DNA from: Vicingaceae bacterium
Lineage (GTDB): Bacteria; Bacteroidota; Bacteroidia; Flavobacteriales_E; Vicingaceae
Assembly: GCA_026003395.1 (NCBI GenBank)
Contig: BPHE01000005.1
Coordinates: forward strand, 1 to 64,000
Length of the DNA: 64,000 nucleotides
Direction of reading: 5' to 3'
Positions within the stretch are counted from its first letter, which is position 1, and every line of letters starts with the position of its first letter. Shown one piece after another: positions 1 to 64,000 of the stretch. The position numbers and the translations under genes are program-made. The notes below the pieces were generated by a model, which did no database searches, was not told where the DNA came from, and was given only the letters and a program-made list of their open reading frames with translations.

Positions 1-1
1 A

Positions 2-623
2 ATTGTTGATTTGACCGAAGGTGAATTAGGCACAAGAGGAAATGCTCCTTTAAGATTGGAAGAATCAAAAAAATCAGCAGAATTTACAGGAGCCCTGTTC
101 CGTGTCAATTTTGGCTGGCCCGATGGTTTTTTCGAGCATTCCAATGAAAATATCATAGAACTGGTTAAAATCATCCGTTTGACCAAGCCATCATATATCC
201 TTTGCAATGCACCCAATGACCGTCATCCTGATCACGGACGTGCAAGCAAAATCGTACATGATGCCTCTTTCTATTCCGGATTGATTAAAATAAAAACTGT
301 TTTTGAGGGATAATGAATTGCCGGCTCACCGCCCAAAAGCAGTTTTATCATACATACAAGATTATTATATGCACCCTGATTTGGTGATCGACATCAGTGA
401 TTGTATGGATGAGAAAATGCAAGCCATTCAATGTTTTGCTTCTCAATTTTACAATCCCCATAAACCTTCTGACGAACCCGAAACTCCCATTTCAAGTCCG
501 GATTTTCTTGAGATGATCAAAGCAAGAGCACGTCAATATGGACGTCCGGCCGGATATTCTTTTGCCGAAGGGTTTGTGATTCCTCGTTATTTTGGAATAA
601 AATCCCTTTTTGACCTGGATTGA
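2..623 (+). pseudogene. bshB1: BshB1-type deacetylase of bacillithiol synthesis, 5'-partial and frameshifted
   Basis: The protein resembles N-acetyl-alpha-D-glucosaminyl-L-malate deacetylase BshB1, a zinc-dependent LmbE-family enzyme that makes GlcN-malate for bacillithiol. Visible family marks are ELGTRG near the left edge, the CNAPNDRHPDHG zinc-ligand region, and the tail SSPDFLEMIKARARQYGR followed by AEGF. The N-terminus with the first zinc motif lies outside the window. The frame breaks at the T5 run at 300-304: reading it with one T fewer joins the halves as KTVLRDNELPAHRPK, which fits the family. The broken frame could be a sequence error, in which case the gene is intact. It converges on the gene at 652-1490 with a gap of 28 bases. 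Confidence 0.85.
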
Positions 624-651
624 GTATAGTTTATTTAAACTTTACTTTAAA

Positions 652-1490
652 TCAACGATTGATCAACAACATCCTCGATGACAATATTTCTTGCCGGTCG
701 TTGATGGTGACGATATATACACCGGTTTTAACAAAATCCGGTATATCCACTTTAAACCTGTTATTACCGGACAAAGCATGTTTGGATGCCAATTCATAAA
801 TTTGTTTAGAATGAATATCGGTTAACTTGATATTCACCACATTAACATTTAACGGATTGTTCCATTCAATATAAAAGTGATCATTGGCAGGATTGGGAAA
901 AAGATGAACATTTTGATTTTCTATAGTTGTAATTCCTGTTGATGCAGCAGTTATTGTCAACGAAGAGGTGGCAGGCCTGTCTCCGGTTGTAGCTCCCATT
1001 GCCATTGACGGCATTACCGGCAGCATAGATGGTTACTGATTGTCCGTTTGTTGGTGCTATCCAATCAAATGAAAATGTATAAAAACCTGTACCAGATTGA
1101 GGGGATTGATGTACTGCATTTTTTCTTCCATTGGTAGCGTTCATAAATTTCACCCCATTACCGGGATTCAGCATAACACCGGCATCGGTGTTAGCTTGTG
1201 TAAACAAAACTTCTGCACCAAAACCAAACAAATTATATGCTGTATTTTCCACGGTGATATTTATGGTGTAAGTATCACCGGGCATATATTGATTGGAATT
1301 GAAAGCCGGTATGGACGTAATGATTACATGTGTGGTATCACTTCCTCCTGAATGACAAGAATTACAATACGTTTCACCCGGACTGCCGGTGTAACCCGGT
1401 TTGCCTCCGGAATTTTGAACGACAAATGCCGATCCTGTTATCAATGCTGTCAATAGTCCGAAAAATGGAATAAAAAGTAGATTTTTTCAT
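652..1490 (-). pseudogene. secreted choice-of-anchor V-like protein with T9SS type A sorting tail, two frameshifts
   Basis: This exported protein has a signal peptide, a CxxCH motif (CNSCHSGG) soon after the mature start, a beta-rich domain ending in YAAGNAVNGNG, and a C-terminal T9SS sorting domain with LFPNPANDHFYIEW and a KTGVYIVTI core. This layout is that of choice-of-anchor V / reelin-like cargo in Bacteroidota. Two breaks are seen. In the A6 run after the ATG (1482-1487), dropping one base gives the leader MKNLLFIPFFGLLTALI. At 987-988, dropping one base joins GNGSY to TGDRPATSS. Repaired, the product is about 275 residues. The CxxCH could bind haem c, but that is not proven. Its upstream region is a diverged copy of the one before the gene at 1901-2278. 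Confidence 0.75.
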
Positions 1491-1504
1491 AACATATTTG
1501 TTTT

Positions 1505-1715
1505 TACAAATATACATTAAATTTTCAAACTTCACTCAGGCAAACAAAGTCCGCAGCTGCCCGTGCTTCATAAAACATTATCTTTGCTGCAAAAAATTTA
1601 TTAAAAATTAATCTTATAAAAAGAAAAAATCAATTAAAGTATACATACCGGATGTGCAAAAATTTGCATAAAATTTTTCAACCTAAATACATTCGGAAAG
1701 GAAAAATTATACAAT
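1505..1715 (-). repeat. intergenic repeat, copy 1, upstream of the T9SS cargo gene
   Basis: A non-coding block of about 210 bases matches 2297-2510 with scattered substitutions and small indels. Shared blocks include the stretches around CCGCAGC, GCCCGTGC, ATTATCTTTGCTGCAAAAAA and AAATACATTC. Each copy lies directly upstream of a minus-strand gene. Read on the minus strand, each starts with a TAnnTTTG element (TATATTTG here, TACATTTG in copy 2) 15-30 bases before the start codon, which matches the Bacteroidota -7 promoter consensus. On the plus strand both copies also contain TATCTTTG. The rest of the gap (1716-1900) shows nothing I recognise. Confidence 0.6.
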
Positions 1716-1900
1716 GATACAATCGCACGCTAAGTTGATAAACCAAACAGAAGCGTCGGGGCAGTAAAATTGGAAATGACTTTTAACATAAAGCAGATAG
1801 GATTTTAAGGGAAATGTACATTAAATCCGCCTATGGCTGAAATACACACAAGTCGAAGAAAAAATTTTTTTAAAATGAAACTATATATATGAGCAAAATC

Positions 1901-2278
1901 TTATTTGAAATATAACATTGCTATCAAAAAAGACAAAAAAGCAATCCCCACCGATATAACCATCATCATCCTGTCAAACTTTTTATCCATTTCTCTAAAT
2001 CTCTCATCTACCTCTTTAAATCTTTCGTTTACCTCTTTAAATCTCTCGTTTACCTCTTTAAATCTTTCATTAACTTCCTTAAATCTTTGGTCAATTAAAA
2101 TTTTTATAGACGATATTTCAGTATCCAAATGCGCAATGTGATTGAACTGTGCCCTCAATAATAACGGCATTGCCTTATCATCCGACAACTTCCCTTCTTT
2201 TTCAATCTCCGCCTCTGCTTCTTTCACTTTTCTATCCAAAAATTTCAATAGGATTTCCGTCGTTTCTTTTTCTAACAT
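1901..2278 (-). CDS. small coiled-coil protein with C-terminal membrane anchor
   Basis: The 125-residue product is not recognised as a named family. The N-terminal half (to about residue 65) is charged and helical. Residues about 63-100 are five perfect or near-perfect heptads of the form RFKEVNE, predicted as a coiled coil. Residues about 105-124 (VISVGIAFLSFLIAMLY) form one transmembrane helix at the C-terminus. The shape suits a tail-anchored, self-associating inner membrane protein. A GGAG-like ribosome site (AAAGGAG) directly precedes the ATG at 2278. No gene partner is evident: the neighbours are T9SS cargo and glycosyltransferases. The function is unknown. Confidence 0.7.
   Translation of the reverse strand: MLEKETTEILLKFLDRKVKEAEAEIEKEGKLSDDKAMPLLLRAQFNHIAHLDTEISSIKILIDQRFKEVNERFKEVNERFKEVNERFKEVDERFREMDKKFDRMMMVISVGIAFLSFLIAMLYFK
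1994..2098 (-). repeat. five tandem 21-bp units coding for heptads
   Basis: Five consecutive 21-base units (1994-2014, 2015-2035, 2036-2056, 2057-2077, 2078-2098) lie inside the coiled-coil gene. The three central units differ at only a few bases; the outer ones are more diverged. Each encodes one heptad (RFKEVNE or a variant), so gain or loss of units would keep the frame and change coiled-coil length. Confidence 0.9.
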
Positions 2279-2296
2279 CTCCTTTATTTTTTATAC

Positions 2297-2510
2297 AAAT
2301 GTACATTAAATTTTTCAAATTACACGTAGGCAAATAAAAATCCCGTCCGCAGCAGCCCGTGCATCATAGCACATTATCTTTGCTGCAAAAAAACAATTAA
2401 AAATTTAATCTTATGAAAAAGAAATAAATTAAAATATGTAGTACGGATACTTTAAGATTTGCTTAAGATTCTTCACCCCAAATACATTCTGAAAGAAAAA
2501 ATTTTACAGG
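2297..2510 (-). repeat. intergenic repeat, copy 2, upstream of the coiled-coil gene
   Basis: This is the partner of the block at 1505-1715. It fills most of the 376-base gap between the coiled-coil gene and the glycosyltransferase at 2655. On the plus strand, the conserved TATCTTTG is followed here by a short frame ATGAAAAAGAAATAA, which stops after four codons. Copy 1 has lost that ATG. The remaining gap sequence (2511-2654) shows nothing further. Confidence 0.6.
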
Positions 2511-2654
2511 GGAATAGGTATATACATTTCTCACGAACTCAAAAATGCGTGTATTATCTTTTAATAAATGAATCCATCCCGGAAGACGAACTTTATTCAA
2601 GGTCATAATTTCAATTCTTGAGATATGTAAATTTTAATTTCTTTTGCAATACAT

Positions 2655-3845
2655 ATGAAAACAAAAAATATTCTTATTCTCACCTATTGGGATTTTCACG
2701 ATGCATTAATTCAAACCTATACCCTGCCCTATGTAAAAATTATCGCTAATCAAATCGATCACCAAAGCAAGATTTATTTGGTCACTCTCAATAAAAACGC
2801 TGCTGCTATTAACTTCAGCCATCCAAAAATAAAATTGCTATCATTTAAATATATCCCTTTTGGGATGAAAGCCATTTTCTATTATGCCTTCATGATATTG
2901 TATTTTTTTCTCTTTATCTTCAACAAAAAAATAAATTACATTCACGCATGGTGCACTCCGGCAGGTGTTTTCGGTTATATTTTGTCTATCTTAACCGGCC
3001 GCAAACTCATCATAGACAGTTATGAACCACATGCAGAATCGATGGTTGAAGCCGGTCAATGGTCAAAAAAATCATTGGCCTACAAAATATTGTTTTTTTT
3101 CGAGCGAAAAATGACACACAGAGCCAAATATCTAATTGCGACAACCGAAAAAATGATAACTAATTATGCAGCATCCCGTTTTTCTTTTAATCCGGACAAA
3201 AAAAATTGGTTTGTCAAACCTGCTTGCGTCGATATGGAATTATTTAGACCCGATGAAAAAAAAAGGAATTTTTTGAGAAAAAAATTAAATATTGAAAATA
3301 AAATCACCGGAATCTATGCCGGGAAATTTGGTGGCATTTATTTAGAAAATGAATTTTTTGAGTGGCTAAAAATTGCGCAGGATTATTGGAAAGATAATTT
3401 TCATTTTCTATTGTTAACCTCGCATCCAATAGAATTTATCCGTAAAAAATGCAAAGAGTATCATATTGATATGAATTGTTTGACCGTCACATTTGTTCCT
3501 CACAAAGAAGTTCCTTTGTATCTGAATGCTGCCGATTTTGCATTGACTCCCGTTAAACCTGTCTATACCAAAAGATTTTGTTCGCCAATTAAAGACGGTG
3601 AATATTGGGCCATGGGACTACCTGTAATCATCCCGTCCAATATATCGGACGATTCCTGTATCATTGAAAAACATCAAGCCGGATATGTGTTAAAGAATTT
3701 TACTACACAAGAATATTTAAAATCTGTCGAAACTATCGATAAACTTGTCAAGCAAAATTTACGAGATAAAATTACGGAGATTGCAAAAAAATACAGGAAT
3801 TTTGACCATATTCAACATATCTATCGAAGTATTTATGGAGATTAA
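2655..3845 (+). CDS. glycosyltransferase, GT4-like
   Basis: The 396-residue protein has the GT-B layout. An N-terminal Rossmann-like half starts MKTKNILILTYWDF and carries a hydrophobic stretch near residues 75-95. A C-terminal half has GIYAGKFGG near residue 215 and the EYWAMGLPVIIPSNIS segment near residue 320, the usual family 1/4 nucleotide-sugar binding region. It probably adds a sugar to a surface polysaccharide or lipid-linked glycan at the inner membrane face. The acceptor and donor cannot be read from the sequence. It is followed 84 bases later by a second glycosyltransferase on the same strand, so the two may act in one pathway. Confidence 0.75.
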   Translation: MKTKNILILTYWDFHDALIQTYTLPYVKIIANQIDHQSKIYLVTLNKNAAAINFSHPKIKLLSFKYIPFGMKAIFYYAFMILYFFLFIFNKKINYIHAWCTPAGVFGYILSILTGRKLIIDSYEPHAESMVEAGQWSKKSLAYKILFFFERKMTHRAKYLIATTEKMITNYAASRFSFNPDKKNWFVKPACVDMELFRPDEKKRNFLRKKLNIENKITGIYAGKFGGIYLENEFFEWLKIAQDYWKDNFHFLLLTSHPIEFIRKKCKEYHIDMNCLTVTFVPHKEVPLYLNAADFALTPVKPVYTKRFCSPIKDGEYWAMGLPVIIPSNISDDSCIIEKHQAGYVLKNFTTQEYLKSVETIDKLVKQNLRDKITEIAKKYRNFDHIQHIYRSIYGD

Positions 3846-3929
3846 TGTGTTTCATTGAAAAAGGTTTTTCATGATTTTTTTTAAACTTGAAATGATAGAC
3901 GGATTGAATGTTGAATTAAAATATAGAGC

Positions 3930-5019
3930 GTGAAGAAACAAAAAAAAATACTTATCATCTGTCCATACCCACAAAACACTGCTCCCAGCCAGCGGTTGAA
4001 ATACGAGCAATATTTCGAACATTTTAAGAAAAACGGATATGAAATAACAATTGCTCCATTCATGCATCAAAATCTTTGGCAGATTGTATATAAAAAGGGG
4101 AATTTTTTTAAAAAACTCTTATATACTCTAAGGGGCTACTGGCAACGTTTTCTATTGCTTTTCACAGTTGGCAGATATGATATTGTGTATGTGCATTTAT
4201 GGGCTACACCATTTGGCCTGCCTTTATATGAAGCAATTTTGTGCCTGTTATCCAAAAAAATAGTTTACGACATCGACGATATGATTTTTCTTGGAAGAAG
4301 CAGCAAGTATCAACAATGGACACAATTTTTCAAAGGTAAACTTAAGATTGTTTATCTAATCAAACACTCCGGGAAAGGTGATTGTATCCACGACCGCACT
4401 TCAAAATTTTGCACAATATTACAACAACCGTGTTTACCTGATTCCCTGCACCATCAATAGCCATAATTATCCCTATGTATATAAACCATACGACGGAGGT
4501 ACATTCATTATAGGTTGGATGGGCAGCCACAGCACTTCTCATTACCTTAAACTAATCGAAAAGCAATTATATGGATTGACCCTTAAGAATATACCTTTTG
4601 AAGTTTGGATTGTTGGAGACACTGAATTTAAGTTCGATGTCGATATCCCGTATAAAACATTTCCATGGAGCGAACATACAGAATTGGAATTCTTATCCCG
4701 TATGCACGTCGGTATTTATCCATTACCCAACGATCCGTGGATCATGGGGAAAAGTGGCGGAAAATTACGTCAATACATGTCTTGCGGTATACCTCCTATT
4801 GCAACAGACACTCCTGTCAATCGCGAGATTATTGAAAATGGCGTAAACGGCATATTGATTCCATTTGACAATCCTGATAGTTGGACAGATGTGATTGAGG
4901 ATCTCTTTAACAATCCCGGTAAATTAATGCAACTCTCTCAAAACGCTCGTAAAACCATAGAATCCAAATTTTCAACGGATGTTTATGCTCCTGTTTATTT
5001 ATCTGTGTTGAATGATTGA
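3930..5019 (+). pseudogene. glycosyltransferase family 1/4-like, one frameshift
   Basis: A GTG start at 3930 opens with KKILIICPYPQNTAPSQRLKYEQYF, typical of Bacteroidota glycosyltransferases that begin with PxPxxxAPSQR. The C-terminal half has IIGWMGSHSTSHYL, then MGKSGGKLRQYMSCGIPPIA and NREIIENGVNGILI, the nucleotide-sugar binding part. The halves are in different frames. Removing one G at 4371-4378 joins LIKHSGK to VIVSTTALQNF, giving about 363 residues. The last 25 bases overlap the tail of the convergent membrane protein gene. It probably works with the preceding glycosyltransferase. Whether the break is real or a base-calling error is open. Confidence 0.75.
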
Positions 5020-6428
5020 GTGGATGAATATTGAGAATTTTCTGCCGGCAAATGTTTAAGGACGTTTTTTTTCATTAATAAAACTGAAAGTTGTTTTCTT
5101 TTTCGGTAACGGTCCAACGCTTTTTGATAAACTACAATCATCAAAGTTGCATAAAAAGGCATCATGGGAATCTTGTAACGATTCAACGCTCCGAAATTAT
5201 AACTCGTAAGTCCGACCATTGCCGCAAAAAGTATGGTAAAGATAAAGAAAAACTTTAGATTCTCATCGTGGAAGATAATTTTCAATGTTCTGAAAAATCC
5301 CACTTGCAATAACACAAAAATGGTCATTAAAGTGAACACCACTGCCTCGAAACTCCCCATCAACATGGTTAAACTTCTTACTTCCCATGGATAAGGACGA
5401 AAAAGTGAAACATTGATGGCTGCCGGAATTTTTTTTAAAATGCCGGAAATACTTGGATCAAACTCTCCCAAATCATACCCCGCTTGATTTTGTGTTTCAG
5501 CCAAATATCTATGCCATGTGTAAAAACCCTCCAATGTTTTTTGCAGAGTATCTAATGAATATTTCCCTCCATGTTGCATAACTTGATAAACAATCAATCC
5601 CGATACAGATGCCACAACAATATAATAAACAGGACCAATCAAAAGTTTCATCATTCTGCCCGTTATTTTTTTTCTTCTCAAATTAAATATCCATAAAAAC
5701 ACCAAAGGGGCAAAAACATACAGCACATAAGGTTTTGTAACAAATATCAAATAAAAACACAAAATCAACAACCACATCCGGTAATATTGGTTTTGTTTCA
5801 CCAGCATTTCATATAACCCATGCACAATCAATCCTATACAAGCAATCACAAGCGTATCTTTCAAAATAGCCGAACCCCAAAACATTACACTCGGCACCAA
5901 CAAAATGCCATAAACCAACGATTTTGCGTAATCCGGATAAATTTCACTGAAAGTAAGGTACATTTTCCACAAACCCCAAAAAGACAATAAACACATGACA
6001 AATGTTGTCGATATATAACTGTTGAGCCCCAACATGTTAAAGAAAACCATGATCTTAGCCATGGCAAAACCATCGATGGATGAAATAAACCATCCGTACT
6101 TAATGCCCAAGGGATGAGAATAAAATTCGAAATTTTCACGGCTCGAAAGTAAAAACTTCCAAAAATTGACCGGATCCTCGAAAAACATGATCACGGCATC
6201 TTTCGAAACCATAAAATAAACAAAAGTGTCGCCTCCATAATAATAATAACGGAAAAACAACACAAAACCAAAGGCAACAAGCATTTTTATCAAAAAAACA
6301 GGAAAAAAATAAACATACCTGTTGTCTTGTTTTTTCTTTTTCTTTGCATAAAAATACATAATAAACAACAGGACCATTCCGTAAATTAAACCAATGATAA
6401 AATCAACCCATGTAATTTTTTCGTACAT
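4995..6428 (-). CDS. polytopic inner membrane protein, function unknown
   Basis: The product is about 477 residues with some 10-12 hydrophobic segments and short loops. A conserved-looking C-terminal NRYKIPMMPFYATLMIVVYQ segment is followed by a basic tail. The overall shape recalls Bacteroidota membrane proteins found near glycan-assembly genes, such as O-antigen polymerase-like proteins or membrane glycosyltransferases, but I see no signature that fixes this. The ATG at 6428 (MYEKITWVDF) is chosen because the longer frame to 6512 would run into rdgB, which starts at 6448 on the other strand. The two starts are then only 19 bases apart, so their promoters must overlap or lie inside the neighbouring gene. 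Confidence 0.7.
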   Translation of the reverse strand: MYEKITWVDFIIGLIYGMVLLFIMYFYAKKKKKQDNRYVYFFPVFLIKMLVAFGFVLFFRYYYYGGDTFVYFMVSKDAVIMFFEDPVNFWKFLLSSRENFEFYSHPLGIKYGWFISSIDGFAMAKIMVFFNMLGLNSYISTTFVMCLLSFWGLWKMYLTFSEIYPDYAKSLVYGILLVPSVMFWGSAILKDTLVIACIGLIVHGLYEMLVKQNQYYRMWLLILCFYLIFVTKPYVLYVFAPLVFLWIFNLRRKKITGRMMKLLIGPVYYIVVASVSGLIVYQVMQHGGKYSLDTLQKTLEGFYTWHRYLAETQNQAGYDLGEFDPSISGILKKIPAAINVSLFRPYPWEVRSLTMLMGSFEAVVFTLMTIFVLLQVGFFRTLKIIFHDENLKFFFIFTILFAAMVGLTSYNFGALNRYKIPMMPFYATLMIVVYQKALDRYRKRKQLSVLLMKKNVLKHLPAENSQYSSTQSFNTDK

Positions 6429-6447
6429 TTTTAAAAAGTCAATAAAG

Positions 6448-7053
6448 ATGAAAACTATCGTAATAGCAACCAAAAATAAAAACAAAGTTAAAGAATTCAA
6501 GGAAATTGCCAATCAAGATCTAAACATCCGGTTTGTGGCAGCATCAGAGTTGGGAATTAATTTTGAAGCAGAAGAAACAGGTAAATCTTTCCGGGAAAAT
6601 GCATTCATAAAAGCAAAAACCCTTCGTAATATCACCGAACAACCCGTCATTGGTGAAGATTCCGGACTATGTGTGGATGAACTTGACGGCCGGCCCGGCA
6701 TTTACTCTGCACGCTTTGCAGGTAAAGATGCCGGTGATGAAGAAAATATAAAAAAATTGCTTGATTCTTTGAAAAATTCCACAAACCGTCATGCCTATTT
6801 TATTTGCACTATTTGCTTATTGATTGATAATCAAGAATTTTATTTTGAAGGAATTCTCCGGGGCGAAATTGCGCTTAAACCGAGAGGAAAAAACGGATTT
6901 GGTTATGATCCTGTTTTTATCCCTGAAGGATTTCAACAAACCTTGGCAGAACTTGGTCCCGATATAAAAAACAAGATCAGCCACAGAAAAAAAGCAATTA
7001 TTCAATTGACAGAATTTTTGAAAAGTCATCCTTCTCTATTAAAGAATGTTTAA
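6448..7053 (+). CDS. rdgB: RdgB/HAM1 XTP/dITP pyrophosphatase
   Basis: This cytosolic house-cleaning enzyme hydrolyses dITP, XTP and ITP to monophosphates and keeps deaminated purines out of DNA. The 202-residue product shows all the family blocks: TKNKNKVKEF at the N-terminus, GEDSGLCVDEL at about 69-79 with the catalytic Asp, PGIYSARFAG, GFGYDPVF near 150, and SHRKKA near the C-terminus. The ATG at 6448 is preferred over an in-frame start at 6394, because the family begins with this MKxIVIATKN block. It overlaps the next gene by 8 bases. Confidence 0.95.
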   Translation: MKTIVIATKNKNKVKEFKEIANQDLNIRFVAASELGINFEAEETGKSFRENAFIKAKTLRNITEQPVIGEDSGLCVDELDGRPGIYSARFAGKDAGDEENIKKLLDSLKNSTNRHAYFICTICLLIDNQEFYFEGILRGEIALKPRGKNGFGYDPVFIPEGFQQTLAELGPDIKNKISHRKKAIIQLTEFLKSHPSLLKNV

Positions 7054-8449
7054 TATGCTTATCCAGGCCGAAAATGAATACCTAAATTTTATGAGTAAAC
7101 AATTACCGGAAATAATATTTAATGATTTCCGGGAAACCGTATTTCAACCGGATGCGGTAGTTTCTTTTAAATTAATTCCGGATAAATGGCAAGAAAAATC
7201 CCTACATGTCAATCTTGAAAAAATACCTTGGTCAACCCATGGTTATTACCTGCCCGTGAATATGAATTTCATCACTGACCCGTTGTGGCATGGTGGTTAT
7301 TATTATGTACAAGAACCATCGTCAATGATAATAGACAGTATCATATCCCGGTTGTCCAAAGATATCACATCTCCATTGATACTTGATTTTTGCGCTGCGC
7401 CCGGCGGCAAAACGGCAGGATTACTTATAAACTCTCCTTCAACTGCCACCATTGTGGCAAATGAATGGAATGCCAAAAGGAGATTGGCGCTCTTGGAAAA
7501 TTTAAATCGTTTAGGACTCGATAATTTTATCGTCACAGGCACTCATCATGAGTCCATTCAAAAGTGCGGTCCATTGTTCGACATTATCGTTTGTGACGCA
7601 CCATGCAGTGGAGAGGGCTTGTTCAGAAAAATTCCCCACTCTGTCTATGAATGGAGTATACAAAAAGTAAATCATTCAGCCGGTTTACAATTGTCTATGT
7701 TACAAGGATTATGGGAAACACTCAAACCGGGAGGATATCTTATTTATTCCACCTGCACATTCAACACCATCGAAAATGAAAACGTAATCTTGCAATTAAT
7801 CAATACAACAGGTGCCAAAAATATTTTTTTTGACGAATTATGCATTGATGGTATCTGTAACTTACAAATTCAAGGAGTCGATGCTTACAGATTTTTTCCA
7901 CATTTGTCAAAAGGCGAAGGATTTTTCTGTTGTATTTTGAAAAAATCTTTCGAACAAACAACATTACCCAATATCAATATAACTCAATCAGAAAACCCAT
8001 TGTCCCAACCGTATTTATTGTCATATTTCAAACAAGAACAATCTTTGATCTGTGAAAAAAATATTTGGTGGGCAGGTGGTAATCTTAAAGTTAAATCATA
8101 TCTGGAAAAAAATAATATACAGGTCATTCAAAACGGCATTCCAGTATTTTTGGAAAAAAAACATAAAGTGCATCCCTTGCAAGATTTAATCACTCATGGC
8201 AATTTTAACCCCAAGTCACTCCCTTCTGTCGATTTAGAATTGAATGATGCATACAAATATCTTTCTCATGCCTTAAATTGGCAACATATCATCAATCGCC
8301 ATCCCTATTTTTATTTTACTTACAAAAACTTTCCTTTTGGTCTTGCACAAGGTAAAACGCACACCATGGTCAACAAATACCCCTTAAATAGAAAAATACA
8401 AAAAAGATTCTCCACCGGCGAGATAAACACTCTTTTAAATTTCATTTAA
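7046..8449 (+). CDS. RsmF-type rRNA m5C methyltransferase
   Basis: The protein belongs to the NOL1/NOP2/Sun family of S-adenosylmethionine-dependent RNA cytosine-5 methyltransferases. It has the SAM-binding DFCAAPGGKT at 114-123, the motif IV cysteine in DAPCSGEG (Cys187) and the motif VI cysteine in YSTCTF (Cys237). The C-terminal 200 residues form the RsmF-like RNA-binding region. At 467 residues it fits RsmF/YebU, which methylates 16S rRNA, though the target position is inferred. Starts at 7046, 7055 and 7091 are all possible; the first overlaps rdgB. It ends in a 4-base overlap with the convergent peptidase gene. Confidence 0.88.
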   Translation: MFNMLIQAENEYLNFMSKQLPEIIFNDFRETVFQPDAVVSFKLIPDKWQEKSLHVNLEKIPWSTHGYYLPVNMNFITDPLWHGGYYYVQEPSSMIIDSIISRLSKDITSPLILDFCAAPGGKTAGLLINSPSTATIVANEWNAKRRLALLENLNRLGLDNFIVTGTHHESIQKCGPLFDIIVCDAPCSGEGLFRKIPHSVYEWSIQKVNHSAGLQLSMLQGLWETLKPGGYLIYSTCTFNTIENENVILQLINTTGAKNIFFDELCIDGICNLQIQGVDAYRFFPHLSKGEGFFCCILKKSFEQTTLPNINITQSENPLSQPYLLSYFKQEQSLICEKNIWWAGGNLKVKSYLEKNNIQVIQNGIPVFLEKKHKVHPLQDLITHGNFNPKSLPSVDLELNDAYKYLSHALNWQHIINRHPYFYFTYKNFPFGLAQGKTHTMVNKYPLNRKIQKRFSTGEINTLLNFI

Positions 8450-10596
8450 TAAGGCAACAAAGTCAATTCTTTTATTAAAAAGGTCTGAATTTCTGCTTCG
8501 CTTTCATATTGTTTATATCTGCCCGATTTTCCTGCATGTCCGGTTTGCATTTCCACTCTCAACAACATATTGCGTCCACACTCATTAAACAATCGCAGTT
8601 TGGCTATCCATTTTGCACCTTCCCAATAAGGCACTTGCGAATCATTAAAGCTAACCTGGGCATAAACGGCAGGATAACATGCGGCATGTACATTATCGTA
8701 GGGCGAATAAGAGGCAATGTAGCGATAAAATTCTTTTTCTTCGGGATTTCCCCATTCTTCATATTCTTGCACTGTAAGTGGAAGTTTAGGATCAGACATG
8801 GTATTCAACACATCTACAAATGGAACTTCCGCAACAACGGCTCTGAATAATTCAGGTTTCATGTTGATGACTGCTCCAACAAGCAAACCACCGGCGCTTG
8901 CTCCTCTTATGGCCAACTTATCAGCTGATGTATATCCACTATCAACCAAAAATTCAGCAGCTGCAATAAAATCTTTAAACGTATTTTTCTTTTTCAACCA
9001 TTTTCCGTCAAGATACCATTGACGTCCTTTCTCCCCTCCCCCTCTCACTTGCGCCAATGCATACACAAATCCCCGTTCCAGCAGATTGATTCTTGAGATG
9101 GAAAAATATGGATCGAAAGACACTCCGTAAGCACCATACCCTTCCAACAAGCATGGATGGCTTCCGTCTTTGTTTAATCCCTTTTTATACATCAACAAAA
9201 CCGGCACATCCACACTATCGTGAGACGGCACCATGACAAATTCCGTAACGTAATCGTCAGGATTGTAGTTTCCTTTGATCTTTTTTTGCCAAATCACTTT
9301 TTTCTCAAGTGTTTTCAAATCCACTTCATACTTAATGGGCATCCTGTTTAACGATTGATATGACACCCAAAATTTTTCGGTTTTAAAGGTCTGATTACCT
9401 GTCAGATAAACGGTATATGCTTTATCATCAAAAGCCAATATTCTTCGTTCTTTGGTTTGTTGATCCACTATTTCTATTGCTGTTTGTCCATTGATTCTCT
9501 CTTCGATAAGTACAAATTTGTCTGTCAACTCAAATGATGTAAGAAAATGTTCAGGATCATACGGCAAAAAGTCCACCCAGTGGTCTTTGTGTGTATTCTC
9601 TTTTTGACAGGTAGAAAGGACAAAATTTATTTTTCCGTCCCCATTATGCATAATCCAAAACAACTCGTTTGCATAATCAACATAATAAATCAAATCAACA
9701 AGACGCGACTGAAAAGAACGTAAACGGTAGCCGTCTTTATCATTTTCAAGCAAAAAAATTTCCGAAGAAGTCGAAGAAGTTGAAGCTACGAAAACCATCG
9801 AATCATCTGAAGATTTATAAACACTCAAATCAAACCTCTCATCAGGTTCTTCATATAATAATTTGTCTTCGGCCGGTTTATCCAATTGATGCAAATAAAC
9901 ACGGTAGGAACGATAAGTTTCGGGATGAATTCGAGTATAGATAATTTTATCGCTGTCTATCCATTCAAAGTCCGAAACATTTTCAATGGTGTAATCTTTC
10001 CATTGCCCTGATTTCAGATTCTTTATTCGGAGAAAATAAGCATTATCTCCTTTAAAATCTTCGGTAACAGCCAACCAACTTCCGTCAGGTGAAATATCCA
10101 TTTCATTCAAATTGTAATACTCCCCGGTGCCGGCGCGCTCGTTGGCATCCAACAAAATTTCTCTCTCTCCCGTACTTTGGTCGATTCTAAAATAAACAGG
10201 ATGTTCTTTTCCCTGTTTGTATTCGTAATAATATACAAAACCGTTTTTAAACATATAAGGAACGGTTTCTTCATCAACAATTCGGTTGATAATTTCCCGA
10301 TAAAGTGTATCTTTCAGATGTCCGACAGGTTCAAAATATCGGTCGGTGCATTGATTCTCTCTTTTTAAATGATTCATTACCCGGTGTGTACCCCTTTCCC
10401 GCATCCAATAAAAATAATCTGTTCTTTCTACGCCTGCAGTAGAAAGCTTTTTTTCCTGTCTTTCTGCCATTGGTGGGCAAATCATACTCGAATTGTTAAT
10501 TTTATTCATAATCATCCATAAAATTACCACAATAAAACATCCGATTGCCAACCCAAAATAAACTTTATGCCTTGGATTAGAAAAAAATTCTTTCAT
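8446..10596 (-). CDS. S9A family prolyl oligopeptidase / oligopeptidase B
   Basis: This serine peptidase has an N-terminal seven-bladed propeller and a C-terminal alpha/beta-hydrolase domain. The catalytic triad is readable: Ser567 in GASAGG, Asp652 in SFNDSQVPYWEG and His687 in TGHAG. The spacings of 85 and 35 residues equal those of E. coli oligopeptidase B. Unlike cytosolic PtrB, it starts with a hydrophobic segment at about 11-30 (VYFGLAIGCFIVVILWMIM), so it is probably anchored in the inner membrane facing the periplasm, or is exported. Family members cut short peptides after basic residues. It is followed by no close operon partner: the RND gene stops 51 bases upstream of its start. Confidence 0.9.
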   Translation of the reverse strand: MKEFFSNPRHKVYFGLAIGCFIVVILWMIMNKINNSSMICPPMAERQEKKLSTAGVERTDYFYWMRERGTHRVMNHLKRENQCTDRYFEPVGHLKDTLYREIINRIVDEETVPYMFKNGFVYYYEYKQGKEHPVYFRIDQSTGEREILLDANERAGTGEYYNLNEMDISPDGSWLAVTEDFKGDNAYFLRIKNLKSGQWKDYTIENVSDFEWIDSDKIIYTRIHPETYRSYRVYLHQLDKPAEDKLLYEEPDERFDLSVYKSSDDSMVFVASTSSTSSEIFLLENDKDGYRLRSFQSRLVDLIYYVDYANELFWIMHNGDGKINFVLSTCQKENTHKDHWVDFLPYDPEHFLTSFELTDKFVLIEERINGQTAIEIVDQQTKERRILAFDDKAYTVYLTGNQTFKTEKFWVSYQSLNRMPIKYEVDLKTLEKKVIWQKKIKGNYNPDDYVTEFVMVPSHDSVDVPVLLMYKKGLNKDGSHPCLLEGYGAYGVSFDPYFSISRINLLERGFVYALAQVRGGGEKGRQWYLDGKWLKKKNTFKDFIAAAEFLVDSGYTSADKLAIRGASAGGLLVGAVINMKPELFRAVVAEVPFVDVLNTMSDPKLPLTVQEYEEWGNPEEKEFYRYIASYSPYDNVHAACYPAVYAQVSFNDSQVPYWEGAKWIAKLRLFNECGRNMLLRVEMQTGHAGKSGRYKQYESEAEIQTFLIKELTLLPY

Positions 10597-10647
10597 AAAC
10601 GAAAGCGGCTTTCTTGGTTAGATGTTTTGAAAATTTTCATATCTTAT

Positions 10648-13056
10648 TTACTCCCTGTCGTTTGAATTTTCATTATGTGGTTGCAATCGATCCTGATCAA
10701 TGTCTTCTTCTTCATCCAAAATTTCCAGCAATTGCTCCTCTTTCAATGCCTTAAGATTTATAGAACGATCCAGGGAAAGCAAAAGCGAAGGCAGCAATAA
10801 CAAATTGGTCAACATAGCCACAATTAAGGTAAGTGAAATCAATATTCCCATTGCTTTAGTGCCTCCAAATTCTGAAGCAATAAACACACTAAAACCAAAA
10901 AACAATATCAATGAAGTGTATACCATGCTGCTTCCGGCTTCTTTTAAAGCATGCAAGGCGGCTTCTTTGATATTGTCATAAATTTTTAATTCCTGCTGAA
11001 ATTTAGCAAGATAATGAATCGTATCATCCACCGAAATACCAAATGCAATGCTAAATACGAGAATCGTAGACGGTTTCAAAGGTATACCGGCAAATCCCAT
11101 AAATGCAGCCGTAGCCAATAGTGGTATAATATTGGGAATTACAGAAATTATGACCATTTTATAGTCGTAAAACAAAAAAGCCATCAATACCGAAATAACG
11201 ACAATAGCAATACCTATGCTTATCAATAAATTGTTTACGAGATATTCGGTTCCTTTCGAGAATACTACACTATTTCCGGTCAAAAATACCTTATATTTTG
11301 CCGGATCAAAAATGCTGTCAATCTCAGGTTTCAATTTTGCAAATATTTTATTCATTCTGTCTGTACCAATATCTGCCATTCGCGATGATATGCGCGTCAC
11401 TTGCAGGTTGGTGTCGACAAAACTCGACAAAAGGTCGTTGTCTTGATTGGCGTTTTTTAAGTAAGGCGAAAAAAAGCTTATTTCATTGTTGTTGATCAAC
11501 TTATATTGACTTTTGTTGCCATTATAAAATGCCTGCCTCAAAAACTTCACTCCCTCCACAATAGACAAAGGCCTTGAAAGTTCTTCAAATTTCTCGATTT
11601 CTTTGCCTAATTTTTCTATCTTCCGTAGATTCGACAGTTTCAATACTCCTTTTTTCTTTTGTGTGTCTATAATTATTTCCAAAGGTAAAACACCGTGAAA
11701 ATTTTGTTCAAAAAAATTCAGGTCTCTAATCACGCTGTCTTCTTCCGGCAAATCGTCCGTAATCCTTCCGGTTGTTTTCAATAAAGTTATACCCCAAATC
11801 GCTGTGGCAACAACCACAAATGTGGCTAAGTATATATTCCTGCGTTTGGATTGCACCCAGTCAACCAAAATATCGATAAAATTGTTGAAAAATTTAAATT
11901 TTAAATGTTTGATGTGTCTGTCTTGCGGTTCTTCAAACATAGAAAGAAAAATGGGCAATAATGTCAACGTAAGAAAAAACAATATAATCACACATAATGA
12001 GGCCACAACTCCAAATTCAACCAAAATGGAACTTTGAGTAAAAATAAAAGTAGCGAATCCGATAGCCGTAGTCATATTGGTGAGAAATGTGGCTTTACCT
12101 ACTTTTTCGATTACACGCGAGAGAGATAATAATTTATGTCCGTGATGCACAAAATTCTGATGATAACGGTTAATCAAATAAATCGCATTAGGCATGCCTA
12201 TTACAATCAAAAGTGAAGGTACAAGACCGGTCAAAATGGTAATCTCATATCCTAACAATGCAATTAAGCCCAAAGCAAAAATAATGGCAATGCCGATGGT
12301 GATCAATGTCAATAAAAGAATTTTAACGGATCTGAACAGAAAAAGCAAAACCAAAGAAGTGACAAGTGCCGACAATATCAAAAAAAGATTTAGTTCTTTT
12401 TTTACTTTTTGTGTGTTTTTGGCTCTTATGTATGGCAAACCGGATTTATAGACATATGTATTGCTTTCTTGTTCATAATGCCGGATGATATTTAACACAT
12501 CGTCCAACAATTTTTGTCTTTGATCGGAATTAAAAATGGCCTTGTTCAATCCGATGGCCATCAAATTTATTTTACCTTCTTTGGTATAAATGTAATTGTC
12601 ATAAAAAGGCAAATTGAAAATTTCATTTTTGATCGAATCAAGTTCTTGTTGTGTTTGTGGTTCTTTTTCAATCAAAGGCTTGATGTTGAATTTTTTGTTT
12701 TCAGCATCTTTTTCTAATGTATAAATATCGGCTATTGACAGCACATTTTCCACGCCGGAAACTTTCTTCAAAGAATCGGATAATCTGCTCCATTTCAAGA
12801 AATGATCCAATTGCCAAAATTGTTCATCTTCGATGGCAATGACCATTACTTCATTTTTGTTGCCGAAATTCTTTTCGAAATATTCAAATACCTTGTATGC
12901 TGTATCCGTCTTAGGAAGTAATTGTGAGAATTTATAACTCATTTTTGCATGACGGGCATGATGTGCAAAAAATAGCGTAAAGGCCCCAATCACCAATAAA
13001 AAGTAAAACTTTTGACGAATGATGAATGTTGCCAGATATTTCCAAAAAAAACTCAT
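10648..13056 (-). CDS. RND/MMPL-family transporter
   Basis: An 802-residue inner membrane protein with the duplicated RND layout: one N-terminal helix, a large periplasmic loop, a five-to-six helix block (about 215-375), a second helix near 405, a second large loop and a second helix block (about 620-775). The segment GISVDDTIHYLAKF near residue 680 is the typical proton-relay helix region of the MMPL/HpnN-like branch. It likely moves lipids or other hydrophobic substrates using the proton gradient. No membrane-fusion or outer membrane partner lies beside it. Its ATG overlaps the stop of the purine nucleoside phosphorylase gene (ATGA), so the two are co-transcribed. Confidence 0.88.
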   Translation of the reverse strand: MSFFWKYLATFIIRQKFYFLLVIGAFTLFFAHHARHAKMSYKFSQLLPKTDTAYKVFEYFEKNFGNKNEVMVIAIEDEQFWQLDHFLKWSRLSDSLKKVSGVENVLSIADIYTLEKDAENKKFNIKPLIEKEPQTQQELDSIKNEIFNLPFYDNYIYTKEGKINLMAIGLNKAIFNSDQRQKLLDDVLNIIRHYEQESNTYVYKSGLPYIRAKNTQKVKKELNLFLILSALVTSLVLLFLFRSVKILLLTLITIGIAIIFALGLIALLGYEITILTGLVPSLLIVIGMPNAIYLINRYHQNFVHHGHKLLSLSRVIEKVGKATFLTNMTTAIGFATFIFTQSSILVEFGVVASLCVIILFFLTLTLLPIFLSMFEEPQDRHIKHLKFKFFNNFIDILVDWVQSKRRNIYLATFVVVATAIWGITLLKTTGRITDDLPEEDSVIRDLNFFEQNFHGVLPLEIIIDTQKKKGVLKLSNLRKIEKLGKEIEKFEELSRPLSIVEGVKFLRQAFYNGNKSQYKLINNNEISFFSPYLKNANQDNDLLSSFVDTNLQVTRISSRMADIGTDRMNKIFAKLKPEIDSIFDPAKYKVFLTGNSVVFSKGTEYLVNNLLISIGIAIVVISVLMAFLFYDYKMVIISVIPNIIPLLATAAFMGFAGIPLKPSTILVFSIAFGISVDDTIHYLAKFQQELKIYDNIKEAALHALKEAGSSMVYTSLILFFGFSVFIASEFGGTKAMGILISLTLIVAMLTNLLLLPSLLLSLDRSINLKALKEEQLLEILDEEEDIDQDRLQPHNENSNDRE

Positions 13057-13883
13057 TTACATTCAATTCTTGCAATCAACTCTTTATACAATAAGGTGAG
13101 ATATTTTTCGGCATGTCCGGCAACTTCAAGTATCTCCTTGAGTTCTACCGGTTTTAAAGTTTCAGGATAACATTCGTCTGTCAAAACACTGACGGCGCAA
13201 CAAGGCAATCCCATATGATTGGCCACTATACATTCGGGCACTGTGGACATACCCACGGCATCGGCTCCAATCTTTCTTAAAAATTTATATTCTGCTGCCG
13301 TTTCAAGATTAGGTCCGGCCACAACCACATATACTCCTTCATTTACAGGCAGTTGATGTTTCTTAGCGATCTCGCGCATCAAGCGATTTAAATAGGGCGA
13401 ATAAGGGCTGCTCATATCGGGGAACCTTGGTCCTAATTCATCTATATTTCTGCCTCTCAAAGGATTGTCCGGCAAAAGATTGATATGATCTTTCAATATC
13501 ATCAATGAACCCTTTCTGAATGATTCGTTCAATGAACCTGCGGCATTTGAAATCAATAAAAATTGTATGCCCAAAAGATACATTACTCTCACAGGAAATG
13601 TGATTTGAGAAGCAGAATATCCTTCATAATAATGAAACCTACCCTGCATGGCAATTACAGTTTTCCCGGCCAAACGTCCATAAATGAGTTTTCCTTGATG
13701 AGATTCAACAGTAGAAACCGGAAAGTGTGGAATTTTATCATAAGTAATCTCAATTTCAGATTCGATTTGCTTGGCCAAATTGCCCAAACCGGTTCCAAGA
13801 ATAATTCCAATTTGAGGCTTTTGCATGCCCTGCTCTTTCAAAAAAGCGGCTGTTTCTTTCATTTGTTCATATGTCATCCACAT
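13053..13883 (-). CDS. purine nucleoside phosphorylase
   Basis: This cytosolic enzyme splits purine nucleosides with phosphate to free base and ribose-1-phosphate. Family marks of the trimeric PNP (PNP/MTAP) type are IILGTGLG near residue 28, HFPVSTVESHQGKLIYG, MQGRFHYYEGY, SNAAGSLN near 112, GPNLETAAEY and GADAVGMSTVPE. The length of about 275 residues is usual. The first ATG at 13883 gives MWMTYEQM; the second at 13877 is equally plausible and leaves a better leader after the antiporter stop. It sits between the antiporter (3-base gap) and the RND gene (4-base overlap). Confidence 0.93.
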   Translation of the reverse strand: MWMTYEQMKETAAFLKEQGMQKPQIGIILGTGLGNLAKQIESEIEITYDKIPHFPVSTVESHQGKLIYGRLAGKTVIAMQGRFHYYEGYSASQITFPVRVMYLLGIQFLLISNAAGSLNESFRKGSLMILKDHINLLPDNPLRGRNIDELGPRFPDMSSPYSPYLNRLMREIAKKHQLPVNEGVYVVVAGPNLETAAEYKFLRKIGADAVGMSTVPECIVANHMGLPCCAVSVLTDECYPETLKPVELKEILEVAGHAEKYLTLLYKELIARIECK

Positions 13884-13886
13884 ATA

Positions 13887-15128
13887 TCAATAATTTATTT
13901 CGCTTAATGACGATTCACCCCTTGGTTTTATATTGATTTCATTTTTCCCCCATATCATCAATCCAAACATCATGATGATATTGGTGGCAACTATAACAGA
14001 AAACAACAAACCTTCATTAAATCCATCAATCTTATATTGTTCGGGGATTTTGTAAAATAAAATAATCGTAACCAAACCACGGGGAGAAACAAAAAGTTCG
14101 GGAAAAATCGATCCACTTCTGATAAAGACCATCAAATTTACCAAACGAATCAAGTAAATGACTAATAATATTGCTGCAGTAATAATCCAAAGTTCGGTTG
14201 AAAGCATGGATTGAATGTTTATGGTCATTCCAAATACGATGAAAAAGAATGTGCGGATCAAAAAAGATGTTTCTTCTGTGATTAAATGAAACTCTTTGTG
14301 AATGCTTTTAATGACATCATCGGATGAAATCAATTTTTTTAACCAGCCGGCAAAGAATTTCCGATAGTTTTTCAACATAATACCAAAAACGAGGATGGCC
14401 AACAACGATGAAAAATGAAAATATTTTCCAATGGAGAACAAAAGACCCAAAATAGAGATGAACAAAAAGAATTTAATTTTTGTTTTAATTTTCTGAAAAA
14501 CAAATATCAGAATATAAGCTATAATAAAAGATGAAATTAAAGAGAATAACACATTTAAGCTGATGGCTTTAGCCAATTCGGCTTTGGATGAATATTGCAC
14601 AATGGCAAAATCCATGAATAAAATGCCAAGGATATCGGAAAAAGTGGATTCATAAATCAAAAATTCTTTTTTATTGGTGATAAGATTTTGCGTGGAAGGA
14701 ATAACAATTGCCGAACTGACCGTAGCCAATGGAATAGAATAAAGCAGACATTTAAAAAAACTTTCTTCCAGCAATAACATTTGCAAAACATAGGCAATTC
14801 CGAATGCTATCAGGCCCAATGTAATGGCCGCTGTGAAAAAAGAAGAAAGAATCAACCATATTTTTTCTTTGGAAATTTCTATATCCAAAGCTCCCTCAAG
14901 CACAATCATCATCAGTCCGATGATGCCCAAGAGATTCATCGGTGAAAACAAATCAGGCAAGGATATGCCGAACACTTCACTCAAATATCTCAAACCTACC
15001 CCCGTTGTTATCAACAACAATACAGAAGGAATTTTTGTATATTTGGCAATCAACAAAAAAATATAGCTGAAAATAATGATAACACAAATTCCTGCAATGG
15101 TCAAATACGGATCAAATACTAAATGCAT
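13887..15128 (-). CDS. cation/proton antiporter, CPA1-like
   Basis: A 413-residue membrane protein with about 12 hydrophobic helices. The first part (YLTIAGICVIIIFSYIFLL) and the helix with LEGALDIEI, then PSTQNL and SDILGILFMDFAIV, resemble the NhaP/CPA1 antiporter core, where an Asp in the 'FTDVLGV'-like helix carries cations. This copy has SDILGILFMD near residue 165. It probably exchanges Na+ or K+ for protons in pH and salt balance. There is no C-terminal TrkA regulatory domain, which many longer family members carry. It is transcribed with the downstream purine phosphorylase. Confidence 0.82.
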   Translation of the reverse strand: MHLVFDPYLTIAGICVIIIFSYIFLLIAKYTKIPSVLLLITTGVGLRYLSEVFGISLPDLFSPMNLLGIIGLMMIVLEGALDIEISKEKIWLILSSFFTAAITLGLIAFGIAYVLQMLLLEESFFKCLLYSIPLATVSSAIVIPSTQNLITNKKEFLIYESTFSDILGILFMDFAIVQYSSKAELAKAISLNVLFSLISSFIIAYILIFVFQKIKTKIKFFLFISILGLLFSIGKYFHFSSLLAILVFGIMLKNYRKFFAGWLKKLISSDDVIKSIHKEFHLITEETSFLIRTFFFIVFGMTINIQSMLSTELWIITAAILLVIYLIRLVNLMVFIRSGSIFPELFVSPRGLVTIILFYKIPEQYKIDGFNEGLLFSVIVATNIIMMFGLMIWGKNEINIKPRGESSLSEINY

Positions 15129-15152
15129 AAATTATTGAATTGTTTACGAAAA

Positions 15153-15461
15153 TTACAAATCCATTCCCGGTAGAAAATTACCTGCAATGTTCCTCATTTC
15201 ACCTTCTTCAAGATTTTTACTTTGTTGCAATGCTTCATTTAAAGTTTTAATCAATTCTTTGATAAAAACATCGTCTACAGGATATTTTGACCGGTCAATG
15301 ATAATTTCCTCTATTTCCCTGTTACCATTGCAAATAACTCTGATGGATGCATCTTCATTTTTTGCAACCACACTCACCGTGGCTAAACGTTTTTTTACTT
15401 CTTCAACTTTTTGTTGCATCTCTTGCAACTGTTTCCATTTGTCTTTTAATCCTCCGAACAT
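15153..15461 (-). CDS. YbaB/EbfC family nucleoid-associated protein
   Basis: The 102-residue protein matches the small DNA-binding YbaB/EbfC family: it starts MFGGLKDKWKQLQEMQQK, is strongly helical at both ends, and has a central three-strand sheet with a GNREIEEIIID motif. YbaB dimers bind DNA and help shape the nucleoid. In many bacteria ybaB follows dnaX and recR, but here it stands beside an antiporter and a DUF58 gene. It is more acidic and diverged than the usual copy, so a Bacteroidota-specific variant is likely. Confidence 0.85.
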   Translation of the reverse strand: MFGGLKDKWKQLQEMQQKVEEVKKRLATVSVVAKNEDASIRVICNGNREIEEIIIDRSKYPVDDVFIKELIKTLNEALQQSKNLEEGEMRNIAGNFLPGMDL

Positions 15462-15528
15462 AGCTATACAAATTAGCAGGTAAAGTTAAAAATTTTCGGC
15501 AATTATAAACATTTCTCTCCGTTTGAAA

Positions 15529-16479
15529 TTACCGGCGCATTTTGCGGCGTTTGTTAAAATACGTTCTTATGATATAATCAAACCCTTCATCAATAAATGC
15601 AGGATGATAATCTCCGTTATATTGAATTATGCGGTTCTCAATTTCATGAATAAACGCCTGCATCGCACTCTTGTATTCCGTTTGAAGTTCATGTGGATTT
15701 AATTTAATTTCTTGTTTTTGCTCCAGATCAATAAACTTGTAAAAATTGCCCGGATAATCCAAATTGATTTCATGTCTTTTTTCCATTACATGAAATATCA
15801 CTACCTCATTTTGTTGAAAATGCAAGTGATGTAAAGCATCAAAAAATGACTCCTTATTATCATAAATGTCCAATAAATCCGAAAAAACCACAACCAATGA
15901 TCTTTTCGGAATTCTTTCGGCCAGGTAATGCAAATGATCCGGTAAATTGGCTACATGACCTCCTTTGGAGTCAAAATTGCTATTCCACTGTTCCAATAAT
16001 TTTTGATAAAATAATTTAAAATGATACGGTGAAGATTTTGCAGGTAAAAACTCTTCCAACCTGTCGCTGACAAATGCCAATCCAACTGCATCACGTTGTT
16101 TTCTCAGTAATTGCGCAATAACGGCTGTTGCCAGTATGGAAAATTGAAGTTTGTTCATTTTTTCCAAGGTCACTTGCTTGTTTCGTTTCTCAGCAGGAAA
16201 ATGCATTGATGCTGTGGTGTCAATCAATATATAAGCCCGGAGGTTTGTTTCTTCTTCGTATTTTTTGACAAAAAGTTTATCCGAACGGGCATACAATTTC
16301 CAGTCAATGTGTTTTATTGATTCTCCCGGATAATAATTCCTGTGCTCAGAAAATTCTACAGAAAACCCTTGATAAGGACTTGCATGCATTCCGGTCAGGT
16401 ATCCACTGACTAATTTATTGGCAAGCCATTCAAGCGGATTATATTGTTGAATTTGTTGTTCGAAACCCGGTATAGGCAT
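15529..16479 (-). CDS. DUF58 domain protein (VWA-like)
   Basis: The 316-residue protein carries the DUF58 signature SVEFSEHRNYYPGESIKHID with WKLYARSDKLFVKKYEEET close behind, near residues 40-80. It continues with IDTTASMHF and a von Willebrand A-like fold. DUF58 proteins usually sit with a MoxR ATPase and Bat/VWA proteins in a chaperone-like stress or assembly pathway; no such partner lies nearby, so this is an orphan copy within the window. It is preceded by a 385-base A+T-rich gap shared with the divergent lipoprotein gene. Confidence 0.88.
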   Translation of the reverse strand: MPIPGFEQQIQQYNPLEWLANKLVSGYLTGMHASPYQGFSVEFSEHRNYYPGESIKHIDWKLYARSDKLFVKKYEEETNLRAYILIDTTASMHFPAEKRNKQVTLEKMNKLQFSILATAVIAQLLRKQRDAVGLAFVSDRLEEFLPAKSSPYHFKLFYQKLLEQWNSNFDSKGGHVANLPDHLHYLAERIPKRSLVVVFSDLLDIYDNKESFFDALHHLHFQQNEVVIFHVMEKRHEINLDYPGNFYKFIDLEQKQEIKLNPHELQTEYKSAMQAFIHEIENRIIQYNGDYHPAFIDEGFDYIIRTYFNKRRKMRR

Positions 16480-16804
16480 TTTTTGTATCCAAAATTATGA
16501 TGTATAATTGAATTTTCGCAAAAATAAATTTTCTTTAAAAGAATATAAAAATGATTATGCGAAAAACACAAATACATTATTCGTCATTTCAAACAAATTG
16601 CATTTCCTGTGATCACATATTTTGAGCAAATTTAAAAGGATTTTTGGTAGTTAATAGTTAAAATATTGAAAAGCACATAAATTAAATAACTTTTTGTTTT
16701 TCTTTTAGAATTTTCTTTTTATTTCGTTAGCACTTATCAAATAAAATATGTTGTTTCGTCAAATTCTCAATTTAATTTTCTAAAAAAGATTGTTGTTGTC
16801 ATTT

Positions 16805-16812
16805 TATTTTTG
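16805..16812 (+). promoter_or_regulatory. Bacteroidota-type -7 element before the lipoprotein-hemN run
   Basis: TATTTTTG matches the TAnnTTTG -7 consensus and lies 52 bases before the ATG at 16865. It is the only good match I see in the gap 16480-16864, which is otherwise very A+T-rich and holds nothing else recognisable. No clear -33 TTTG is placed at the ideal distance. Confidence 0.45.
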
Positions 16813-16864
16813 CCATTAAATAATTTTTTCTATGTTTGCTCATCTTTCAAAAATCATTTATGGA

Positions 16865-17734
16865 ATGAAAATTCAAAGTTTGATTGTAGCCGGCTTGCTT
16901 TTCAGCATTTTTTCATGTAGCGGACCTCAAGAAGACCATTCGCTTGATCTGACCTTGGATTCTACAAAATCGACGAATGAAACAAAAGAGATTAGTGATG
17001 ATTTATATTTTCAAGAAATTGATCCTGACTCGATTCAACCGCTGCCTTCCCCGCTTCAAATTGTCATGCGGTTTAAACAAACCGGCATGAAATATGACCA
17101 CCGCTTGCCATACAAACCTGAGAATTTGGCCAACGCTGAAAGGTATTTCGACAGATTGATTTTAAATGGATTTTTAAGTGCCGATTTTGTGTATTTGGTT
17201 GCCAACAAACAAACGGGTGAATGTCCAAAATACATTAAAGCATTGAGAGACAATTCTGCGGCCATTGGCTTTGGTGACATAGTGAATACGGAATACAATA
17301 TAAAGAGAATTGAAAACAACTTAAACAACATTGATTCGATAGCGTATATTGCCTCAGAGATTCAAATGAATACGGATCGATATTTCCGTGAGAACAACGA
17401 TTACCTGAGAGGATTGATTGTATTTTCCGGTGCCTGGATTGAAACGTTACATCTTGTATTAAACAGTCCTGATTTAAATGATAATTTCGATGCAGTCAGG
17501 GCTATTTCCGACCAACTGGATGTTGCCAATCATATTTTGGAAAATTTTCAACTTTTTAAAATAGATTCATCTAAAGAGATTTCTCAATTAAAACAACATA
17601 TTCAATCCATAAAATTGCGCTTGGAGATTTTGCATGATTATACCGAGAAAGAAGATTTGGTGATGTGGAAAAAAGAACTGGACAACTTAAAAAATACGGT
17701 CGAATCCATTAGAAATTATTATATCATACAATGA
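16865..17734 (+). CDS. putative lipoprotein, function unknown
   Basis: The ATG at 16865 gives a lipoprotein signal, MKIQSLIVAGLLFSIFSCSG, with the lipid-attachment cysteine at residue 18. An earlier in-frame ATG at 16832 would add 11 residues ahead of a complete signal peptide, so it is less likely. The mature part of about 270 residues is mostly helical and acidic, with no cysteine motif or enzyme signature visible. It is probably anchored to a membrane facing the periplasm. Its stop overlaps the next start (ATGA), so the two encode a likely pair. Confidence 0.75.
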   Translation: MKIQSLIVAGLLFSIFSCSGPQEDHSLDLTLDSTKSTNETKEISDDLYFQEIDPDSIQPLPSPLQIVMRFKQTGMKYDHRLPYKPENLANAERYFDRLILNGFLSADFVYLVANKQTGECPKYIKALRDNSAAIGFGDIVNTEYNIKRIENNLNNIDSIAYIASEIQMNTDRYFRENNDYLRGLIVFSGAWIETLHLVLNSPDLNDNFDAVRAISDQLDVANHILENFQLFKIDSSKEISQLKQHIQSIKLRLEILHDYTEKEDLVMWKKELDNLKNTVESIRNYYIIQ

Positions 17735-18186
17735 AAAGCGTAACAGAAATTATATTAAGGTTTAGATTATTGTTATTGATTGTCGCTTTCCCTGTATTTT
17801 CTCAAGAGTGCGACATGAAAAATGAAGAGATTCAACAATATCTGGGTTCATATCTCTATGACAATGTCAAAACCAATCAATTGATTAGTGCCGGCAGTAA
17901 ATACAAAGAAGAGTTTACTTTAAAACTTTTTGAAAACACTTTATATAAGTTTGTTTGGGTTTTGAAAGAATTTCCCAGAGAAGCCATTATTAATCTTTAC
18001 TCGCTCGATAAGAAAAATAATAAAAAATTAATCTACTCCTCGATTGGAAAAAAACGCGACAAAGGTTACCTTGAATTTTTACTGTCCAATCCACCCAATC
18101 ATGTAGTTGTCGAATATGTCATTCCTCCTTCTTCAAAAGGATGTGTTTCTTTAATTGTCGGCTTCAATTTAAAAAATGATTGGTAA
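17731..18186 (+). CDS. secreted protein of unknown function
   Basis: The 151-residue product has a signal peptide (LRFRLLLLIVAFPVFSQ) with a likely cut before residue 26. The mature domain of about 125 residues is rich in beta strands and contains two cysteines. I do not recognise the family. Its start overlaps the lipoprotein stop by 4 bases, and hemN follows 9 bases after its own stop, which suggests a single transcript. No role in haem synthesis can be read from it. Confidence 0.7.
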   Translation: MKSVTEIILRFRLLLLIVAFPVFSQECDMKNEEIQQYLGSYLYDNVKTNQLISAGSKYKEEFTLKLFENTLYKFVWVLKEFPREAIINLYSLDKKNNKKLIYSSIGKKRDKGYLEFLLSNPPNHVVVEYVIPPSSKGCVSLIVGFNLKNDW

Positions 18187-18195
18187 TTTTGCTGC

Positions 18196-19572
18196 ATGCA
18201 CGAAAGCCAACCCATCAACCTTATAGCAAAATACAATATACCGGGACCAAGATACACAAGTTATCCTACTGTTCCCTTCTGGGATACCGCTTCTTTTGAT
18301 CTTGTCGAATGGAAAAAAAGATTGGTGGAATCGTTTGATCAATCAAACAAAGTTAACGGTATCAGTTTATACATTCATTTGCCTTTTTGCGAAAATCTAT
18401 GCACATTTTGCGGATGCAACAAAAGAATCACCAAAAACCACTCGGTTGAAGAACCATACATTGATGCCTTAATACAAGAATGGCAATTATATCTGAATAT
18501 TTTCGGAGCACGCCCCATAATCAAGGAAATACACTTGGGTGGAGGCACACCGACTTTTTTCAAACCTGATAATTTAAAACGTCTATTGGAAACTATATTC
18601 TCCACCGCAGAAATTGCCTCCAATCCTTTGTTTGGATTTGAAGCCCATCCCAACCATACGAGCAAACAACATCTGGATACTTTATACCAACTGGGATTTC
18701 GAAGAATCAGTTTTGGTGTTCAGGAATACGATCCCGATGTACAAAAAGCCATCAACCGTATTCAACCATTTGAAATTGTCAAAAAAGTCACTTTTGAAGC
18801 AAGGGAAACAGGTTACACATCTGTCAGCCATGATTTGGTTTTCGGACTTCCAAAACAAAAATCCGAACACATTTTAGATACCGTAGAAAAAACTATCTCA
18901 CTTAAACCCGACAGAATATCTTTTTACAGTTATGCACATGTTCCCTGGATTAAAGGCACCGGTCAAAGAGGATTTTCGGAAAGTGATCTGCCCGATCCTG
19001 TTTATAAAAGACAATTGTATGAAACCGGAAGGGAAATGTTTCAAAATGCAGGTTATGTGGAAATAGGCATGGATCACTTTGCTTTGCCTCACGACTCTTT
19101 GTATATTGCATCACAAAATGGTCATCTGCACAGAAATTTCATGGGTTATACCGAAAGTTACACACGTTTAATGATTGGTCTGGGCGTTTCATCCATCGGA
19201 GATACCTGGACCGCTTTTGGTCAAAATGAAAAAAATTTAGAAGATTATTATCAAAAAATTTCTTTGAAGGAATTTCCCGTGTATCGTGGTCATTTACTAA
19301 ATGATGAAGATTTGATATTCAGAAAACATATTCTCAATTTGATGTGCCGTTTTGAAACACATTGGGACTCTGATGAATTTGGCAAAGAACAACAAGAACT
19401 AATTTTTGAAAAACTTCAAGAACCTCTTAAAGATGGTCTGATTGTTTTGAATGAAAACTCTGTGACTGTTCTCCCGCAAGGCCGACCATTTATTCGTAAT
19501 ATCTGTATGGCTTTTGACTTGTATTTACACAGACAAAATCCAAAAGAAAGAATTTTTTCGATGACCGTATGA
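18196..19572 (+). CDS. hemN: oxygen-independent coproporphyrinogen III dehydrogenase HemN
   Basis: A radical-SAM enzyme that oxidatively decarboxylates coproporphyrinogen III to protoporphyrinogen IX without oxygen. The 4Fe-4S motif is CENLCTFCGC (Cys65, 69, 72, with Cys74 following as in HemN). HLGGGTPTFF near 113 and QEYDPDVQKAINRIQP near 175 are typical HemN blocks, as is the N-terminal YNIPGPRYTSYPTVPFW. The length of 458 residues fits true HemN rather than the shorter HemW. Its stop overlaps the start of hemG (ATGA), so two consecutive haem steps are coupled. Confidence 0.96.
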   Translation: MHESQPINLIAKYNIPGPRYTSYPTVPFWDTASFDLVEWKKRLVESFDQSNKVNGISLYIHLPFCENLCTFCGCNKRITKNHSVEEPYIDALIQEWQLYLNIFGARPIIKEIHLGGGTPTFFKPDNLKRLLETIFSTAEIASNPLFGFEAHPNHTSKQHLDTLYQLGFRRISFGVQEYDPDVQKAINRIQPFEIVKKVTFEARETGYTSVSHDLVFGLPKQKSEHILDTVEKTISLKPDRISFYSYAHVPWIKGTGQRGFSESDLPDPVYKRQLYETGREMFQNAGYVEIGMDHFALPHDSLYIASQNGHLHRNFMGYTESYTRLMIGLGVSSIGDTWTAFGQNEKNLEDYYQKISLKEFPVYRGHLLNDEDLIFRKHILNLMCRFETHWDSDEFGKEQQELIFEKLQEPLKDGLIVLNENSVTVLPQGRPFIRNICMAFDLYLHRQNPKERIFSMTV

Positions 19573-20924
19573 AAGATAAAGTTGATGTATTGGTGGTTGG
19601 TGGTGGGATATCCGGGATTGCTTGTGCGTATTTTGCAACAAAAAAATTTTCCAATGTTTTATTGATAAATGATTCCCCAAAATTGGGCGGATACATTCAA
19701 TCGTTCAAAACGGATGATTTTTTGCTTGAATGCGGTCCGAATACTTTGATGTTAAAAAACCAACTATTATTTGACTTGTTGCACGAATTGGATTTATGGA
19801 ACCAGATTATTTTTCCTGACCCTTCAGCCAAAAAACGTTATATCATGTTTAATGGCCATTTGCATCCATTGCCATTTTCGCCTTTTGCCATGTTCTCGTC
19901 AAATCTCCTGGGTTTTAAAGATTTGTTGCAGATAATCAAAGAACCTTTTGCCGAAAAAAAATTCATACGTTCTGATGATATAAGTGTAAAAGATTTTTTC
20001 ATAGAACATTTCGGGAAAACTATTTATGAAAATTTTGTTTTTCCCATGGTCAGTGGAATCTATGCCGGCGATCCGGACAAAATATCTTTTAAACATACAT
20101 TTCCTGAATTATACGTAATGTTTAAAAATCATGGAAGTATCATCAAAGGTTTTTTAAAAAAGAAACGTCAAAAACAATCATTTAAAAAACAAATTTTTTC
20201 TTTCCCCGAAGGATTAAAACTTTTGCCTCAAAGAATGGTGGAAAAAGGAAATTTTAAAATCACGCTTAATGCAAAAACAACCGGCATACAAACAAATGAA
20301 TTCGGAGAATACATTGTGAAATATATCTCTGATGAAAAGGAACAAAATATTGTAGCATCAAAGGTTATTTTTACCATTCCCGCTTTTGAACTTTCTAAAA
20401 TCATTGCGGAAATTGATGCCGAACTTTCTGCCAAATTACAAGAAGTCGAATACGCTCCCATTCAAATTTTACATCTTGCCATTCAAAAAAAAGATATTGG
20501 CTTTCAAGAAAAAGGATTTGGATTTTTAAAATCTTACAATGAAAATTCATCCATACTTGGATGTATATTTACTTCAAGGATTTTTCCACATACGGCACCT
20601 TCCAATTATGATTTATTGACTGTAATGTCTGGTGGAGCAACACAAAAAGAACTTTTCAATTTAGATGAAAATGAGGCAATCCGGTTATTGGTGAACGATT
20701 TAGACAAGATTCTGAAATTCAAACAGCCCCCTAAAATTCTCAACTTCAGCAGAATAGAAAAAGCCATCCCGCAATATTTGCTAAATTTTCATGACGAATT
20801 GTTGAAAAGTGTACGATCTTTCGAAAAAAAATATCCGGGTGTATTGCTAGCCGGTAACTATCTATATGGCGTTTCTGTGCCCGATTGTATAGAAACAGGA
20901 ATGAAAACTATCCAAAAAATATGA
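19569..20924 (+). CDS. hemG: FAD-dependent protoporphyrinogen/coproporphyrinogen oxidase (HemY type)
   Basis: This flavoprotein performs the six-electron oxidation of protoporphyrinogen IX to protoporphyrin IX. The FAD-binding VLVVGGGISGIACAYFA lies at residues 7-24, GPNTLML near 55, and GNYLYGVSVPDCIETG at the C-terminus, all typical of the HemY-type family. The 451-residue length is normal. Because HemN is next door, the substrate is expected to be protoporphyrinogen. Its stop overlaps the next start (ATGA). Confidence 0.93.
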   Translation: MKDKVDVLVVGGGISGIACAYFATKKFSNVLLINDSPKLGGYIQSFKTDDFLLECGPNTLMLKNQLLFDLLHELDLWNQIIFPDPSAKKRYIMFNGHLHPLPFSPFAMFSSNLLGFKDLLQIIKEPFAEKKFIRSDDISVKDFFIEHFGKTIYENFVFPMVSGIYAGDPDKISFKHTFPELYVMFKNHGSIIKGFLKKKRQKQSFKKQIFSFPEGLKLLPQRMVEKGNFKITLNAKTTGIQTNEFGEYIVKYISDEKEQNIVASKVIFTIPAFELSKIIAEIDAELSAKLQEVEYAPIQILHLAIQKKDIGFQEKGFGFLKSYNENSSILGCIFTSRIFPHTAPSNYDLLTVMSGGATQKELFNLDENEAIRLLVNDLDKILKFKQPPKILNFSRIEKAIPQYLLNFHDELLKSVRSFEKKYPGVLLAGNYLYGVSVPDCIETGMKTIQKI

Positions 20925-21676
20925 GTTTTTACCTGTCAAAAATATTAGATTTTCTTACTACACCTATTGTGTGGATTTTCTTACTCTTAATCTGGACATT
21001 GATTCAAAAAAAGAATGTAAAGAAAGCTGTTGTAATTACTACAATAATTTTTTATATCTTCAGCAATGAATTTATTGTCGATCTGTTTCTCCGAAGTTAT
21101 GAATGTAAAAACACGCCTATTCACACTATCAACCGGAAATTAGAAGCCGTAATAGTGCTTGGAGGATTTACGAATATCGACAAACCATCAGGGCAAACAT
21201 TGTTTTACTCCAGCGTGGACAGAATGCTTTACGGTCTTTGGATTTACAAACAAAAAAAAGCCAAATACATCATTTTGTCCGGAGGAAACCCAAAATTATA
21301 TGAAGATGCCAACGAATCGGATCTAATAAAAAACTATCTGGTATCTGTCGGCATACCCGATTCGGTGATAATCATTGAAAATCAATCAAGAAACACCTAC
21401 GAAAATGCCAAATACATCGGCCGGTTGACCGATTCATTGTCGTTAACTCCTCCCTACTACCTGGTTACCTCCGGTTATCATATGCCCCGTTCGCTTAAAG
21501 TTTTCAGACATTGGAAAATTCCTGTCATTCCTGTTTGTGTTGACCAACAAGCCGGCCCTTTGAAATTTTATCCGGACTATTTGTTTTTGCCTTCCATAGG
21601 GGCTTGGAGAAAGTGGGATACCTTATTGCATGAGTGGATTGGGCTCTTATGGTATAAAATACTGGGGTATTATTGA
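20921..21676 (+). CDS. DUF218 / ElyC-SanA-YdcF family membrane protein
   Basis: With the ATG at 20921 the product has 251 residues. Two N-terminal hydrophobic segments (about 5-25 and 30-50) are followed by a DUF218 domain: EAVIVLGG near residue 80, YIILSGG near 125, and a late TSGYHMPRS. E. coli ElyC (YcbC) of this family affects envelope and lipid-carrier recycling; the biochemical reaction is not settled. It is probably an inner membrane protein with the DUF218 domain in the periplasm. It sits between haem and biotin genes with very short gaps, most likely as a passenger of the operon. Confidence 0.85.
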   Translation: MSFYLSKILDFLTTPIVWIFLLLIWTLIQKKNVKKAVVITTIIFYIFSNEFIVDLFLRSYECKNTPIHTINRKLEAVIVLGGFTNIDKPSGQTLFYSSVDRMLYGLWIYKQKKAKYIILSGGNPKLYEDANESDLIKNYLVSVGIPDSVIIIENQSRNTYENAKYIGRLTDSLSLTPPYYLVTSGYHMPRSLKVFRHWKIPVIPVCVDQQAGPLKFYPDYLFLPSIGAWRKWDTLLHEWIGLLWYKILGYY

Positions 21677-21681
21677 AATGA

Positions 21682-22771
21682 ATGGATTTTGAAGCTTTCA
21701 TATCGAGTCGTATCAGCAAACTGCCATTTAAAAGACATTTGCCCATTGTTAATGATAACTTTGAAGATTTTTGCAGCAATGATTATTTAGGGCTTGCCCG
21801 TAGATTTCCATTCATTGGACGCCGATTTTATTCCCTCAGGTTCATCCGGTTCACGTCTTATTAGCGGAAACCATCCTGCCGCCATCAGTTTTGAAAATTA
21901 TCTTTCGGAATTTTTCACGGGCTTTGATGTATTGACATTTACTTCAGGTTATATGGCCAACCTTGCAGCCATTTCATCTCTCGTACCAAGAAATGCTTTG
22001 ATATTCTACGACGAGAAAGTGCACAGCTCTATCAAAGATGCTATGCGGTTGTCTTTGGGAAAAAAAATTCCCTACTCTCATCAACAATTGTCGACATTAG
22101 AAAAGAAACTCAAGAAATTCAATACGGGTATAAAATTTATCGTTACAGAATCTTTATTTTCGATGGATGGAGATTTTACCGATTTGGAATATCTCACTTT
22201 TTTGTCTGAAAAACATCGTGCGTATGTTATTTTAGACGAAGCCCATGCTTTCGGTATATTTGGCCATTGCCATCGAGGTATGGCCGAATATTTTGGTTTG
22301 GAGGAAAAAATTCATGTTCGAATCATAACTTTTGGAAAAGCATTGGGGCTTGTAGGTGCTGCCATAATTGGCCCTAAACCATTACGGGAATTTTTGGTCA
22401 ATCATGCACGTACATTTATCTACACCACAGCATTGCCACCTTTTATTTATCATTTATTGGAAAAAAATTTGCATTATATCCTGGAAAATTCAGACATACA
22501 CAAACGTTTTCAACAAAATTTAGAACTGTTTTACTCCATTGTACCCTCCCATCAACCCGTTAAATCACCCATTTTTATGTTCAGACCGGGCAAAAGTAAC
22601 TTGCAGGAAACTGCAAAAAAAATGCAAACACATGCATGGGCGGTGAAAGCAATCTTTCCTCCCACCGTCAAACCCGGAGAAGAAGCCATCCGTATTACCC
22701 TTCATTCGTTTAATCGACCCGAAAATGTCAGAAATTTGGCTTATTTTGTCAAAAAACAATTGCATGGATAG
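21682..22771 (+). pseudogene. bioF: 8-amino-7-oxononanoate synthase, one frameshift
   Basis: BioF joins pimeloyl-CoA or pimeloyl-ACP with alanine to form 8-amino-7-oxononanoate, the first ring-forming step of biotin synthesis. Seen here are FCSNDYLGLA near residue 32, GSSGSRLISGNHP, LDEAHAFGIFG, and the PLP-lysine region ITFGKALGLVGAAI. One extra base at about 21797-21799 (a CCC run) breaks the frame between NDYLGLA and DFHSLDADF. Repaired, the product is about 363 residues, the usual size. The gene overlaps bioD by 8 bases. As neither neighbour is decayed, a base-calling error is likely. Confidence 0.88.
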
Positions 22772-23387
22772 GATATTTGTGAGCGGAATACATACCGGTA
22801 TAGGCAAAACCATTGTTTCTGCCGTTTTATGTGAAGCACTGCATGCCGATTATTTCAAACCGGTGCAAACCGGTTTTCCTCCCGACAGGGATTCCGGAGT
22901 TGTCAAAAATCTAATCAGTAACAAAAACACCCATATTTTCCCCGAAACGTTTCTTTTTTCTGCCCCTGTTTCTCCACATACTGCCGCCCAAATGGAGAAT
23001 AAAACCATCAACATGTACGATATTGTCATTCCTGAAACTAACAATCATTTAATCATTGAAGGAGCCGGGGGCTTGATGTCGCCCATAGATTACAAAAATA
23101 CTATGCTTGAATTTGCAATATTTCATCATTTGCCTGTTATCCTTACCGTACAATTTTACCTGGGGGCTATCAATCATACAATTTTATGCATCGAACAATT
23201 ATTCAATAGCAAAGTGAAATTTCTTGGGATAATCATAAACGGAGAAATGGACCTATCGGCTTTGGATTTTATACGAAACAAATACCCTCAACTCAATGTT
23301 TTGGGACATATTCCATTTTGTAAAGAAATTAATCAACTGCGTATAAAAGAATTTGCTATACATTTTCAAAACCTTCACTATGTCTGA
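22764..23387 (+). CDS. bioD: dethiobiotin synthetase
   Basis: BioD makes dethiobiotin from 7,8-diaminononanoate, CO2 and ATP. The start at 22764 gives MDRIFVSGIHTGIGKT, the family's P-loop form GxxTxxGKT/S. Further marks are YFKPVQTG near residue 35, EGAGGLMSP near 97, and LGIIINGE. At 207 residues the length is typical. It overlaps bioF and bioA by 8 bases each, so the three are translated as one unit. Confidence 0.93.
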   Translation: MDRIFVSGIHTGIGKTIVSAVLCEALHADYFKPVQTGFPPDRDSGVVKNLISNKNTHIFPETFLFSAPVSPHTAAQMENKTINMYDIVIPETNNHLIIEGAGGLMSPIDYKNTMLEFAIFHHLPVILTVQFYLGAINHTILCIEQLFNSKVKFLGIIINGEMDLSALDFIRNKYPQLNVLGHIPFCKEINQLRIKEFAIHFQNLHYV

Positions 23388-24661
23388 TGTGACACACCAA
23401 CATTTTGAAACCATTTGGTTTCCATTTACCAAAGGAACTATACCGCAACTGCCGATATTCATTAAAAAAGCAAAAGGAAGTATGCTCTATGATGTATCGG
23501 GGAAAGAATATATTGATGCAATATCTTCATGGTGGGTAAATATTTTTGGGCATGCATATTCCCCCATTGTTGAAGCCATTCAACGCCAGGCCATGAATTT
23601 GCCACATGTAGCCATGGCCGATTTTTTCCATGAAAAAGCCATTGAAGTGGCCAATGGCATTTTGAATTTAAAACCCGGATTTAAAAAGGTATTTTTTTCT
23701 GATGATGGTTCTACATCTGTGGAAGTAGCATTGAAATTATCCATTCAATATTGGCAGGCATGTGGCATCAGACAAAATAAAAATTTTTTCCCTTGAAAAT
23801 GCTTATCATGGAGACACGTTTGGTGCTATGGCTGCCAGCAGTCCCAGTGTATTCAACGAAAATTTTAAATCGTTGACTTTTCAAAACATTGTTCTGCCTT
23901 TGCCAAATCAAAACAACCTTCCTGAGATTTATTCCAAAATAGAAAGTCATCACAGCGCCGATACTGCCATGGTCTTTATATTCGAGCCCCTCGTTCAAGG
24001 AGCCGGTGGAATGCAAATGTATGAAGCACTTTATTTAGATAAGTTACTTAACTTTTTCAAACAATTCCCTTCTATATTAATTGCCGATGAAGTCATGACG
24101 GGTTTTTACCGAACGGGGAAATTGTTTGCCACCGATTATTTACAAACACAAGTAGACATGCTTTGTTTATCAAAAGGGCTCACAGGTGGTTTTCTTCCTC
24201 TCGGGCTTACTTTAATCAATCATAAAATAAGCGAAAAATTCACAACACATTCCGCCGAAACCCTACCTGTTTTTTATCATGGTCATAGTTACACAGGGAA
24301 TGCACTCGCCTGCTCGGCTGCAGCTGTTACTATCAAACACATTCAAAATGAGAGTGTTAAAAATGCCGTGAAAAATATTGCCAAGTTTTGGCAAAACACA
24401 GCCATTCCTCTTTTGAAAAACCACAAAATAGTGGCCAATCTACGGCAAACAGGCACAATTATAGCTTTTGAATGGTTAGTGAATCAAAATAATTATCTTC
24501 ACCCGGTAAGTTTCGAATTAAAAAAGTTTTTCATGCAAAATGGCATTTATTGCCGTCCTTTAGGAAACACACTATATTTTATGCCTCCATATTGTATTAC
24601 GAATGACGAACTACAAAAAATACTTGAAGTAACACTGAAAAAAGTCGAAGAAACCGCATAA
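23380..24661 (+). pseudogene. bioA: adenosylmethionine-8-amino-7-oxononanoate aminotransferase, one frameshift
   Basis: BioA transfers the amino group of S-adenosylmethionine to 8-amino-7-oxononanoate (class III aminotransferase). Visible are the N-terminal IWFPFTKG, ISSWWVNIFGHAYSP, AYHGDTFGAMAAS, DEVMTGFYRTGKLFA and the PLP-lysine block LCLSKGLTGGFLPLG. A one-base excess in the A5/T6 tract at 23779-23789 splits the frame; removing it gives RQNKIFSLENAYHGDT, matching the family. Repaired length is about 426 residues. It is the last gene of the run and ends before a long hairpin shared with trx. Confidence 0.88.
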
Positions 24662-24730
24662 AACGCGTCCCTGCCCTTCATGAAGTTTTTAATTCTCCTT
24701 CAATCATTTTTTAACATTTGATAATTTTAG

Positions 24731-24769
24731 GATGTATGCTTTCCGTTTTTCAAACAGAAAGCATACATC
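24731..24769. terminator. hairpin between convergent bioA and thioredoxin genes
   Basis: A perfect 13-bp stem (24731-24743 pairs with 24757-24769) with a 13-base loop lies between the two convergent stops. It is placed to end transcription from both sides, although no long U tract follows directly on either strand. Confidence 0.6.
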
Positions 24770-24788
24770 AACCTTTGATTCAAAATAA

Positions 24789-25169
24789 TCAATTTATCAT
24801 TTTATTTTCGTCTTGATTTTCATCGGAGTTTACACCGGCTGCAGGTTCTACAGATTTTAAAACTTCTTCAAGAATCTTAATCAACATTGGGGCCGGAATT
24901 ACTCCGGATTCGCGCCATAGTATCATACCGGATTTGAATAGCATTAAAGTAGGCACTCCTTGTATTTGATAATATTGTGCTGTTAAAGGATGTTTATCCA
25001 CATCTACTTTTTCAACAAGAATTCTATCTCCAAAATGTTCTTCAATTTGTTTCAGAATAGGTGGCATCATTTTACAGGGACCACACCATTCGGCAAAAAA
25101 ATCTATCAAAACCGGTTTTTCACCATTAATAAGAGCATGTACATTTTTTTGTGTTTCCATATTTTTCAA
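24789..25169 (-). CDS. thioredoxin
   Basis: The 126-residue protein has a single thioredoxin fold with the active site AEWCGPCK (Cys29, Cys32), VEKVDVDKHPLTAQYYQIQ and the cis-proline block GVPTLMLFKSG. There is no signal peptide, so it is cytosolic and reduces disulfides. An acidic 20-residue tail (DENQDENK) extends beyond the usual end. Its start lies directly before the stop of the DUF3365 gene on the same strand (1-base gap), so the two are probably co-transcribed, the haem protein gene first. Confidence 0.93.
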   Translation of the reverse strand: MKNMETQKNVHALINGEKPVLIDFFAEWCGPCKMMPPILKQIEEHFGDRILVEKVDVDKHPLTAQYYQIQGVPTLMLFKSGMILWRESGVIPAPMLIKILEEVLKSVEPAAGVNSDENQDENKMIN

Positions 25170-25170
25170 T

Positions 25171-25776
25171 TTATTTGATTGATTTATTGAATTTAATACT
25201 CCATATTCCCCTTAAATCTCCCACTTCAAAACCTGTGGCTTGATCATTGGGATATTTTTCTTTTATTTTTTGTAAAACTTCGGGTTTTATATCTACTTCA
25301 GGATTACCATGACATTGTAAACAAGGTTGAGCCAACCAAATTGGTGCAAAAAAATATACCTTTTGTCCCATATCAACAGCCACCGGGTCTTCCGGTTGTT
25401 TCCCGAGATATTTTTGAATGTATATCATTTCAATTGAATCGGGTTTGTTCTCCGGATTTCTAATTTTATGTGAGGTTCTTTTTATTTCTGCCTGAAATAC
25501 CTGCGACAAAGAATCAGTTACCTGCAAAGCTTTTAAATTGCAAAATGCTACGGCACTGTCTGTGCCATATGAGGCGATAGATTGTGACAACAATTGAAAC
25601 AACGAAGAAAAAACAGCCGCAGAAATGTTTTTACCTTTTTCTATATATGAAATTGAATCCGCTTCAGACCAACTATCAAATGATTTTTCACCGTCAGTTT
25701 GACCGGATTCATTTCCGCAACTAAACATCAAAACCAAAGGAATGAAAAACATATACAAACACAGGTGCTTGCTCAT
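25171..25776 (-). CDS. DUF3365 (Tll0287-like) haem c lipoprotein
   Basis: The 201-residue product has a lipoprotein-type signal (MFFIPLVLMFSCGN) and a DUF3365 domain. This family folds like a PAS/sensor domain and binds one haem c; the single attachment motif is CLQCH near residue 155. PENKPDSIE and YFFAPIWLAQPC are typical surrounding blocks. It is probably periplasmic and membrane-anchored, acting in redox sensing or electron transfer. It immediately precedes thioredoxin on the same strand. Confidence 0.85.
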   Translation of the reverse strand: MSKHLCLYMFFIPLVLMFSCGNESGQTDGEKSFDSWSEADSISYIEKGKNISAAVFSSLFQLLSQSIASYGTDSAVAFCNLKALQVTDSLSQVFQAEIKRTSHKIRNPENKPDSIEMIYIQKYLGKQPEDPVAVDMGQKVYFFAPIWLAQPCLQCHGNPEVDIKPEVLQKIKEKYPNDQATGFEVGDLRGIWSIKFNKSIK

Positions 25777-25870
25777 CTAAATCTTTTTGAGCAAAATTAC
25801 ATTTTCACATATAGATATTTATATGTTTTAACGAAATTTAATTTCTCCATAAAACACAAATGAAATATGT

Positions 25871-26869
25871 TTACTTTGCTTGAGATTTAAAAAATTCAAT
25901 TCTGTCCTCGGTTAGCGGGTGTGTTGACAAAATATTTGCCCATTTAAGGTCTTTTGTATAAGTATATTCTTTAGTTTTTATTTTTTCAAATAATTCTGCC
26001 AGGGGCATTGTAGATACATTTATTTTTTTGAGGGATTGAGCGGCAAATTCGTCGGCCTGCTTTTCAGCTTCACGTGAATATGATAAAAATATCATCTGAA
26101 ATGCTGTATTTGAAAGCATAGTTGCATCCACACCTGTAAGCAATTTTATCAATCTTTCCCTAACCATGTTTTCAACACTGTGATGATAATAAACGTGTCC
26201 TATTTCATGAGCCAATACTCCCACAATATCTTCCAAACTATCCCGATATGATGTCATTTCTACGAGATCGTCCAGCATTACCACCACTCCACCGGGTAAT
26301 GCAAATGCATTGGGAAAGCCGGCATCATAAAATTTCAATTCTACGTTTATGCCATACAATGTAGAAATTTGTCTGCTTTTTTGTAACAAAACTTTTTTTT
26401 GCTTTTCGCTCAGCTTACTCTCTCTTAATATGTTATTACGTTCTAAACTTTCTAAAATTTTCCGGGAGAATTTCGACATGTATTCGTTGGGAACAAATTT
26501 CACGACCAACCAGGTAGTGACTTTCGTGCCAGAACTCATCCAAAACCATATCCCTAACATCAACAGAATGACTGAAGAACCAAGAGCCAATTTGTGTTTT
26601 TCAACTTTTTCGGCAAGAAGTCCAATAATGTCCCTTTTGCTTTTTTTCCATTGAGGCAATTTTACCTGTGAATGAATCATCAAAAAAGAACCGTCATCGA
26701 AATCCAGCCGTCTATAGGTGTTTTTGCCCACCGAAGAATGTACGACAATCTGTTCTCCATGATAAAATTTATTGAAATCTAAAATCCATAATCCTTCATC
26801 ATGCAAAGAAACTTGCACGTTATGATGTACTGTAGTTTTCCCGTCGCAATATTTCCCTTCTGCCAACAT
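25871..26869 (-). CDS. M48 family zinc metalloprotease
   Basis: The 332-residue protein has an N-terminal domain of about 80 residues, one transmembrane helix (about 94-112), and an M48 peptidase domain. The zinc motif is HEIGH (His221, Glu222, His225), with the third ligand expected in SREAEKQADEFA near residue 270. FPNAFALPGG is the usual upstream block. Such proteins act in envelope quality control, as BepA/HtpX/Oma1 do. The unusual N-terminal extension resembles the arrangement seen in YcaL/HtpX-like proteins encoded with DUF898 partners, and a DUF898 gene does lie 12 bases upstream. Confidence 0.9.
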   Translation of the reverse strand: MLAEGKYCDGKTTVHHNVQVSLHDEGLWILDFNKFYHGEQIVVHSSVGKNTYRRLDFDDGSFLMIHSQVKLPQWKKSKRDIIGLLAEKVEKHKLALGSSVILLMLGIWFWMSSGTKVTTWLVVKFVPNEYMSKFSRKILESLERNNILRESKLSEKQKKVLLQKSRQISTLYGINVELKFYDAGFPNAFALPGGVVVMLDDLVEMTSYRDSLEDIVGVLAHEIGHVYYHHSVENMVRERLIKLLTGVDATMLSNTAFQMIFLSYSREAEKQADEFAAQSLKKINVSTMPLAELFEKIKTKEYTYTKDLKWANILSTHPLTEDRIEFFKSQAK

Positions 26870-26881
26870 TGTTATTGATTG

Positions 26882-28033
26882 TCATATTCCCAGAGGCAGG
26901 CCAATATCCATGTCAAAATCACCCAAAGCAATATCACCGACAGAACTTACCTCTTTTTCACGGTGTATTTCTGTTTCCAGATAATCTTCCCGGGGCAAAA
27001 GCAGGCATAAATTTCCGGTGATTTTTTTATACACATAAACTTTCATAAAAGGTCCTGCAATACCCAATGTAATAAAATTAATAAACATGGCATAGAGTTT
27101 CACTTTAAACAATTGCCACGGGGTCATTTCAAATATCAACTTTGCCTCGCCCACTCTTATGACATTTAATGTATGGTGCAAAACAACACTTTGATAATAT
27201 AAATACACAACATATGTCAAGAAAGAAAAAATTAGAAAAATTGCATAAAATACAATGATAAATGTGATTTTATCTATTTCCAATTCCAAATGACGTAAAT
27301 AATTCACGACAATAGCACTAATACCCACAAAAATTACAATTAAACCAATAACTATTAAAAACATAAGGGTGTATGCTTTGTACAATCTACCGGATGAAAC
27401 TTCCGATGAAAAAAACTTTTTCCCCCAAGCTATGCAGTCAAAAATATAATTGGTAAATTCTTCATATAAAACAGGATGAAGAAAAGGAATGCCTCTAAAT
27501 AAATTAAAAACGATGGCTTTGCCATAAAATTCAGATAAAGGTGTATGAAAACTAAAAAACACTCCTTTCCATTCAGAATATCTCAATCGAAAACGAAAAG
27601 CAAACCATTGAAAAACCGGAATCAATAATATGAATAAAAATGCCAATAAATAGATGACATACATGGCATTCTGAATTGCATAAATATCTCCTGTTTGCAA
27701 TGCAAGAATTTGATTAAAATAAATCACAAATAAAATAATGAAAAACAGATAATAAATCAAAAATCCTTTGAAGAGATTGAATGGACGTGCCGTGAAATCA
27801 AATGGCGAATCATCTAAATAAAGGTTTTGGTAAATGTATTTTCTTTTTCTCACAATGGCCCAAGGAGTATAAAATCCCAAGGTCAGCACATTAAACAAAA
27901 GGTTTACTAAAACTATCTTAAAATACTCAAAACCATCACCTTTAAATTGGAAATAAATTTTCACTTGATGTCCATTTACATTTTCGTGTTGCATGGATTC
28001 CATAAAAGCTAAATTTTCACGAAAATAAATCAT
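26882..28033 (-). CDS. DUF898 (YjgN) family membrane protein
   Basis: The protein has about eight transmembrane segments in two repeats, each opening with a YFKIVLVNLLFNVLTLGFYTPWA-like block, the DUF898/YjgN hallmark; the second copy begins near LFKVKLYAMFINFITLGIAGP. The function is unknown. The ATG at 28033 gives 383 residues, while one at 28003 (MESMQHENVNG) also fits, since the family often begins just before a short polar segment. It forms a pair with the M48 protease gene, an association known from other bacteria, so they may act on the same envelope process. Confidence 0.85.
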   Translation of the reverse strand: MIYFRENLAFMESMQHENVNGHQVKIYFQFKGDGFEYFKIVLVNLLFNVLTLGFYTPWAIVRKRKYIYQNLYLDDSPFDFTARPFNLFKGFLIYYLFFIILFVIYFNQILALQTGDIYAIQNAMYVIYLLAFLFILLIPVFQWFAFRFRLRYSEWKGVFFSFHTPLSEFYGKAIVFNLFRGIPFLHPVLYEEFTNYIFDCIAWGKKFFSSEVSSGRLYKAYTLMFLIVIGLIVIFVGISAIVVNYLRHLELEIDKITFIIVFYAIFLIFSFLTYVVYLYYQSVVLHHTLNVIRVGEAKLIFEMTPWQLFKVKLYAMFINFITLGIAGPFMKVYVYKKITGNLCLLLPREDYLETEIHREKEVSSVGDIALGDFDMDIGLPLGI

Positions 28034-28114
28034 TAAAAAAAATCATCAAAATATTTTCATAAAAAATTCAGGAATAAAAACAGATTGAACAAATGGGAGA
28101 AGTTTAAAAATTGC

Positions 28115-28122
28115 TACTTTTA
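28115..28122 (+). promoter_or_regulatory. possible -7 element before the aminotransferase gene
   Basis: TACTTTTA is one base off the TAnnTTTG consensus and lies 24 bases before the ATG at 28147, in the divergent gap with the DUF898 gene. No well spaced -33 element supports it. Confidence 0.3.
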
Positions 28123-28146
28123 CGCAGAATTTTCAGAGCATAAAAT

Positions 28147-29337
28147 ATGATTGAGTCCAACAAGTTGTCGGAGAGAATGTCATTGCTAAACGAATCGCAA
28201 ACATTGTGGATGACTCGCAAAAGCCGGGAATTGAAAGCTCAAGGATATGATGTGGTTAATTTAAGCATCGGAGAACCTGATTTTGACACACCCGACTTTA
28301 TCAAACAAGCAGCCATTGACGCTATTCATAACAATATCACTCACTATCCGCCGGTAAATGGTTTTCCGGAATTAAGAGAGGCCATTTCTCGCAAATTTTT
28401 GCGCGACAACAACATTCATTTTCATCCCAACCAAATTTTAGTTTCGACAGGGGCAAAACAATCGCTCATCAACGCAATTTTGGCTTTGTGCGACAAAAAT
28501 GACGAAGTATTGCTGCCTGCCCCCTATTGGGTCAGTTATATCGAAATGGTTAAAATGGCTGAGGCCAAACCGGTAATAATTCCCACGACCATTGAAACTG
28601 ACTTTAAAGTCACTCCCGAACAACTCGAAAAATATATCACATCGCGCACCAAATTGATTATTTTTAGTTCGCCATGCAATCCAAGCGGTAGTTTTTATAC
28701 AAAAGAAGAACTCGAAGCATGGGCCGAGGTTTTGAAAAAATACCCCAATGTATTGGTTATTTCAGACGAAATATACGAGCATATAAATTTCGAGAGCAAC
28801 CATTTTTCCTTAGCTTCATTGGACGAAATGTATGAACGGACAATAACTGTCAACGGAGTTTCCAAAAGTTTTGCCATGACCGGATGGCGTATTGGCTATC
28901 TTGGCGCCCCACAATGGATCACTGATGCAGCCAATAAAATTCAAGGTCAATTTACCAGTGGAGCATGTTCTATTTCGCAAATGGCGGCATTGGCAGCCGT
29001 GGATGCAGATCCCGGACCGGTTGTTAAACCTATGGTGAAAGAGTTTAAAAAAAGAAGGGATTTTTTGATTGAAAAATTGTCGGCCATTGAGGGGCTAAAG
29101 GTTAACCGTCCGCCTGGCGCTTTTTACATCTTTCCGGATGTGAGCCGTTTTTTGGGTAATAGATTTAAAACTTCAAACGAACTGGTTATGTATATTTTGG
29201 AGAAATTCCATGTGGCGCTCGTATCGGGTGATGCTTTCGGAAACCCTGATTGTGTAAGAATATCTTATGCTACCTCCATGGAAAATTTGAAAAAAGCTAT
29301 TGATCGTTTAACCAAAGCATTTGAAGAATTATCATGA
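28147..29337 (+). CDS. aspC: pyridoxal-phosphate aminotransferase, aspartate type
   Basis: A class I fold-type I aminotransferase of the aspartate I-gamma group. Blocks seen are NLSIGEPDFDTP near residue 38, THYPPVNGFPELR, SSPCNPSGSFY, SDEIYEHI, and the PLP lysine in NGVSKSFAMTGWRIGYLG near 241. The 396-residue length is standard. It probably interconverts aspartate and oxaloacetate with glutamate, and may accept other amino acids. Its stop overlaps the heptose kinase start by 4 bases. Confidence 0.92.
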   Translation: MIESNKLSERMSLLNESQTLWMTRKSRELKAQGYDVVNLSIGEPDFDTPDFIKQAAIDAIHNNITHYPPVNGFPELREAISRKFLRDNNIHFHPNQILVSTGAKQSLINAILALCDKNDEVLLPAPYWVSYIEMVKMAEAKPVIIPTTIETDFKVTPEQLEKYITSRTKLIIFSSPCNPSGSFYTKEELEAWAEVLKKYPNVLVISDEIYEHINFESNHFSLASLDEMYERTITVNGVSKSFAMTGWRIGYLGAPQWITDAANKIQGQFTSGACSISQMAALAAVDADPGPVVKPMVKEFKKRRDFLIEKLSAIEGLKVNRPPGAFYIFPDVSRFLGNRFKTSNELVMYILEKFHVALVSGDAFGNPDCVRISYATSMENLKKAIDRLTKAFEELS

Positions 29338-30332
29338 AAATTGACATAAAAAAATTGGATCAATCATCAAAACTGAATATCCTGGTAATTGGAGATGTGA
29401 TGTTGGATGAATATATTGTCGGGAAAGTGACGCGCATCTCCCCTGAAGCACCGGTTCCGGTGGTGTGGATACAAAAAACATTCGAGCGTTTGGGAGGTTC
29501 CGGCAATGTGGCGCTCAATTTAAAATCTTTGGGTGTAAATACTTATTTATCCTGTGCCATTGGCAAAGACCATCATGGGAAGAAACTATATGATTTGATC
29601 AAGCAACATAACATAACTCCTTGCGGTATTTATGAAGATGAAAACAGACCTACAACGGTAAAAACACGAGTAATCGGAAATCACAACCAACAATTGTTGC
29701 GCATAGATCGAGAGGATCTTTCTTATATTCCCTTCAAAAAATTGACCGGATTGATCGATGAATACAAAAAAATGCATGCCCATCAACCTTTCGATGCCAT
29801 TATATTTCAAGATTACAATAAAGGATTTTTGCCGGAAAAATTCATCGGCAGCGTGATCGATTGGGCAAGAAATGAAAGAATCTTTGTTTCGGTTGATCCT
29901 AAAAAAGAAAACTTTTTTGCGTATCAACATGCCGACCTTTTTAAACCCAATCTAAAAGAACTCCTTGAAGCTTTCAACATAAATACAGGAGAAGAAAACC
30001 GATTTATTGAACAATTGGATAACATTGTGTTTAAACTGAAAAATAAAATAGCTTCAAAATATAATGTCATTACATTGTCCGAAAAAGGTATATATATGGA
30101 GCATGACGGACACTCTTTCATCAGTCCTGCCACACAAAGAGACGTTGCAGATGTTTCGGGTGCCGGTGATACGGTTATTGCCACCATTACCACAGCTTTG
30201 CTATGTGGATACCCGCCGGATGAATGTGCCAAAATTGCAAACATTGCTGCCGGATTGGTCTGTATCAAACCGGGTGTTGTCCCCATTACCAAACAAGAAT
30301 TGATCGCCGAATTAAAAAACCTTGATGAATGA
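29334..30332 (+). CDS. hldA: D-glycero-beta-D-manno-heptose-7-phosphate kinase (RfaE1/HldE kinase domain)
   Basis: A PfkB/ribokinase-family kinase that adds the 1-phosphate to heptose-7-phosphate in ADP-heptose synthesis for the lipopolysaccharide core. RfaE-specific blocks are VIGDVMLDEYIVGKVTRISPE near residue 20, RLGGSGNVALNL and DYNKGFL. The PfkB signature with the catalytic Asp is VSGAGDT near 277. The 332-residue length covers only the kinase domain; the adenylyltransferase half is absent. GmhB of the same pathway is encoded at 52598-53095. It overlaps both neighbours by 4 bases. Confidence 0.9.
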   Translation: MKIDIKKLDQSSKLNILVIGDVMLDEYIVGKVTRISPEAPVPVVWIQKTFERLGGSGNVALNLKSLGVNTYLSCAIGKDHHGKKLYDLIKQHNITPCGIYEDENRPTTVKTRVIGNHNQQLLRIDREDLSYIPFKKLTGLIDEYKKMHAHQPFDAIIFQDYNKGFLPEKFIGSVIDWARNERIFVSVDPKKENFFAYQHADLFKPNLKELLEAFNINTGEENRFIEQLDNIVFKLKNKIASKYNVITLSEKGIYMEHDGHSFISPATQRDVADVSGAGDTVIATITTALLCGYPPDECAKIANIAAGLVCIKPGVVPITKQELIAELKNLDE

Positions 30333-32161
30333 AAGTGTTTATCAACAGAATTAGAGAACGCATCAATTTGTTTTTATATCCAAGCAAGGAACGTAACCTG
30401 AGCATCCTGCGAAAAATCACATTCCTATTGACCGTTACGAATATCTTGGCAATTATTTATTACTATGGATTTGAATTGACCGATTTTCAAAAAAGAGCTG
30501 TCTTTTTGTTGATGCAGATAACTCTGGGATATTTTATTTTCCGCTTTTTCGTAAGATTTTTGTATGACTTTCACCCTAAAGAATTTTTTAAAGAAAATTT
30601 TGGAGAATTTTTATTGGTTGTTTTCTTGTTTATTGAGGGAATTTCTTACAACCTTTACGGAACCCTGATAATTGAAAGGTTTTTAATGAAATTTTGGACC
30701 TTAGATTACAAAACCTGGATCATTGGCTTTACTCAAGTATTGATTATTATCTTTCTTTTTACACAAATAATAAAAAAATCAAACTTCAAATCCTGGTTTA
30801 AAATACACCCTGCCCTTCTCTTTACACTCTCTATCACCACATTGACCTTATTTGGTGCCGCCTTGCTCATGTTACCCAAAATGAATGTCGATGGTCATAT
30901 GAGTTGGATTGATGCTTTGTTTTTATCCATGTCTTCGGTGAGTGTAACCGGTCTGAGCACCATAGATATTTCCCAAGAATTAACATTGAGAGGACAAATT
31001 GTCATTATCATCTTGATGCAACTGGGAGGATTAAATACCATTGCTTTTGGAGCACTTTTGTTAATTGCTTATAAGTTTGGCGTAAAAATCAAATTTCACG
31101 AAGTAGTGGAAGATTTTATCAACAGCGAAAATATTTTGGCTACCGACTCTATGCTCGGCAAAATAGTCAAATGGACTTTAATCATCGAAACGCTGGGTTT
31201 TTTTGCGCTGTTTTTTTCGTTTGGCAATCATGGCATTTTTGCCAACCTACATGACAAAATATTTTTCGCATTGTTTCATGCTATCTCGGGTTTTAACAAC
31301 GCCGGGCTCAGTATTTTTCCCGGAGGAATGATGCATCCCGACGTTATCGACAACTTGACGGTGCACGGTATCATTCTCACTTTATTTTTCCTGGGTGGGT
31401 TTGGGATGATTTATTTGTTTGACCTGCTGGAATGGAAAAATATCAAAAAAAGAATGAAATATCATTGGGTAGGCCTGGATTTCGGCACCAAAATATCTTT
31501 ATATTTCACTTTGGGCTTGTTATTTTTTGGCGCCATCATTTTCATCATCTTCGAATGGCACAATACATTGGAAGGTTTGTCTATTGGAAAAAAAATTCTT
31601 TTTTCTCTGTATGAAAGCATGACTACCCGAAATGCCGGATTTAATGTGGTAGATACCGCCTCCCTTTCGTTGCCCGTCTTGATCATATTTTTCTTCTTGA
31701 TGTTTGTCGGAGCATCTTCAGGTTCGGCCGGTGGCGGTATACGAACTTCAACTTTTGCCATTATTTGGGCTTCTGTAAGATCTATCATCAAATCTAAAAG
31801 AAATGTGGAACTTTTTCACAGAACCATCCCCAATGATTTGGTGTTGAAAGCATATGCCATTCTCATTTTCTTTTGCATCTTAAATGTAGTTGGAATATTT
31901 GTTTTGAGCATTTCCGAACAAAATCTTTTAAATACGGGTGAAATCACATTTCTCGATATTGTTTTTGAACACATCTCGGCTGCAAGCACTGTGGGCCTTT
32001 CGACCGGAATCACAGCAAAACTTTCTATAACGGGTAAATTAATGCTGATTGTGGCTATGTTTATCGGCCGGGTGGGCACCCTGACCATTGCTTATTTGGT
32101 CAGCAAAGAGGCCATCAGTGTCAATTATAAATATCCCTACGGCCATACAATGGTGGGATAG
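30329..32161 (+). CDS. TrkH/KtrB-family potassium uptake channel subunit
   Basis: A 610-residue membrane protein with four channel repeats. The selectivity-loop sequences are SVTGLSTIDIS, SGFNNAGLS, TTRNAGFNVVDT and SAASTVGLSTG, each with the filter glycine. An extra N-terminal region with about four helices (residues 25-170) precedes the conserved core, which is common in Bacteroidota. It takes up potassium driven by ion gradients. The usual cytosolic TrkA/KtrA nucleotide-gated ring protein is not encoded in the window. Confidence 0.9.
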   Translation: MKVFINRIRERINLFLYPSKERNLSILRKITFLLTVTNILAIIYYYGFELTDFQKRAVFLLMQITLGYFIFRFFVRFLYDFHPKEFFKENFGEFLLVVFLFIEGISYNLYGTLIIERFLMKFWTLDYKTWIIGFTQVLIIIFLFTQIIKKSNFKSWFKIHPALLFTLSITTLTLFGAALLMLPKMNVDGHMSWIDALFLSMSSVSVTGLSTIDISQELTLRGQIVIIILMQLGGLNTIAFGALLLIAYKFGVKIKFHEVVEDFINSENILATDSMLGKIVKWTLIIETLGFFALFFSFGNHGIFANLHDKIFFALFHAISGFNNAGLSIFPGGMMHPDVIDNLTVHGIILTLFFLGGFGMIYLFDLLEWKNIKKRMKYHWVGLDFGTKISLYFTLGLLFFGAIIFIIFEWHNTLEGLSIGKKILFSLYESMTTRNAGFNVVDTASLSLPVLIIFFFLMFVGASSGSAGGGIRTSTFAIIWASVRSIIKSKRNVELFHRTIPNDLVLKAYAILIFFCILNVVGIFVLSISEQNLLNTGEITFLDIVFEHISAASTVGLSTGITAKLSITGKLMLIVAMFIGRVGTLTIAYLVSKEAISVNYKYPYGHTMVG

Positions 32162-32385
32162 ATTGTTCTATTGGTTTTTTCTGTATATCAAGCGGATTTC
32201 AACCCTACGGTCTTTGTCATCAACCACAGGGTTTGCATAGAGATTCGAAAAATTTAGGCAGCAATGAATTTTTTGTCTTGATTTTTCATTTTGGTATTAA
32301 AGTTTTCATTCAAGGAGAAATTTTTATTCAACCGCGGTTTTCATTTGGAGTGAAAAAATCTTTTTAACCACAGAGGGCACAGAGT
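32162..32385. other. non-coding gap with a CCACAGAGGGCACAGAG element
   Basis: The gap between the potassium channel gene and the hsdS remnant has no plausible gene. At 32367-32384 it carries AACCACAGAGGGCACAGA, a short sequence type I know from scattered intergenic copies in many bacterial genomes. No second copy was seen in this window. The element touches the left end of the 71-bp hsdS repeat. Confidence 0.4.
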
Positions 32386-32478
32386 TTCACTCCCCCCACA
32401 CGCTGTCAATCACCCGTTTAATCTTCTCCTCGTAGGTTTTCACCATCTCCCGCAGGGTGTTGTTCAACTTCAGCTCGG
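32386..32478 (-). pseudogene. remnant of an hsdS 3' end
   Basis: Bases 32386-32456 are identical over 71 bases to the end of the hsdS gene (35875-35945), including its stop codon. The next roughly 22 bases (to about 32478) are similar but diverged. Read in the hsdS frame it encodes ELKLNNTLREMVKTYEEKIK and then RVIDSVWGE and stop; the complete gene has AERKVIDSLREM at the equivalent place. So this is the tail of a different hsdS allele, left beyond the SIR2-herA pair. It forms a direct repeat bracketing that pair, with a 3489-base offset. Confidence 0.9.
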
Positions 32479-34557
32479 ATGCTCATCATTATCTTTTCTT
32501 TCCTGCCAATCGTTGGCAATTTTTTCCCATTCAACGCTTCTTTCTTCTTTGTTGGTCCAAACATCCCAGAATTCAGGATCTTTTGATTTTGGTCTATGGC
32601 CTTCAGATAATTCATTCATCTCTACTAAAATTGGAATGGGTGTTGCCCAACCTAATAAAATTGCCTTACGAGAAGGTAAAACGGATAATTCATTAAGAAT
32701 CCCTCCCATTGTATCTGGCACCAATTTTTTTACCATTTCTTGATCTCTATCGCTTACAATGCGATGTAGTAAAAATGTATTGCATTGTGATAAGACTGTT
32801 TGCGATAGTTCTGAAGGTCTTTGTGAAGCTAAAACTAAACCAACACCAAATTTTCTTCCTTCTTTTGATATCTTTTCGAATATTTGAGTACATAATCGCT
32901 GAGCAGAAATATTATCATCATCCGTCTCATATCTTTTAATCAAATTATGGGCTTCATCCACTACTAAAACAGTTGGCAAGGTTTTATCATTTTCTTTTTT
33001 ATACCTATGATGGGATTCAAAAATAATACGAGCCATTACTGACACGACGAGATAAAGAATTTCGGAGGGTAAAAGCGAAAGATCAATTACTGTTATGGAA
33101 GGGTTATTGACATTATCCCCAATATAGTCATTTAACCATTGTTGTAATGTTAGTTCTTCTGCATTTTCACTATTAATGACGGATGCTATTCTTTTATCGG
33201 TAAATAAACTTTTTACACGCATTAAAAAGAAATCAAGATACTGTTGTTGGTTTGCTTCCTGAGATAATCTCTCTATATGGGCCAGGAAATCCTCGTTCTT
33301 GAAATATACCGGAGAATCTTCATCAGGACCTTCATAAGGTGTTAGTTTACCAATATCTTTCTCAGATTCTTCTAATATTCGTAAAAGCTGATTTACTTCC
33401 TCTAAAGAAAAAGCAGGGAAATATCCTTTATCATTTTTGGGTTTTGAATTAAAAATATCATTCAATTTTTTATGTAAGTCGCTGTAGATTTTATTGTAGT
33501 TTTCATCTTGTAATTTTTCATTGAAAGTTTCTAAAGATCTTTTAATGCTTTCAAGAAATTCCCCATAATTCTGTTTACCAGGGAATTGAGATAATTTAGC
33601 GCCATCTTTCTGAAAATTAATCAAACTAATTTTTAAACTTGTAAGAAAATTTTTAAACAAAATATTAATATTTTCTTCCTTTGATACTTCTGCGCTTTTT
33701 ATTTCCCTTAAAGCCCTTCTTAATATTGGCCTTTGCGTTTTTGCACTTGCCTGAGCAATAGAAGCCCATTCCCAGCTATTCCACATCCAGGATGGAACTT
33801 TAAGCTGTTTGAAATTTTCATCAACTCTAATCTTAACTGAATATCTTTTAACATTACCTAATTCCTTAAAGCATTCACCATATTCTCCATTTGGATCAAG
33901 TATGATAAAACGAGCATTAACGTTTTTATTTTCTTTATTATTTTCTTTTGTTTCCTTTTTTGCCGACTCGATAGACCACCTTACCAGACCGGCTACAGAA
34001 CAGGATTTTCCGCTGCCAGTATTCCCTAAAATGGCAAGATGCCTCCCAAATAATTTATCCGGGTCAATAAATACTGGAGCGTTGGCAGCGAGTGGTGAAT
34101 TGCCTATTTTTACTTTAGCATTACTATCTTTGTTTTGAACGATTGCTTTTAACTGTTCTTGACTCGGAATGATAACAATATCACCTACGGAGGGATAACT
34201 ATAAACCCCTCTTTCAATTTCATAACCATTTTCCTTTTCTTTTAGAATTCCAATGGGAGAAAGCGAAAGTTTTCTTAATGGGAAAGGTAAATCAACCAGA
34301 TCAAAATCTTTGTACCCTTTTCTCTTTGGATAGGCAGAATATTCAATACCTATCCAGGTTATCATTCCCACTAATGCGCCAGACTCATTAGGAATGAGAA
34401 GAAAACCATTGATTTTTGGGAATTGTTGAGGTATTCCGGTATTTAATGAAGTACTTAAAGGAGCATCAATTTCAAGAAGCACTTTAATTTCTTTTGGAGA
34501 AACAAATTCCACAGTTCCAACTGTTGTGTGCCTAATTTTTTCAAAATTGTTACTCAT
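32470..34557 (-). CDS. HerA-family ATPase of a SIR2-HerA defence pair
   Basis: The 695-residue protein is a HerA/FtsK-type hexameric DNA translocase. It has an N-terminal HAS-barrel-like domain (about 1-165), Walker A in LGNTGSGKSCSVAG at about 178-190, a long helical insert (about 250-430) and Walker B in VLVVDEAHNLI near 540. KEGRKFGVGLVLASQRPSEL is the sensor block. In SIR2-HerA antiphage systems (called Nezha in one study) the HerA ring assembles with SIR2 and controls its NAD hydrolysis. The final codons CCG AGC TGA align with hsdS-derived sequence, so the native end may have been replaced. SIR2 lies 12 bases upstream. Confidence 0.9.
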   Translation of the reverse strand: MSNNFEKIRHTTVGTVEFVSPKEIKVLLEIDAPLSTSLNTGIPQQFPKINGFLLIPNESGALVGMITWIGIEYSAYPKRKGYKDFDLVDLPFPLRKLSLSPIGILKEKENGYEIERGVYSYPSVGDIVIIPSQEQLKAIVQNKDSNAKVKIGNSPLAANAPVFIDPDKLFGRHLAILGNTGSGKSCSVAGLVRWSIESAKKETKENNKENKNVNARFIILDPNGEYGECFKELGNVKRYSVKIRVDENFKQLKVPSWMWNSWEWASIAQASAKTQRPILRRALREIKSAEVSKEENINILFKNFLTSLKISLINFQKDGAKLSQFPGKQNYGEFLESIKRSLETFNEKLQDENYNKIYSDLHKKLNDIFNSKPKNDKGYFPAFSLEEVNQLLRILEESEKDIGKLTPYEGPDEDSPVYFKNEDFLAHIERLSQEANQQQYLDFFLMRVKSLFTDKRIASVINSENAEELTLQQWLNDYIGDNVNNPSITVIDLSLLPSEILYLVVSVMARIIFESHHRYKKENDKTLPTVLVVDEAHNLIKRYETDDDNISAQRLCTQIFEKISKEGRKFGVGLVLASQRPSELSQTVLSQCNTFLLHRIVSDRDQEMVKKLVPDTMGGILNELSVLPSRKAILLGWATPIPILVEMNELSEGHRPKSKDPEFWDVWTNKEERSVEWEKIANDWQERKDNDEHPS

Positions 34558-34569
34558 TGTCTTTTCCAG

Positions 34570-35847
34570 CTATACAGTTACATTATTATCTTGATTCTCA
34601 TTAGTTACATTACCTGATTTTCTTTTCTCTAATATTTTTGCCTGTCTATCGGTTATCCTATCAATAGCAGGTTTAGGTAAATAATAGTTCGTCAGGTTAT
34701 GAATATCTGCCAATTCTTTCCCTATTAATAAAGTTAACTGAGATTCATTACATCTTTCGATAAAATTCTGAATCCTATTATTTGCTAAATCATAAGAAAT
34801 GATCACCAAATGAGTCGAAGGAATCGTTAGCATATCTTTAATAATTCTATTTATGTGAGAATCTCCAAATCCATAACCATAGGTAACCAACACGGAATTA
34901 GGCCTACAAATAGCAGTAGAAAAATCGCGAAATAATTCAGAATATGGGAAAAAACTGGTTTCTATGGCTTTGGCAGAATTTGGATAAATAACCACTCGAT
35001 CATAAGGGTTGTCAAAATATTTATCATCAACTTCAGATCCAAACGGCAATGGGTTTTTAACAATTTGTCCGTTTTCAAACTGCCAGTCAATAGAACCGTG
35101 TAACTTAGTATAACGAACAACACCTTCTACATATCTTGGTTCACCTCTGATGCCGGGAGGATTGTAATGATAATCCAGATCTACCCTATGAAACCTCATA
35201 ATTGGTTTAAGCTTTCCAATAAATCGATCTAAAGTAAGTATGCCTGCCTCATCTAACCCGAATTCAATAAATCTATCGTAGTTTGTCGTAAAAATATTCA
35301 ATCTATCTCTTGTCGCAGTTCTTGTTGAAAAGCTCATGAGAAATTTTTCAAGTAATAATAATGAATTTTTCTTCTTAATTTCGACAAAAAATTGATTTTC
35401 GTTTTTTATTACTAAATTTAATAATTCTTGCAATTTCTTATTAATTTCTTTTTTAAGCTGTTTAGATTTTTTACTTTTTTTCTGAATTTCCAATCCTTTG
35501 AGAAGCTCAATAGATATTCTAATATCATCTTCAAAATTAGCTTCTCCTCTTCCCATGTGATTTGCTTCTTCGGATGCTTTTTGCTTGATTAAATCTCTGT
35601 AAGTTCCTTCAAATTCAATTCTTGGCATCATCGAGTTTTTACCTGTTAATGCAATAGGCAAACCACTGCCAACAAGCAGAGAGAGGTGTTCGCTCTGGAA
35701 AACAGCTGTCAACCAGGGTTCAATTTTTTCACGAATTTTTTGTCTGTTAAATTCGGTTTCTTTTTTGTACTCATCTGAGTCGACATCAATTTGTTCATTT
35801 GAAATAAACAAAATGTTTTCTTTGCTAAAGTCAATTTTATTTTCCAT
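34570..35847 (-). CDS. SIR2-family NAD-hydrolysing defence protein
   Basis: With the ATG at 35847 the product has 425 residues. The SIR2 fold marks are LLVGSGLP at 57-64 for NAD binding, TTNYDRFIE at 188-196 and TKLHGSIDW at 248-255, whose His250 is the expected catalytic residue. YGYGFGDSHINRII closes the domain. Members of this group deplete NAD+ on phage infection to abort it; here the partner is HerA encoded directly downstream. An upstream in-frame start at 35898 would lie inside hsdS and adds no conserved sequence. The start is 28 bases past the hsdS stop, so it can share the hsd transcript. Confidence 0.88.
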   Translation of the reverse strand: MENKIDFSKENILFISNEQIDVDSDEYKKETEFNRQKIREKIEPWLTAVFQSEHLSLLVGSGLPIALTGKNSMMPRIEFEGTYRDLIKQKASEEANHMGRGEANFEDDIRISIELLKGLEIQKKSKKSKQLKKEINKKLQELLNLVIKNENQFFVEIKKKNSLLLLEKFLMSFSTRTATRDRLNIFTTNYDRFIEFGLDEAGILTLDRFIGKLKPIMRFHRVDLDYHYNPPGIRGEPRYVEGVVRYTKLHGSIDWQFENGQIVKNPLPFGSEVDDKYFDNPYDRVVIYPNSAKAIETSFFPYSELFRDFSTAICRPNSVLVTYGYGFGDSHINRIIKDMLTIPSTHLVIISYDLANNRIQNFIERCNESQLTLLIGKELADIHNLTNYYLPKPAIDRITDRQAKILEKRKSGNVTNENQDNNVTV

Positions 35848-35875
35848 AGTTATCTCTTTTCTTTCTTTTATTACT

Positions 35876-37081
35876 TCACTCCCCCCACACGCTGTCAATC
35901 ACCCGTTTAATCTTCTCCTCGTAGGTTTTCACCATCTCCCGCAGGCTGTCTATCACCTTCCGCTCGGCTTCGATTTTATCGACAATACGCTGCTGGACTT
36001 CAAGGGGCGGAAGGGGGATTATTAAATTTGCCACATCATTAGTATTTATACTGGGATATGCTCCTTTGCCCATTTTAATTGTCATTTGTTTTACAGTTGT
36101 CTCAGAAAAAATACAAGTATAAAGATATTCAGGAATTATGTTTTCTTTACTTCTTAATACAGCGAAACCTGTTGAAGCGATTGATTTTTTTGGTAATTCT
36201 TTAAGTAGTGCAAAAGCCTTTAAATTTGGACGAACAGTTGATAATAAAATATCATTTTCTTTTATTATTCTTCTTGCACGGCTCGGGGCATTTTTAGTCC
36301 AAATTTTGTTTTCAAACGATATTTTTCCTGTTCCATTCTCTACAGACGATATGTCAATATAAACAATTTCAGATTCACCAAACAAATCATATGGATCGGC
36401 GGATTCAGGATTTATCTTACACACCTCCCCAAACCTCACCATCGGCCACCCTTCGGCAAGTTCTTCCTGCTTTTCGGGGTGCTCGGCAAGGTAGGTTTTG
36501 AGTTCTTCTTCCAGGTAGGTTTCTACATCAGGCTTCCAGGCATCTATCACCTGCCTGCAGCCGTCGATAAGCTTCTGATAGCCTTCTATCTCTGCCACTA
36601 TCTCCTGCTGCACTTCAAGAGGTGGGAGGGGGATTTGGAACTCATATAAAATTTTTGAGTTTAAGTTATTTATATTAACACCACTAATTTGAGTTCTTAA
36701 ATATACATTAAACTTAGAATTATTTAAATTTAAAAATAGATATTTTGAGTTTAGAATCTCATTATTTAAAGTTCTGATAGCTCCCATAAAACCGCCAAAA
36801 TAATAATCAATATCATTGTCAACGAATGCAACTTTTCCAATATGCTCTTTACTACCACTTGCTGAAACAGATAAAAATATCACCTTTTTTTAACTTCTTA
36901 TTTTCATTTAGATTTACTTTTTTAGATATTTGTTCTAACTTCATCAAAATTCAAGGTGCCATCTAAATTGATATTATTTGCCCTTAAAACAGGATAGCCA
37001 TTTTCTTTCAACTTCATCTTCTTTTGAATACGTTATTCCCCTTATCAATTCACACACCTCCCCCAGCTTCACCATCGGCCA
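35876..37081 (-). pseudogene. hsdS: type I specificity region HsdS, fused to HsdM, three frameshifts
   Basis: HsdS recognises the DNA target. It has two target-recognition domains, each opening with a repeat (WPMVKLGEVCEL from 37081, WPMVRFGEVCKI near 36460) and ending with IPLPPLEVQQ and a long helix. The first domain is broken three times within about 135 bases (37006-37008, 36929-36931, 36873-36877). Dropping one base at each restores EVEENGYPVLRANN, RTISKKVNLNEN and KKGDILSVSASG. No stop separates it from HsdM, so the intact product is probably one HsdM-HsdS polypeptide of about 865 residues, though the Met at 37075 could restart translation. The conserved helices are visibly richer in G+C than the recognition domains. 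Confidence 0.85.
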
Positions 37082-38482
37082 TTTCTGGTGTTTGCGTTTT
37101 TCTACCACCCGGTATCTATCGCCGGTGAGGTTGTATTCGCCGTTTTCGGCAAGTTTTTCTTTCTTTACCAGCAGGGCAGAGCAGGGTTTGTCTTCTGGCT
37201 TAAATTCATCCGCTTTGCCATTTTTTACCTTTTCTATATATTCATGGATAACCGTGAGGGCATCGGGCAGGTCGTTTTTATCAATCGGCCGGCGCTGGGC
37301 ACCGAGGTCAAAGCCGTCGTTTTCTATCTTTATGAACAGAATGCTATCGGTCTTTCCCGCAAGTGCTTTATCCATCAACAGGATTGAGGTTTTCACGCCT
37401 GAGTAGGGCTGAAAAACTCCGGCGGGTAGCGAGACCACCGCATACAGATAATTTTCCACCAGCATCTTGCGCAATTGCTTGTAAGCATTGGCACTCTGAA
37501 AGATGATGCCTTCGGGGACAATCACCGCAGCCCTTCCGGTGGGCGTGAGATGCTCGGCGATGTAATCGACAAAAAGCACTTCGCTACGTTTGCTCTGTAC
37601 GCTGAATCTTTTGTGCGGTTTGATACCTCCCTTTGGGGTCATAAAGGGTGGATTGGCAAGGATGACATCGGCATATTCGTTCCATCGGTCTTCGCTGGTC
37701 AAGGTGTCGTACTCGTATATCTGAGGGTTTACAAAGCCGTGCAGATACATATTGACAAGCGAAAGTCGCACCATATCGGGCGAAATGTCGTAGCCCTTGA
37801 AATTGGCAAGCAGTTTTTTCTTTTCTTCGGTAGTGAGCAGATCTCCTCTTCCATTACCGTTTTGTGAACGATATTTTTCGGAAGTGTTTTCGCGAATGAT
37901 GTATTTATATGCCGAAATTAAAAATCCGGCTGTGCCACAGGCAGGATCAAGGATGAGTTCGTTTTTCTTCGGGCTAACAATTTCAACCATAAAATCGATG
38001 ATATGGCGTGGGGTGCGAAATTGCCCGGCATCGCCCTGACTGCCCAGCACCAGCAGCAGATACTCAAAGGCATCGCCCAGACGCTCGGAATGGTCGTAGA
38101 TGAATTCGTTGATGGTTTTCAGAAAGAGTTTGAGCGTTTCGGGGTCGCGGTATGGCAGATAGGCATTCTTGAAGATATTGCGGAATAGCTCGGGCAGGTT
38201 TGGGTTCTGACTCATCCGTGTGATGGCCTCTGCATAGAGATTGAGCATTTCATGGCCACCCAGACGGGGGTTAAAAATATTGCTCCAGCTATATTTTTCA
38301 TACTCTCCGACAAAAAAGAAACGTTTGCCGCCCATCTCAACGGACTCTCTGTCCATGTCGTCCATAAATTTGTAGATGAGGGCAATGGTAATCTGTTCAA
38401 CCTGACTTTTGGGATCAGGTACCTTCCCTACCAGTATATCCCGGGCGGTGTCGATTCTTCTTTTGGTTTCAGCATCAAGCAT
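36974..38482 (-). CDS. hsdM: type I restriction-modification N6-adenine methyltransferase HsdM
   Basis: HsdM methylates adenine with S-adenosylmethionine. It has an N-terminal helical domain (DILVGKVPDPKSQVEQITIA), SAM motif I in LDPACGTAGFLIS at 178-190 and the catalytic NPPF at 277-280. The last 35 residues before the present stop already belong to the HsdS region and run out of frame. Compared with hsdR and the SIR2-herA pair, this gene is plainly richer in G+C, a sign that it arrived separately or was exchanged. It is separated from hsdR by a transposase and a palindrome array, so it probably needs its own promoter. Confidence 0.93.
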   Translation of the reverse strand: MLDAETKRRIDTARDILVGKVPDPKSQVEQITIALIYKFMDDMDRESVEMGGKRFFFVGEYEKYSWSNIFNPRLGGHEMLNLYAEAITRMSQNPNLPELFRNIFKNAYLPYRDPETLKLFLKTINEFIYDHSERLGDAFEYLLLVLGSQGDAGQFRTPRHIIDFMVEIVSPKKNELILDPACGTAGFLISAYKYIIRENTSEKYRSQNGNGRGDLLTTEEKKKLLANFKGYDISPDMVRLSLVNMYLHGFVNPQIYEYDTLTSEDRWNEYADVILANPPFMTPKGGIKPHKRFSVQSKRSEVLFVDYIAEHLTPTGRAAVIVPEGIIFQSANAYKQLRKMLVENYLYAVVSLPAGVFQPYSGVKTSILLMDKALAGKTDSILFIKIENDGFDLGAQRRPIDKNDLPDALTVIHEYIEKVKNGKADEFKPEDKPCSALLVKKEKLAENGEYNLTGDRYRVVEKRKHQKWPMVKLGEVCELIRGITYSKEDEVERKWLSCFKGK

Positions 38483-38583
38483 GATAATTCGTTTTTGTTA
38501 TGAAAAAAATGTATCGAAATTTTTAATTTTTTTCGACATTTCAAAATAAAGGTGTAGAAAATTTTTGTTTTTTTCGACATGGA
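38483..38583 (-). promoter_or_regulatory. hsdM leader with inverted and direct repeats of a TTTCGACAT motif
   Basis: The leader is nearly all A and T. ATGTATCGAAA at 38509-38519 and TTTCGACAT at 38531-38539 form an imperfect inverted repeat. A further direct copy TTTCGACAT is at 38572-38580, 41 bases on. The placement just before the hsdM start would suit an operator. No controller gene is visible, so this is only a suggestion. Confidence 0.35.
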
Positions 38584-40179
38584 TAACATAATGCCGTCCC
38601 TAACGGGACTAGCGTAACATCGCTCCTGACGGGTTGCTACCATAATGTCGCCCCTTCGGGGCTGCTATATTATCGTTTCTGATTTTTGTTTCTGGCAAAA
38701 TGTCGTTTCCCATTTCTACCATAATGTCGCCCCTACGGGGCTGGCTTTCATAAACACAACCATTTTAGCTCCGTAGGAGCGAAATTATGGTAACTCAATG
38801 CTCAATGCTACCATAATGTCGCCCCTACGGGGCTAGCTAAATGTCGTTTCACATTTCTACCAAAATGTCGTCCCTATGGGGCTGCTATATTATCGTTTCT
38901 GATTTTTGTTTCTGGCAAAATGTCGTTTTCCATTTCTACCATAATGTCGCCCCTTCGGGGCTATTTATTAAACACAACCATTTTAGCTCCGTAGGAGCGA
39001 GATTATGGTAACACTTAGCTTATCACGTCCCATTTTAGCTCCGTAGGAGCGAAATTATGGTAACTCAATGCTACCATATTGTCGCCCCTATGGGGCTACC
39101 ATATTATCGTTTCTGATTTCTGTTTCTACCAAAATGTCGTCCCTAACGGGACTAGCGTAACATCGCTCCTGACGGGTTGCTACCATAATGTCGTCCCTTG
39201 CGGGACTTCCATATTATTGTTTCTGATTTTTATTTCTACCAAAATGTCGCCCCTATGGGGCTACCATATTATCGTTTCTGATTTCTGTTTCTACCAAAAT
39301 GTCGTCCCTAACGGGACTAGCGTAACATCGCTCCTGTTGGGTTGCTACCATAATATCGCCCCTACGGGGCTGGCAAAATGTCTTTTCTGATTTTGATTTT
39401 TACCAAAATGCCGCCCCTTCGGGGCTTTCATAAACACAACCATTTTAGCTCCGTAGGATATAGATCTTCACGTCCAAATTTAGCTCCGTAGGAGCGAGAT
39501 TATGGTAACAGAATCTCATCACCCACATCTTTAGCTCCGTAGGAGCGGCCTTATGGAAACTCAATGCTACCATATTGTCGCCCCTATGGGGCTACCATAT
39601 TATCGTTTCTGATTTCTGTTTCTACCAAAATGCCGTCCCTAACGGGACTAGCGTAACATCGCTCCTGACGGGTTGCTACCATAATGTCGTCCCTATGGGG
39701 CTGCCATATCATTGTTTCTGATTTTTATTTCTACCAAAATGTCGCCCCTATGGGGCTGCTATATTATCGTTTCTGATTTTTGTTTCTACCATAATATCGC
39801 CCCATCGGGGCTGGCATTTATCGTTTCTGATTTCTGTTTCTACCAAAATGTCGCCCCTTCGGGGCTATTTATTAAACACAACCATTTTAGCTCCGTAGGA
39901 GCGAGATTATGGTAACACTTAGCTTATCACGTCCCATTTTAGCTCCGTAGGAGCGAAATTATGGTAACATATAGCTCATCACCCACATCTTTAGCTCCGT
40001 GGGAGCGGCCTTATGGTAAATCAATGCTGACATATTGCCGCCCCTTCGGGGCTTTCATAAACACAACCATTTTAGCTCCGTAGGATATAGATCTTCACGT
40101 CCAAATTTAGCTCCGTAGGAGCGAGATTATGGTAACAGAATCTCATCACCCACATCTTTAGCTCCGTAGGAGCGGCCTT
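38584..40179. repeat. REP-like palindrome array, about 36 units in both orientations
   Basis: The basic unit reads ACCATAATGTCGCCCCTACG followed by GGGCT, with a hairpin core GCCCC-loop-GGGGC. Variants have CGTCCC/GGGAC cores or a shorter ATCGCTCCTGACGGGT form. Inverted units read TTTTAGCTCCGTAGGAGCGA and end in ATTATGGTAAC, the reverse complement of the same plan with CTCC/GGAG stems. I count about 36 units over 1.6 kb, spaced by recurring linkers such as TATTATCGTTTCTGATTT. Larger segments are duplicated inside the array: 39409-39552 equals 40036-40179 exactly (144 bases). It abuts the 3' end of the transposase gene, as REP arrays mobilised by a TnpA_REP (RAYT) enzyme do. Confidence 0.9.
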
Positions 40180-40186
40180 GTGAACA

Positions 40187-40651
40187 TTATATATCATAAA
40201 ATTCAAAAACAAATTCATTTTTATACTCAATTTCAAACCTTCTCAACAATTCCAAATATTCTTCCCTAAATGTCTTATTCTTGTGATGCTTTTCTTGATT
40301 AATGATATAATTTATCACAGTGTCTCGTTGTGACCGAGAATACGAAAATGCCCCATAGCCCTCCTGCCAATTAAATTTACCCCTCAAAAATCCCTGTTCA
40401 TTTATCCACTTTGATGAACTTGCTTTTACCATCCTCATCAAATCCGATATTTTTATATCCGGTTTTAATTCAAAAAACACATGAACATGATCCTTCCATC
40501 CACCAACGGCTAATGGAAAAACATTATTCTTTTTTAGGATACCATAAATATACCTAAACAAATCATCCCTAAAATGATCTGCCAAAATATTTTCACGTCC
40601 TTTTACTGCAAATACACAATGAATATTTATTTGAGAATAAGTATTTGCCAT
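40187..40651 (-). CDS. REP-associated tyrosine transposase (Y1, IS200-like)
   Basis: The 154-residue HUH single-strand endonuclease has the metal-binding HVH at His55-His57 (DHVHVFFEL), a downstream EGYGAFSYS with the likely catalytic Tyr104, and the QIN(I/Y)H-type start SQINIHCVFAVKG. IS200/RAYT enzymes cut and join single-stranded DNA next to hairpins. The adjoining array of palindromes makes a TnpA_REP role more likely than an autonomous IS200. It starts 3 bases after hsdR stops, on the same strand, so it is translated as part of the hsd operon. Confidence 0.88.
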   Translation of the reverse strand: MANTYSQINIHCVFAVKGRENILADHFRDDLFRYIYGILKKNNVFPLAVGGWKDHVHVFFELKPDIKISDLMRMVKASSSKWINEQGFLRGKFNWQEGYGAFSYSRSQRDTVINYIINQEKHHKNKTFREEYLELLRRFEIEYKNEFVFEFYDI

Positions 40652-40654
40652 AGA

Positions 40655-43177
40655 TTAAGCCACAATTTTATTTAATGGTACATTGTCCTTGATATATTCC
40701 GGTATTATTTTTCTAAGTTCAGGTGGTAATTTTTTAAAGGCCTCACCGTAAGGCGATAAATTAAGTATGGCAAAATTACCACTATCAATAATTTGTCTGA
40801 ATTCTGAATCAAGAATATAAGCTTTAAAAACAGTTTTTGCATATTCAAAATATTCTTCTTTGGGCAAATAGCGACTGTCGAATTTATCAAACTCTTCTTC
40901 CAAAATTTCATCCCTTGTTTTAAAATATGGAATTATACCAAGTATTTTTTCGATAATTTCTTTCATCGAGACCTGCCGGTCAATATTAATTGCTTTATTC
41001 AGTTTTTCGAGTGTAAAAAATTCCTCCGGTTTGTTCAAAACATGTGATTCGAGAAATTCGAGCAATTCGTTCCATCGTTCTGCTTCAACATAGGATTTCA
41101 CTTCCGGGTGATTCAAAATTTTTTGCTCAAATTTTTGAAAATACATTCGGTCTATTTTCATGCCTTCATATCCTATGGATTTTTCCGATAAGGCCATCAA
41201 CGGGTCGAGTTGGGCTGTTTGGTATATCTCAATTGAAGGTATAATAATAGATTCCTTGTCTTTTCCACTTTTAACGGGCGGTAACTTTATCACTTCGTCG
41301 TAATTATATTTTTCTTCAAAATATTCGCAATTTGCAAAAAAGTCAAACATTTTGAAGTGAATTTTCTCTATCTTGCCAAATTCATTTTTGATTTTTGGGT
41401 CGGTAATTTCATTTGAAAAATTGTGTTTTCGGGTACCTCGACCTTTTATCTGTACAAATTCGGTGGGAGAGAAAATTGGGCGCATCAAACATAGGTTAAG
41501 AATATCGGGGCAATCATATCCTGTGGTCATCATACCAACCGTGACACATACACGGGTTTTGCTAGTGTTATAATAAGGTAAAAAATTGGCTGATCCACAC
41601 AGATTGTTATTTGTAAAATTAATCGTCAATTGTTGAGCATCCGGTATACTCGAAGTTACCTGCACAGCGAAATCGGATTGATATTTGCCGGGAAACATTT
41701 CATCAGCCAATTGATTCAAGATTTGTGTGATTTTTGCCGCATGATTTTGAGAAACACAAAAAACGATTGTTTTGCCTATCTCACCGCTGACAGGATCGCG
41801 AAGAGCATTTTGCATAAACACTTTGCAAAAGGTTCTGTTGGTGTCTTCAGAGAAAAAATTTTTTTCGAAATCTCTTTGATCAAAACTATTTTGTTGGTCT
41901 TCGCCATCTTCATTGGTAGTTGTAACAATATAACCTTGATCCGACAATAATTGTGTGGTGATTTCTGTGCGAGCATCTGCCACAATGGGATTGACCAGAT
42001 AACCGTCTTTTACCCCATCGATCAATGAATAACGAAAGGTTGGTTCGCTGTTTTCGCAACCAAAGGTCTTATAGGTATCCAACAATAATCTTCTCTCCAG
42101 CTGACGGGGGTCATTTTCACCAAGATCAGAGATATCAATATTTTTGAGGTAATTTTTGGGTGTAGCGGTAAGTCCTAATTTATAGCCAATAAAATATTCA
42201 AATACCGCCCTGCTGTTACCTCCAATACTACGGTGGGCTTCATCAGATATAACCAGGTCAAAATCATCCGGTGCAAAGATTCTTTTATATCTATTTTTAG
42301 AAAGAAAAGTTTGAATTGTAGAGACCACAATTTCGGCTTTTTGCCAATCATCTCTGTTTTCTTTATAAATAACGGTTGTGTAATCATTTTTTAAATAATC
42401 TCTGAAAGCTTTGTATGCTTGATTTTCCAACTCAAGTCTATCTACCAAAAACAAAACACGCCGGGCATTACCTGTCCGGAGAAACAACTTGATAACAGCA
42501 GCAGATACAAGTGTTTTACCTGTGCCTGTAGCCATTTCAAAAAGAAAGCGGTCTTTACCTTCCTTTACGGCATTTTGAATAGATCGAACTGCTTCCAATT
42601 GGTAATTTCTTAAAAAACGAAGTTTATATTGTGCAATATATTGAGAGCGAGTATTTTCGTTAATGTAAGACGGGTCTTTGAAATAATCCGGTTTCTGGGT
42701 GAGTACGATATAATCTTCATTCACTTCTTCATTGACAAGCCGATTTTTGTCGGGAACAAACCCGGCATAACCTTTCAATGCTTCGAGAGTAGGAAAAGAT
42801 TTAATTACTTGCGGATTGCCACGTTCAATGTCCCATAGATAATGAATATTGCCATTAGAAAGAATAACAAAACGACATTTGAGCGTCTGTGCATATCGTC
42901 TTGCCTGCTCTTTACCAAACAGAGGATTTTTATTTTCTGCTTTGGCTTCGAGAACAGCCAGTGGAAAACCGTTATTATCTAAAAATAAAAAATCAACATA
43001 ACCATTTTTTGTATGTTCAAAATCGTCTCCAAATGCGTTTAGTTGTTGCTCGGTAATTTTAATATTGTTTTCTAAAAGTACATTGGCTTTTCCATTTTCC
43101 GAATCAATTAACCTCCATCCTGCCTCTTCCAGAAAGCGGTTAATTTTTATCCGGGCCTGAGCTTCTTTATTTGACAT
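40655..43177 (-). CDS. hsdR: type I restriction endonuclease subunit HsdR
   Basis: HsdR moves along and cuts DNA not methylated by HsdM. It has the N-terminal PD-(D/E)xK nuclease with Asp62 and EAK at 77-79, then SF2 helicase motifs: ATGTGKT at 216-222, DEAH at 312-315, LTATPKNY and IKGRGTRKH near 580. At 840 residues it is at the short end of the family and lacks a long C-terminal extension, like the Bacteroidota HsdR of fused-MS systems. Base composition resembles the housekeeping genes, unlike hsdM. It is the first gene of the defence region; a 334-base A+T-rich gap lies upstream. Confidence 0.93.
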   Translation of the reverse strand: MSNKEAQARIKINRFLEEAGWRLIDSENGKANVLLENNIKITEQQLNAFGDDFEHTKNGYVDFLFLDNNGFPLAVLEAKAENKNPLFGKEQARRYAQTLKCRFVILSNGNIHYLWDIERGNPQVIKSFPTLEALKGYAGFVPDKNRLVNEEVNEDYIVLTQKPDYFKDPSYINENTRSQYIAQYKLRFLRNYQLEAVRSIQNAVKEGKDRFLFEMATGTGKTLVSAAVIKLFLRTGNARRVLFLVDRLELENQAYKAFRDYLKNDYTTVIYKENRDDWQKAEIVVSTIQTFLSKNRYKRIFAPDDFDLVISDEAHRSIGGNSRAVFEYFIGYKLGLTATPKNYLKNIDISDLGENDPRQLERRLLLDTYKTFGCENSEPTFRYSLIDGVKDGYLVNPIVADARTEITTQLLSDQGYIVTTTNEDGEDQQNSFDQRDFEKNFFSEDTNRTFCKVFMQNALRDPVSGEIGKTIVFCVSQNHAAKITQILNQLADEMFPGKYQSDFAVQVTSSIPDAQQLTINFTNNNLCGSANFLPYYNTSKTRVCVTVGMMTTGYDCPDILNLCLMRPIFSPTEFVQIKGRGTRKHNFSNEITDPKIKNEFGKIEKIHFKMFDFFANCEYFEEKYNYDEVIKLPPVKSGKDKESIIIPSIEIYQTAQLDPLMALSEKSIGYEGMKIDRMYFQKFEQKILNHPEVKSYVEAERWNELLEFLESHVLNKPEEFFTLEKLNKAINIDRQVSMKEIIEKILGIIPYFKTRDEILEEEFDKFDSRYLPKEEYFEYAKTVFKAYILDSEFRQIIDSGNFAILNLSPYGEAFKKLPPELRKIIPEYIKDNVPLNKIVA

Positions 43178-43511
43178 AAATCAAAAAATTACTTCAAATT
43201 TAATTTTTTTTCGCATCAAAGTCCCAATCACTCTTTAATTTTCAAAATTACAAGCCGGCATATTAAAAAATTTTCTTTTTGAAAGTAATGAAAAATTGGA
43301 TGAATTATCCGCGTTAAACCTAATAATCATTTCAGCAATGGCAATAAATTTCGTTTTTTCTGTAAAAAATGGGATATTATTGTATTTTGCTGCAGAATAT
43401 TTTAGGGTTTAATTTTTTAAATTAAAAAAAAATAAAAAAATTTTAATTTGGTTCAAAAGTTAAATCAAAACATTTATTTTGCAAAAAAAATTGAGGAGAG
43501 AGGGGTTTTAG
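43178..43511. other. A+T-rich divergent gap between hsdR and the DUF1987 gene
   Basis: No gene or hairpin is seen. Close to the DUF1987 start there is a purine-rich ribosome site (GAGGAGAGAGGGG at 43492-43504) and a TATTTTGC stretch that is one base short of the TAnnTTTG promoter element. Both divergent promoters probably lie here. Confidence 0.4.
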
Positions 43512-43883
43512 ATGAAAGATTTAAATTTGCCGGAAACATATAAAAATCCTAAAATTACGACCGATTCCAAGAACGGTTATGTTTTAATCTATGGAAGATC
43601 GATCCCGGAATATCCTGACAAATTCTATCAACAATTGTCTGATTGGGTGGAATGGTATGTCACCAAAAAACAACCTATCACCATTGATTTTAAAATCATT
43701 TATTTAAACACCGGCTCTTGGCGTAACTTATTATCAATCTTGATAATGATTGAGAAGGCAGAAATTCCTTATCACATTAATTGGTATTACGAAGAAGACG
43801 ACTTGCAGCTATTGCGGGCCGGTGAAGATTTGGCTACTTTATCGGGATTGAAATTCGATTTTATAGAAGTGAAAGAGGTCTGA
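43512..43883 (+). CDS. DUF1987 / SiaC-like regulatory protein
   Basis: The 123-residue cytosolic protein matches the DUF1987 family, with FKIIYLNTGSWRNLL at the centre and NWYYEEDDLQLLRAGEDLA near residue 92. In Pseudomonas SiaC a Thr in the corresponding YxNTSS loop is phosphorylated and controls binding to a diguanylate cyclase. Here the loop is NTGSW, so Thr67 is kept while the next Ser is Gly. No kinase or phosphatase partner is adjacent. mnmE starts 3 bases later, so the two are co-transcribed. Confidence 0.85.
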   Translation: MKDLNLPETYKNPKITTDSKNGYVLIYGRSIPEYPDKFYQQLSDWVEWYVTKKQPITIDFKIIYLNTGSWRNLLSILIMIEKAEIPYHINWYYEEDDLQLLRAGEDLATLSGLKFDFIEVKEV

Positions 43884-43886
43884 GAA

Positions 43887-45255
43887 ATGGCTGTTTCAAA
43901 AGATACGATTATTGCTCCCGCCACACATTACGGCCATGCTGCCATTCATCTGATACGAATCAGCGGACCGGATGCCATCAATATTTCACAAAAATTTTTT
44001 AAAGGGAAAAAAAAGATTGTGCCCGGAAAATGCACGTCAGGCAATTTATGGAGAAATATCACATCCAACAGATGGTGTGATAGATCAAGTAATTATCACT
44101 TGTTTTGTAGAACCTTTTTCGTTCACGGGAGAAAACATGGTGGAAATTTCATGTCATGGTTCTCCCTTTATTGTCGATAAAATCATCTCTCTTTATCTAG
44201 AAAATGGTGTAAGATTAGCCCATCCCGGTGAATTTACACAAAGAGCTTTTTTAAATGGAAAATTGGATTTGAGTCAGGCGGAAGCTATCGGCGATCTGAT
44301 TTATGCCGAAAATGCAATTTCACATAAATTGGCATTAAAACAATTGAAAGGAAATTTTTCAAATTTAATTGACCAATTTCGTCAAAATATTATCCATTTT
44401 GCCTCTCTTTTGGAATTGGAACTAGATTTTTCTGAAGAGGATGTGGAGTTTGCCAACCGCATGGAACTCATCAGCCAATTGGAAGATATCATCAGACAAT
44501 TACATAAGATAAGAGAATCGTCGAAATATAAGAAGTGGTTGCAAAAAGGATTTCCTGTTGCCATATTAGGACGGCCCAATGCCGGGAAATCTACGCTGCT
44601 CAATGCCCTCATCAAAGAAGAAAGGGCCATTGTGACGCCTATTCCCGGCACTACAAGAGACACCATCGAAGAAACAATTACACTCCATGATCTTACGTTG
44701 AGAATTATTGACACTGCCGGTATCCGAAAAACAGATGATCCGGTGGAAAAAATCGGCATTGACCGATCTTTTCAAAAAGCAGCAGAGGCATTTGTCATAC
44801 TTTATCTCTATGATGCGGCTGAAACAAGCCCTGAAGATGCCACGCAAGATTTGACAACCATCCGAAACATCAATCCTGAAGCTGTGACATTGGTCATAGC
44901 TAATAAAATGGATACAATCAATGATGACGGCAAAATTCCTCCGGAACATTTTAAAATTAGTGCCCAAAACGAACAAGATATTGACCATTTGAAAGAATTG
45001 CTATACGAAAAATTAAAATCATTGCTTCCCGGCAGTGATGATATCTATTTGGTCAATCAGCGTCAAAACGAGGCATTGCAAAAAGCCGAAGACGCTCTTC
45101 AAAGAGCAAAAACTAATTTGCTATCGGACATTAGCCATGAATTTGTGGCCATGGATTTGCGCGAATCTATCCATCACCTGTCTCTTATAACCGGAAAAAT
45201 ATCTACTGACGATCTATTGGAAAATATTTTCAGAAATTTTTGTATTGGAAAGTAA
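43887..45255 (+). pseudogene. mnmE: tRNA modification GTPase MnmE (TrmE), one frameshift
   Basis: MnmE with MnmG installs the 5-carboxymethylaminomethyl group on U34 of some tRNAs. It starts KDTIIAPAT, with IRISGPDA close behind, then has ENMVEISCHGSP and GEFTQRAFLNGKLDLSQAEA in the N-terminal domain. The G domain has GRPNAGKSTLLNAL, the TPIPGTTRD K-loop region, DTAG and NKMD, and the protein ends in the catalytic CIGK. One surplus base in the A8 run 44007-44014 (or the A4 at 44027-44030) breaks the frame in the N-terminal domain. Repaired it has about 456 residues. Since mnmE is widely conserved, an error in the sequence is the best explanation. Confidence 0.9.
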
Positions 45256-45272
45256 TCTAAAACAAATTAGAA

Positions 45273-45638
45273 TTAATTTTTCTTCACCAAATGCCTATCC
45301 AACATGCGTCTTTTTTTCAGAGGCAATTTTTGCACAATCAGGCAGAAAGATTCATCTATCAAATTTTTCAAAAATTCCGGACGAAAGTTTCCCGGATTGT
45401 CGATCGTGATCCAATGATACCGGCCTAAATATGCCGCACGATCTATGCCGGGAATCTCCAATAACATGTCCAATTTCTCGGCTTTTGCTTTCAAAGTGAG
45501 GGATGATGGAGATTGATCTATGTGCATCATCAAAAATATTTTATCAAAAACACAAAAACAATACACACTTTCCCATTTCACGTCCGTATTCACGTATGGT
45601 TTTGTCAATGCATATTTTTCAATTTCTTCAAAATTCAT
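45273..45638 (-). CDS. MmcQ/YjbR family DNA-binding-like protein
   Basis: The 121-residue product belongs to the MmcQ/YjbR (DUF419) family: it has the typical start NFEEIEKYALTKPYVN, the strand pair VYCFCVFDKIFLMMHID, SLTLKAKAEK and the late AAYLGRYHWITID. The fold is cyclic-diguanylate-reversal/CyaY-like, and the cellular role is not established. It converges on mnmE with 17 bases between stops and follows the TPR gene on the same strand. Confidence 0.88.
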   Translation of the reverse strand: MNFEEIEKYALTKPYVNTDVKWESVYCFCVFDKIFLMMHIDQSPSSLTLKAKAEKLDMLLEIPGIDRAAYLGRYHWITIDNPGNFRPEFLKNLIDESFCLIVQKLPLKKRRMLDRHLVKKN

Positions 45639-45665
45639 CCTGTCAAATTGAGGGGGTAACGGATA

Positions 45666-46334
45666 TTATTTGATGCGGAAAATATTTTTCAGATAACGGA
45701 AATAATCTTTTCTTACGTCTCTATTGGTAAAAAGCAACTTTATCATTTTCCACAATGATGGCTTATCGTATTCGGCCACAATTTTTAACTCTTCTTTTGA
45801 TTGTTCGGCTTTATGATGATTTTTTCCATTTATACCGGCCAATTTATCTGCTTTTTCGAAATATTGTGTTGCAAATTCTTTTCTGCCCAAATTTTCATAC
45901 AAAAGCCCTAAGTTATTGTAAACAATAGCGTCATCAGGGTCCAATTCGAGCGCTTTTTCGTAATCCTTGATAGCGTCCTCGATCATGCCATAAGAGGCCT
46001 TGATGTATGCCCTGCCGGAGTACCTGTAAGGATTTCCGGGTTGCAACTCCACGGCTTTATCTAGATCGTTCAAACAAAGATCGCGCTGTTTCATATGAAA
46101 GTAAGTTACCGCCCTTTCAAAATATGCATCCACATGAACATCATTCAACTCAATGGCTTTGCTTAAATCTTCTACTGATTTTTGCCATTGTTGCATACGT
46201 CGATAAACGATGGCTCTTTTCACCAATAAATCGGGCAAGTAATTATTCCCTTCGTTGATGAGTTGGTTGATCAGGGTCAAGAGTTCTTGAAATTTTTCTT
46301 CTCTTAGATATTGCTCAAATAGTTGATTTTCCAT
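45666..46334 (-). CDS. tetratricopeptide repeat protein
   Basis: The 222-residue protein contains about four TPR units between residues 35 and 175, including HVDAYFERAVTYFHMKQRDL and AIVYNNLGLLYENLGRKEFA. There is no signal peptide, so it is probably a cytosolic scaffold for protein contacts. The C-terminal 45 residues are basic and not repeat-like. Its start overlaps the pyrD stop by about 20 bases, indicating translational coupling. The partner is unknown. Confidence 0.85.
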   Translation of the reverse strand: MENQLFEQYLREEKFQELLTLINQLINEGNNYLPDLLVKRAIVYRRMQQWQKSVEDLSKAIELNDVHVDAYFERAVTYFHMKQRDLCLNDLDKAVELQPGNPYRYSGRAYIKASYGMIEDAIKDYEKALELDPDDAIVYNNLGLLYENLGRKEFATQYFEKADKLAGINGKNHHKAEQSKEELKIVAEYDKPSLWKMIKLLFTNRDVRKDYFRYLKNIFRIK

Positions 46335-47373
46335 ACCTGGACGTTTTTTTTAATATATCGTTTAATAGTGCCGGTCCTTGAAAAACAAAACCGGTGTATA
46401 TTTGAACCAAATCTGCGCCGGCATCCAGTTTGCTGCAAGCGTCGTTGCCTGAAAAAATTCCGCCACATCCAATCAAAATCAACCTTTCACCTGCATATTT
46501 TTTTATTTCACGCAAAAGATGGGTCGATCGTTGGAACAATGGCTTTCCACTAAGACCACCGGATCCTATCTTTTCCAGTTTTTGAACGGGAGTTTTTAAT
46601 CCTGTTCGGTCAAGGGTAGTATTGGAAACGACCAATCCGTCGATGTTCAAACGAATGGCCGCATCAGCCATTTCTATTGCTTGATCTTCGTTCAGATCAG
46701 GAGCAATTTTCACAAAAATAGGTTTGGTTTTTTGTTTATTTTTTTCTATTGCCCGGTAAACATTTACAAGTTCTTTCAAAAAATTTTCGTTTTGCAAATC
46801 CCGCAATCCCGGTGTATTGGGAGAACTAATATGTTAACAGTAAAGTAATCAACAAAATCAAACAATTTTTCAAAACATATTTTATAATCGTCAATCGCTT
46901 TTTCATTGGGAGTTGTTTTGTTTTTTCCAATATTTCCGCCGATGACCAACTTTCCCCTTTTTGCGGTAGTTTTTTAATCTTTCCACCACAACATCTACAC
47001 CATCGTTGTTGAATCCCATACGGTTTATCATGGCTTCGTCGGAGGGCAAGCGAAACAAACGAGGTTTGGGGTTACCTTTTTGTGGCCTGGGAGTGACAGT
47101 ACCTATTTCTACATGTCCAAAACCAAGTGCTTCCCATACATGGAGATATTGGGCATTTTTGTCAAAACCGGCAGCCAATCCCAAATGATTGTCGAAAGTT
47201 AAATTTTTGATTGAAAGAGGTTTATCGTAGTAATTGTTTTTGAATTTTTTTTTGATTAGATGTTTCAAAAAGGGAGTATTGACAGCCCATGACATTATTC
47301 CCATCGTCAGATGATGGGCGTATTCCGGATACAATAAAAACAATAATGGACGAAGGAAAAATCTGTAAAACAT
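46315..47373 (-). pseudogene. pyrD: dihydroorotate dehydrogenase (class 2), two frameshifts
   Basis: Class 2 PyrD oxidises dihydroorotate with quinone in pyrimidine synthesis at the inner membrane. It has the N-terminal membrane-contact helices (FYRFFLRPLLFLLYPEYAHH), GLAAGFDKNA, the block GTVTPRPQKGNPKPRLFRLP, NRMGFNNDG, then FVKIAPDLNEDQ, SNTT and IGCGGIFSGNDA. Two breaks occur. One extra base near 46954-46957 gives [14 protein letters not shown] when removed. A two-base AT duplication near 46828-46832 gives [13 protein letters not shown] when removed. Repaired it has about 351 residues. An essential-type gene with two neat repairs argues for sequence error. Confidence 0.88.
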
Positions 47374-47374
47374 T

Positions 47375-48991
47375 CTACCGTAAAATTACCGTTTTGTCTT
47401 TGGGATACTGCACACTGAAAGAGAAATATATTTTCTTCTGTTCACCCGGACTTAGAGTTATTTTCCATTTCAAGATTCCGGTGGATGATTCCACCTGTGC
47501 TCCGGTAGTTTCGATGGATTCAACTTTAATGTTGGAATTCTTGCTCACAGGTATTTGATCGATGACTTCAATGGTTACCGGAATGTTGTGATTGTTTTTT
47601 AATTGAATTTCATAACCTAAGGTAACTTTTTTGTCGCGGCCCATATTGGCTTTTTCTGTTATATCTTTGACTTTGATGCGTTTTACGGGCAATTTTTCAT
47701 CCACGCCAAAATTGATTTTTATGGTATCTTCAGGAACATTCAAATTCAGATAACCTTTCCCGGCATAATGACCGGAAAAAAACACTTGTAAATCTCCCGA
47801 CAAAAGGTTGAGTTTTTGCCAGTCCAATAAACCGGCAAGCAGGTATACTTTTTCTGTCAATTTTGGGATGGTGTAATAATCATATACGGCGTCCACTGTA
47901 TATTGATCCAGTTTTATAATTTTTTTTGAAGGGTATGCGGGTAGGTCTATTTTGGGTGAATACGAAAATTCAACATTCAATTGGCTCTCGAGAACCTGCA
48001 AATTTGACGATTTGATTGCCCCGGATTTATACCTTGCATTAGCTTCGTTTAATTCAACTTCATTTAACATTAAGGGCTTAGGTTCATTCAATACGTCTTT
48101 TTCACTTTTATAGTATTGTGGTTCAAAAAAATCAAGCCACCACGGGGATAATTGATTCACATGCAGATTGCCAGCGGGAAGAGATGATGAAAATGACACC
48201 TGTAGCTGATTGTAATCCATTCCCGTTTGGTTGTATATTTCGGCTTTAAATTTCAAATCTATTTTTTTGTCGGGGCCTTCAGAAGAAACGTCATAAACAG
48301 GTTTCCAAAATAAATTATGAGTTATGTAGCTCAATTCTATATGATACACTTTGGTTTGTTTCGCCGTTAATTCCAAAACGATTTCACCATAACTTTTTGC
48401 CAACCTGTTTTCAATTTGTTGTAGCTGAAGCAGTAGTTTTTGTTTTGTATTTTCCAATTCTTTCTTTTGCTCGTTGAGTGTATTTATTTTGGCTTCAATT
48501 TCCAAAGTTTTTTTGAAATAAAAATCCATCAAAGCAGCCAAATCGGTTGTGGTAATTTTAACATTGTCACCGGTAATTTTTTTATTTTGATCAATGATTT
48601 GACTTTGAACTTGCCATGACTTGAGTTCTTGTTGCAATTTACTTATTTGGGCCTCAATCAAATCGAGAGAATCCTTGGCACGTTTCCATTCTTTTGATTT
48701 TTCTTCTTCGGTCAAATAATGCCGGCGATAATCGACAGATAACAATTCCAAGTCATCCTGCAAATTCATCTGAATTGATTCATCCATCACGTTGGGACTT
48801 AAATGAGTAATTACAAGAGTGTTTTGTCCTGCCTGTAAAGTCACTTTAATGTTATGAAACATTTCGGACGCATTCAAATAAACCTTGGCAAAATGTGGCG
48901 GGTTTTTGACTCTTATTTCATTTTCGGCATTTAATTTTTTTTGAAAAGTGATACAAACCGAAAGTAAAAAAAGCAAACGGAATAATTTCAT
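47375..48991 (-). CDS. DUF4139 domain protein with coiled coil
   Basis: The start at 48991 gives a signal peptide (MKLFRLLFLLSVCITFQKKL). It is followed by a DUF4140-type beta region, a coiled coil of about 110 residues (roughly 90-205) and a C-terminal DUF4139 domain with FWKPVYDVSSEG and later ILKWKITLSPGEQKKIYFSF. Such proteins are exported and widespread in Bacteroidota; their role is unknown, though some are called mucoidy-inhibitor-like. An in-frame ATG 21 bases upstream would overlap the DUF1573 gene. It ends 1 base before the pyrD start, so both may be on one transcript. Confidence 0.85.
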   Translation of the reverse strand: MKLFRLLFLLSVCITFQKKLNAENEIRVKNPPHFAKVYLNASEMFHNIKVTLQAGQNTLVITHLSPNVMDESIQMNLQDDLELLSVDYRRHYLTEEEKSKEWKRAKDSLDLIEAQISKLQQELKSWQVQSQIIDQNKKITGDNVKITTTDLAALMDFYFKKTLEIEAKINTLNEQKKELENTKQKLLLQLQQIENRLAKSYGEIVLELTAKQTKVYHIELSYITHNLFWKPVYDVSSEGPDKKIDLKFKAEIYNQTGMDYNQLQVSFSSSLPAGNLHVNQLSPWWLDFFEPQYYKSEKDVLNEPKPLMLNEVELNEANARYKSGAIKSSNLQVLESQLNVEFSYSPKIDLPAYPSKKIIKLDQYTVDAVYDYYTIPKLTEKVYLLAGLLDWQKLNLLSGDLQVFFSGHYAGKGYLNLNVPEDTIKINFGVDEKLPVKRIKVKDITEKANMGRDKKVTLGYEIQLKNNHNIPVTIEVIDQIPVSKNSNIKVESIETTGAQVESSTGILKWKITLSPGEQKKIYFSFSVQYPKDKTVILR

Positions 48992-48995
48992 TAGA

Positions 48996-49532
48996 TTATT
49001 TCTTTTTAACATTGGCCTTGATTGTCAACACGGTAGTGCTTGGTTCGGTATTGGCTACAATCGTAACTGTTTTTGTTTGTTGATTTTCTTGTTTTCCGGG
49101 ACTGTAAACCACCTTTATCTCTCCCGTTCCTCCGGGTGGTATGGGTTCTTTAGGATATTCCGGAACCGTGCACCCGCATGATCCGTTGGCACTTTTGATA
49201 ATCAATGGATTTTGACCGGTATTTTTAAATTTGAAAATATGCTCGTTTTGTGTGTCCTGATAAATATCTCCGAAATTATATTCGGTTTCTTCAAAAGCAA
49301 TAGAAGTTTTAGGTGTATTATCCACCGTCTCTTGCTGATGATTGTGTTGATCAATGGGTTGAACGATTGGAGAGTTATCGGGAGACGATGAAGGAGGTGT
49401 AATGGCAACATTGCTCACCGGATGTTCCTCATGATCATTCTGACGGTCAAAATAGAACACATCTGCCATGACTGTGATGGTAATCAAGGCAAGTAATCCT
49501 AATTTTACGTTTTCTCTTACTTCAGCTTTCAT
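48996..49532 (-). CDS. DUF1573 domain exported protein
   Basis: The 178-residue product has an N-terminal hydrophobic segment (LGLLALITITVMADVFYF), a low-complexity linker of Pro, Ser and Gln, and a DUF1573 domain. The domain carries YNFGDIYQ, KFKNTGQNPLIIKSANGSCG with the CGCT motif, and IPPGGTGEIKV. The fold is Ig-like (ASPM/SPD-2/Hydin type), and the protein is probably held in the inner membrane, facing the periplasm. The function is unknown. It precedes the DUF4139 gene by 4 bases. Confidence 0.88.
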   Translation of the reverse strand: MKAEVRENVKLGLLALITITVMADVFYFDRQNDHEEHPVSNVAITPPSSSPDNSPIVQPIDQHNHQQETVDNTPKTSIAFEETEYNFGDIYQDTQNEHIFKFKNTGQNPLIIKSANGSCGCTVPEYPKEPIPPGGTGEIKVVYSPGKQENQQTKTVTIVANTEPSTTVLTIKANVKKK

Positions 49533-49554
49533 ATTTTCAAAATTTTACAAGTTT

Positions 49555-51138
49555 TTATTTATATGACAATTTCATTTCGTCAAATAGTTTGGAATTCACC
49601 ACCTCTACACCTTTTAAATAAATGGGATTCAAATCGTTGATGATATAAAAGTAAGCGTAATTTCCATATAAATGCCGGGCTATATTTGCCTTTAACTGCA
49701 TGGCTATCCATCGGTCTGAAATTTTCATTTGGTCTTGATTGGGTTCCAATTTTTTTTCTTCTGCAAATTTATATAACTCTTTTTGAATGGGAGCCATGTC
49801 TGCATTGGATTTAAACGTTTGCATGTCGGGATATGATTTTAATAATTCCTCTCTTTTTTTGTCGATATAATTCAAAACAAAATCATTCAAAATTCCTTTT
49901 CTGACCAAATCGGAATAATACTTAGAATAACCGGAAGTATCAATTGGAACAAAAACATCGGGTACGATTCCTCCTCCACCATACACGACACGTCCGGCCG
50001 GTGTTTTGAATTTTAGCGAATCAGGCAATTTTATTTTGTCCGAATCATTTAATTCTCCCGATTTCATCCGTTCATAGATTTCGCTACGGTATTTGTTGAT
50101 ATTTTCATCATAAGGTTTTTGTATGGAACGTCCGGTAGGAGTATAATATCTGCCGGTGGTCAGACGGATAAACGAACCATCGGCCAAAGCATAAGGACGT
50201 TGCACCAAACCTTTTCCAAATGAACGCCTTCCCACGATCAATCCTCGATCCCAGTCCTGAATGGCTCCGGATACAATTTCACTTGCCGAGGCAGACCCTT
50301 CGTCGATCAAAACCACCAGTTTCCCTTTTTCAAATACTCCCTTGTTGATGGCTTTATATTCTTCTTTCGGATGATGAGCTCCAAGTGTATAAACTATCAG
50401 TTTATTGTTATCGAGAAATTCATCGGCGAGTTGTACGGCTGTATTGAGATATCCACCGCCATTGCCCTGAAGGTCTAGGATGAGGTTTTCCAACCCTTGT
50501 TTCTTTAATTTTTCCATTGCTTCGCGAAACTCCTTGTCTGTTTCTTTAGCAAAACGGGAAATTTTAACATATCCGGTTTTTTTGTCTATCATATAAGCTG
50601 CATCAACGCTGTATATAGGAATTTTATCGCGGGTGATGACAAAATCTATCAATTCGGGATTTCCTGCCCGCATGATGCTAACTTTCACTTTTGTTCCTTT
50701 TGGTCCTCGTAGTTTTTTCACCACATCCCGATTGGTTAATTTTATTCCGGCAAAAACGGTATCGTTAACCTTAATAATTTTATCTCCTGCTCTAATTCCT
50801 AAAATTTCCGAGGGGCCTCCTATGATGGGGTGAACAACCATGACTGTATCTTGCAATATTTGAAATTCAATTCCAATTCCTTCAAAATTACCTTCAAGTG
50901 GCTCATTCATGGCCTGCACCTCTTCTTTGGGTATATAAACCGAATGAGGATCGAGACTTTCGAGCATGCCTACAATGGCTTTTTCGGCCAATTTTCCGGG
51001 ATCTACCGTATCTACATAACCATTTTCAATGTAATATAAAACCGTTTCAATCTTACGAATACTCTCATGATGACTCATCTGGGCCAAAACCAACCCACAA
51101 GCCATCCAACCTAATATAGAAATAACTATTCTTTTCAT
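49555..51138 (-). CDS. S41 family C-terminal processing peptidase
   Basis: The 527-residue exported protease has a signal peptide (VISILGWMACGLVLAQ), a PDZ domain at about 85-170, and the tail-specific protease domain. The catalytic serine is in GSASASEIVSG (about Ser286) and the lysine in RRSFGKG (about Lys309), the Ser-Lys dyad spacing of CtpA. LDLQGNGGGYLNTA is the neighbouring conserved loop. A C-terminal helical region of about 130 residues follows, as in Bacteroidota copies. It probably trims or degrades periplasmic proteins from the C-terminus. Confidence 0.93.
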   Translation of the reverse strand: MKRIVISILGWMACGLVLAQMSHHESIRKIETVLYYIENGYVDTVDPGKLAEKAIVGMLESLDPHSVYIPKEEVQAMNEPLEGNFEGIGIEFQILQDTVMVVHPIIGGPSEILGIRAGDKIIKVNDTVFAGIKLTNRDVVKKLRGPKGTKVKVSIMRAGNPELIDFVITRDKIPIYSVDAAYMIDKKTGYVKISRFAKETDKEFREAMEKLKKQGLENLILDLQGNGGGYLNTAVQLADEFLDNNKLIVYTLGAHHPKEEYKAINKGVFEKGKLVVLIDEGSASASEIVSGAIQDWDRGLIVGRRSFGKGLVQRPYALADGSFIRLTTGRYYTPTGRSIQKPYDENINKYRSEIYERMKSGELNDSDKIKLPDSLKFKTPAGRVVYGGGGIVPDVFVPIDTSGYSKYYSDLVRKGILNDFVLNYIDKKREELLKSYPDMQTFKSNADMAPIQKELYKFAEEKKLEPNQDQMKISDRWIAMQLKANIARHLYGNYAYFYIINDLNPIYLKGVEVVNSKLFDEMKLSYK

Positions 51139-51215
51139 ATCTTAAAATAAGCCCAAAGATAAGCAATATCCCTGCGGAGTATGTATAAAAAATTCAACTT
51201 AAGTTCTTAAAAATA

Positions 51216-51596
51216 TCAAAGACCTAACAATGATTTTAATTTTTGCAATTGAGTATCGATGATCCTGCCTAATTCATCCTCTTCATCGGGCATTACGTAA
51301 TCTATAAACCGCAATGATGATTCTTTGGTCAGATCATCTTGAGTGATAATTAATTCAAAAAAATATTCTGTGCCTGTATATTTTTCCCATTGGAATTTGA
51401 CAAAACTATCTCTTTTCTTGTCTATCAAACGTGCTTTTTCACACTCATCATCCCAATAAAAACTATATTCGTCTCCGTTGATATTGACATCTTCAGCAAA
51501 CCATTTGGACAAACCCCCGGGAGTTGATATAAAATTATACAAAAGCTTGGGTGATACTTTTACGACTATTTCTTTTTCTATCTTCACAGGTGTCAT
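51216..51596 (-). CDS. START-like domain protein
   Basis: The 126-residue protein has the SRPBCC/START-like layout: strand, two short helices (PKLLYNFISTPGGLSKWFAE), long antiparallel sheet and a closing C-terminal helix (IIDTQLQKLKSLLGL). This small acidic type is common in Bacteroidota. A hydrophobic ligand pocket is expected, but no ligand is known. The gene stands alone between the S41 protease and the class IV aminotransferase genes. Confidence 0.85.
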   Translation of the reverse strand: MTPVKIEKEIVVKVSPKLLYNFISTPGGLSKWFAEDVNINGDEYSFYWDDECEKARLIDKKRDSFVKFQWEKYTGTEYFFELIITQDDLTKESSLRFIDYVMPDEEDELGRIIDTQLQKLKSLLGL

Positions 51597-51659
51597 ATAT
51601 GTTTTTTTTAAATCGGTTGCAAATTAATGTTTTATTTTGAATTTATGCATCTTTTTTTG

Positions 51660-52514
51660 TTAACTATTTGATTGTTCTTCAATCAATAAATCATTCAACC
51701 ACAAGTTTAATTGTGTGGAAATTTTATGAAAATATCTTTTGTTGCGATATGCTCCCACCCAACGTATGCCCTGAATGGCATTGGTTAAAAATACTTCATC
51801 AGCTTGAAGTAAAGCTGTGGGGCTGAAAGAACCTTCAACGACATTCATTTTTTGCGAGCGGGCTAAATCAATGATGACACTTCTCATGATGCCGTTTACC
51901 GGAAAGTCATCCAGCGAAGGTGTATAGATTGTATTGTTTTTTACCAAAAAAAGATTGGAATGTATACTTTCACATAAATGAAATTTTTCATTCAACAAAA
52001 TCAACTCATCCAGGCGCCTGTTGTTTTTTTCGACTCCGGCCAATACATAAAACAAAGCACTACCGGTTTTGAAATAAGACAAAGGTGTATATTTCTTTAC
52101 CGGACCTGTTGACAGGTCGACCACCACCCCCTTTTCATTAAAGTGATAATAGTTGTGCTCATATGGTTCGGCCTCTATTAGAAAAGACTTTGTATTGGTT
52201 TCCGGAATATAAAACCCTCCTTCGTTTCTAAATACTGTCAATCTTATTCTGCCACCTTGGGTTATTTGATTGCGTTCAAGTAATTGCAAAATCAGTTCTG
52301 TTATTGAAGCCAATGTAAAACCCTCGGTTGGTTCGTAATGCAAAATTTTTTTTGCCTCTTGTAATCTTTGAAAATGTAAAGGTAAGAACATTGGCCGTCC
52401 ATTGACGACCCTTATGGATTCAAAGACAGAATCTCCGTATCTGAAAGATCGGTTTTTACCTGTGAAAAGTGGCTCATCAGCCGGATAAAATTCTCCGTTG
52501 TATACTACAAACAA
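51660..52514 (-). CDS. class IV aminotransferase (PabC/IlvE type)
   Basis: A fold-type IV PLP enzyme of 284 residues. Marks are RYGDSVFESIRV near residue 26, RIRLTVFRNEGG, the lysine loop SYFKTGSALFYVLAG near 150, and DEVFLTNAIQGIRWV close to the C-terminus. The short length and ESIHSNLFLV segment suit aminodeoxychorismate lyase (folate path) as well as a branched-chain or D-amino acid aminotransferase; the sequence does not decide. No folate or amino acid genes are adjacent. Confidence 0.82.
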   Translation of the reverse strand: MFVVYNGEFYPADEPLFTGKNRSFRYGDSVFESIRVVNGRPMFLPLHFQRLQEAKKILHYEPTEGFTLASITELILQLLERNQITQGGRIRLTVFRNEGGFYIPETNTKSFLIEAEPYEHNYYHFNEKGVVVDLSTGPVKKYTPLSYFKTGSALFYVLAGVEKNNRRLDELILLNEKFHLCESIHSNLFLVKNNTIYTPSLDDFPVNGIMRSVIIDLARSQKMNVVEGSFSPTALLQADEVFLTNAIQGIRWVGAYRNKRYFHKISTQLNLWLNDLLIEEQSNS

Positions 52515-52597
52515 TCTGCTACAATTTGCCTGCTAAAATAACAATTTTACTTAAAATTTTGCTTTTGTGGGTTTTATACATGGTCAAATACGTCGTT

Positions 52598-53095
52598 TTA
52601 ATTGCCTGTTTTAATAATTTGATTTAAGATTTGAATATCCAATTTTTGATTGGGTTCCACCAACAATCCTTTTACTCCGGCATTTTCAGCAGCTATAATA
52701 TCTGTAGGTTTGTCTCCAATCATGATGCTTTCTTGGGGAGATAGATTAAACTCCGAAATGGCCTTCTGAATCAACAGATGCCCCGGTTTACGGCATAAAC
52801 ATGCGCTAATATCCGGATGGTGCGGGCAATAATAAATTTTAGAAAATTCAATTCCTTGCTTATGAAAAAAATTTATCATCATTTGATGAAAAAAGTGCAA
52901 ATCTTCGTGTGTATATAACCCTTTGGCTATACCTCCCTGGTTGGTCACAACCATCAATAAATATCCTTGTTGTTGCATTTCTTTTAAAAAAGGGATATTT
53001 TCCTTAAGAGGAATAAAATGTTCGTGAAGATAATTGTATTCTCCGCGCTCTTTGATAAGTATTCCGTCCCTATCTAACAATAACCCTTTTTTCAT
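52598..53095 (-). CDS. gmhB: D-glycero-D-manno-heptose-1,7-bisphosphate 7-phosphatase-like HAD phosphatase
   Basis: The start at 53095 gives a 165-residue HAD-IIIA protein. It begins KKGLLLDRDGILIKE, with the nucleophile Asp in DRDG, and has VVTNQGGIAKGLY and the zinc-loop YYCPHHPDISACLCRKP with three Cys and one His, the GmhB hallmark. MIGDKPTDIIAAENAG carries the last acidic motif. GmhB removes the 7-phosphate in ADP-heptose synthesis, the step after the kinase encoded at 29334-30332. A longer frame to 53173 lies inside the rhomboid gene and adds no conserved part. Its start overlaps the rhomboid stop (ATGA). Confidence 0.9.
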   Translation of the reverse strand: MKKGLLLDRDGILIKERGEYNYLHEHFIPLKENIPFLKEMQQQGYLLMVVTNQGGIAKGLYTHEDLHFFHQMMINFFHKQGIEFSKIYYCPHHPDISACLCRKPGHLLIQKAISEFNLSPQESIMIGDKPTDIIAAENAGVKGLLVEPNQKLDIQILNQIIKTGN

Positions 53096-53694
53096 GAAAA
53101 AGACGATAGAAAAATATAAATGACTTTCGGATAAATAATGATAATGAAGACAATACCAAAAACAGCCCCCCAAAAATGGGCTTCATGATTGATATAATCC
53201 AATTGTTTTTTTGCCATGAAATATGAATAAACAAGGTAGAAAACGCCCCAAACAATTCCGGGCAAGCACAACAAACCATACAAACATAAAGATGACATTG
53301 GTTGAAACAGTAAGTAAGCAAATAAAATGGCCGAAACTCCACCACTTGCCCCTACCCCCTGATAAAGATAATTTTCTTGATATTTTTTAAAAGTAGTCAA
53401 TACCGAAAAAACTGCTCCTCCAATAAATAACAACAAATAATAGTAGTATCCTTTGACACCGAAAATTGCATGTAGATATTCTTCGATTATATTGCCGAAT
53501 TGATAAAAGACAAATAAATTGATGATTAAGTGTATCCAATCGGCATGGATAAAAATATGTGTAAAAAAACGATACCATTCGTTTCTATGCTTAATGGCGT
53601 ATGGTGAAAAACTATATTTTGCTATGATCTCTCTTTTGCCGAATGCCTGAATGGAAACAATGGTTATAATAATTGACAAAATCAAAGTGATCAT
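53092..53694 (-). CDS. rhomboid family intramembrane serine protease
   Basis: The 200-residue membrane protein has six hydrophobic segments. Family marks are the FFTHIFIHADWIHLIINLFV block near residues 43-62, the catalytic GASGG (Ser117) and the catalytic EAHFWGA histidine (His173). Rhomboids cut within or near transmembrane helices of their substrates. The natural substrate here is unknown. Its start directly follows the parC stop, and its end overlaps gmhB by 4 bases. Confidence 0.93.
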   Translation of the reverse strand: MITLILSIIITIVSIQAFGKREIIAKYSFSPYAIKHRNEWYRFFTHIFIHADWIHLIINLFVFYQFGNIIEEYLHAIFGVKGYYYYLLLFIGGAVFSVLTTFKKYQENYLYQGVGASGGVSAILFAYLLFQPMSSLCLYGLLCLPGIVWGVFYLVYSYFMAKKQLDYINHEAHFWGAVFGIVFIIIIYPKVIYIFLSSFS

Positions 53695-56394
53695 TTATTC
53701 ATCAAAATTTAAAGTCCCTTGTTGACCGGACGACCAATTATCCCAATTAATTTTTTCGATGTCTTCCTGAGGATTGTCTTCTTTTAACTCATCTTCGGTG
53801 ATTTGATACAAGCGCGTAATTTCATCGCCTGAAGGAGATTCGAGTTGATCCAATGGTGGCTCTTTCAAACGAGGTTCGAGCCATTCTATATTTTGTAATG
53901 CATACCATTTAAATTTATTCCCTTTGGCTTTGATGCTGCGAACTTCGGTTTTTTGATCAACATCCCAAATTTCTTCTGTCCAATTCTCTTCTTTGCTGTT
54001 TTTAAATTTGATTTTCATGACCGGTGCATAGTCATAGGAGATTGCTTCTAATTGTTGGTTGTTGTTTTCAGACAAAAAGTAAACCTTATTTTTGCTTAAT
54101 TCAGGTACAAACCTTTTGACATAAAAATCTCCGGACTTTTTGTCCTTGTATATCACCGTCAATGGTTTTTTCGGTATAAATTTTTCAATTAAAATCAAGT
54201 CATCTTCAAAGTGTAATGATAAATCGTAACCCGTAATCAGATAATAACCTGACGCATACACCGAAATGATTTTGTCATCACCTGCAAATTCTCCGAGAAA
54301 CGAGCCACGTTGATCCACATTCAACCGCATTATGGCATCGTCAAACCATATTTTGCGGGCTTCCAGAGTAGATACTCCTTTTTCTTTTTGCACAACTTTC
54401 AAAACCGGATGTTTTGTAAGCTGATTTCCACGGGCATCTCTGCTTTTAATGTCTAAAGTAGAAAAATCATAATCAAATTTAATTTTCCTCAAGCCGGGTT
54501 TGTTTTTATGAACCACAGTCACAACTTCGGCCTCACCATTGGGATTGACCGTTAAATAATGTACAAATGCCTTGGAAGCATTACCGGCAAGGTTATATTC
54601 TTTATCTCGAGTTACAGCAGGCACCTGGAACCTTTTTACATAAGTTTTTCCGTTATCCAAATTGGTATATATGTAATTGTAGGTAGTACGCTTATCTCCT
54701 TTTTTCCAGACACCTGCATAAATGATATTTTTTCCAACAAAGAGTTTTGGGGCAATTTTAACCACCTTCATCGTGCCATTTTTAAAGAATACAATGATGT
54801 CATCGATATCAGAACAATCACACACATACTCCCCCTCGTTTTTCATGGCATATCCTAAAAATCCTTCAGAAAAATTCACATATAGCTTTTCATTTTTGAC
54901 AACCACTTTGGTGGCTTCGATGGTATCAAACAATCTGATTTCGGTTTTTCTTTCTTTTCCTTTACCATACTTTCTTTTTAACTCCTTAAAATAATCAATG
55001 GTAAAGTCAACTATATTATCGATGTGATGTTGGGTTTCTTTGATTTGACTTTCGAGTTTGGACATATTTTCTTCAGCAAGCCCTGCATCATACTTTGAGA
55101 TACGCTTAATTTTTATTTCAGTCAATCGCTCAATATCTTCTTGCGTAACATCTCTATAAAACAAATGCAAATAGGGTTCTAATCCTTTCCGGATGGTAGA
55201 AATAATTTCTTCCCAAGTTTCACATTCTTCTATATTTCTGTAAATTCTCTTTTCTATAAATATTTTTTCAAGAGACAGAAAGTGTAATTGTTCTTTTAAC
55301 TCAAGAAGTTTAATGGACAATTCTTCTTTAAGAATTTTAAGCGTATTGTCTGTGGAATATCTAAGCAAATCGCTCACACCCAAAAACATGGGTTTATCGT
55401 CTTTGATAACTGCTATATTGGGAGAAATGGAAACCTGGCAATCGGTAAATGCATAGAGCGCATCAATGGTTTTATCAGGAGAAACACCCGGTGCAAGATG
55501 GATAATAATCTCAACTTTTTCGGCGGTGTTGTCTTCAATCTTTTTTACTTTTATTTTACCCTTGTCGTTTGCTTTCAAAATGGAATCAATCAAACTGCCT
55601 GTGGTGGTTCCATAAGGAATATCTTCAATCAACAATGTTTTATTGTCAATTTTGGATATTTTGGCCCGTACCAAAATTTTGCCGCCCCTTAGTCCATCAT
55701 TGTAATTGGAAACATCCATATACCCACCGGTAGGGAAATCGGGATATAATTGAAATGGCTTCTTTCTTAAATATGCAATCGAAGCATCGATCAGTTCGTT
55801 AAAATTATGCGGTAAGATTTTGCAAGCCATTCCAACGGCAATACCTTCAGTGCCCAATGCCAACAAAAGTGGAAATTTTACGGGAAGTGTCACAGGTTCT
55901 TTATTTCTTCCGTCGTAAGACAATTGCCATTGAGTAACTTTTGGGCTAAACAGCACTTCCAAAGCGAACTTGCTTAACCGGGCTTCAATATAACGGGGTG
56001 CGGCAGCCGAGTCGCCTGTAAAAATATTCCCCCAATTACCTTGGGTTTCAATTAGAAGTTCTTTCTGACCCAACTGTACCAATGCATCTCCGATGGAAGC
56101 GTCGCCGTGAGGATGGAGTTTCATTGTGTTCCCAATGATGTTGGCCACCTTGTGGAACCTTCCATCCTCCATTTCATACATAGAATGCAGAATTCTTCTT
56201 TGCACCGGTTTTAATCCATCGTCAATATGAGGAACGGCTCTTTCAAGAATAACATATGAAGCATAATCAAGAAACCATTCTTTATACATTCCCGAGACCT
56301 TGATTACTTGATCTCCGGATTGTCCGTTAGTTTCTTGATGTGTTGGTTTATTTTCGAGGGGCTCCGAATTATCTTGATTTTCCTTATTTTCCAT
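53695..56394 (-). CDS. parC: DNA topoisomerase IV subunit A
   Basis: ParC is the breakage-reunion subunit that unlinks daughter chromosomes. It has VPHIDDGLKPVQRRILHSMY near 55-73, HPHGDASIGDAL near 95, and the catalytic tyrosine in AAPRYIEARL (Tyr135). At 899 residues it is longer than E. coli ParC, with a C-terminal beta-propeller-like half and an acidic end, as in Bacteroidota. The reading frame overlaps the end of parE by one base. Topoisomerase IV rather than gyrase is inferred from the pairing and the ParE-type partner. Confidence 0.93.
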   Translation of the reverse strand: MENKENQDNSEPLENKPTHQETNGQSGDQVIKVSGMYKEWFLDYASYVILERAVPHIDDGLKPVQRRILHSMYEMEDGRFHKVANIIGNTMKLHPHGDASIGDALVQLGQKELLIETQGNWGNIFTGDSAAAPRYIEARLSKFALEVLFSPKVTQWQLSYDGRNKEPVTLPVKFPLLLALGTEGIAVGMACKILPHNFNELIDASIAYLRKKPFQLYPDFPTGGYMDVSNYNDGLRGGKILVRAKISKIDNKTLLIEDIPYGTTTGSLIDSILKANDKGKIKVKKIEDNTAEKVEIIIHLAPGVSPDKTIDALYAFTDCQVSISPNIAVIKDDKPMFLGVSDLLRYSTDNTLKILKEELSIKLLELKEQLHFLSLEKIFIEKRIYRNIEECETWEEIISTIRKGLEPYLHLFYRDVTQEDIERLTEIKIKRISKYDAGLAEENMSKLESQIKETQHHIDNIVDFTIDYFKELKRKYGKGKERKTEIRLFDTIEATKVVVKNEKLYVNFSEGFLGYAMKNEGEYVCDCSDIDDIIVFFKNGTMKVVKIAPKLFVGKNIIYAGVWKKGDKRTTYNYIYTNLDNGKTYVKRFQVPAVTRDKEYNLAGNASKAFVHYLTVNPNGEAEVVTVVHKNKPGLRKIKFDYDFSTLDIKSRDARGNQLTKHPVLKVVQKEKGVSTLEARKIWFDDAIMRLNVDQRGSFLGEFAGDDKIISVYASGYYLITGYDLSLHFEDDLILIEKFIPKKPLTVIYKDKKSGDFYVKRFVPELSKNKVYFLSENNNQQLEAISYDYAPVMKIKFKNSKEENWTEEIWDVDQKTEVRSIKAKGNKFKWYALQNIEWLEPRLKEPPLDQLESPSGDEITRLYQITEDELKEDNPQEDIEKINWDNWSSGQQGTLNFDE

Positions 56395-58241
56395 TATTCA
56401 GCCAAATCTTTTTCTACTTTCAAATTTTCTATGATAAATTCTTGACGTTCGGGAGTATTTTTTCCCATATAAAACGATAAAATATCATATATAGGGGTCT
56501 CTTTTCCGATTATTACCGGACTTAATTTTATATTTTTGCCTATAAATTGCTTGAATTCGTCCGGAGAAATCTCTCCCAATCCTTTAAATCTGGTAATTTC
56601 CACCTTTCCTTTGGAGGATAATTTTTGAATGGCTTTTTGTTTTTCTTCTTCATTGTAACAATAGATGGTTTCTTGTTTGTTTCTTACTCTGAAAAGAGGT
56701 GTTTGCAAAACATACAAATGTCCGTTTTTCACCAAATCCGGGAAAAATTGCAGAAAGAATGTGATCATCAACAGCCGGATGTGCATCCCATCTACATCGG
56801 CATCTGTTGCTATCACCACATAATTGTAGCGCAAATTTTCCATGCCATCTTCCACGCCCAATGCTGCCTGCAACAGATTAAATTCTTCGTTTTCATAAAC
56901 TACCTTTTTGGTGAGTGAGTAAGTATTGAGCGGTTTTCCCTTTAAACTAAACACCGCCTGAGTATTGACATCTCTTGCCTTGGTAATGGATCCGGCAGCA
57001 GAATCGCCCTCTGTGATAAAAAGAGTGGACTCTATACTGCGTTCATGTTTATCGTTGAAGTGTATCCGGCAATCGCGAAGTTTCTTGTTGTGCAAACTTG
57101 CTTTTTTTGACCGTTCTTTTGCCAATTTTCTGATACCTGCAAGTTCTTTTCTTTCTTTTTCCGAGCGTAGTATCCTTTCTTGTAATGCAGCAGCAGTTTC
57201 GGGATTTTTATGCAAATAATTGTCAAGTTCGGTTTTAAGAAATTCGTAAACAAATGAACGCAAACTTTGCCCTCCCGGTTCTATTTCGTTTGATCCAAGT
57301 TTGGTTTTTGTTTGCGATTCAAACACAGGTTCAACAATTCTCACCGACAAAGCAGCGCTGATGGCAGTACGGATATCTGAAACATCATAATCTTTTTGAA
57401 AAAAATCCCTGATGACTCTCACATAAGCTTCTTTGAAGGCCTGCAAATGTGTCCCACCTTGTGAAGTATATTGTCCGTTTACATAAGAGTAATATTCTTC
57501 GCCATACGAATTGGTATGTGTGATGGCCACTTCTATGTCATCCCCCTTTAAATGTATGATAGGATACAGAATTTCGTCACTTAAATTTTGTTCTAAAAGA
57601 TCTTTCAGACCATTTTCGGAATGAAATTTTTGATCATTAAAAAATAAAGTAAGTTTACTGTTTAAATAAGCATAATTCCACAATAATTTTTCAACAAAGG
57701 CACTTTTGTATTTATAATCAGGGAAAATTTCTTTGTCAGGAATGAAAATTATTTTTGTTCCATTTTTTTCGTTTGTTGCAACTATATCGCTTTCTTCTAT
57801 CAAATTGCCTCTTTCAAATACGGCTTTTTTCATTTGACCGTCACGGTAACTTTCTACCACAAACAACTCGGAAAGTGCGTTGACGGCTTTTGTTCCCACA
57901 CCATTTAACCCTACACTTTTTTTAAAAGCTGCACTGTCATATTTTGCACCGGTATTAATTTTAGAAACACAATCTACAACTTTACCCAAAGGAATTCCCC
58001 TTCCAAAATCCCTCACTTCCACACGATTATCCTGTATTTTGACAATTATCTTGTTGCCAAAACCCATAACATGCTCATCAATCGAATTGTCGATAATTTC
58101 TTTCAACAAGATATAGATTCCATCATCAAATGAAGAACCGTCTCCGAGCTTTCCGATATACATGCCCGGACGCAGACGTATGTGATCTTTCCAATCAAGC
58201 GACTTTATATGTTCTTCCGAATAGTTGTAATTCTCTTGCAT
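56394..58241 (-). CDS. parE: DNA topoisomerase IV subunit B
   Basis: ParE is the ATPase subunit. It has the GHKL motifs [15 protein letters not shown] and [11 protein letters not shown] near 45-80, [14 protein letters not shown] near 110, and the TOPRIM motifs EGDSAAGS near 420 and [12 protein letters not shown] near 490. At 615 residues it is the length of ParE rather than of most GyrB proteins. It is co-transcribed with parC (one-base overlap, parE first). Confidence 0.95.
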
Positions 58242-58307
58242 ACGCTGTAAAATTAAGAATTCCAGAGAAAAATTTGCGAAGTAATCAGAATGAGTTATTA
58301 ACAGATA

Positions 58308-61307
58308 TCAGCGAATAAGTGTAACCGTACCTTGATATTTCACGAATTCTCCGTGAGGCAACATTACTTTCATTTGATAAACATACACTCCCAATGGGGC
58401 GGGTTGACCACCCACGTTTCCATCCCATCCTCTTTGAATATCGTTGGTCGAATAAATCAGATTGCCCCAACGGTCATAGATGTTCATTTCAAACTGATCT
58501 TCACGTATGCCAAATCCTTTTCCTTTGAAAATATCGTTAATACCATCATTATTCGGTGTAAATGCCGAAGGAATATAGAAGGCAAATTCAGGCCTTATCC
58601 ACACGGTATAGTTGATGCTGTCGACACACTCGTAATCGTTATACACTGTCAATGTCACGGTATATTTCCCCGTATCGGCATAGGTATGCGTCGGTGAGAA
58701 ATCATAAGATTGATGACCATCGCCAAAATCCCAATACCATTTTGTCCCATTCACACTGTAATTGGTAAATTCAATATCGGCATTGAAAATTGTGGTAGAA
58801 GATGGAGTGAAATCAAAATCTGCCACCGGTTGAGGATACACATGCACAAGGTCATAGACCGGGAACGTATCGACACAACCCATATCGGTCACCACCGTCA
58901 ACAATACTCTGTATGTTTCGGCGCTATCATTGGTGTTGACATAACAATGACGGGGATTTTGTTGGCTCGAATACAAGCTGTCGCCAAAATCCCAACGGTA
59001 TTTTGCTATTGATCCGGCAGGGACGGTGGAAAGGTCGTAGAAATTGACACATAATGGAGAGCAGCCGATCAGCAGGTCACTGTAGGTAAATTCCGCTTTT
59101 GGTGCCGGATATACCTCCACTTCTTTGGTGATGTCCGATTGACAACCCTTTTCCGACGTAGCGGTCAGCGTCACATTAAATTTCCCGTATTGTTGGTAAA
59201 TATGTTCGGCATGAGTAACATTGCTTTGCGGACTGCCATCACCAAATGTCCACAAATAATTCATGCTTCCGTTCAAAATAGTGGACAAGTTTGTGAAAAA
59301 CACCGTATCATATTGACAACTCTGATCAAACGAAAAATCCACTTTAGGCAATGGCCAGATATTTACATATTTCTTCACTGTGTCTAAGCATCCGCTGTCG
59401 CTCTGCACAATCAAAGTTACTTGAAATTTTCCCGGCGATTGATAATTGTGTTGGGGATTTTGTTGGGTGGATGAATTTCCGTCACCAAAATACCACTTCC
59501 AATATGAAATGCCTCCTTGTGGGATATTACTCAAATCGTTGAACTGTATCGGATTGCCCAAACAGACATCTCCCGATGTGTTGAAGTTGGCATTGGGGAT
59601 GGGGTGCACATACACCTGCTTTTCAACAGTATCTTTACATCCTTGGGATGAAGTGACGATAAGCTGTGTGGTAAATACACCATTGGTAGAATACAGGTGT
59701 GCGGGATGCTGTTGTGTGGATGTGTTGTTGACTACATCTCCAAACGTCCATTCCCATTGCGTAATAACGGCATTGTTGACCGTAGAGAAATCATAAAAAT
59801 ACACACTGTCGTAGAGGCATTGGTTTTGAAATTTAAAATTAGCCACAGGATTGGCATACACCTGCACAACTTTGGAAATTGACGAAACGCAACCGGAATC
59901 GCTCGTAACTGTCAGTGTTACGGTGTAAGTGCCGGGAGAATACACATGCGTCGGATTTTGAAGATTACTGCTGTTTCCATCACCAAAATTCCAATTCCAG
60001 GCCACAATTTGACCTGACAATATATTGGACAAATCAAAAAAATTGGAAACCTGATTTTCGCAAACAGGAGAATAAGCAAAATCGGCAATCGGTTTAGGAT
60101 GTACCACTACTTGTTGAGTGGCAGTGTCTTTACATCCGTCAGAGGAAGTGATGATCAAAGAAACATTGTAGATGCCGGGTTGGGGATAGGTGTAAGAGAA
60201 GTTAGCCACATTGGTATCAATAATACCGTCGGCATTGACATCCCATGCATAAGCCACAATATTGCTGCCATTGGCATTGGAAGTATTGGTAAAAGTGGTA
60301 GGATTGCCATGGCATACGGTAGTAGCGTTAAAAGAAGCAATGGGTTGTGGGTATAAACTGACTGTCGATGTAGCTGAGTTCACGCAACCGGAAGGTGAAG
60401 TATAAGTCACCGTATAATTACCCGGAACGGCAGGGTTAATCATGATACTTTGAGTAGTTTGTCCACCGGGCGACCAGGAAAAAGTACCACCGGAAGGATT
60501 GACGACTGTATTGATTACAGCAGGAGATCCAGAACAAACGACAGGATTATTTACACTAACAGTAGGAAGAGGATTTACAACAATATTTAAAGGAGTTGAT
60601 CCTCCACAAGGTGCCGTATAGGTAACTGTATGCGTTCCAACTCCGGCTTGACTTGGATAAAATACATTGTTGGAGACACCCGGACCTGAAAAATTCCCAC
60701 CTGTTTCGCCGGTAACATAATTTGGTAAAAAAACTTGAGATGAATTGACACAAAAAGGCCCCGGATTTGTCCAGGACGAATTACAACAACCAATACCACC
60801 GGTTCCACCGGTTTGTTGAAAAGTGATGGTGCCGGCAGACCCGCAATAATTAGTTATCAGAATGATATAATATTGCCCGGCAACGGCATTTGGAATGTTT
60901 ACAGTTTCAACTGCAGAAGCCGAAAATGAACAATCGACCGTATTGGCAGCCGTTAAGTTATTGCAATTACCATTTGGACTTGAAAATGGCCCCCAAACAA
61001 TAAAATCCACATCACATAACTGTCCGGAAGAATTTACTTGAGTTATAGTAAAAGTAATGTTTCCGCTTTGACTAACTTGAAAATTAAACCAACTTGGGTT
61101 GGGTTGGGAAAACAAACATCCATAATTCGGTCCCGGCTGAGCTGTTCCTGAAGTGGCACTTGGAAACTGAATGTTTGTACATAACATAGAAGAATTCCCA
61201 CAAGTGGGTGATTGAGCTTGTAAAAAAGACATATTCAAAAAAAGGACAATAATAATAACTCTATGAAAACCTGAGAGCTTACTATAAAAATGATTAAACT
61301 TTGGCAT
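58308..61307 (-). CDS. large PKD-repeat surface protein with gliding-motility type B T9SS tail
   Basis: The product of about 1000 residues has a signal peptide (HRVIIIVLFLNMSFLQAQ), an N-terminal region with cysteine-rich CGNSSMLC, Ig-like CNSSWTNPGPFCVNSSQ repeats, about eight PKD domains each near 80 residues, and a C-terminal domain beginning FTPNNDGINDIF and IYDRWGNLIY. That end is the gliding-motility-associated type B sorting domain for T9SS export. PKD cores read WNFGDGNSS, WTFGDV or WKWYFGDGNSS. It is probably a large surface or secreted adhesin. The start at 61307 (MPKFNHFYSK) is preferred, since the earlier ATG at 61328 lies only 2 bases beyond the promoter element at 61330-61337. 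Confidence 0.93.
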   Translation of the reverse strand: MPKFNHFYSKLSGFHRVIIIVLFLNMSFLQAQSPTCGNSSMLCTNIQFPSATSGTAQPGPNYGCLFSQPNPSWFNFQVSQSGNITFTITQVNSSGQLCDVDFIVWGPFSSPNGNCNNLTAANTVDCSFSASAVETVNIPNAVAGQYYIILITNYCGSAGTITFQQTGGTGGIGCCNSSWTNPGPFCVNSSQVFLPNYVTGETGGNFSGPGVSNNVFYPSQAGVGTHTVTYTAPCGGSTPLNIVVNPLPTVSVNNPVVCSGSPAVINTVVNPSGGTFSWSPGGQTTQSIMINPAVPGNYTVTYTSPSGCVNSATSTVSLYPQPIASFNATTVCHGNPTTFTNTSNANGSNIVAYAWDVNADGIIDTNVANFSYTYPQPGIYNVSLIITSSDGCKDTATQQVVVHPKPIADFAYSPVCENQVSNFFDLSNILSGQIVAWNWNFGDGNSSNLQNPTHVYSPGTYTVTLTVTSDSGCVSSISKVVQVYANPVANFKFQNQCLYDSVYFYDFSTVNNAVITQWEWTFGDVVNNTSTQQHPAHLYSTNGVFTTQLIVTSSQGCKDTVEKQVYVHPIPNANFNTSGDVCLGNPIQFNDLSNIPQGGISYWKWYFGDGNSSTQQNPQHNYQSPGKFQVTLIVQSDSGCLDTVKKYVNIWPLPKVDFSFDQSCQYDTVFFTNLSTILNGSMNYLWTFGDGSPQSNVTHAEHIYQQYGKFNVTLTATSEKGCQSDITKEVEVYPAPKAEFTYSDLLIGCSPLCVNFYDLSTVPAGSIAKYRWDFGDSLYSSQQNPRHCYVNTNDSAETYRVLLTVVTDMGCVDTFPVYDLVHVYPQPVADFDFTPSSTTIFNADIEFTNYSVNGTKWYWDFGDGHQSYDFSPTHTYADTGKYTVTLTVYNDYECVDSINYTVWIRPEFAFYIPSAFTPNNDGINDIFKGKGFGIREDQFEMNIYDRWGNLIYSTNDIQRGWDGNVGGQPAPLGVYVYQMKVMLPHGEFVKYQGTVTLIR

Positions 61308-61329
61308 TTTTGCAACATTAAAAAACAAA

Positions 61330-61337
61330 CAAATTTA
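61330..61337 (-). promoter_or_regulatory. -7 element TAAATTTG before the PKD protein gene
   Basis: Read on the minus strand, TAAATTTG fits TAnnTTTG and lies 22 bases before the chosen start at 61307. A start of transcription about 7 bases downstream would exclude the ATG at 61328. Confidence 0.45.
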
Positions 61338-61388
61338 GTAAATTTTATCTAAAAGACGTTTACTTTTAACAAAAGTTGCACGAAGTTG

Positions 61389-63734
61389 TTATTTCCATTG
61401 AATTTTTTCGAAAAACTTCAATGTTGATTTAGCCGCTGAACTTAAACGATGGTTCGGGCTATTGGCTGCTTCTTCCAAATATGCTTCTACTACTTGATCG
61501 AAATATCCGATTCTGGTTAAAGCATCAAAAGCATTGATACGGGTTCTAAATTCAAAAGAGGGTGAAGCCATCCGGATGATAGAATCTAAACTTTTTTTAT
61601 CTTTAAAGTGTACATACGACAATTCGTAACGTTTTATTGCAATGATTTGCCCTGTGGAGTTTTTATATTGTGAGGTTTCATCCAAAATTCTCTGTATTTC
61701 AGCAGGGAAGTCGGCATAAAGTAAATCCATTGCTTTTTCAATATTTATATATGATTTAGATTTTAACGCCGCAAAATATTCTTCTTTTAATTCAGGGTTT
61801 ATTTTTTGTGTATTCATTAAAACATGTCTTGTAACCAAAGGATCTTTGCTTTTTAATGCATCTTTTAATACTTCAATTGCTTCAGGGCTATTGTCGTTTA
61901 TCAATTGATAAATAATTTCTCCTTTGATAGCATGAAATGTTTCTTTAAAATATCGTTCGTGCAAAAAAGCTCTTTTTTCATTTAATGGAATTTTCCGCAT
62001 AGCCCAAACAGCATCATACCGGTCTAACATATCTGGTGCCAAAGAGGCCTGATTTTTCAATTCCTCAAATGATTTTTCAAATTCATATCTTTTTAAGATG
62101 TTGGAATTAGGATCAAAAAGTGAAAATGAAATTGTTTTATTTTTTTCAAAAGGAATTTCCACTAATTGTTGTTTCTTATCGACCATCACAGTATCTTCGA
62201 CAAAACTACCGTCTGTAAAATAAATTCTGAATACAATCGGCATTTTAAACACCCCGATATTTTCAACCATAGGATGAATTTGTTCTACAAAAAATTGCCC
62301 GAATGCCTTACCATCTTTTTCCACTCTTTGAAAGCTCACTCTGTAATGTGGCTCCCCTCCCCTGTATAACCACTGATCGAAAAACCAATCAAGGTTTCTT
62401 CCGGTTGCTTCATAAATTGACACCCAAAGATCACGTGTGTCGACATTTTTGTATGCATGTTTTTCCAAATAATATTTTATGGAAGCCCGGAAATCTTCCT
62501 CTCCCATCACATATTTCATCATGTGTAAAACAAATGCTCCTTTGGGATAATTGCGTACACTTCCGGCCCGGCTGTGTACTATAGGATAAAGATTTTTTTC
62601 CGACTCGTTCAAAGCTGCATTGGCTGCATTCCTCCTATTCCAATCATAATGATCCTGTCCGTAATACTCTTTTTCGACAAGCCAGTTGTAGTGTGTTGCA
62701 AAACTTTCTTGTAACCAAATATGAGCAGATGATCTTGCCGTAATTAAATCTCCAAACCATTGATGAGCCAATTCATGAGCGTTGACCGGCAAATAAGCCC
62801 TGTCGTTCTCTGCATATTCATCAACCAGTAAAAAGTCACCAAATACTGTTGCTGTGGTATTTTCCATGGCACCATACATAAATTCTTCCACCGGAATTTG
62901 TGAATATGTTTTCCAGGGATAGTTAATGCCAATATATTTCTCGAGAAAATCCATCATTTCTTTACTATAATGATATGTAGGTTCAAAACACTCTTCCCTG
63001 TCGGGATAATAATAAAAATTCATATTCACACCGCCCGAAGAGGTTGTGCTTTTGATATTGTAATCACCTATTCCAAGCATGATTAAGTATGGTGCGTGTG
63101 GATATAACATACGATAATGCCAAAAAGTTTTACCGTTTTTGAGTTGCTTTCGTTGAATTAACTGACCATTTGACAATACTTTATATTTTGAATCGAACTC
63201 CAAGCGAATTTCAGAAATTATTTTATCTGACATATCGTCAAACATGGGAATCCAATGACGGTTATCTATACCTTGCCCCTGCGACCATACTTGCCTCCGG
63301 GAAAAATGCAAAGAATCGTTCCATCCGGTGAAATAAAGACCCCGTTTAGGTTTACAGGAATATTTGATCAAAAGTTGATGATGACTATTGCGTGGAAGTT
63401 TTAAACCTTTTATTATCAGTTTTTGATTATCATAAGAATATTGCGCCACTGTGGATCCGTCCAATTTTATTTCCTCAAATTTCATATCAATGGCATCCAA
63501 TTCAATAAATTCTACCATTTGACGAAGTGCCGTAAATTTCAACAAAACTTCACCCCGAATAGAATAATTTACAGTATCAATATCCAAGGTTAAAGATAAT
63601 TCGGTGAAATCAACAGTATGTTCTCTCGGCGACATGCCGGGATCGACATAATAACACATCATCTCATCGTTCTGACCAAAAAAAGTCAACGAATATCCAA
63701 ACAAAAAATATGTAATCAAGATTTTCTTCAACAT
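61389..63734 (-). CDS. M1 family aminopeptidase
   Basis: The 781-residue exported zinc peptidase has a signal peptide (ILITYFLFGYSLTFFGQ), an N-terminal beta domain, the substrate-anchoring GAMENTTATV and the zinc motif HELAHQWFGD about 30 residues later. The third ligand is expected in WLQESFATHYNW. A HEAT-like C-terminal region of about 220 residues follows. Family members remove N-terminal residues from peptides, here likely in the periplasm. The upstream gap of 11 bases to lysA suggests a shared transcript with that gene. Confidence 0.93.
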   Translation of the reverse strand: MLKKILITYFLFGYSLTFFGQNDEMMCYYVDPGMSPREHTVDFTELSLTLDIDTVNYSIRGEVLLKFTALRQMVEFIELDAIDMKFEEIKLDGSTVAQYSYDNQKLIIKGLKLPRNSHHQLLIKYSCKPKRGLYFTGWNDSLHFSRRQVWSQGQGIDNRHWIPMFDDMSDKIISEIRLEFDSKYKVLSNGQLIQRKQLKNGKTFWHYRMLYPHAPYLIMLGIGDYNIKSTTSSGGVNMNFYYYPDREECFEPTYHYSKEMMDFLEKYIGINYPWKTYSQIPVEEFMYGAMENTTATVFGDFLLVDEYAENDRAYLPVNAHELAHQWFGDLITARSSAHIWLQESFATHYNWLVEKEYYGQDHYDWNRRNAANAALNESEKNLYPIVHSRAGSVRNYPKGAFVLHMMKYVMGEEDFRASIKYYLEKHAYKNVDTRDLWVSIYEATGRNLDWFFDQWLYRGGEPHYRVSFQRVEKDGKAFGQFFVEQIHPMVENIGVFKMPIVFRIYFTDGSFVEDTVMVDKKQQLVEIPFEKNKTISFSLFDPNSNILKRYEFEKSFEELKNQASLAPDMLDRYDAVWAMRKIPLNEKRAFLHERYFKETFHAIKGEIIYQLINDNSPEAIEVLKDALKSKDPLVTRHVLMNTQKINPELKEEYFAALKSKSYINIEKAMDLLYADFPAEIQRILDETSQYKNSTGQIIAIKRYELSYVHFKDKKSLDSIIRMASPSFEFRTRINAFDALTRIGYFDQVVEAYLEEAANSPNHRLSSAAKSTLKFFEKIQWK

Positions 63735-63745
63735 AACAAAACATT

Positions 63746-64000
63746 TTAATTTTTAACACTTGTCAATAATTGCTGCAAGTCAACCGATGATGGCTTTTCA
63801 CGCATATTGTAATTGCTCGACATCACTTCACCATATGCGCCGGCCGAAAATATGACCAAATAATCGTTTCTTGAAGTTTCGGGTAATTCATAATTTTTAA
63901 GAAAGGTATCGGACGACTCGCAGATGGGCCCAACAATATCATATGTTTGTTTTTTAGTTGAGGAAGATGAGATGTTTTGAATTTTATGAAAAGCTTGATA
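63746..64000 (-). CDS. lysA: diaminopimelate decarboxylase, C-terminal part (runs off the window)
   Basis: The last 85 codons are present. GPICESSDTFLKNYELPET carries the PLP-pocket cysteine-glutamate block, and FSAGAYGEVMSSNYNMREKP is the conserved C-terminal loop with the substrate-contact tyrosine. LysA decarboxylates meso-diaminopimelate to lysine. The N-terminal PLP-barrel part lies beyond base 64000. The M1 peptidase gene follows on the same strand. Confidence 0.9.
   Translation of the reverse strand, partial: YQAFHKIQNISSSSTKKQTYDIVGPICESSDTFLKNYELPETSRNDYLVIFSAGAYGEVMSSNYNMREKPSSVDLQQLLTSVKN

What the first reader, a model, noticed from the sequence alone, without database searches (positions are those of the whole stretch)
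32457..32490. herA appears to borrow its stop codon from an hsdS remnant
The final herA codons (CCG AGC TGA) align with the hsdS-derived stretch that reads CCGAGCTGAAG in this remnant and CCGAGCGGAAG in the complete gene. The herA stop thus lies inside hsdS-like sequence, so the recombination joint is at or before the last two codons of herA. The native C-terminus of HerA may be shortened or altered.
Basis: partly seen in the sequence, partly recalled or inferred. Interest (0 to 1): 0.5.

Follow-up and report, generated by a model that had tools for sequence, protein, structure and literature searches.

The report
Swappable defence cassettes behind hsdMS
A two-gene anti-phage system sits directly behind a restriction-modification gene whose last 93 bases are repeated on the far side, so that the second gene ends inside the repeat; related bacteria carry quite different defence genes in the same kind of repeat-flanked slot.

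Summary
The herA stop (32472-32470, minus strand) lies inside a 93-bp, 94 %-identical second copy of the hsdS 3' end (32478-32386; native copy 35967-35875). The joint maps to 32479-32485, so only about the last three HerA residues (HPS) are hsdS-derived. HerA itself is not damaged: its conserved core ends at W684-Q685, seven homologues carry dissimilar tails of 5-16 residues after it, and none ends in HPS.

The repeat is not a one-off. Of seven related hsdMS loci, this one included, four have a second hsdS tail right behind a defence cassette, and each cassette differs: SIR2-HerA (here), pAgo+SIR2, a Hachiman-like pair, a partly Ppl-like gene. A lone tail precedes a SPARTA-type pair in another genome. 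Only the terminal hsdS region is repeated. Tails do not follow their genes: against one relative, synonymous codon identity is 42 % in the methylase but 88 % in the tail.

Best reading: the hsdS tail is a homology arm by which compact defence cassettes are inserted and exchanged. The architecture is shown; the mechanism is inferred. Defences embedded in type I loci are known; I saw no report of hsdS-tail direct repeats flanking them.

The parts
32386..32478 (-). second copy of the hsdS 3' end (CR2 tail), right-hand repeat
   Evidence: 93.5 % identity to 35875-35967, E 1.4e-35
32470..32472 (-). herA stop codon TGA, inside the repeat
32479..32485 (-). interval holding the herA/hsdS joint
   Evidence: herA similarity to L014 ends at 32486; hsdS similarity starts at 32478
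32470..34557 (-). herA, 695 aa
   Evidence: PADLOC HerA PDLC04098 4.1e-276; DUF87; relatives 64-80 % identical
34570..35847 (-). sir2; the ATG at 35847-35845 is my choice of start (the ORF list gives a longer TTG start at 35898)
   Evidence: PADLOC SIR2 PDLC04079 6.4e-167, searched as 34570-35844; start region
35875..35967 (-). native hsdS 3' end, left-hand repeat
35876..38482 (-). hsdMS: a single HsdM-HsdS frame of 871 aa in G393; here broken in the first target-recognition domain into ORFs 36974-38482 and 35876-36883
   Evidence: 72 % identity, 7 stops inside
40655..43177 (-). hsdR, 840 aa
   Evidence: PADLOC REase_I, ResIII and HSDR_N

Best explanation
The sir2-herA pair is one of several interchangeable, gene-tight defence cassettes that sit directly behind the stop codon of an hsdMS gene and are flanked on the far side by a second copy of the conserved hsdS 3' end (CR2). 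Shown: the repeat, the joint in the last codons of herA, the borrowed stop, different cassettes in the same kind of slot in three other genomes, and tails whose similarity does not follow that of their genes. Inferred: the conserved tail works as a homology arm. A donor fragment or circle carrying cassette plus hsdS tail recombines with the tail of a resident hsdMS by a single or double crossover. That leaves hsdS tail, cassette, tail; it keeps the hsdMS end intact; and it lets a later cassette replace the first, or lets it be lost by recombination between the direct repeats. The variable target-recognition domain upstream offers no homology, which would explain why only the tail is repeated. 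For HerA the joint merely replaced a few residues of a variable tail.
For: Second tail behind a cassette in 4 of 7 related hsdMS loci, with different cassettes: SIR2-HerA; pAgo + Aga_SIR2 (PDLC02385 6.7e-110, PDLC02414 4e-88); HamA/HamB-like pair (PDC-M23A 1.1e-89, PDC-M23B E 0, HamB 2.6e-61); a gene with a partial Ppl match (2e-27, mostly its last 115 residues). Scanning the whole of each hsdMS against the DNA behind it finds only terminal segments. The second tail begins between inside the last gene (here) and about 50 nt behind its stop. A lone tail stands 236 nt before a TIR/pAgo pair in G066 (8.8e-144, 9.7e-201). Tails do not follow their genes: own vs G577 DNA identity is 66 % in the methylase, 47-48 % in the TRDs, 92 % in the tail, and among codons for the same residue 127/305 are identical in the methylase against 37/42 in the tail, so protein constraint alone does not explain it. 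G393's second tail matches the own native tail (80/92) better than G393's native tail (74/92). The own two copies are identical after position 22 of 93.
Against: No excision, circle or exchange was observed; one genome per species was available. Only 4 cases, and searches were confined to one phylum. 0 of 16 more distant hsdMS loci have a second tail although 13 of these 16 have a same-strand ORF within about 60 nt behind hsdMS (6 of the 16 contigs end within 1.7-4.8 kb), so genes can sit there without it. G615 has a following gene and no second tail. The left edge of the second tail differs from case to case, and G244's copy lacks its 3' part. Upstream of the core, the own second tail resembles G393's second tail (letters GCATC, AAGTTGA) no better overall than it resembles the own native tail (79/92 against 83/92).
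Confidence: 0.6

Rival explanations
1. The second tail is what is left of a second, tandem hsdS gene; the cassettes inserted into or replaced most of that gene.
For: Second hsdS copies near type I loci occur: 991 of 22,107 hsdS genes had an inverted repeat within 30 kb in PMC7394358 (passages), though that survey counted inverted, not direct, repeats. A decayed gene would also explain the variable left edges.
Against: In 4 of 4 cases only sequence after the second target-recognition domain is found behind the cassette. G393's second tail is closer to another genome's tail than to its own. The lone tail in G066 has no hsdMS match within the 12 kb fetched.
Confidence: 0.2
2. Independent illegitimate joints: each cassette arrived by its own non-homologous event that happened to duplicate the hsdS end; the tail has no role in exchange.
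For: The left edge of the second tail differs in every case.
Against: Four different cassettes with the same kind of duplicated segment in 7 loci is much coincidence; tail similarity does not follow the genes.
Confidence: 0.12
3. Site-specific integration: the hsdS 3' end is an attachment site of an integrase and is restored on insertion, as at tRNA gene ends.
For: A gene 3' end is kept and duplicated in direct orientation, as in integrase-made insertions (recalled).
Against: No integrase in the cassettes: only sir2 and herA among ORFs of 120 aa or more here, two genes in G393 and G244, one in G477; no fixed left edge. An integrase elsewhere in the genome was not looked for.
Confidence: 0.05
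4. Assembly artefact of a draft genome.
For: The window's genome is in 33 contigs with 3.27 % estimated contamination, and its hsdMS has frameshifts.
Against: The same architecture occurs in G244, listed with one contig, in G477 and in G393.
Confidence: 0.03

Closest known systems
Defence genes embedded in type I restriction-modification loci (PrrC in ecoprrI; TgvAB, PMC11411939; DarTG2 between hsdS and hsdR, PMC12255303)
   Same: A complete small defence system sits beside hsdS in a type I locus; [quoted passage not shown]
   Different: Here the cassette lies after hsdMS at the end of the locus (hsdR is upstream) and is flanked by a direct repeat of the hsdS 3' end; the passages that I saw describe no such repeat.
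SIR2-HerA anti-phage system
   Same: Adjacent sir2 and herA genes matching PADLOC SIR2 and HerA profiles.
   Different: The last few HerA residues come from hsdS-derived DNA; the placement is unusual, the type is not.
Duplicated or phase-variable hsdS loci (PMC7394358, passages; pneumococcal tvr, PMC6265443, abstract start in the listing)
   Same: Repeats of hsdS sequence near a type I locus and recombination between hsdS copies.
   Different: Those exchange target-recognition domains; here only the terminal conserved region is repeated, and a defence cassette lies between the copies.

Membership tests
SIR2-HerA system | adjacent sir2 and herA genes | tested here: met
   34570-35847 and 32470-34557 on one strand, 12 nt apart; profiles 6.4e-167 and 4.1e-276
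SIR2-HerA system | HerA conserved core complete to its C-terminal end | tested here: met
   profile matched 1-684 of 686; invariant columns through Q685
SIR2-HerA system | anti-phage or NADase activity | not testable with these tools
   needs experiment
Type I restriction-modification system | hsdR, hsdM and hsdS present | tested here: met
Type I restriction-modification system | intact reading frames | tested here: not met
   hsdMS has 7 stops inside when aligned to the G393 fusion; the first TRD is spread over three frames; decay and sequencing error cannot be told apart
Defence system embedded in a type I locus | defence genes lie between genes of the type I system | tested here: inconclusive
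   the cassette lies between hsdMS and a 93-bp hsdS fragment, not between two whole hsd genes
Duplicated-hsdS phase-variable locus | a second hsdS with its own target-recognition domains | tested here: not met
   only 92-93 bp of tail; a scan of whole hsdMS against 5,875 bases behind it finds nothing else
Integrase-made insertion at a gene 3' end | integrase gene within the inserted element | tested here: not met
   only sir2 and herA among ORFs of 120 aa or more between the repeats

The most novel reading that the evidence does not exclude
The hsdMS 3' tail is a recombination docking site: defence cassettes move among bacteria without any integrase of their own, as tail-bearing fragments or circles that insert by homologous recombination behind whichever hsdMS allele shares the tail, and leave by recombination between the two tails. 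A restriction-modification gene would then double as a plug socket for other immune systems, integron-like in effect but driven by homologous recombination.
Probability: 0.35. Interest if true: 0.75.

Novelty: new variant of a known kind. Interest (0 to 1): 0.5.

Why it matters
How small chromosomal defence systems without mobility genes of their own are gained and swapped is an open question; the abstract of PMC12829572 says that the mobilization of chromosomally encoded defence genes remains poorly understood (listing; passages). A short, conserved, repeated hsdS tail gives a concrete and testable route, and a sequence tag (hsdS tail, cassette, hsdS tail) with which further cassettes, unknown ones included, could be found behind hsdMS genes.

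Tried and rejected
A damaged HerA: rejected, its variable tail is of ordinary length. Chance repeat: rejected. Hits in G222 and G312 (23 and 21 exact bases) and G778 (39 bases) have no hsdMS match in the stretches fetched around them and were dropped as chance. The idea that the own and G393 second tails form a lineage of their own was not kept. HerA relatives in viral contigs: 21 stretches matched a pattern, none confirmed; in phage records 2 partial matches. A degenerate pattern of the tail in viral contigs: 0 matches. hsdMS in plasmids at E <= 1e-150: 55 records, none covering 80 % of the query. The hsdS tail in the window's own family: only the window's own genome, 1 of 46, so the locus was probably acquired. 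The hsdS tail of the Methylocella plasmid locus L084, where SIR2-HerA also lies in an hsd locus, is not repeated within the 14 kb fetched. No structure prediction was run.

The tail DNA searches overlap in the genomes drawn and are not to be added up; tallies with chance hits and the own genome included: 6 of 395 (93-base query), 6 of 294, 5 of 245, 1 of 123, 1 of 46, 1 of 6, 2 of 98, 4 of 325 (146-base query in these).

Paper searches: (no paper). Listings are capped (for example 25 of 31, 20 of 92, 20 of 44, 15 of 25, 15 of 614), and no paper was read whole.

Full report
What was claimed and what is there. The herA gene (32470-34557, minus strand) ends CAT CCG AGC TGA, and from CCG onwards the DNA is a second copy of the hsdS 3' end. 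The two copies (32386-32478 and 35875-35967) are 93 bp long, 93.5 % identical, E 1.4e-35. All six differences fall in the first 22 positions; the other 71 are identical (chance of such clustering 9.8e-5). That points to recombination or conversion within the repeat rather than even decay.

Where the joint is. A scan of the collection of 84,980 genomes returned five close HerA relatives: L010 80 %, L011 and L012 73 %, L014 71 %, L013 64 % identical. At DNA level L014 aligns to 32486, L010 to 32494 and L011 to 32495. The hsdS match starts at 32478. The joint is therefore in 32479-32485; the last residues HPS, or nearly all of them, are hsdS-derived. At the other end L014 aligns to 35862, 14 nt after the hsdS stop (35878-35876). 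The inserted piece is thus cut very close to its two genes.

Effect on HerA. Six aligned proteins share W684 and Q685 as the last invariant residues. After them come 10 residues here and 11, 8, 12, 15 and 16 in L010, L011, L012, L014 and L013, without common sequence; two plasmid HerA proteins end differently again. The PADLOC profile match ends at residue 685. Of eight solved chains matched, three end 2, 3 and 11 residues past the equivalent of residues 685-686, whereas 8wiv has about 90 more. I conclude that the joint changed a variable tail and most likely nothing that matters; that is inference, not an activity test. Read in herA's frame, the native hsdS tail would have stopped the protein two codons later anyway.

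The wider pattern. Searches with the hsdS tail in a draw of the phylum and in the class of G393 led to six further loci with a related hsdMS and two lone tails. In G393 the order is hsdR, a transposase ORF, hsdMS (871 aa, one frame), pAgo-like 675 aa, SIR2-like 422 aa, then a 107-bp hsdS tail 86 % identical to ours. In G244, listed with one contig, hsdMS is followed by a HamA-like and a HamB-like gene (PADLOC candidate PDC-M23A/B; the Pfam HamA score of 21.8 is under its cut-off of 25) and then a truncated tail. In G477 hsdMS is followed by an 881-aa gene with a partial Ppl match and no Pfam match, then a 123-bp tail. G577 has hsdMS with no cassette (the next gene is convergent) and no second tail. 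G615 has one unidentified gene and no second tail. In G272 two genes (PDC-M30A/B) follow and the contig ends, so a second tail could not be seen. In G066 a lone tail stands before a TIR/pAgo pair (SPARTA type) with no hsdMS match in the 12 kb fetched. In G477 a further lone tail stands behind a nucleotidyltransferase gene (PDC-S09, 1e-33) and a frame-broken HepT-like stretch; the HepT label is my reading, not a profile hit.

Controls. Scanning each of the seven hsdMS genes against the DNA behind it (8,000 bases; 5,875 for the window, 1,992 for G272) found repeats in 4 of 7, of the terminal region alone. A protein search found hsdMS relatives at E <= 1e-120 in 20 of 395 genomes. Four of these are named above (own, G393, G244, G272). 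The other 16 loci had no second tail of their own kind, though six of those contigs end 1.7-4.8 kb behind hsdMS. Thirteen of these 16 have a same-strand ORF within about 60 nt behind hsdMS (counted), so the slot seems to be a general one, while the repeat was seen only in the close subfamily.

Evidence for recombination at the tail. In an alignment of seven hsdMS genes, own against G577 is 66 % identical in the methylase, 47 % and 48 % in the two target-recognition domains, 83 % in CR1 and 92 % in the tail; own against G615 is 72 % in the methylase but 68 % in the tail (I set the region borders by the conserved blocks). To see whether protein constraint explains this, codons for the same residue were compared: own against G577, 127 of 305 are identical in the methylase (42 %) and 37 of 42 in the tail (88 %); against G393, 68 % and 80 %; G244, 68 % and 87 %; G477, 57 % and 78 %. 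The tail is the more similar part in 4 of 4 comparisons, and by far so for G577. G393's second tail is closer to our native tail (80/92) than to its own (74/92).

How it most likely works. The conserved hsdS tail is the stretch next to the cassette that differing hsdMS alleles share. A cassette that carries a tail can recombine into any such locus without harming the hsdMS end, can be replaced by another, and can be lost between the repeats. This is inference; nothing here shows a movement. A decayed second hsdS is the main rival.

Known and new. Defence genes inside type I loci are known: PrrC (PMC12707154, passages), TgvAB (PMC11411939, passages), DarTG2 between hsdS and hsdR with the remark that this place may be a recombination hotspot (PMC12255303, passages). 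Work by Payne and colleagues on embedded defences I saw only as cited there. Repeats of hsdS used for phase variation are known (PMC7394358, passages; PMC6265443, abstract start). I saw no paper on hsdS-tail direct repeats flanking exchangeable defence cassettes in the capped listings (one search gave none); the library holds open-licence papers only.

Noticed in passing
window about 36860-37000: The hsdMS gene is split over three frames in its first target-recognition domain (7 stops when aligned to the G393 fusion); either a decayed gene or sequencing errors.
   Followed up: partly
window 38528-40182 and 40187-40651: An array of repeated units with inverted partners (12 copies of one 58-nt family) beside an IS200-like Y1 transposase, between hsdR and hsdM; resembles a REP-associated transposase with its repeats (label recalled). 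A 154-aa ORF of closely similar sequence stands at the same place in G393.
   Followed up: partly
L041 11998-12420: A 140-aa ORF between hsdR and hsdMS in G615 that looks like another IS200-like transposase by eye; not scanned.
   Followed up: no
L010 1-5979; L084: The closest SIR2-HerA relative is followed directly by an HsdR of a different type I family, and a Methylocella plasmid has hsdM-hsdS upstream of SIR2-HerA: SIR2-HerA recurs in type I loci.
   Followed up: partly
L038 14189-15310: A 373-aa gene, Fic-like by eye (not scanned), between hsdR and hsdMS in G477: perhaps a second variable slot of this locus.
   Followed up: no
window 36023-36392: The second target-recognition domain of this hsdMS is 89 % identical to that of G244 although the first is 49 %, an ordinary sign of domain exchange in hsdS.
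   Followed up: no
window 1495-1713 and 2285-2508: The only other direct self-repeat of the window at E <= 1e-6 outside the 38400-40250 array, 79 % identical.
   Followed up: no
L041 8688-9413 (-); L072 4433-5194 (+); L076 11317-11940 (-); L077 3947-4675 (+): Similar genes of 207-253 aa (by eye) directly behind hsdMS in four genomes; the L041 one has no PADLOC or Pfam match: a candidate unknown defence gene in the same slot.
   Followed up: no

Follow-up and report, generated by a model that had tools for sequence, protein, structure and literature searches.

The window analyzed here, a 64,000-nt stretch of a Vicingaceae bacterium genome (assembly GCA_026003395.1, contig BPHE01000005.1, positions 1 to 64,000), carries a type I restriction-modification (R-M) operon that contains a small transposase gene and a dense array of palindromes. 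On the minus strand, the order is hsdR, 3 nt, tnpA, the 1.6-kb palindrome array, ∼100 nt with two operator-like repeats, hsdM, and hsdS. The features are as follows:

35876 to 36883, minus strand: hsdS part of the HsdM-HsdS gene (Pfam Methylase_S), in frame with hsdM, broken by stops
36974 to 38482, minus strand: hsdM, type I methyltransferase (Pfam N6_Mtase), the downstream host gene
38503 to 38580, minus strand: two 37-nt operator-like repeats, ATGTCGAAAAAAA..., separating hsdM from the array (repeat family D8)
38584 to 40186, no strand assigned: palindromic unit array, ∼30 short units in both orientations, 13- to 14-nt hairpins with a 12-nt directional tail
38927 to 39064, no strand assigned: 138-nt block, second copy at 39831 to 39968, 98% identical (repeat family D7)
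39404 to 39555, no strand assigned: 152-nt block, second copy at 40031 to 40182, 98% identical (repeat family D6)
40110 to 40122, minus strand: second unit, 51 nt beyond the first
40161 to 40173, minus strand: first unit after tnpA, GCTCC-TAC-GGAGC, 16 nt past the last codon
40187 to 40651, minus strand: tnpA, Y1/HUH single-strand DNA transposase of 154 aa, class 1 subclass 1.2 type (Pfam PF01797)
40655 to 43177, minus strand: hsdR, type I restriction subunit (Pfam ResIII, HSDR_N), the upstream host gene, whose stop codon and the start codon of tnpA are 3 nt apart

In a preliminary description of this locus, palindromic units in both orientations, joined to a Y1 transposase with HUH residues, were said to split hsdR from hsdM. 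The coordinates, the Pfam match, and the conserved HUH residues confirm this claim. Insertion at the hsdR/hsdM junction is supported by an empty relative, locus L093, in which hsdR and hsdM (75 and 93% identical, respectively) are separated by a 230-bp gap only, and both the Y1 gene and the array are missing. Many other relatives likewise have the R-M operon without tnpA. In the window, hsdM starts ∼100 nt past the far end of the array. The operator-like repeats in between are clear palindromes in L093 (CATGTCGAAA..TTTCGACATG, two copies) and may be the methylase's own control region. HsdM and HsdS form a single reading frame of 816 to 871 aa in relatives; in the window, this frame is broken by stops at A/T runs (36881 to 36974). 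Since mnmE (43887 to 45255) and pyrD (46315 to 47373) are also split in the window, indel errors in the assembly are a likelier cause than decay of the gene, and we set the break aside as a biological feature.

The tnpA gene is intact, and its product matches Pfam Y1_Tnp (PF01797; E = 2e-25). The HUH residues D54-H55-V56-H57 and Y115/Q119 are conserved across 32 relatives, in which the motifs DHVH, W95-Q96, and Y115-x3-Q119-x2-HH are invariant or nearly so. The earlier label of RAYT was ruled out: TnpA scored 22.1 bits against the REP-associated transposase model (NF047646; cutoff of 80) and has YIINQEKHH (YxxxQxxHH in the family) where RAYTs, or TnpA_REP, have the class 2 Y---NP motif. In contrast, the curated IS200/IS605 model NF033573 was passed (71.8 bits; cutoff of 55). 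Consistent with this result, the solved folds nearest to the AlphaFold2 model of TnpA (pLDDT 89.8) were ISDra2 and IS608 TnpA (Foldseek; 2xma, E = 1e-8), with the solved REP transposase 4er8 ranking only 30 among the fold matches. The class 1 Y---Q--HH motif, together with DH[IV]H and WQ, places TnpA in subclass 1.2 of TnpA-Y1, a group from Bacteroidetes and Cyanobacteria without an assigned role in the classification of Quentin et al. (2018, PMC6006769). Members of this subclass resemble TnpA in length (∼150 aa), in the YIxNQxxHH motif, in their occurrence in Bacteroidetes, and in their low copy number; tnpA is present once in its own genome, and its family was found in 165 of 395 phylum genomes at 1 to 9 copies each. 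The gene is under purifying selection (dN/dS of 0.14 and 0.10 versus its two nearest relatives). At the DNA level, tnpA is 90 to 95% identical to its counterparts in loci L011 and L012, while silent sites of the adjoining hsdR are saturated up to the stop codon or the last 60 codons in the same comparison. The two genes therefore have different histories, and their junction marks a recombination or insertion boundary.

Within the array, we scored 30 tailed or clear hairpins, 28 of them with a perfect 5-bp stem (simple shuffles of the array, mean of 0.96 and maximum of 5). With ∼6 further degraded or truncated copies, the total comes near the 36 units first reported. The unit consensus, A-GCYCC-GTA-GGRGC-GACATTATGGTA (in stem-loop and tail form, GCTCC-GTA-GGAGC+GACATTATGGTAG), is directional; 9 units point to the plus strand and 19 to the minus strand. 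As originally described, the array lies on one side only, downstream of tnpA, and the upstream hairpin pair is absent from the window lineage. Its first unit is matched in position in L011 and L012 (+16 nt; +8 to +25 nt in most relatives) and, together with the second unit, represents the conserved downstream pair, whose ∼50-nt spacing recurs among relatives. The two duplicated blocks of 98% identity indicate that the array grew by block (segmental) duplication, and it is the largest of the subclass 1.2 hairpin system among the loci found. The arrays of L011 and L012 differ in length and make-up, although the genes beside them are 91 to 94% identical. The predicted RNA fold of the 997 nt nearest tnpA is strong (−350 kcal/mol; z of −12.5 versus 20 shuffles). 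Intrinsic terminators or promoters within the array were near shuffle level, and an Rfam search of the array gave chance-level miRNA matches only, arising from the palindromes.

Neither REPs nor, generally, terminal hairpins were found for subclass 1.2 in the published survey (PMC6006769). Here, we quantified hairpins (perfect stems only: GC-rich, 5 bp, with a 3- to 4-nt loop) around 109 relatives, comprising 80 loci from named genomes, which are enriched for Chryseobacterium, 28 from an even phylum draw, and the window. At least one hairpin lay within 150 nt of tnpA in 104 of the 109, whereas the remaining sequence of these loci has a background density of ∼0.05 per 600 nt. The commonest type is 13 nt long, with a 5-bp stem, a 3-nt loop, and a GA..T.tt tail that faces inward on both sides. 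Upstream, a hairpin lies at about −14 to −30 nt and another ∼50 nt before it; downstream, the first lies at roughly +8 to +25 nt and another ∼50 nt on. In relatives, tnpA is flanked on both sides by hairpin pairs with inward tails: 115 of 139 upstream units point their tail toward tnpA (10 point away), as do 100 of 119 downstream units (2 point away). The arms differ while pairing persists (GCTCC, GTCCC, GCCCC, ACCCC, GGCGC, GCCTC, and ACCGC, among others); at homologous positions, at least 10 distinct arm sequences (14 by count) pair perfectly. These hairpins correct the description of subclass 1.2, not the membership of TnpA in it. A sister Y1 group (37% identical), collected starting from L094, often has palindromes of its own, such as GGGCT-TTA-GCCC types. 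Arrays also occur beyond R-M loci (e.g., L050, L119, and L124). At two loci (L014, 2910 to 4200; L050, 4848 to 6662), the flanks of tnpA are mutual direct repeats, as if tnpA lay inside a duplicated array block.

The preliminary description had also labeled the palindromes REPs, that is, dispersed repeats. In the 2.54-Mb genome of the window (97.7% complete; 33 contigs), a pattern search allowing up to 3 mismatches returned 23 unit matches, all inside the array, a result named beforehand as refuting this label. A reversed control pattern gave no match in the whole genome, and BLAST of the array against the genome returned the self-match only. Among 46 genomes of the taxonomic family, the array is exclusive to that of the window; two of the other 45 had any unit match, one chance-like match each. 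Matches this confined rule out a dispersed REP family in the window genome or its taxonomic family. The canonical GT[AG]G foot of REPs, sought at the 5′ side of the hairpin, was found in only 21 of 258 units near relatives. A few other genomes hold many copies of the unit. Two that do, G091 (26 units on more than one contig) and G148 (18 units), both encode the transposase family, and multicontig units such as those of G091 indicate that spread can occur.

Whether the units depend on the transposase across genomes received a divided answer. We scored 395 phylum genomes for the unit pattern (213 matches versus 3 for the control pattern) and for the transposase family. The pattern was present in 40 of 165 genomes with the family versus 22 of 230 without it (odds ratio of 3.0; P = 7e-5), and units were 4.7-fold commoner where the family was present (0.99 versus 0.21 per genome), as the idea of dependence predicts. 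However, the 22 unit-positive genomes without the family, many of which belong to one genus, do not fit it. The window-type pattern was absent from 125 of the 165 tnpA-positive genomes; much of this absence is expected because stems differ between clades.

Several relatives of tnpA reside in type I R-M operons. The order hsdR-tnpA-array-hsdM recurs in L012 (0.4-kb array) and L015 (four or five units), and hsdR-tnpA is visible up to the contig ends in L011 and L016. Locus L094 is an independent case, with hsdR, a distant Y1 gene, seven hairpins of another sequence, and hsdM; in L014, tnpA lies between hsdM and hsdS. In the even phylum draw, 3 of 26 tnpA contexts, those of L116, L117, and L123, were type I R-M operons (in L123, 10 units separate hsdS from tnpA), compared to ∼0.09 expected from HsdS domain density (Poisson P of about 1e-4 to 5e-4 under rough assumptions). 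The hsd label requires about six changes on the tnpA gene tree, many branches of which are weakly supported. At L017 and L033, the last ∼20 hsdR codons remain just upstream of tnpA although hsdM is not found downstream, a relic of a former hsdR-tnpA order. Array size did not differ between R-M and other contexts (P = 0.37), and we rejected the idea that arrays are an R-M-specific feature.

R-M operons are not the main habitat of these genes. In Chryseobacterium and Flavobacterium, tnpA follows fadB in 41 of 43 loci and directly precedes fadA in 40 of these; it is vertically inherited in both genera, so recent mobility is unsupported there. Across 30 further Chryseobacterium genomes, the fadB/fadA slot holds tnpA in 20 (one copy decayed), a 23S rRNA intervening sequence protein (IVP)-type four-helix gene in 6, and neither in 4. 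Pfam confirmed the identity of one of the six as PF05635. Members of PF05635 also share the restriction slot with tnpA, being found between hsdR and hsdM in L096 (with a similar protein, judged by eye, in L097), but they are unrelated four-helix bundle proteins with other flanking repeats. The six in the fadB-fadA gap (L174, L182, L183, L194, L195, and L198) have their own short inverted flanks, e.g., TGTAAAATGTAAAAAGTATT. In four Chryseobacterium loci without tnpA (L186, L188, L197, and L199), the same gap contains another palindromic repeat, TTTGTCATTC.GAAGGAATC...AGCATGACAAA. Over independent contexts, the gene upstream of tnpA is co-directional in 34 of 39 (P = 2e-6), and the downstream gene in 24 of 37 (not significant).

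The element shares features with several known systems and differs from each in others. As in the RAYT REPtron (PMC6006769, PMC8266576), a single gene sits between inverted palindromes, the units pair as REPINs or BIMEs do, and short 5-bp stems like those of the window occur in Marinomonas REPs (PMC8266576). However, the RAYT transposase belongs to class 2 (Y...NP) and TnpA to class 1 (Y...Q), and the stems here lack the GT[AG]G foot, in addition to the units being undispersed in the window genome. The IS200/IS605 elements IS608 and ISDra2 provide the closest fold, the curated family model, the HUH/Y1 chemistry, and subterminal hairpins. Unlike the distinct left and right ends of those elements, which occur as multicopy, near-identical insertions, the ends of tnpA relatives are like pairs in inverted orientation; tnpA is also single copy in the window genome, is vertically inherited in Chryseobacterium, and has no tnpB adjoining it in the window. 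The difference from subclass 1.2 as published lies in the hairpin pairs that flank nearly every gene tested and in the arrays.

The most probable explanation, in our view, is that the window contains a long-lived REPtron-like element within an operon, consisting of a subclass 1.2 Y1 HUH transposase and its own recognition palindromes, which have been amplified locally. Supporting this idea are the low dN/dS, the near-universal flanking hairpins, their tail direction, the class 1 motifs and folds, the block duplications, and the co-directional upstream gene, as well as the differences between the L011 and L012 arrays, the arrays outside R-M operons, and the excess of units in genomes with the family. 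As far as sequence can directly support them, the association, geometry, direction, purifying selection, block duplication, and local confinement are secure. IS200 and REP transposases cut and join single strands at hairpins (PMC8266576, PMC6006769). From its predicted activity, TnpA would bind its hairpins as single-stranded DNA and cut and rejoin there, and such reactions could seed extra units beside its own gene. Recombination between units would then duplicate blocks, doing the bulk of array growth. The element may persist 3′ of a co-directional gene by read-through transcription at little cost and may travel with horizontally exchanged R-M operons. If it alters the balance between restriction and modification at all, it probably does so incidentally, and a regulatory role of the array in restriction is unsupported. 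Counting against a REPtron-like element are the many tnpA-positive genomes without the unit pattern, the unit-positive genomes without the family, the vertical inheritance in Chryseobacterium and Flavobacterium, and the fact that block duplication alone, whether by slippage or by recombination, could account for the growth of the array with no contribution from the transposase.

This last point is the core of an alternative that we consider unlikely, in which an ordinary IS200-type insertion was followed by neutral tandem repetition of chance hairpins (slippage or unequal recombination), with no role for the transposase. Large block duplications at 98% identity and the fast variation between L011 and L012 are as this alternative predicts, but it does not account for the recurrence, in 104 of 109 relatives, of hairpins that differ in stem sequence but keep their place and orientation, nor for a single-copy tnpA under purifying selection, unlike a multicopy IS. 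We give still less credence to the original proposal that RNA hairpins of a REP/RAYT element uncouple nuclease from methyltransferase expression. The strong predicted fold, the position of the array between hsdR and hsdM, and the conserved operator-like region that hsdM retains after the array are consistent with uncoupling. Nevertheless, besides the confinement of the units and the failed RAYT model, terminator-like sites occur at chance level, arrays are no larger in R-M contexts, and the 230-bp gap of the empty L093 already includes the operator-like region, so hsdM may have been controlled separately before the element arrived. Least plausible is a domesticated transposase that serves the operon, e.g., by editing single strands at hairpins to vary restriction: a dN/dS of about 0.1, the recurrence in type I R-M operons, and the distant Y1 gene with other hairpins at the hsdR/hsdM junction of L094 favor it, but most relatives lie beside other genes (predominantly after fadB in Chryseobacterium and Flavobacterium), one copy has decayed in the fadB/fadA slot that other species leave without tnpA, and the R-M operon often exists without the gene.

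Beyond the REPtron-like element of the window, we tentatively suggest, as a generalization that may well not hold, that subclass 1.2 and its sister Y1 group, each with its own palindromes, constitute a class of intraoperon passengers. Such passengers would take up positions 3′ of co-directional genes, in many cases between two genes of an operon, share the hsdR/hsdM and fadB/fadA slots with 23S-IVP genes, favor type I R-M operons, and amplify hairpins locally rather than dispersing them. The protein group was already known, but a search of the open-access literature returned no account of palindromes accompanying subclass 1.2, of their inward and paired arrangement, of a large array at a single locus, or of the habit of occupying operon slots. 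Nor did it return any description of Y1 genes within hsd operons. Subclass 1.2 HUH transposases were not known to have a DNA partner. If 5-bp triloop hairpins are that partner, a substrate open to testing becomes available for many Bacteroidota genes, and class 1, to which the true IS200 transposases are close, would include REP-like systems, a point relevant to the origin of REPtrons. The array, confined to a single locus and still varied, offers a simple place to study how palindrome arrays grow. Metabolic and restriction operons alike are occupied at recurring slots, which suggests that a family of small passenger genes finds a niche at operon junctions.

Downstream of hsdS, the window encodes a SIR2-HerA defense pair (32390 to 35970), flanked by 93-bp copies of the hsdS tail (35875 to 35967 and 32386 to 32478; 94%). 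A corresponding hsdS-tail repeat surrounds two unknown genes (675 and 422 aa) in L012, and a HamA-like gene and a helicase follow HsdM-HsdS in genome G205 (L208). Judged from this gene content, the region after hsdS is a swappable defense slot.
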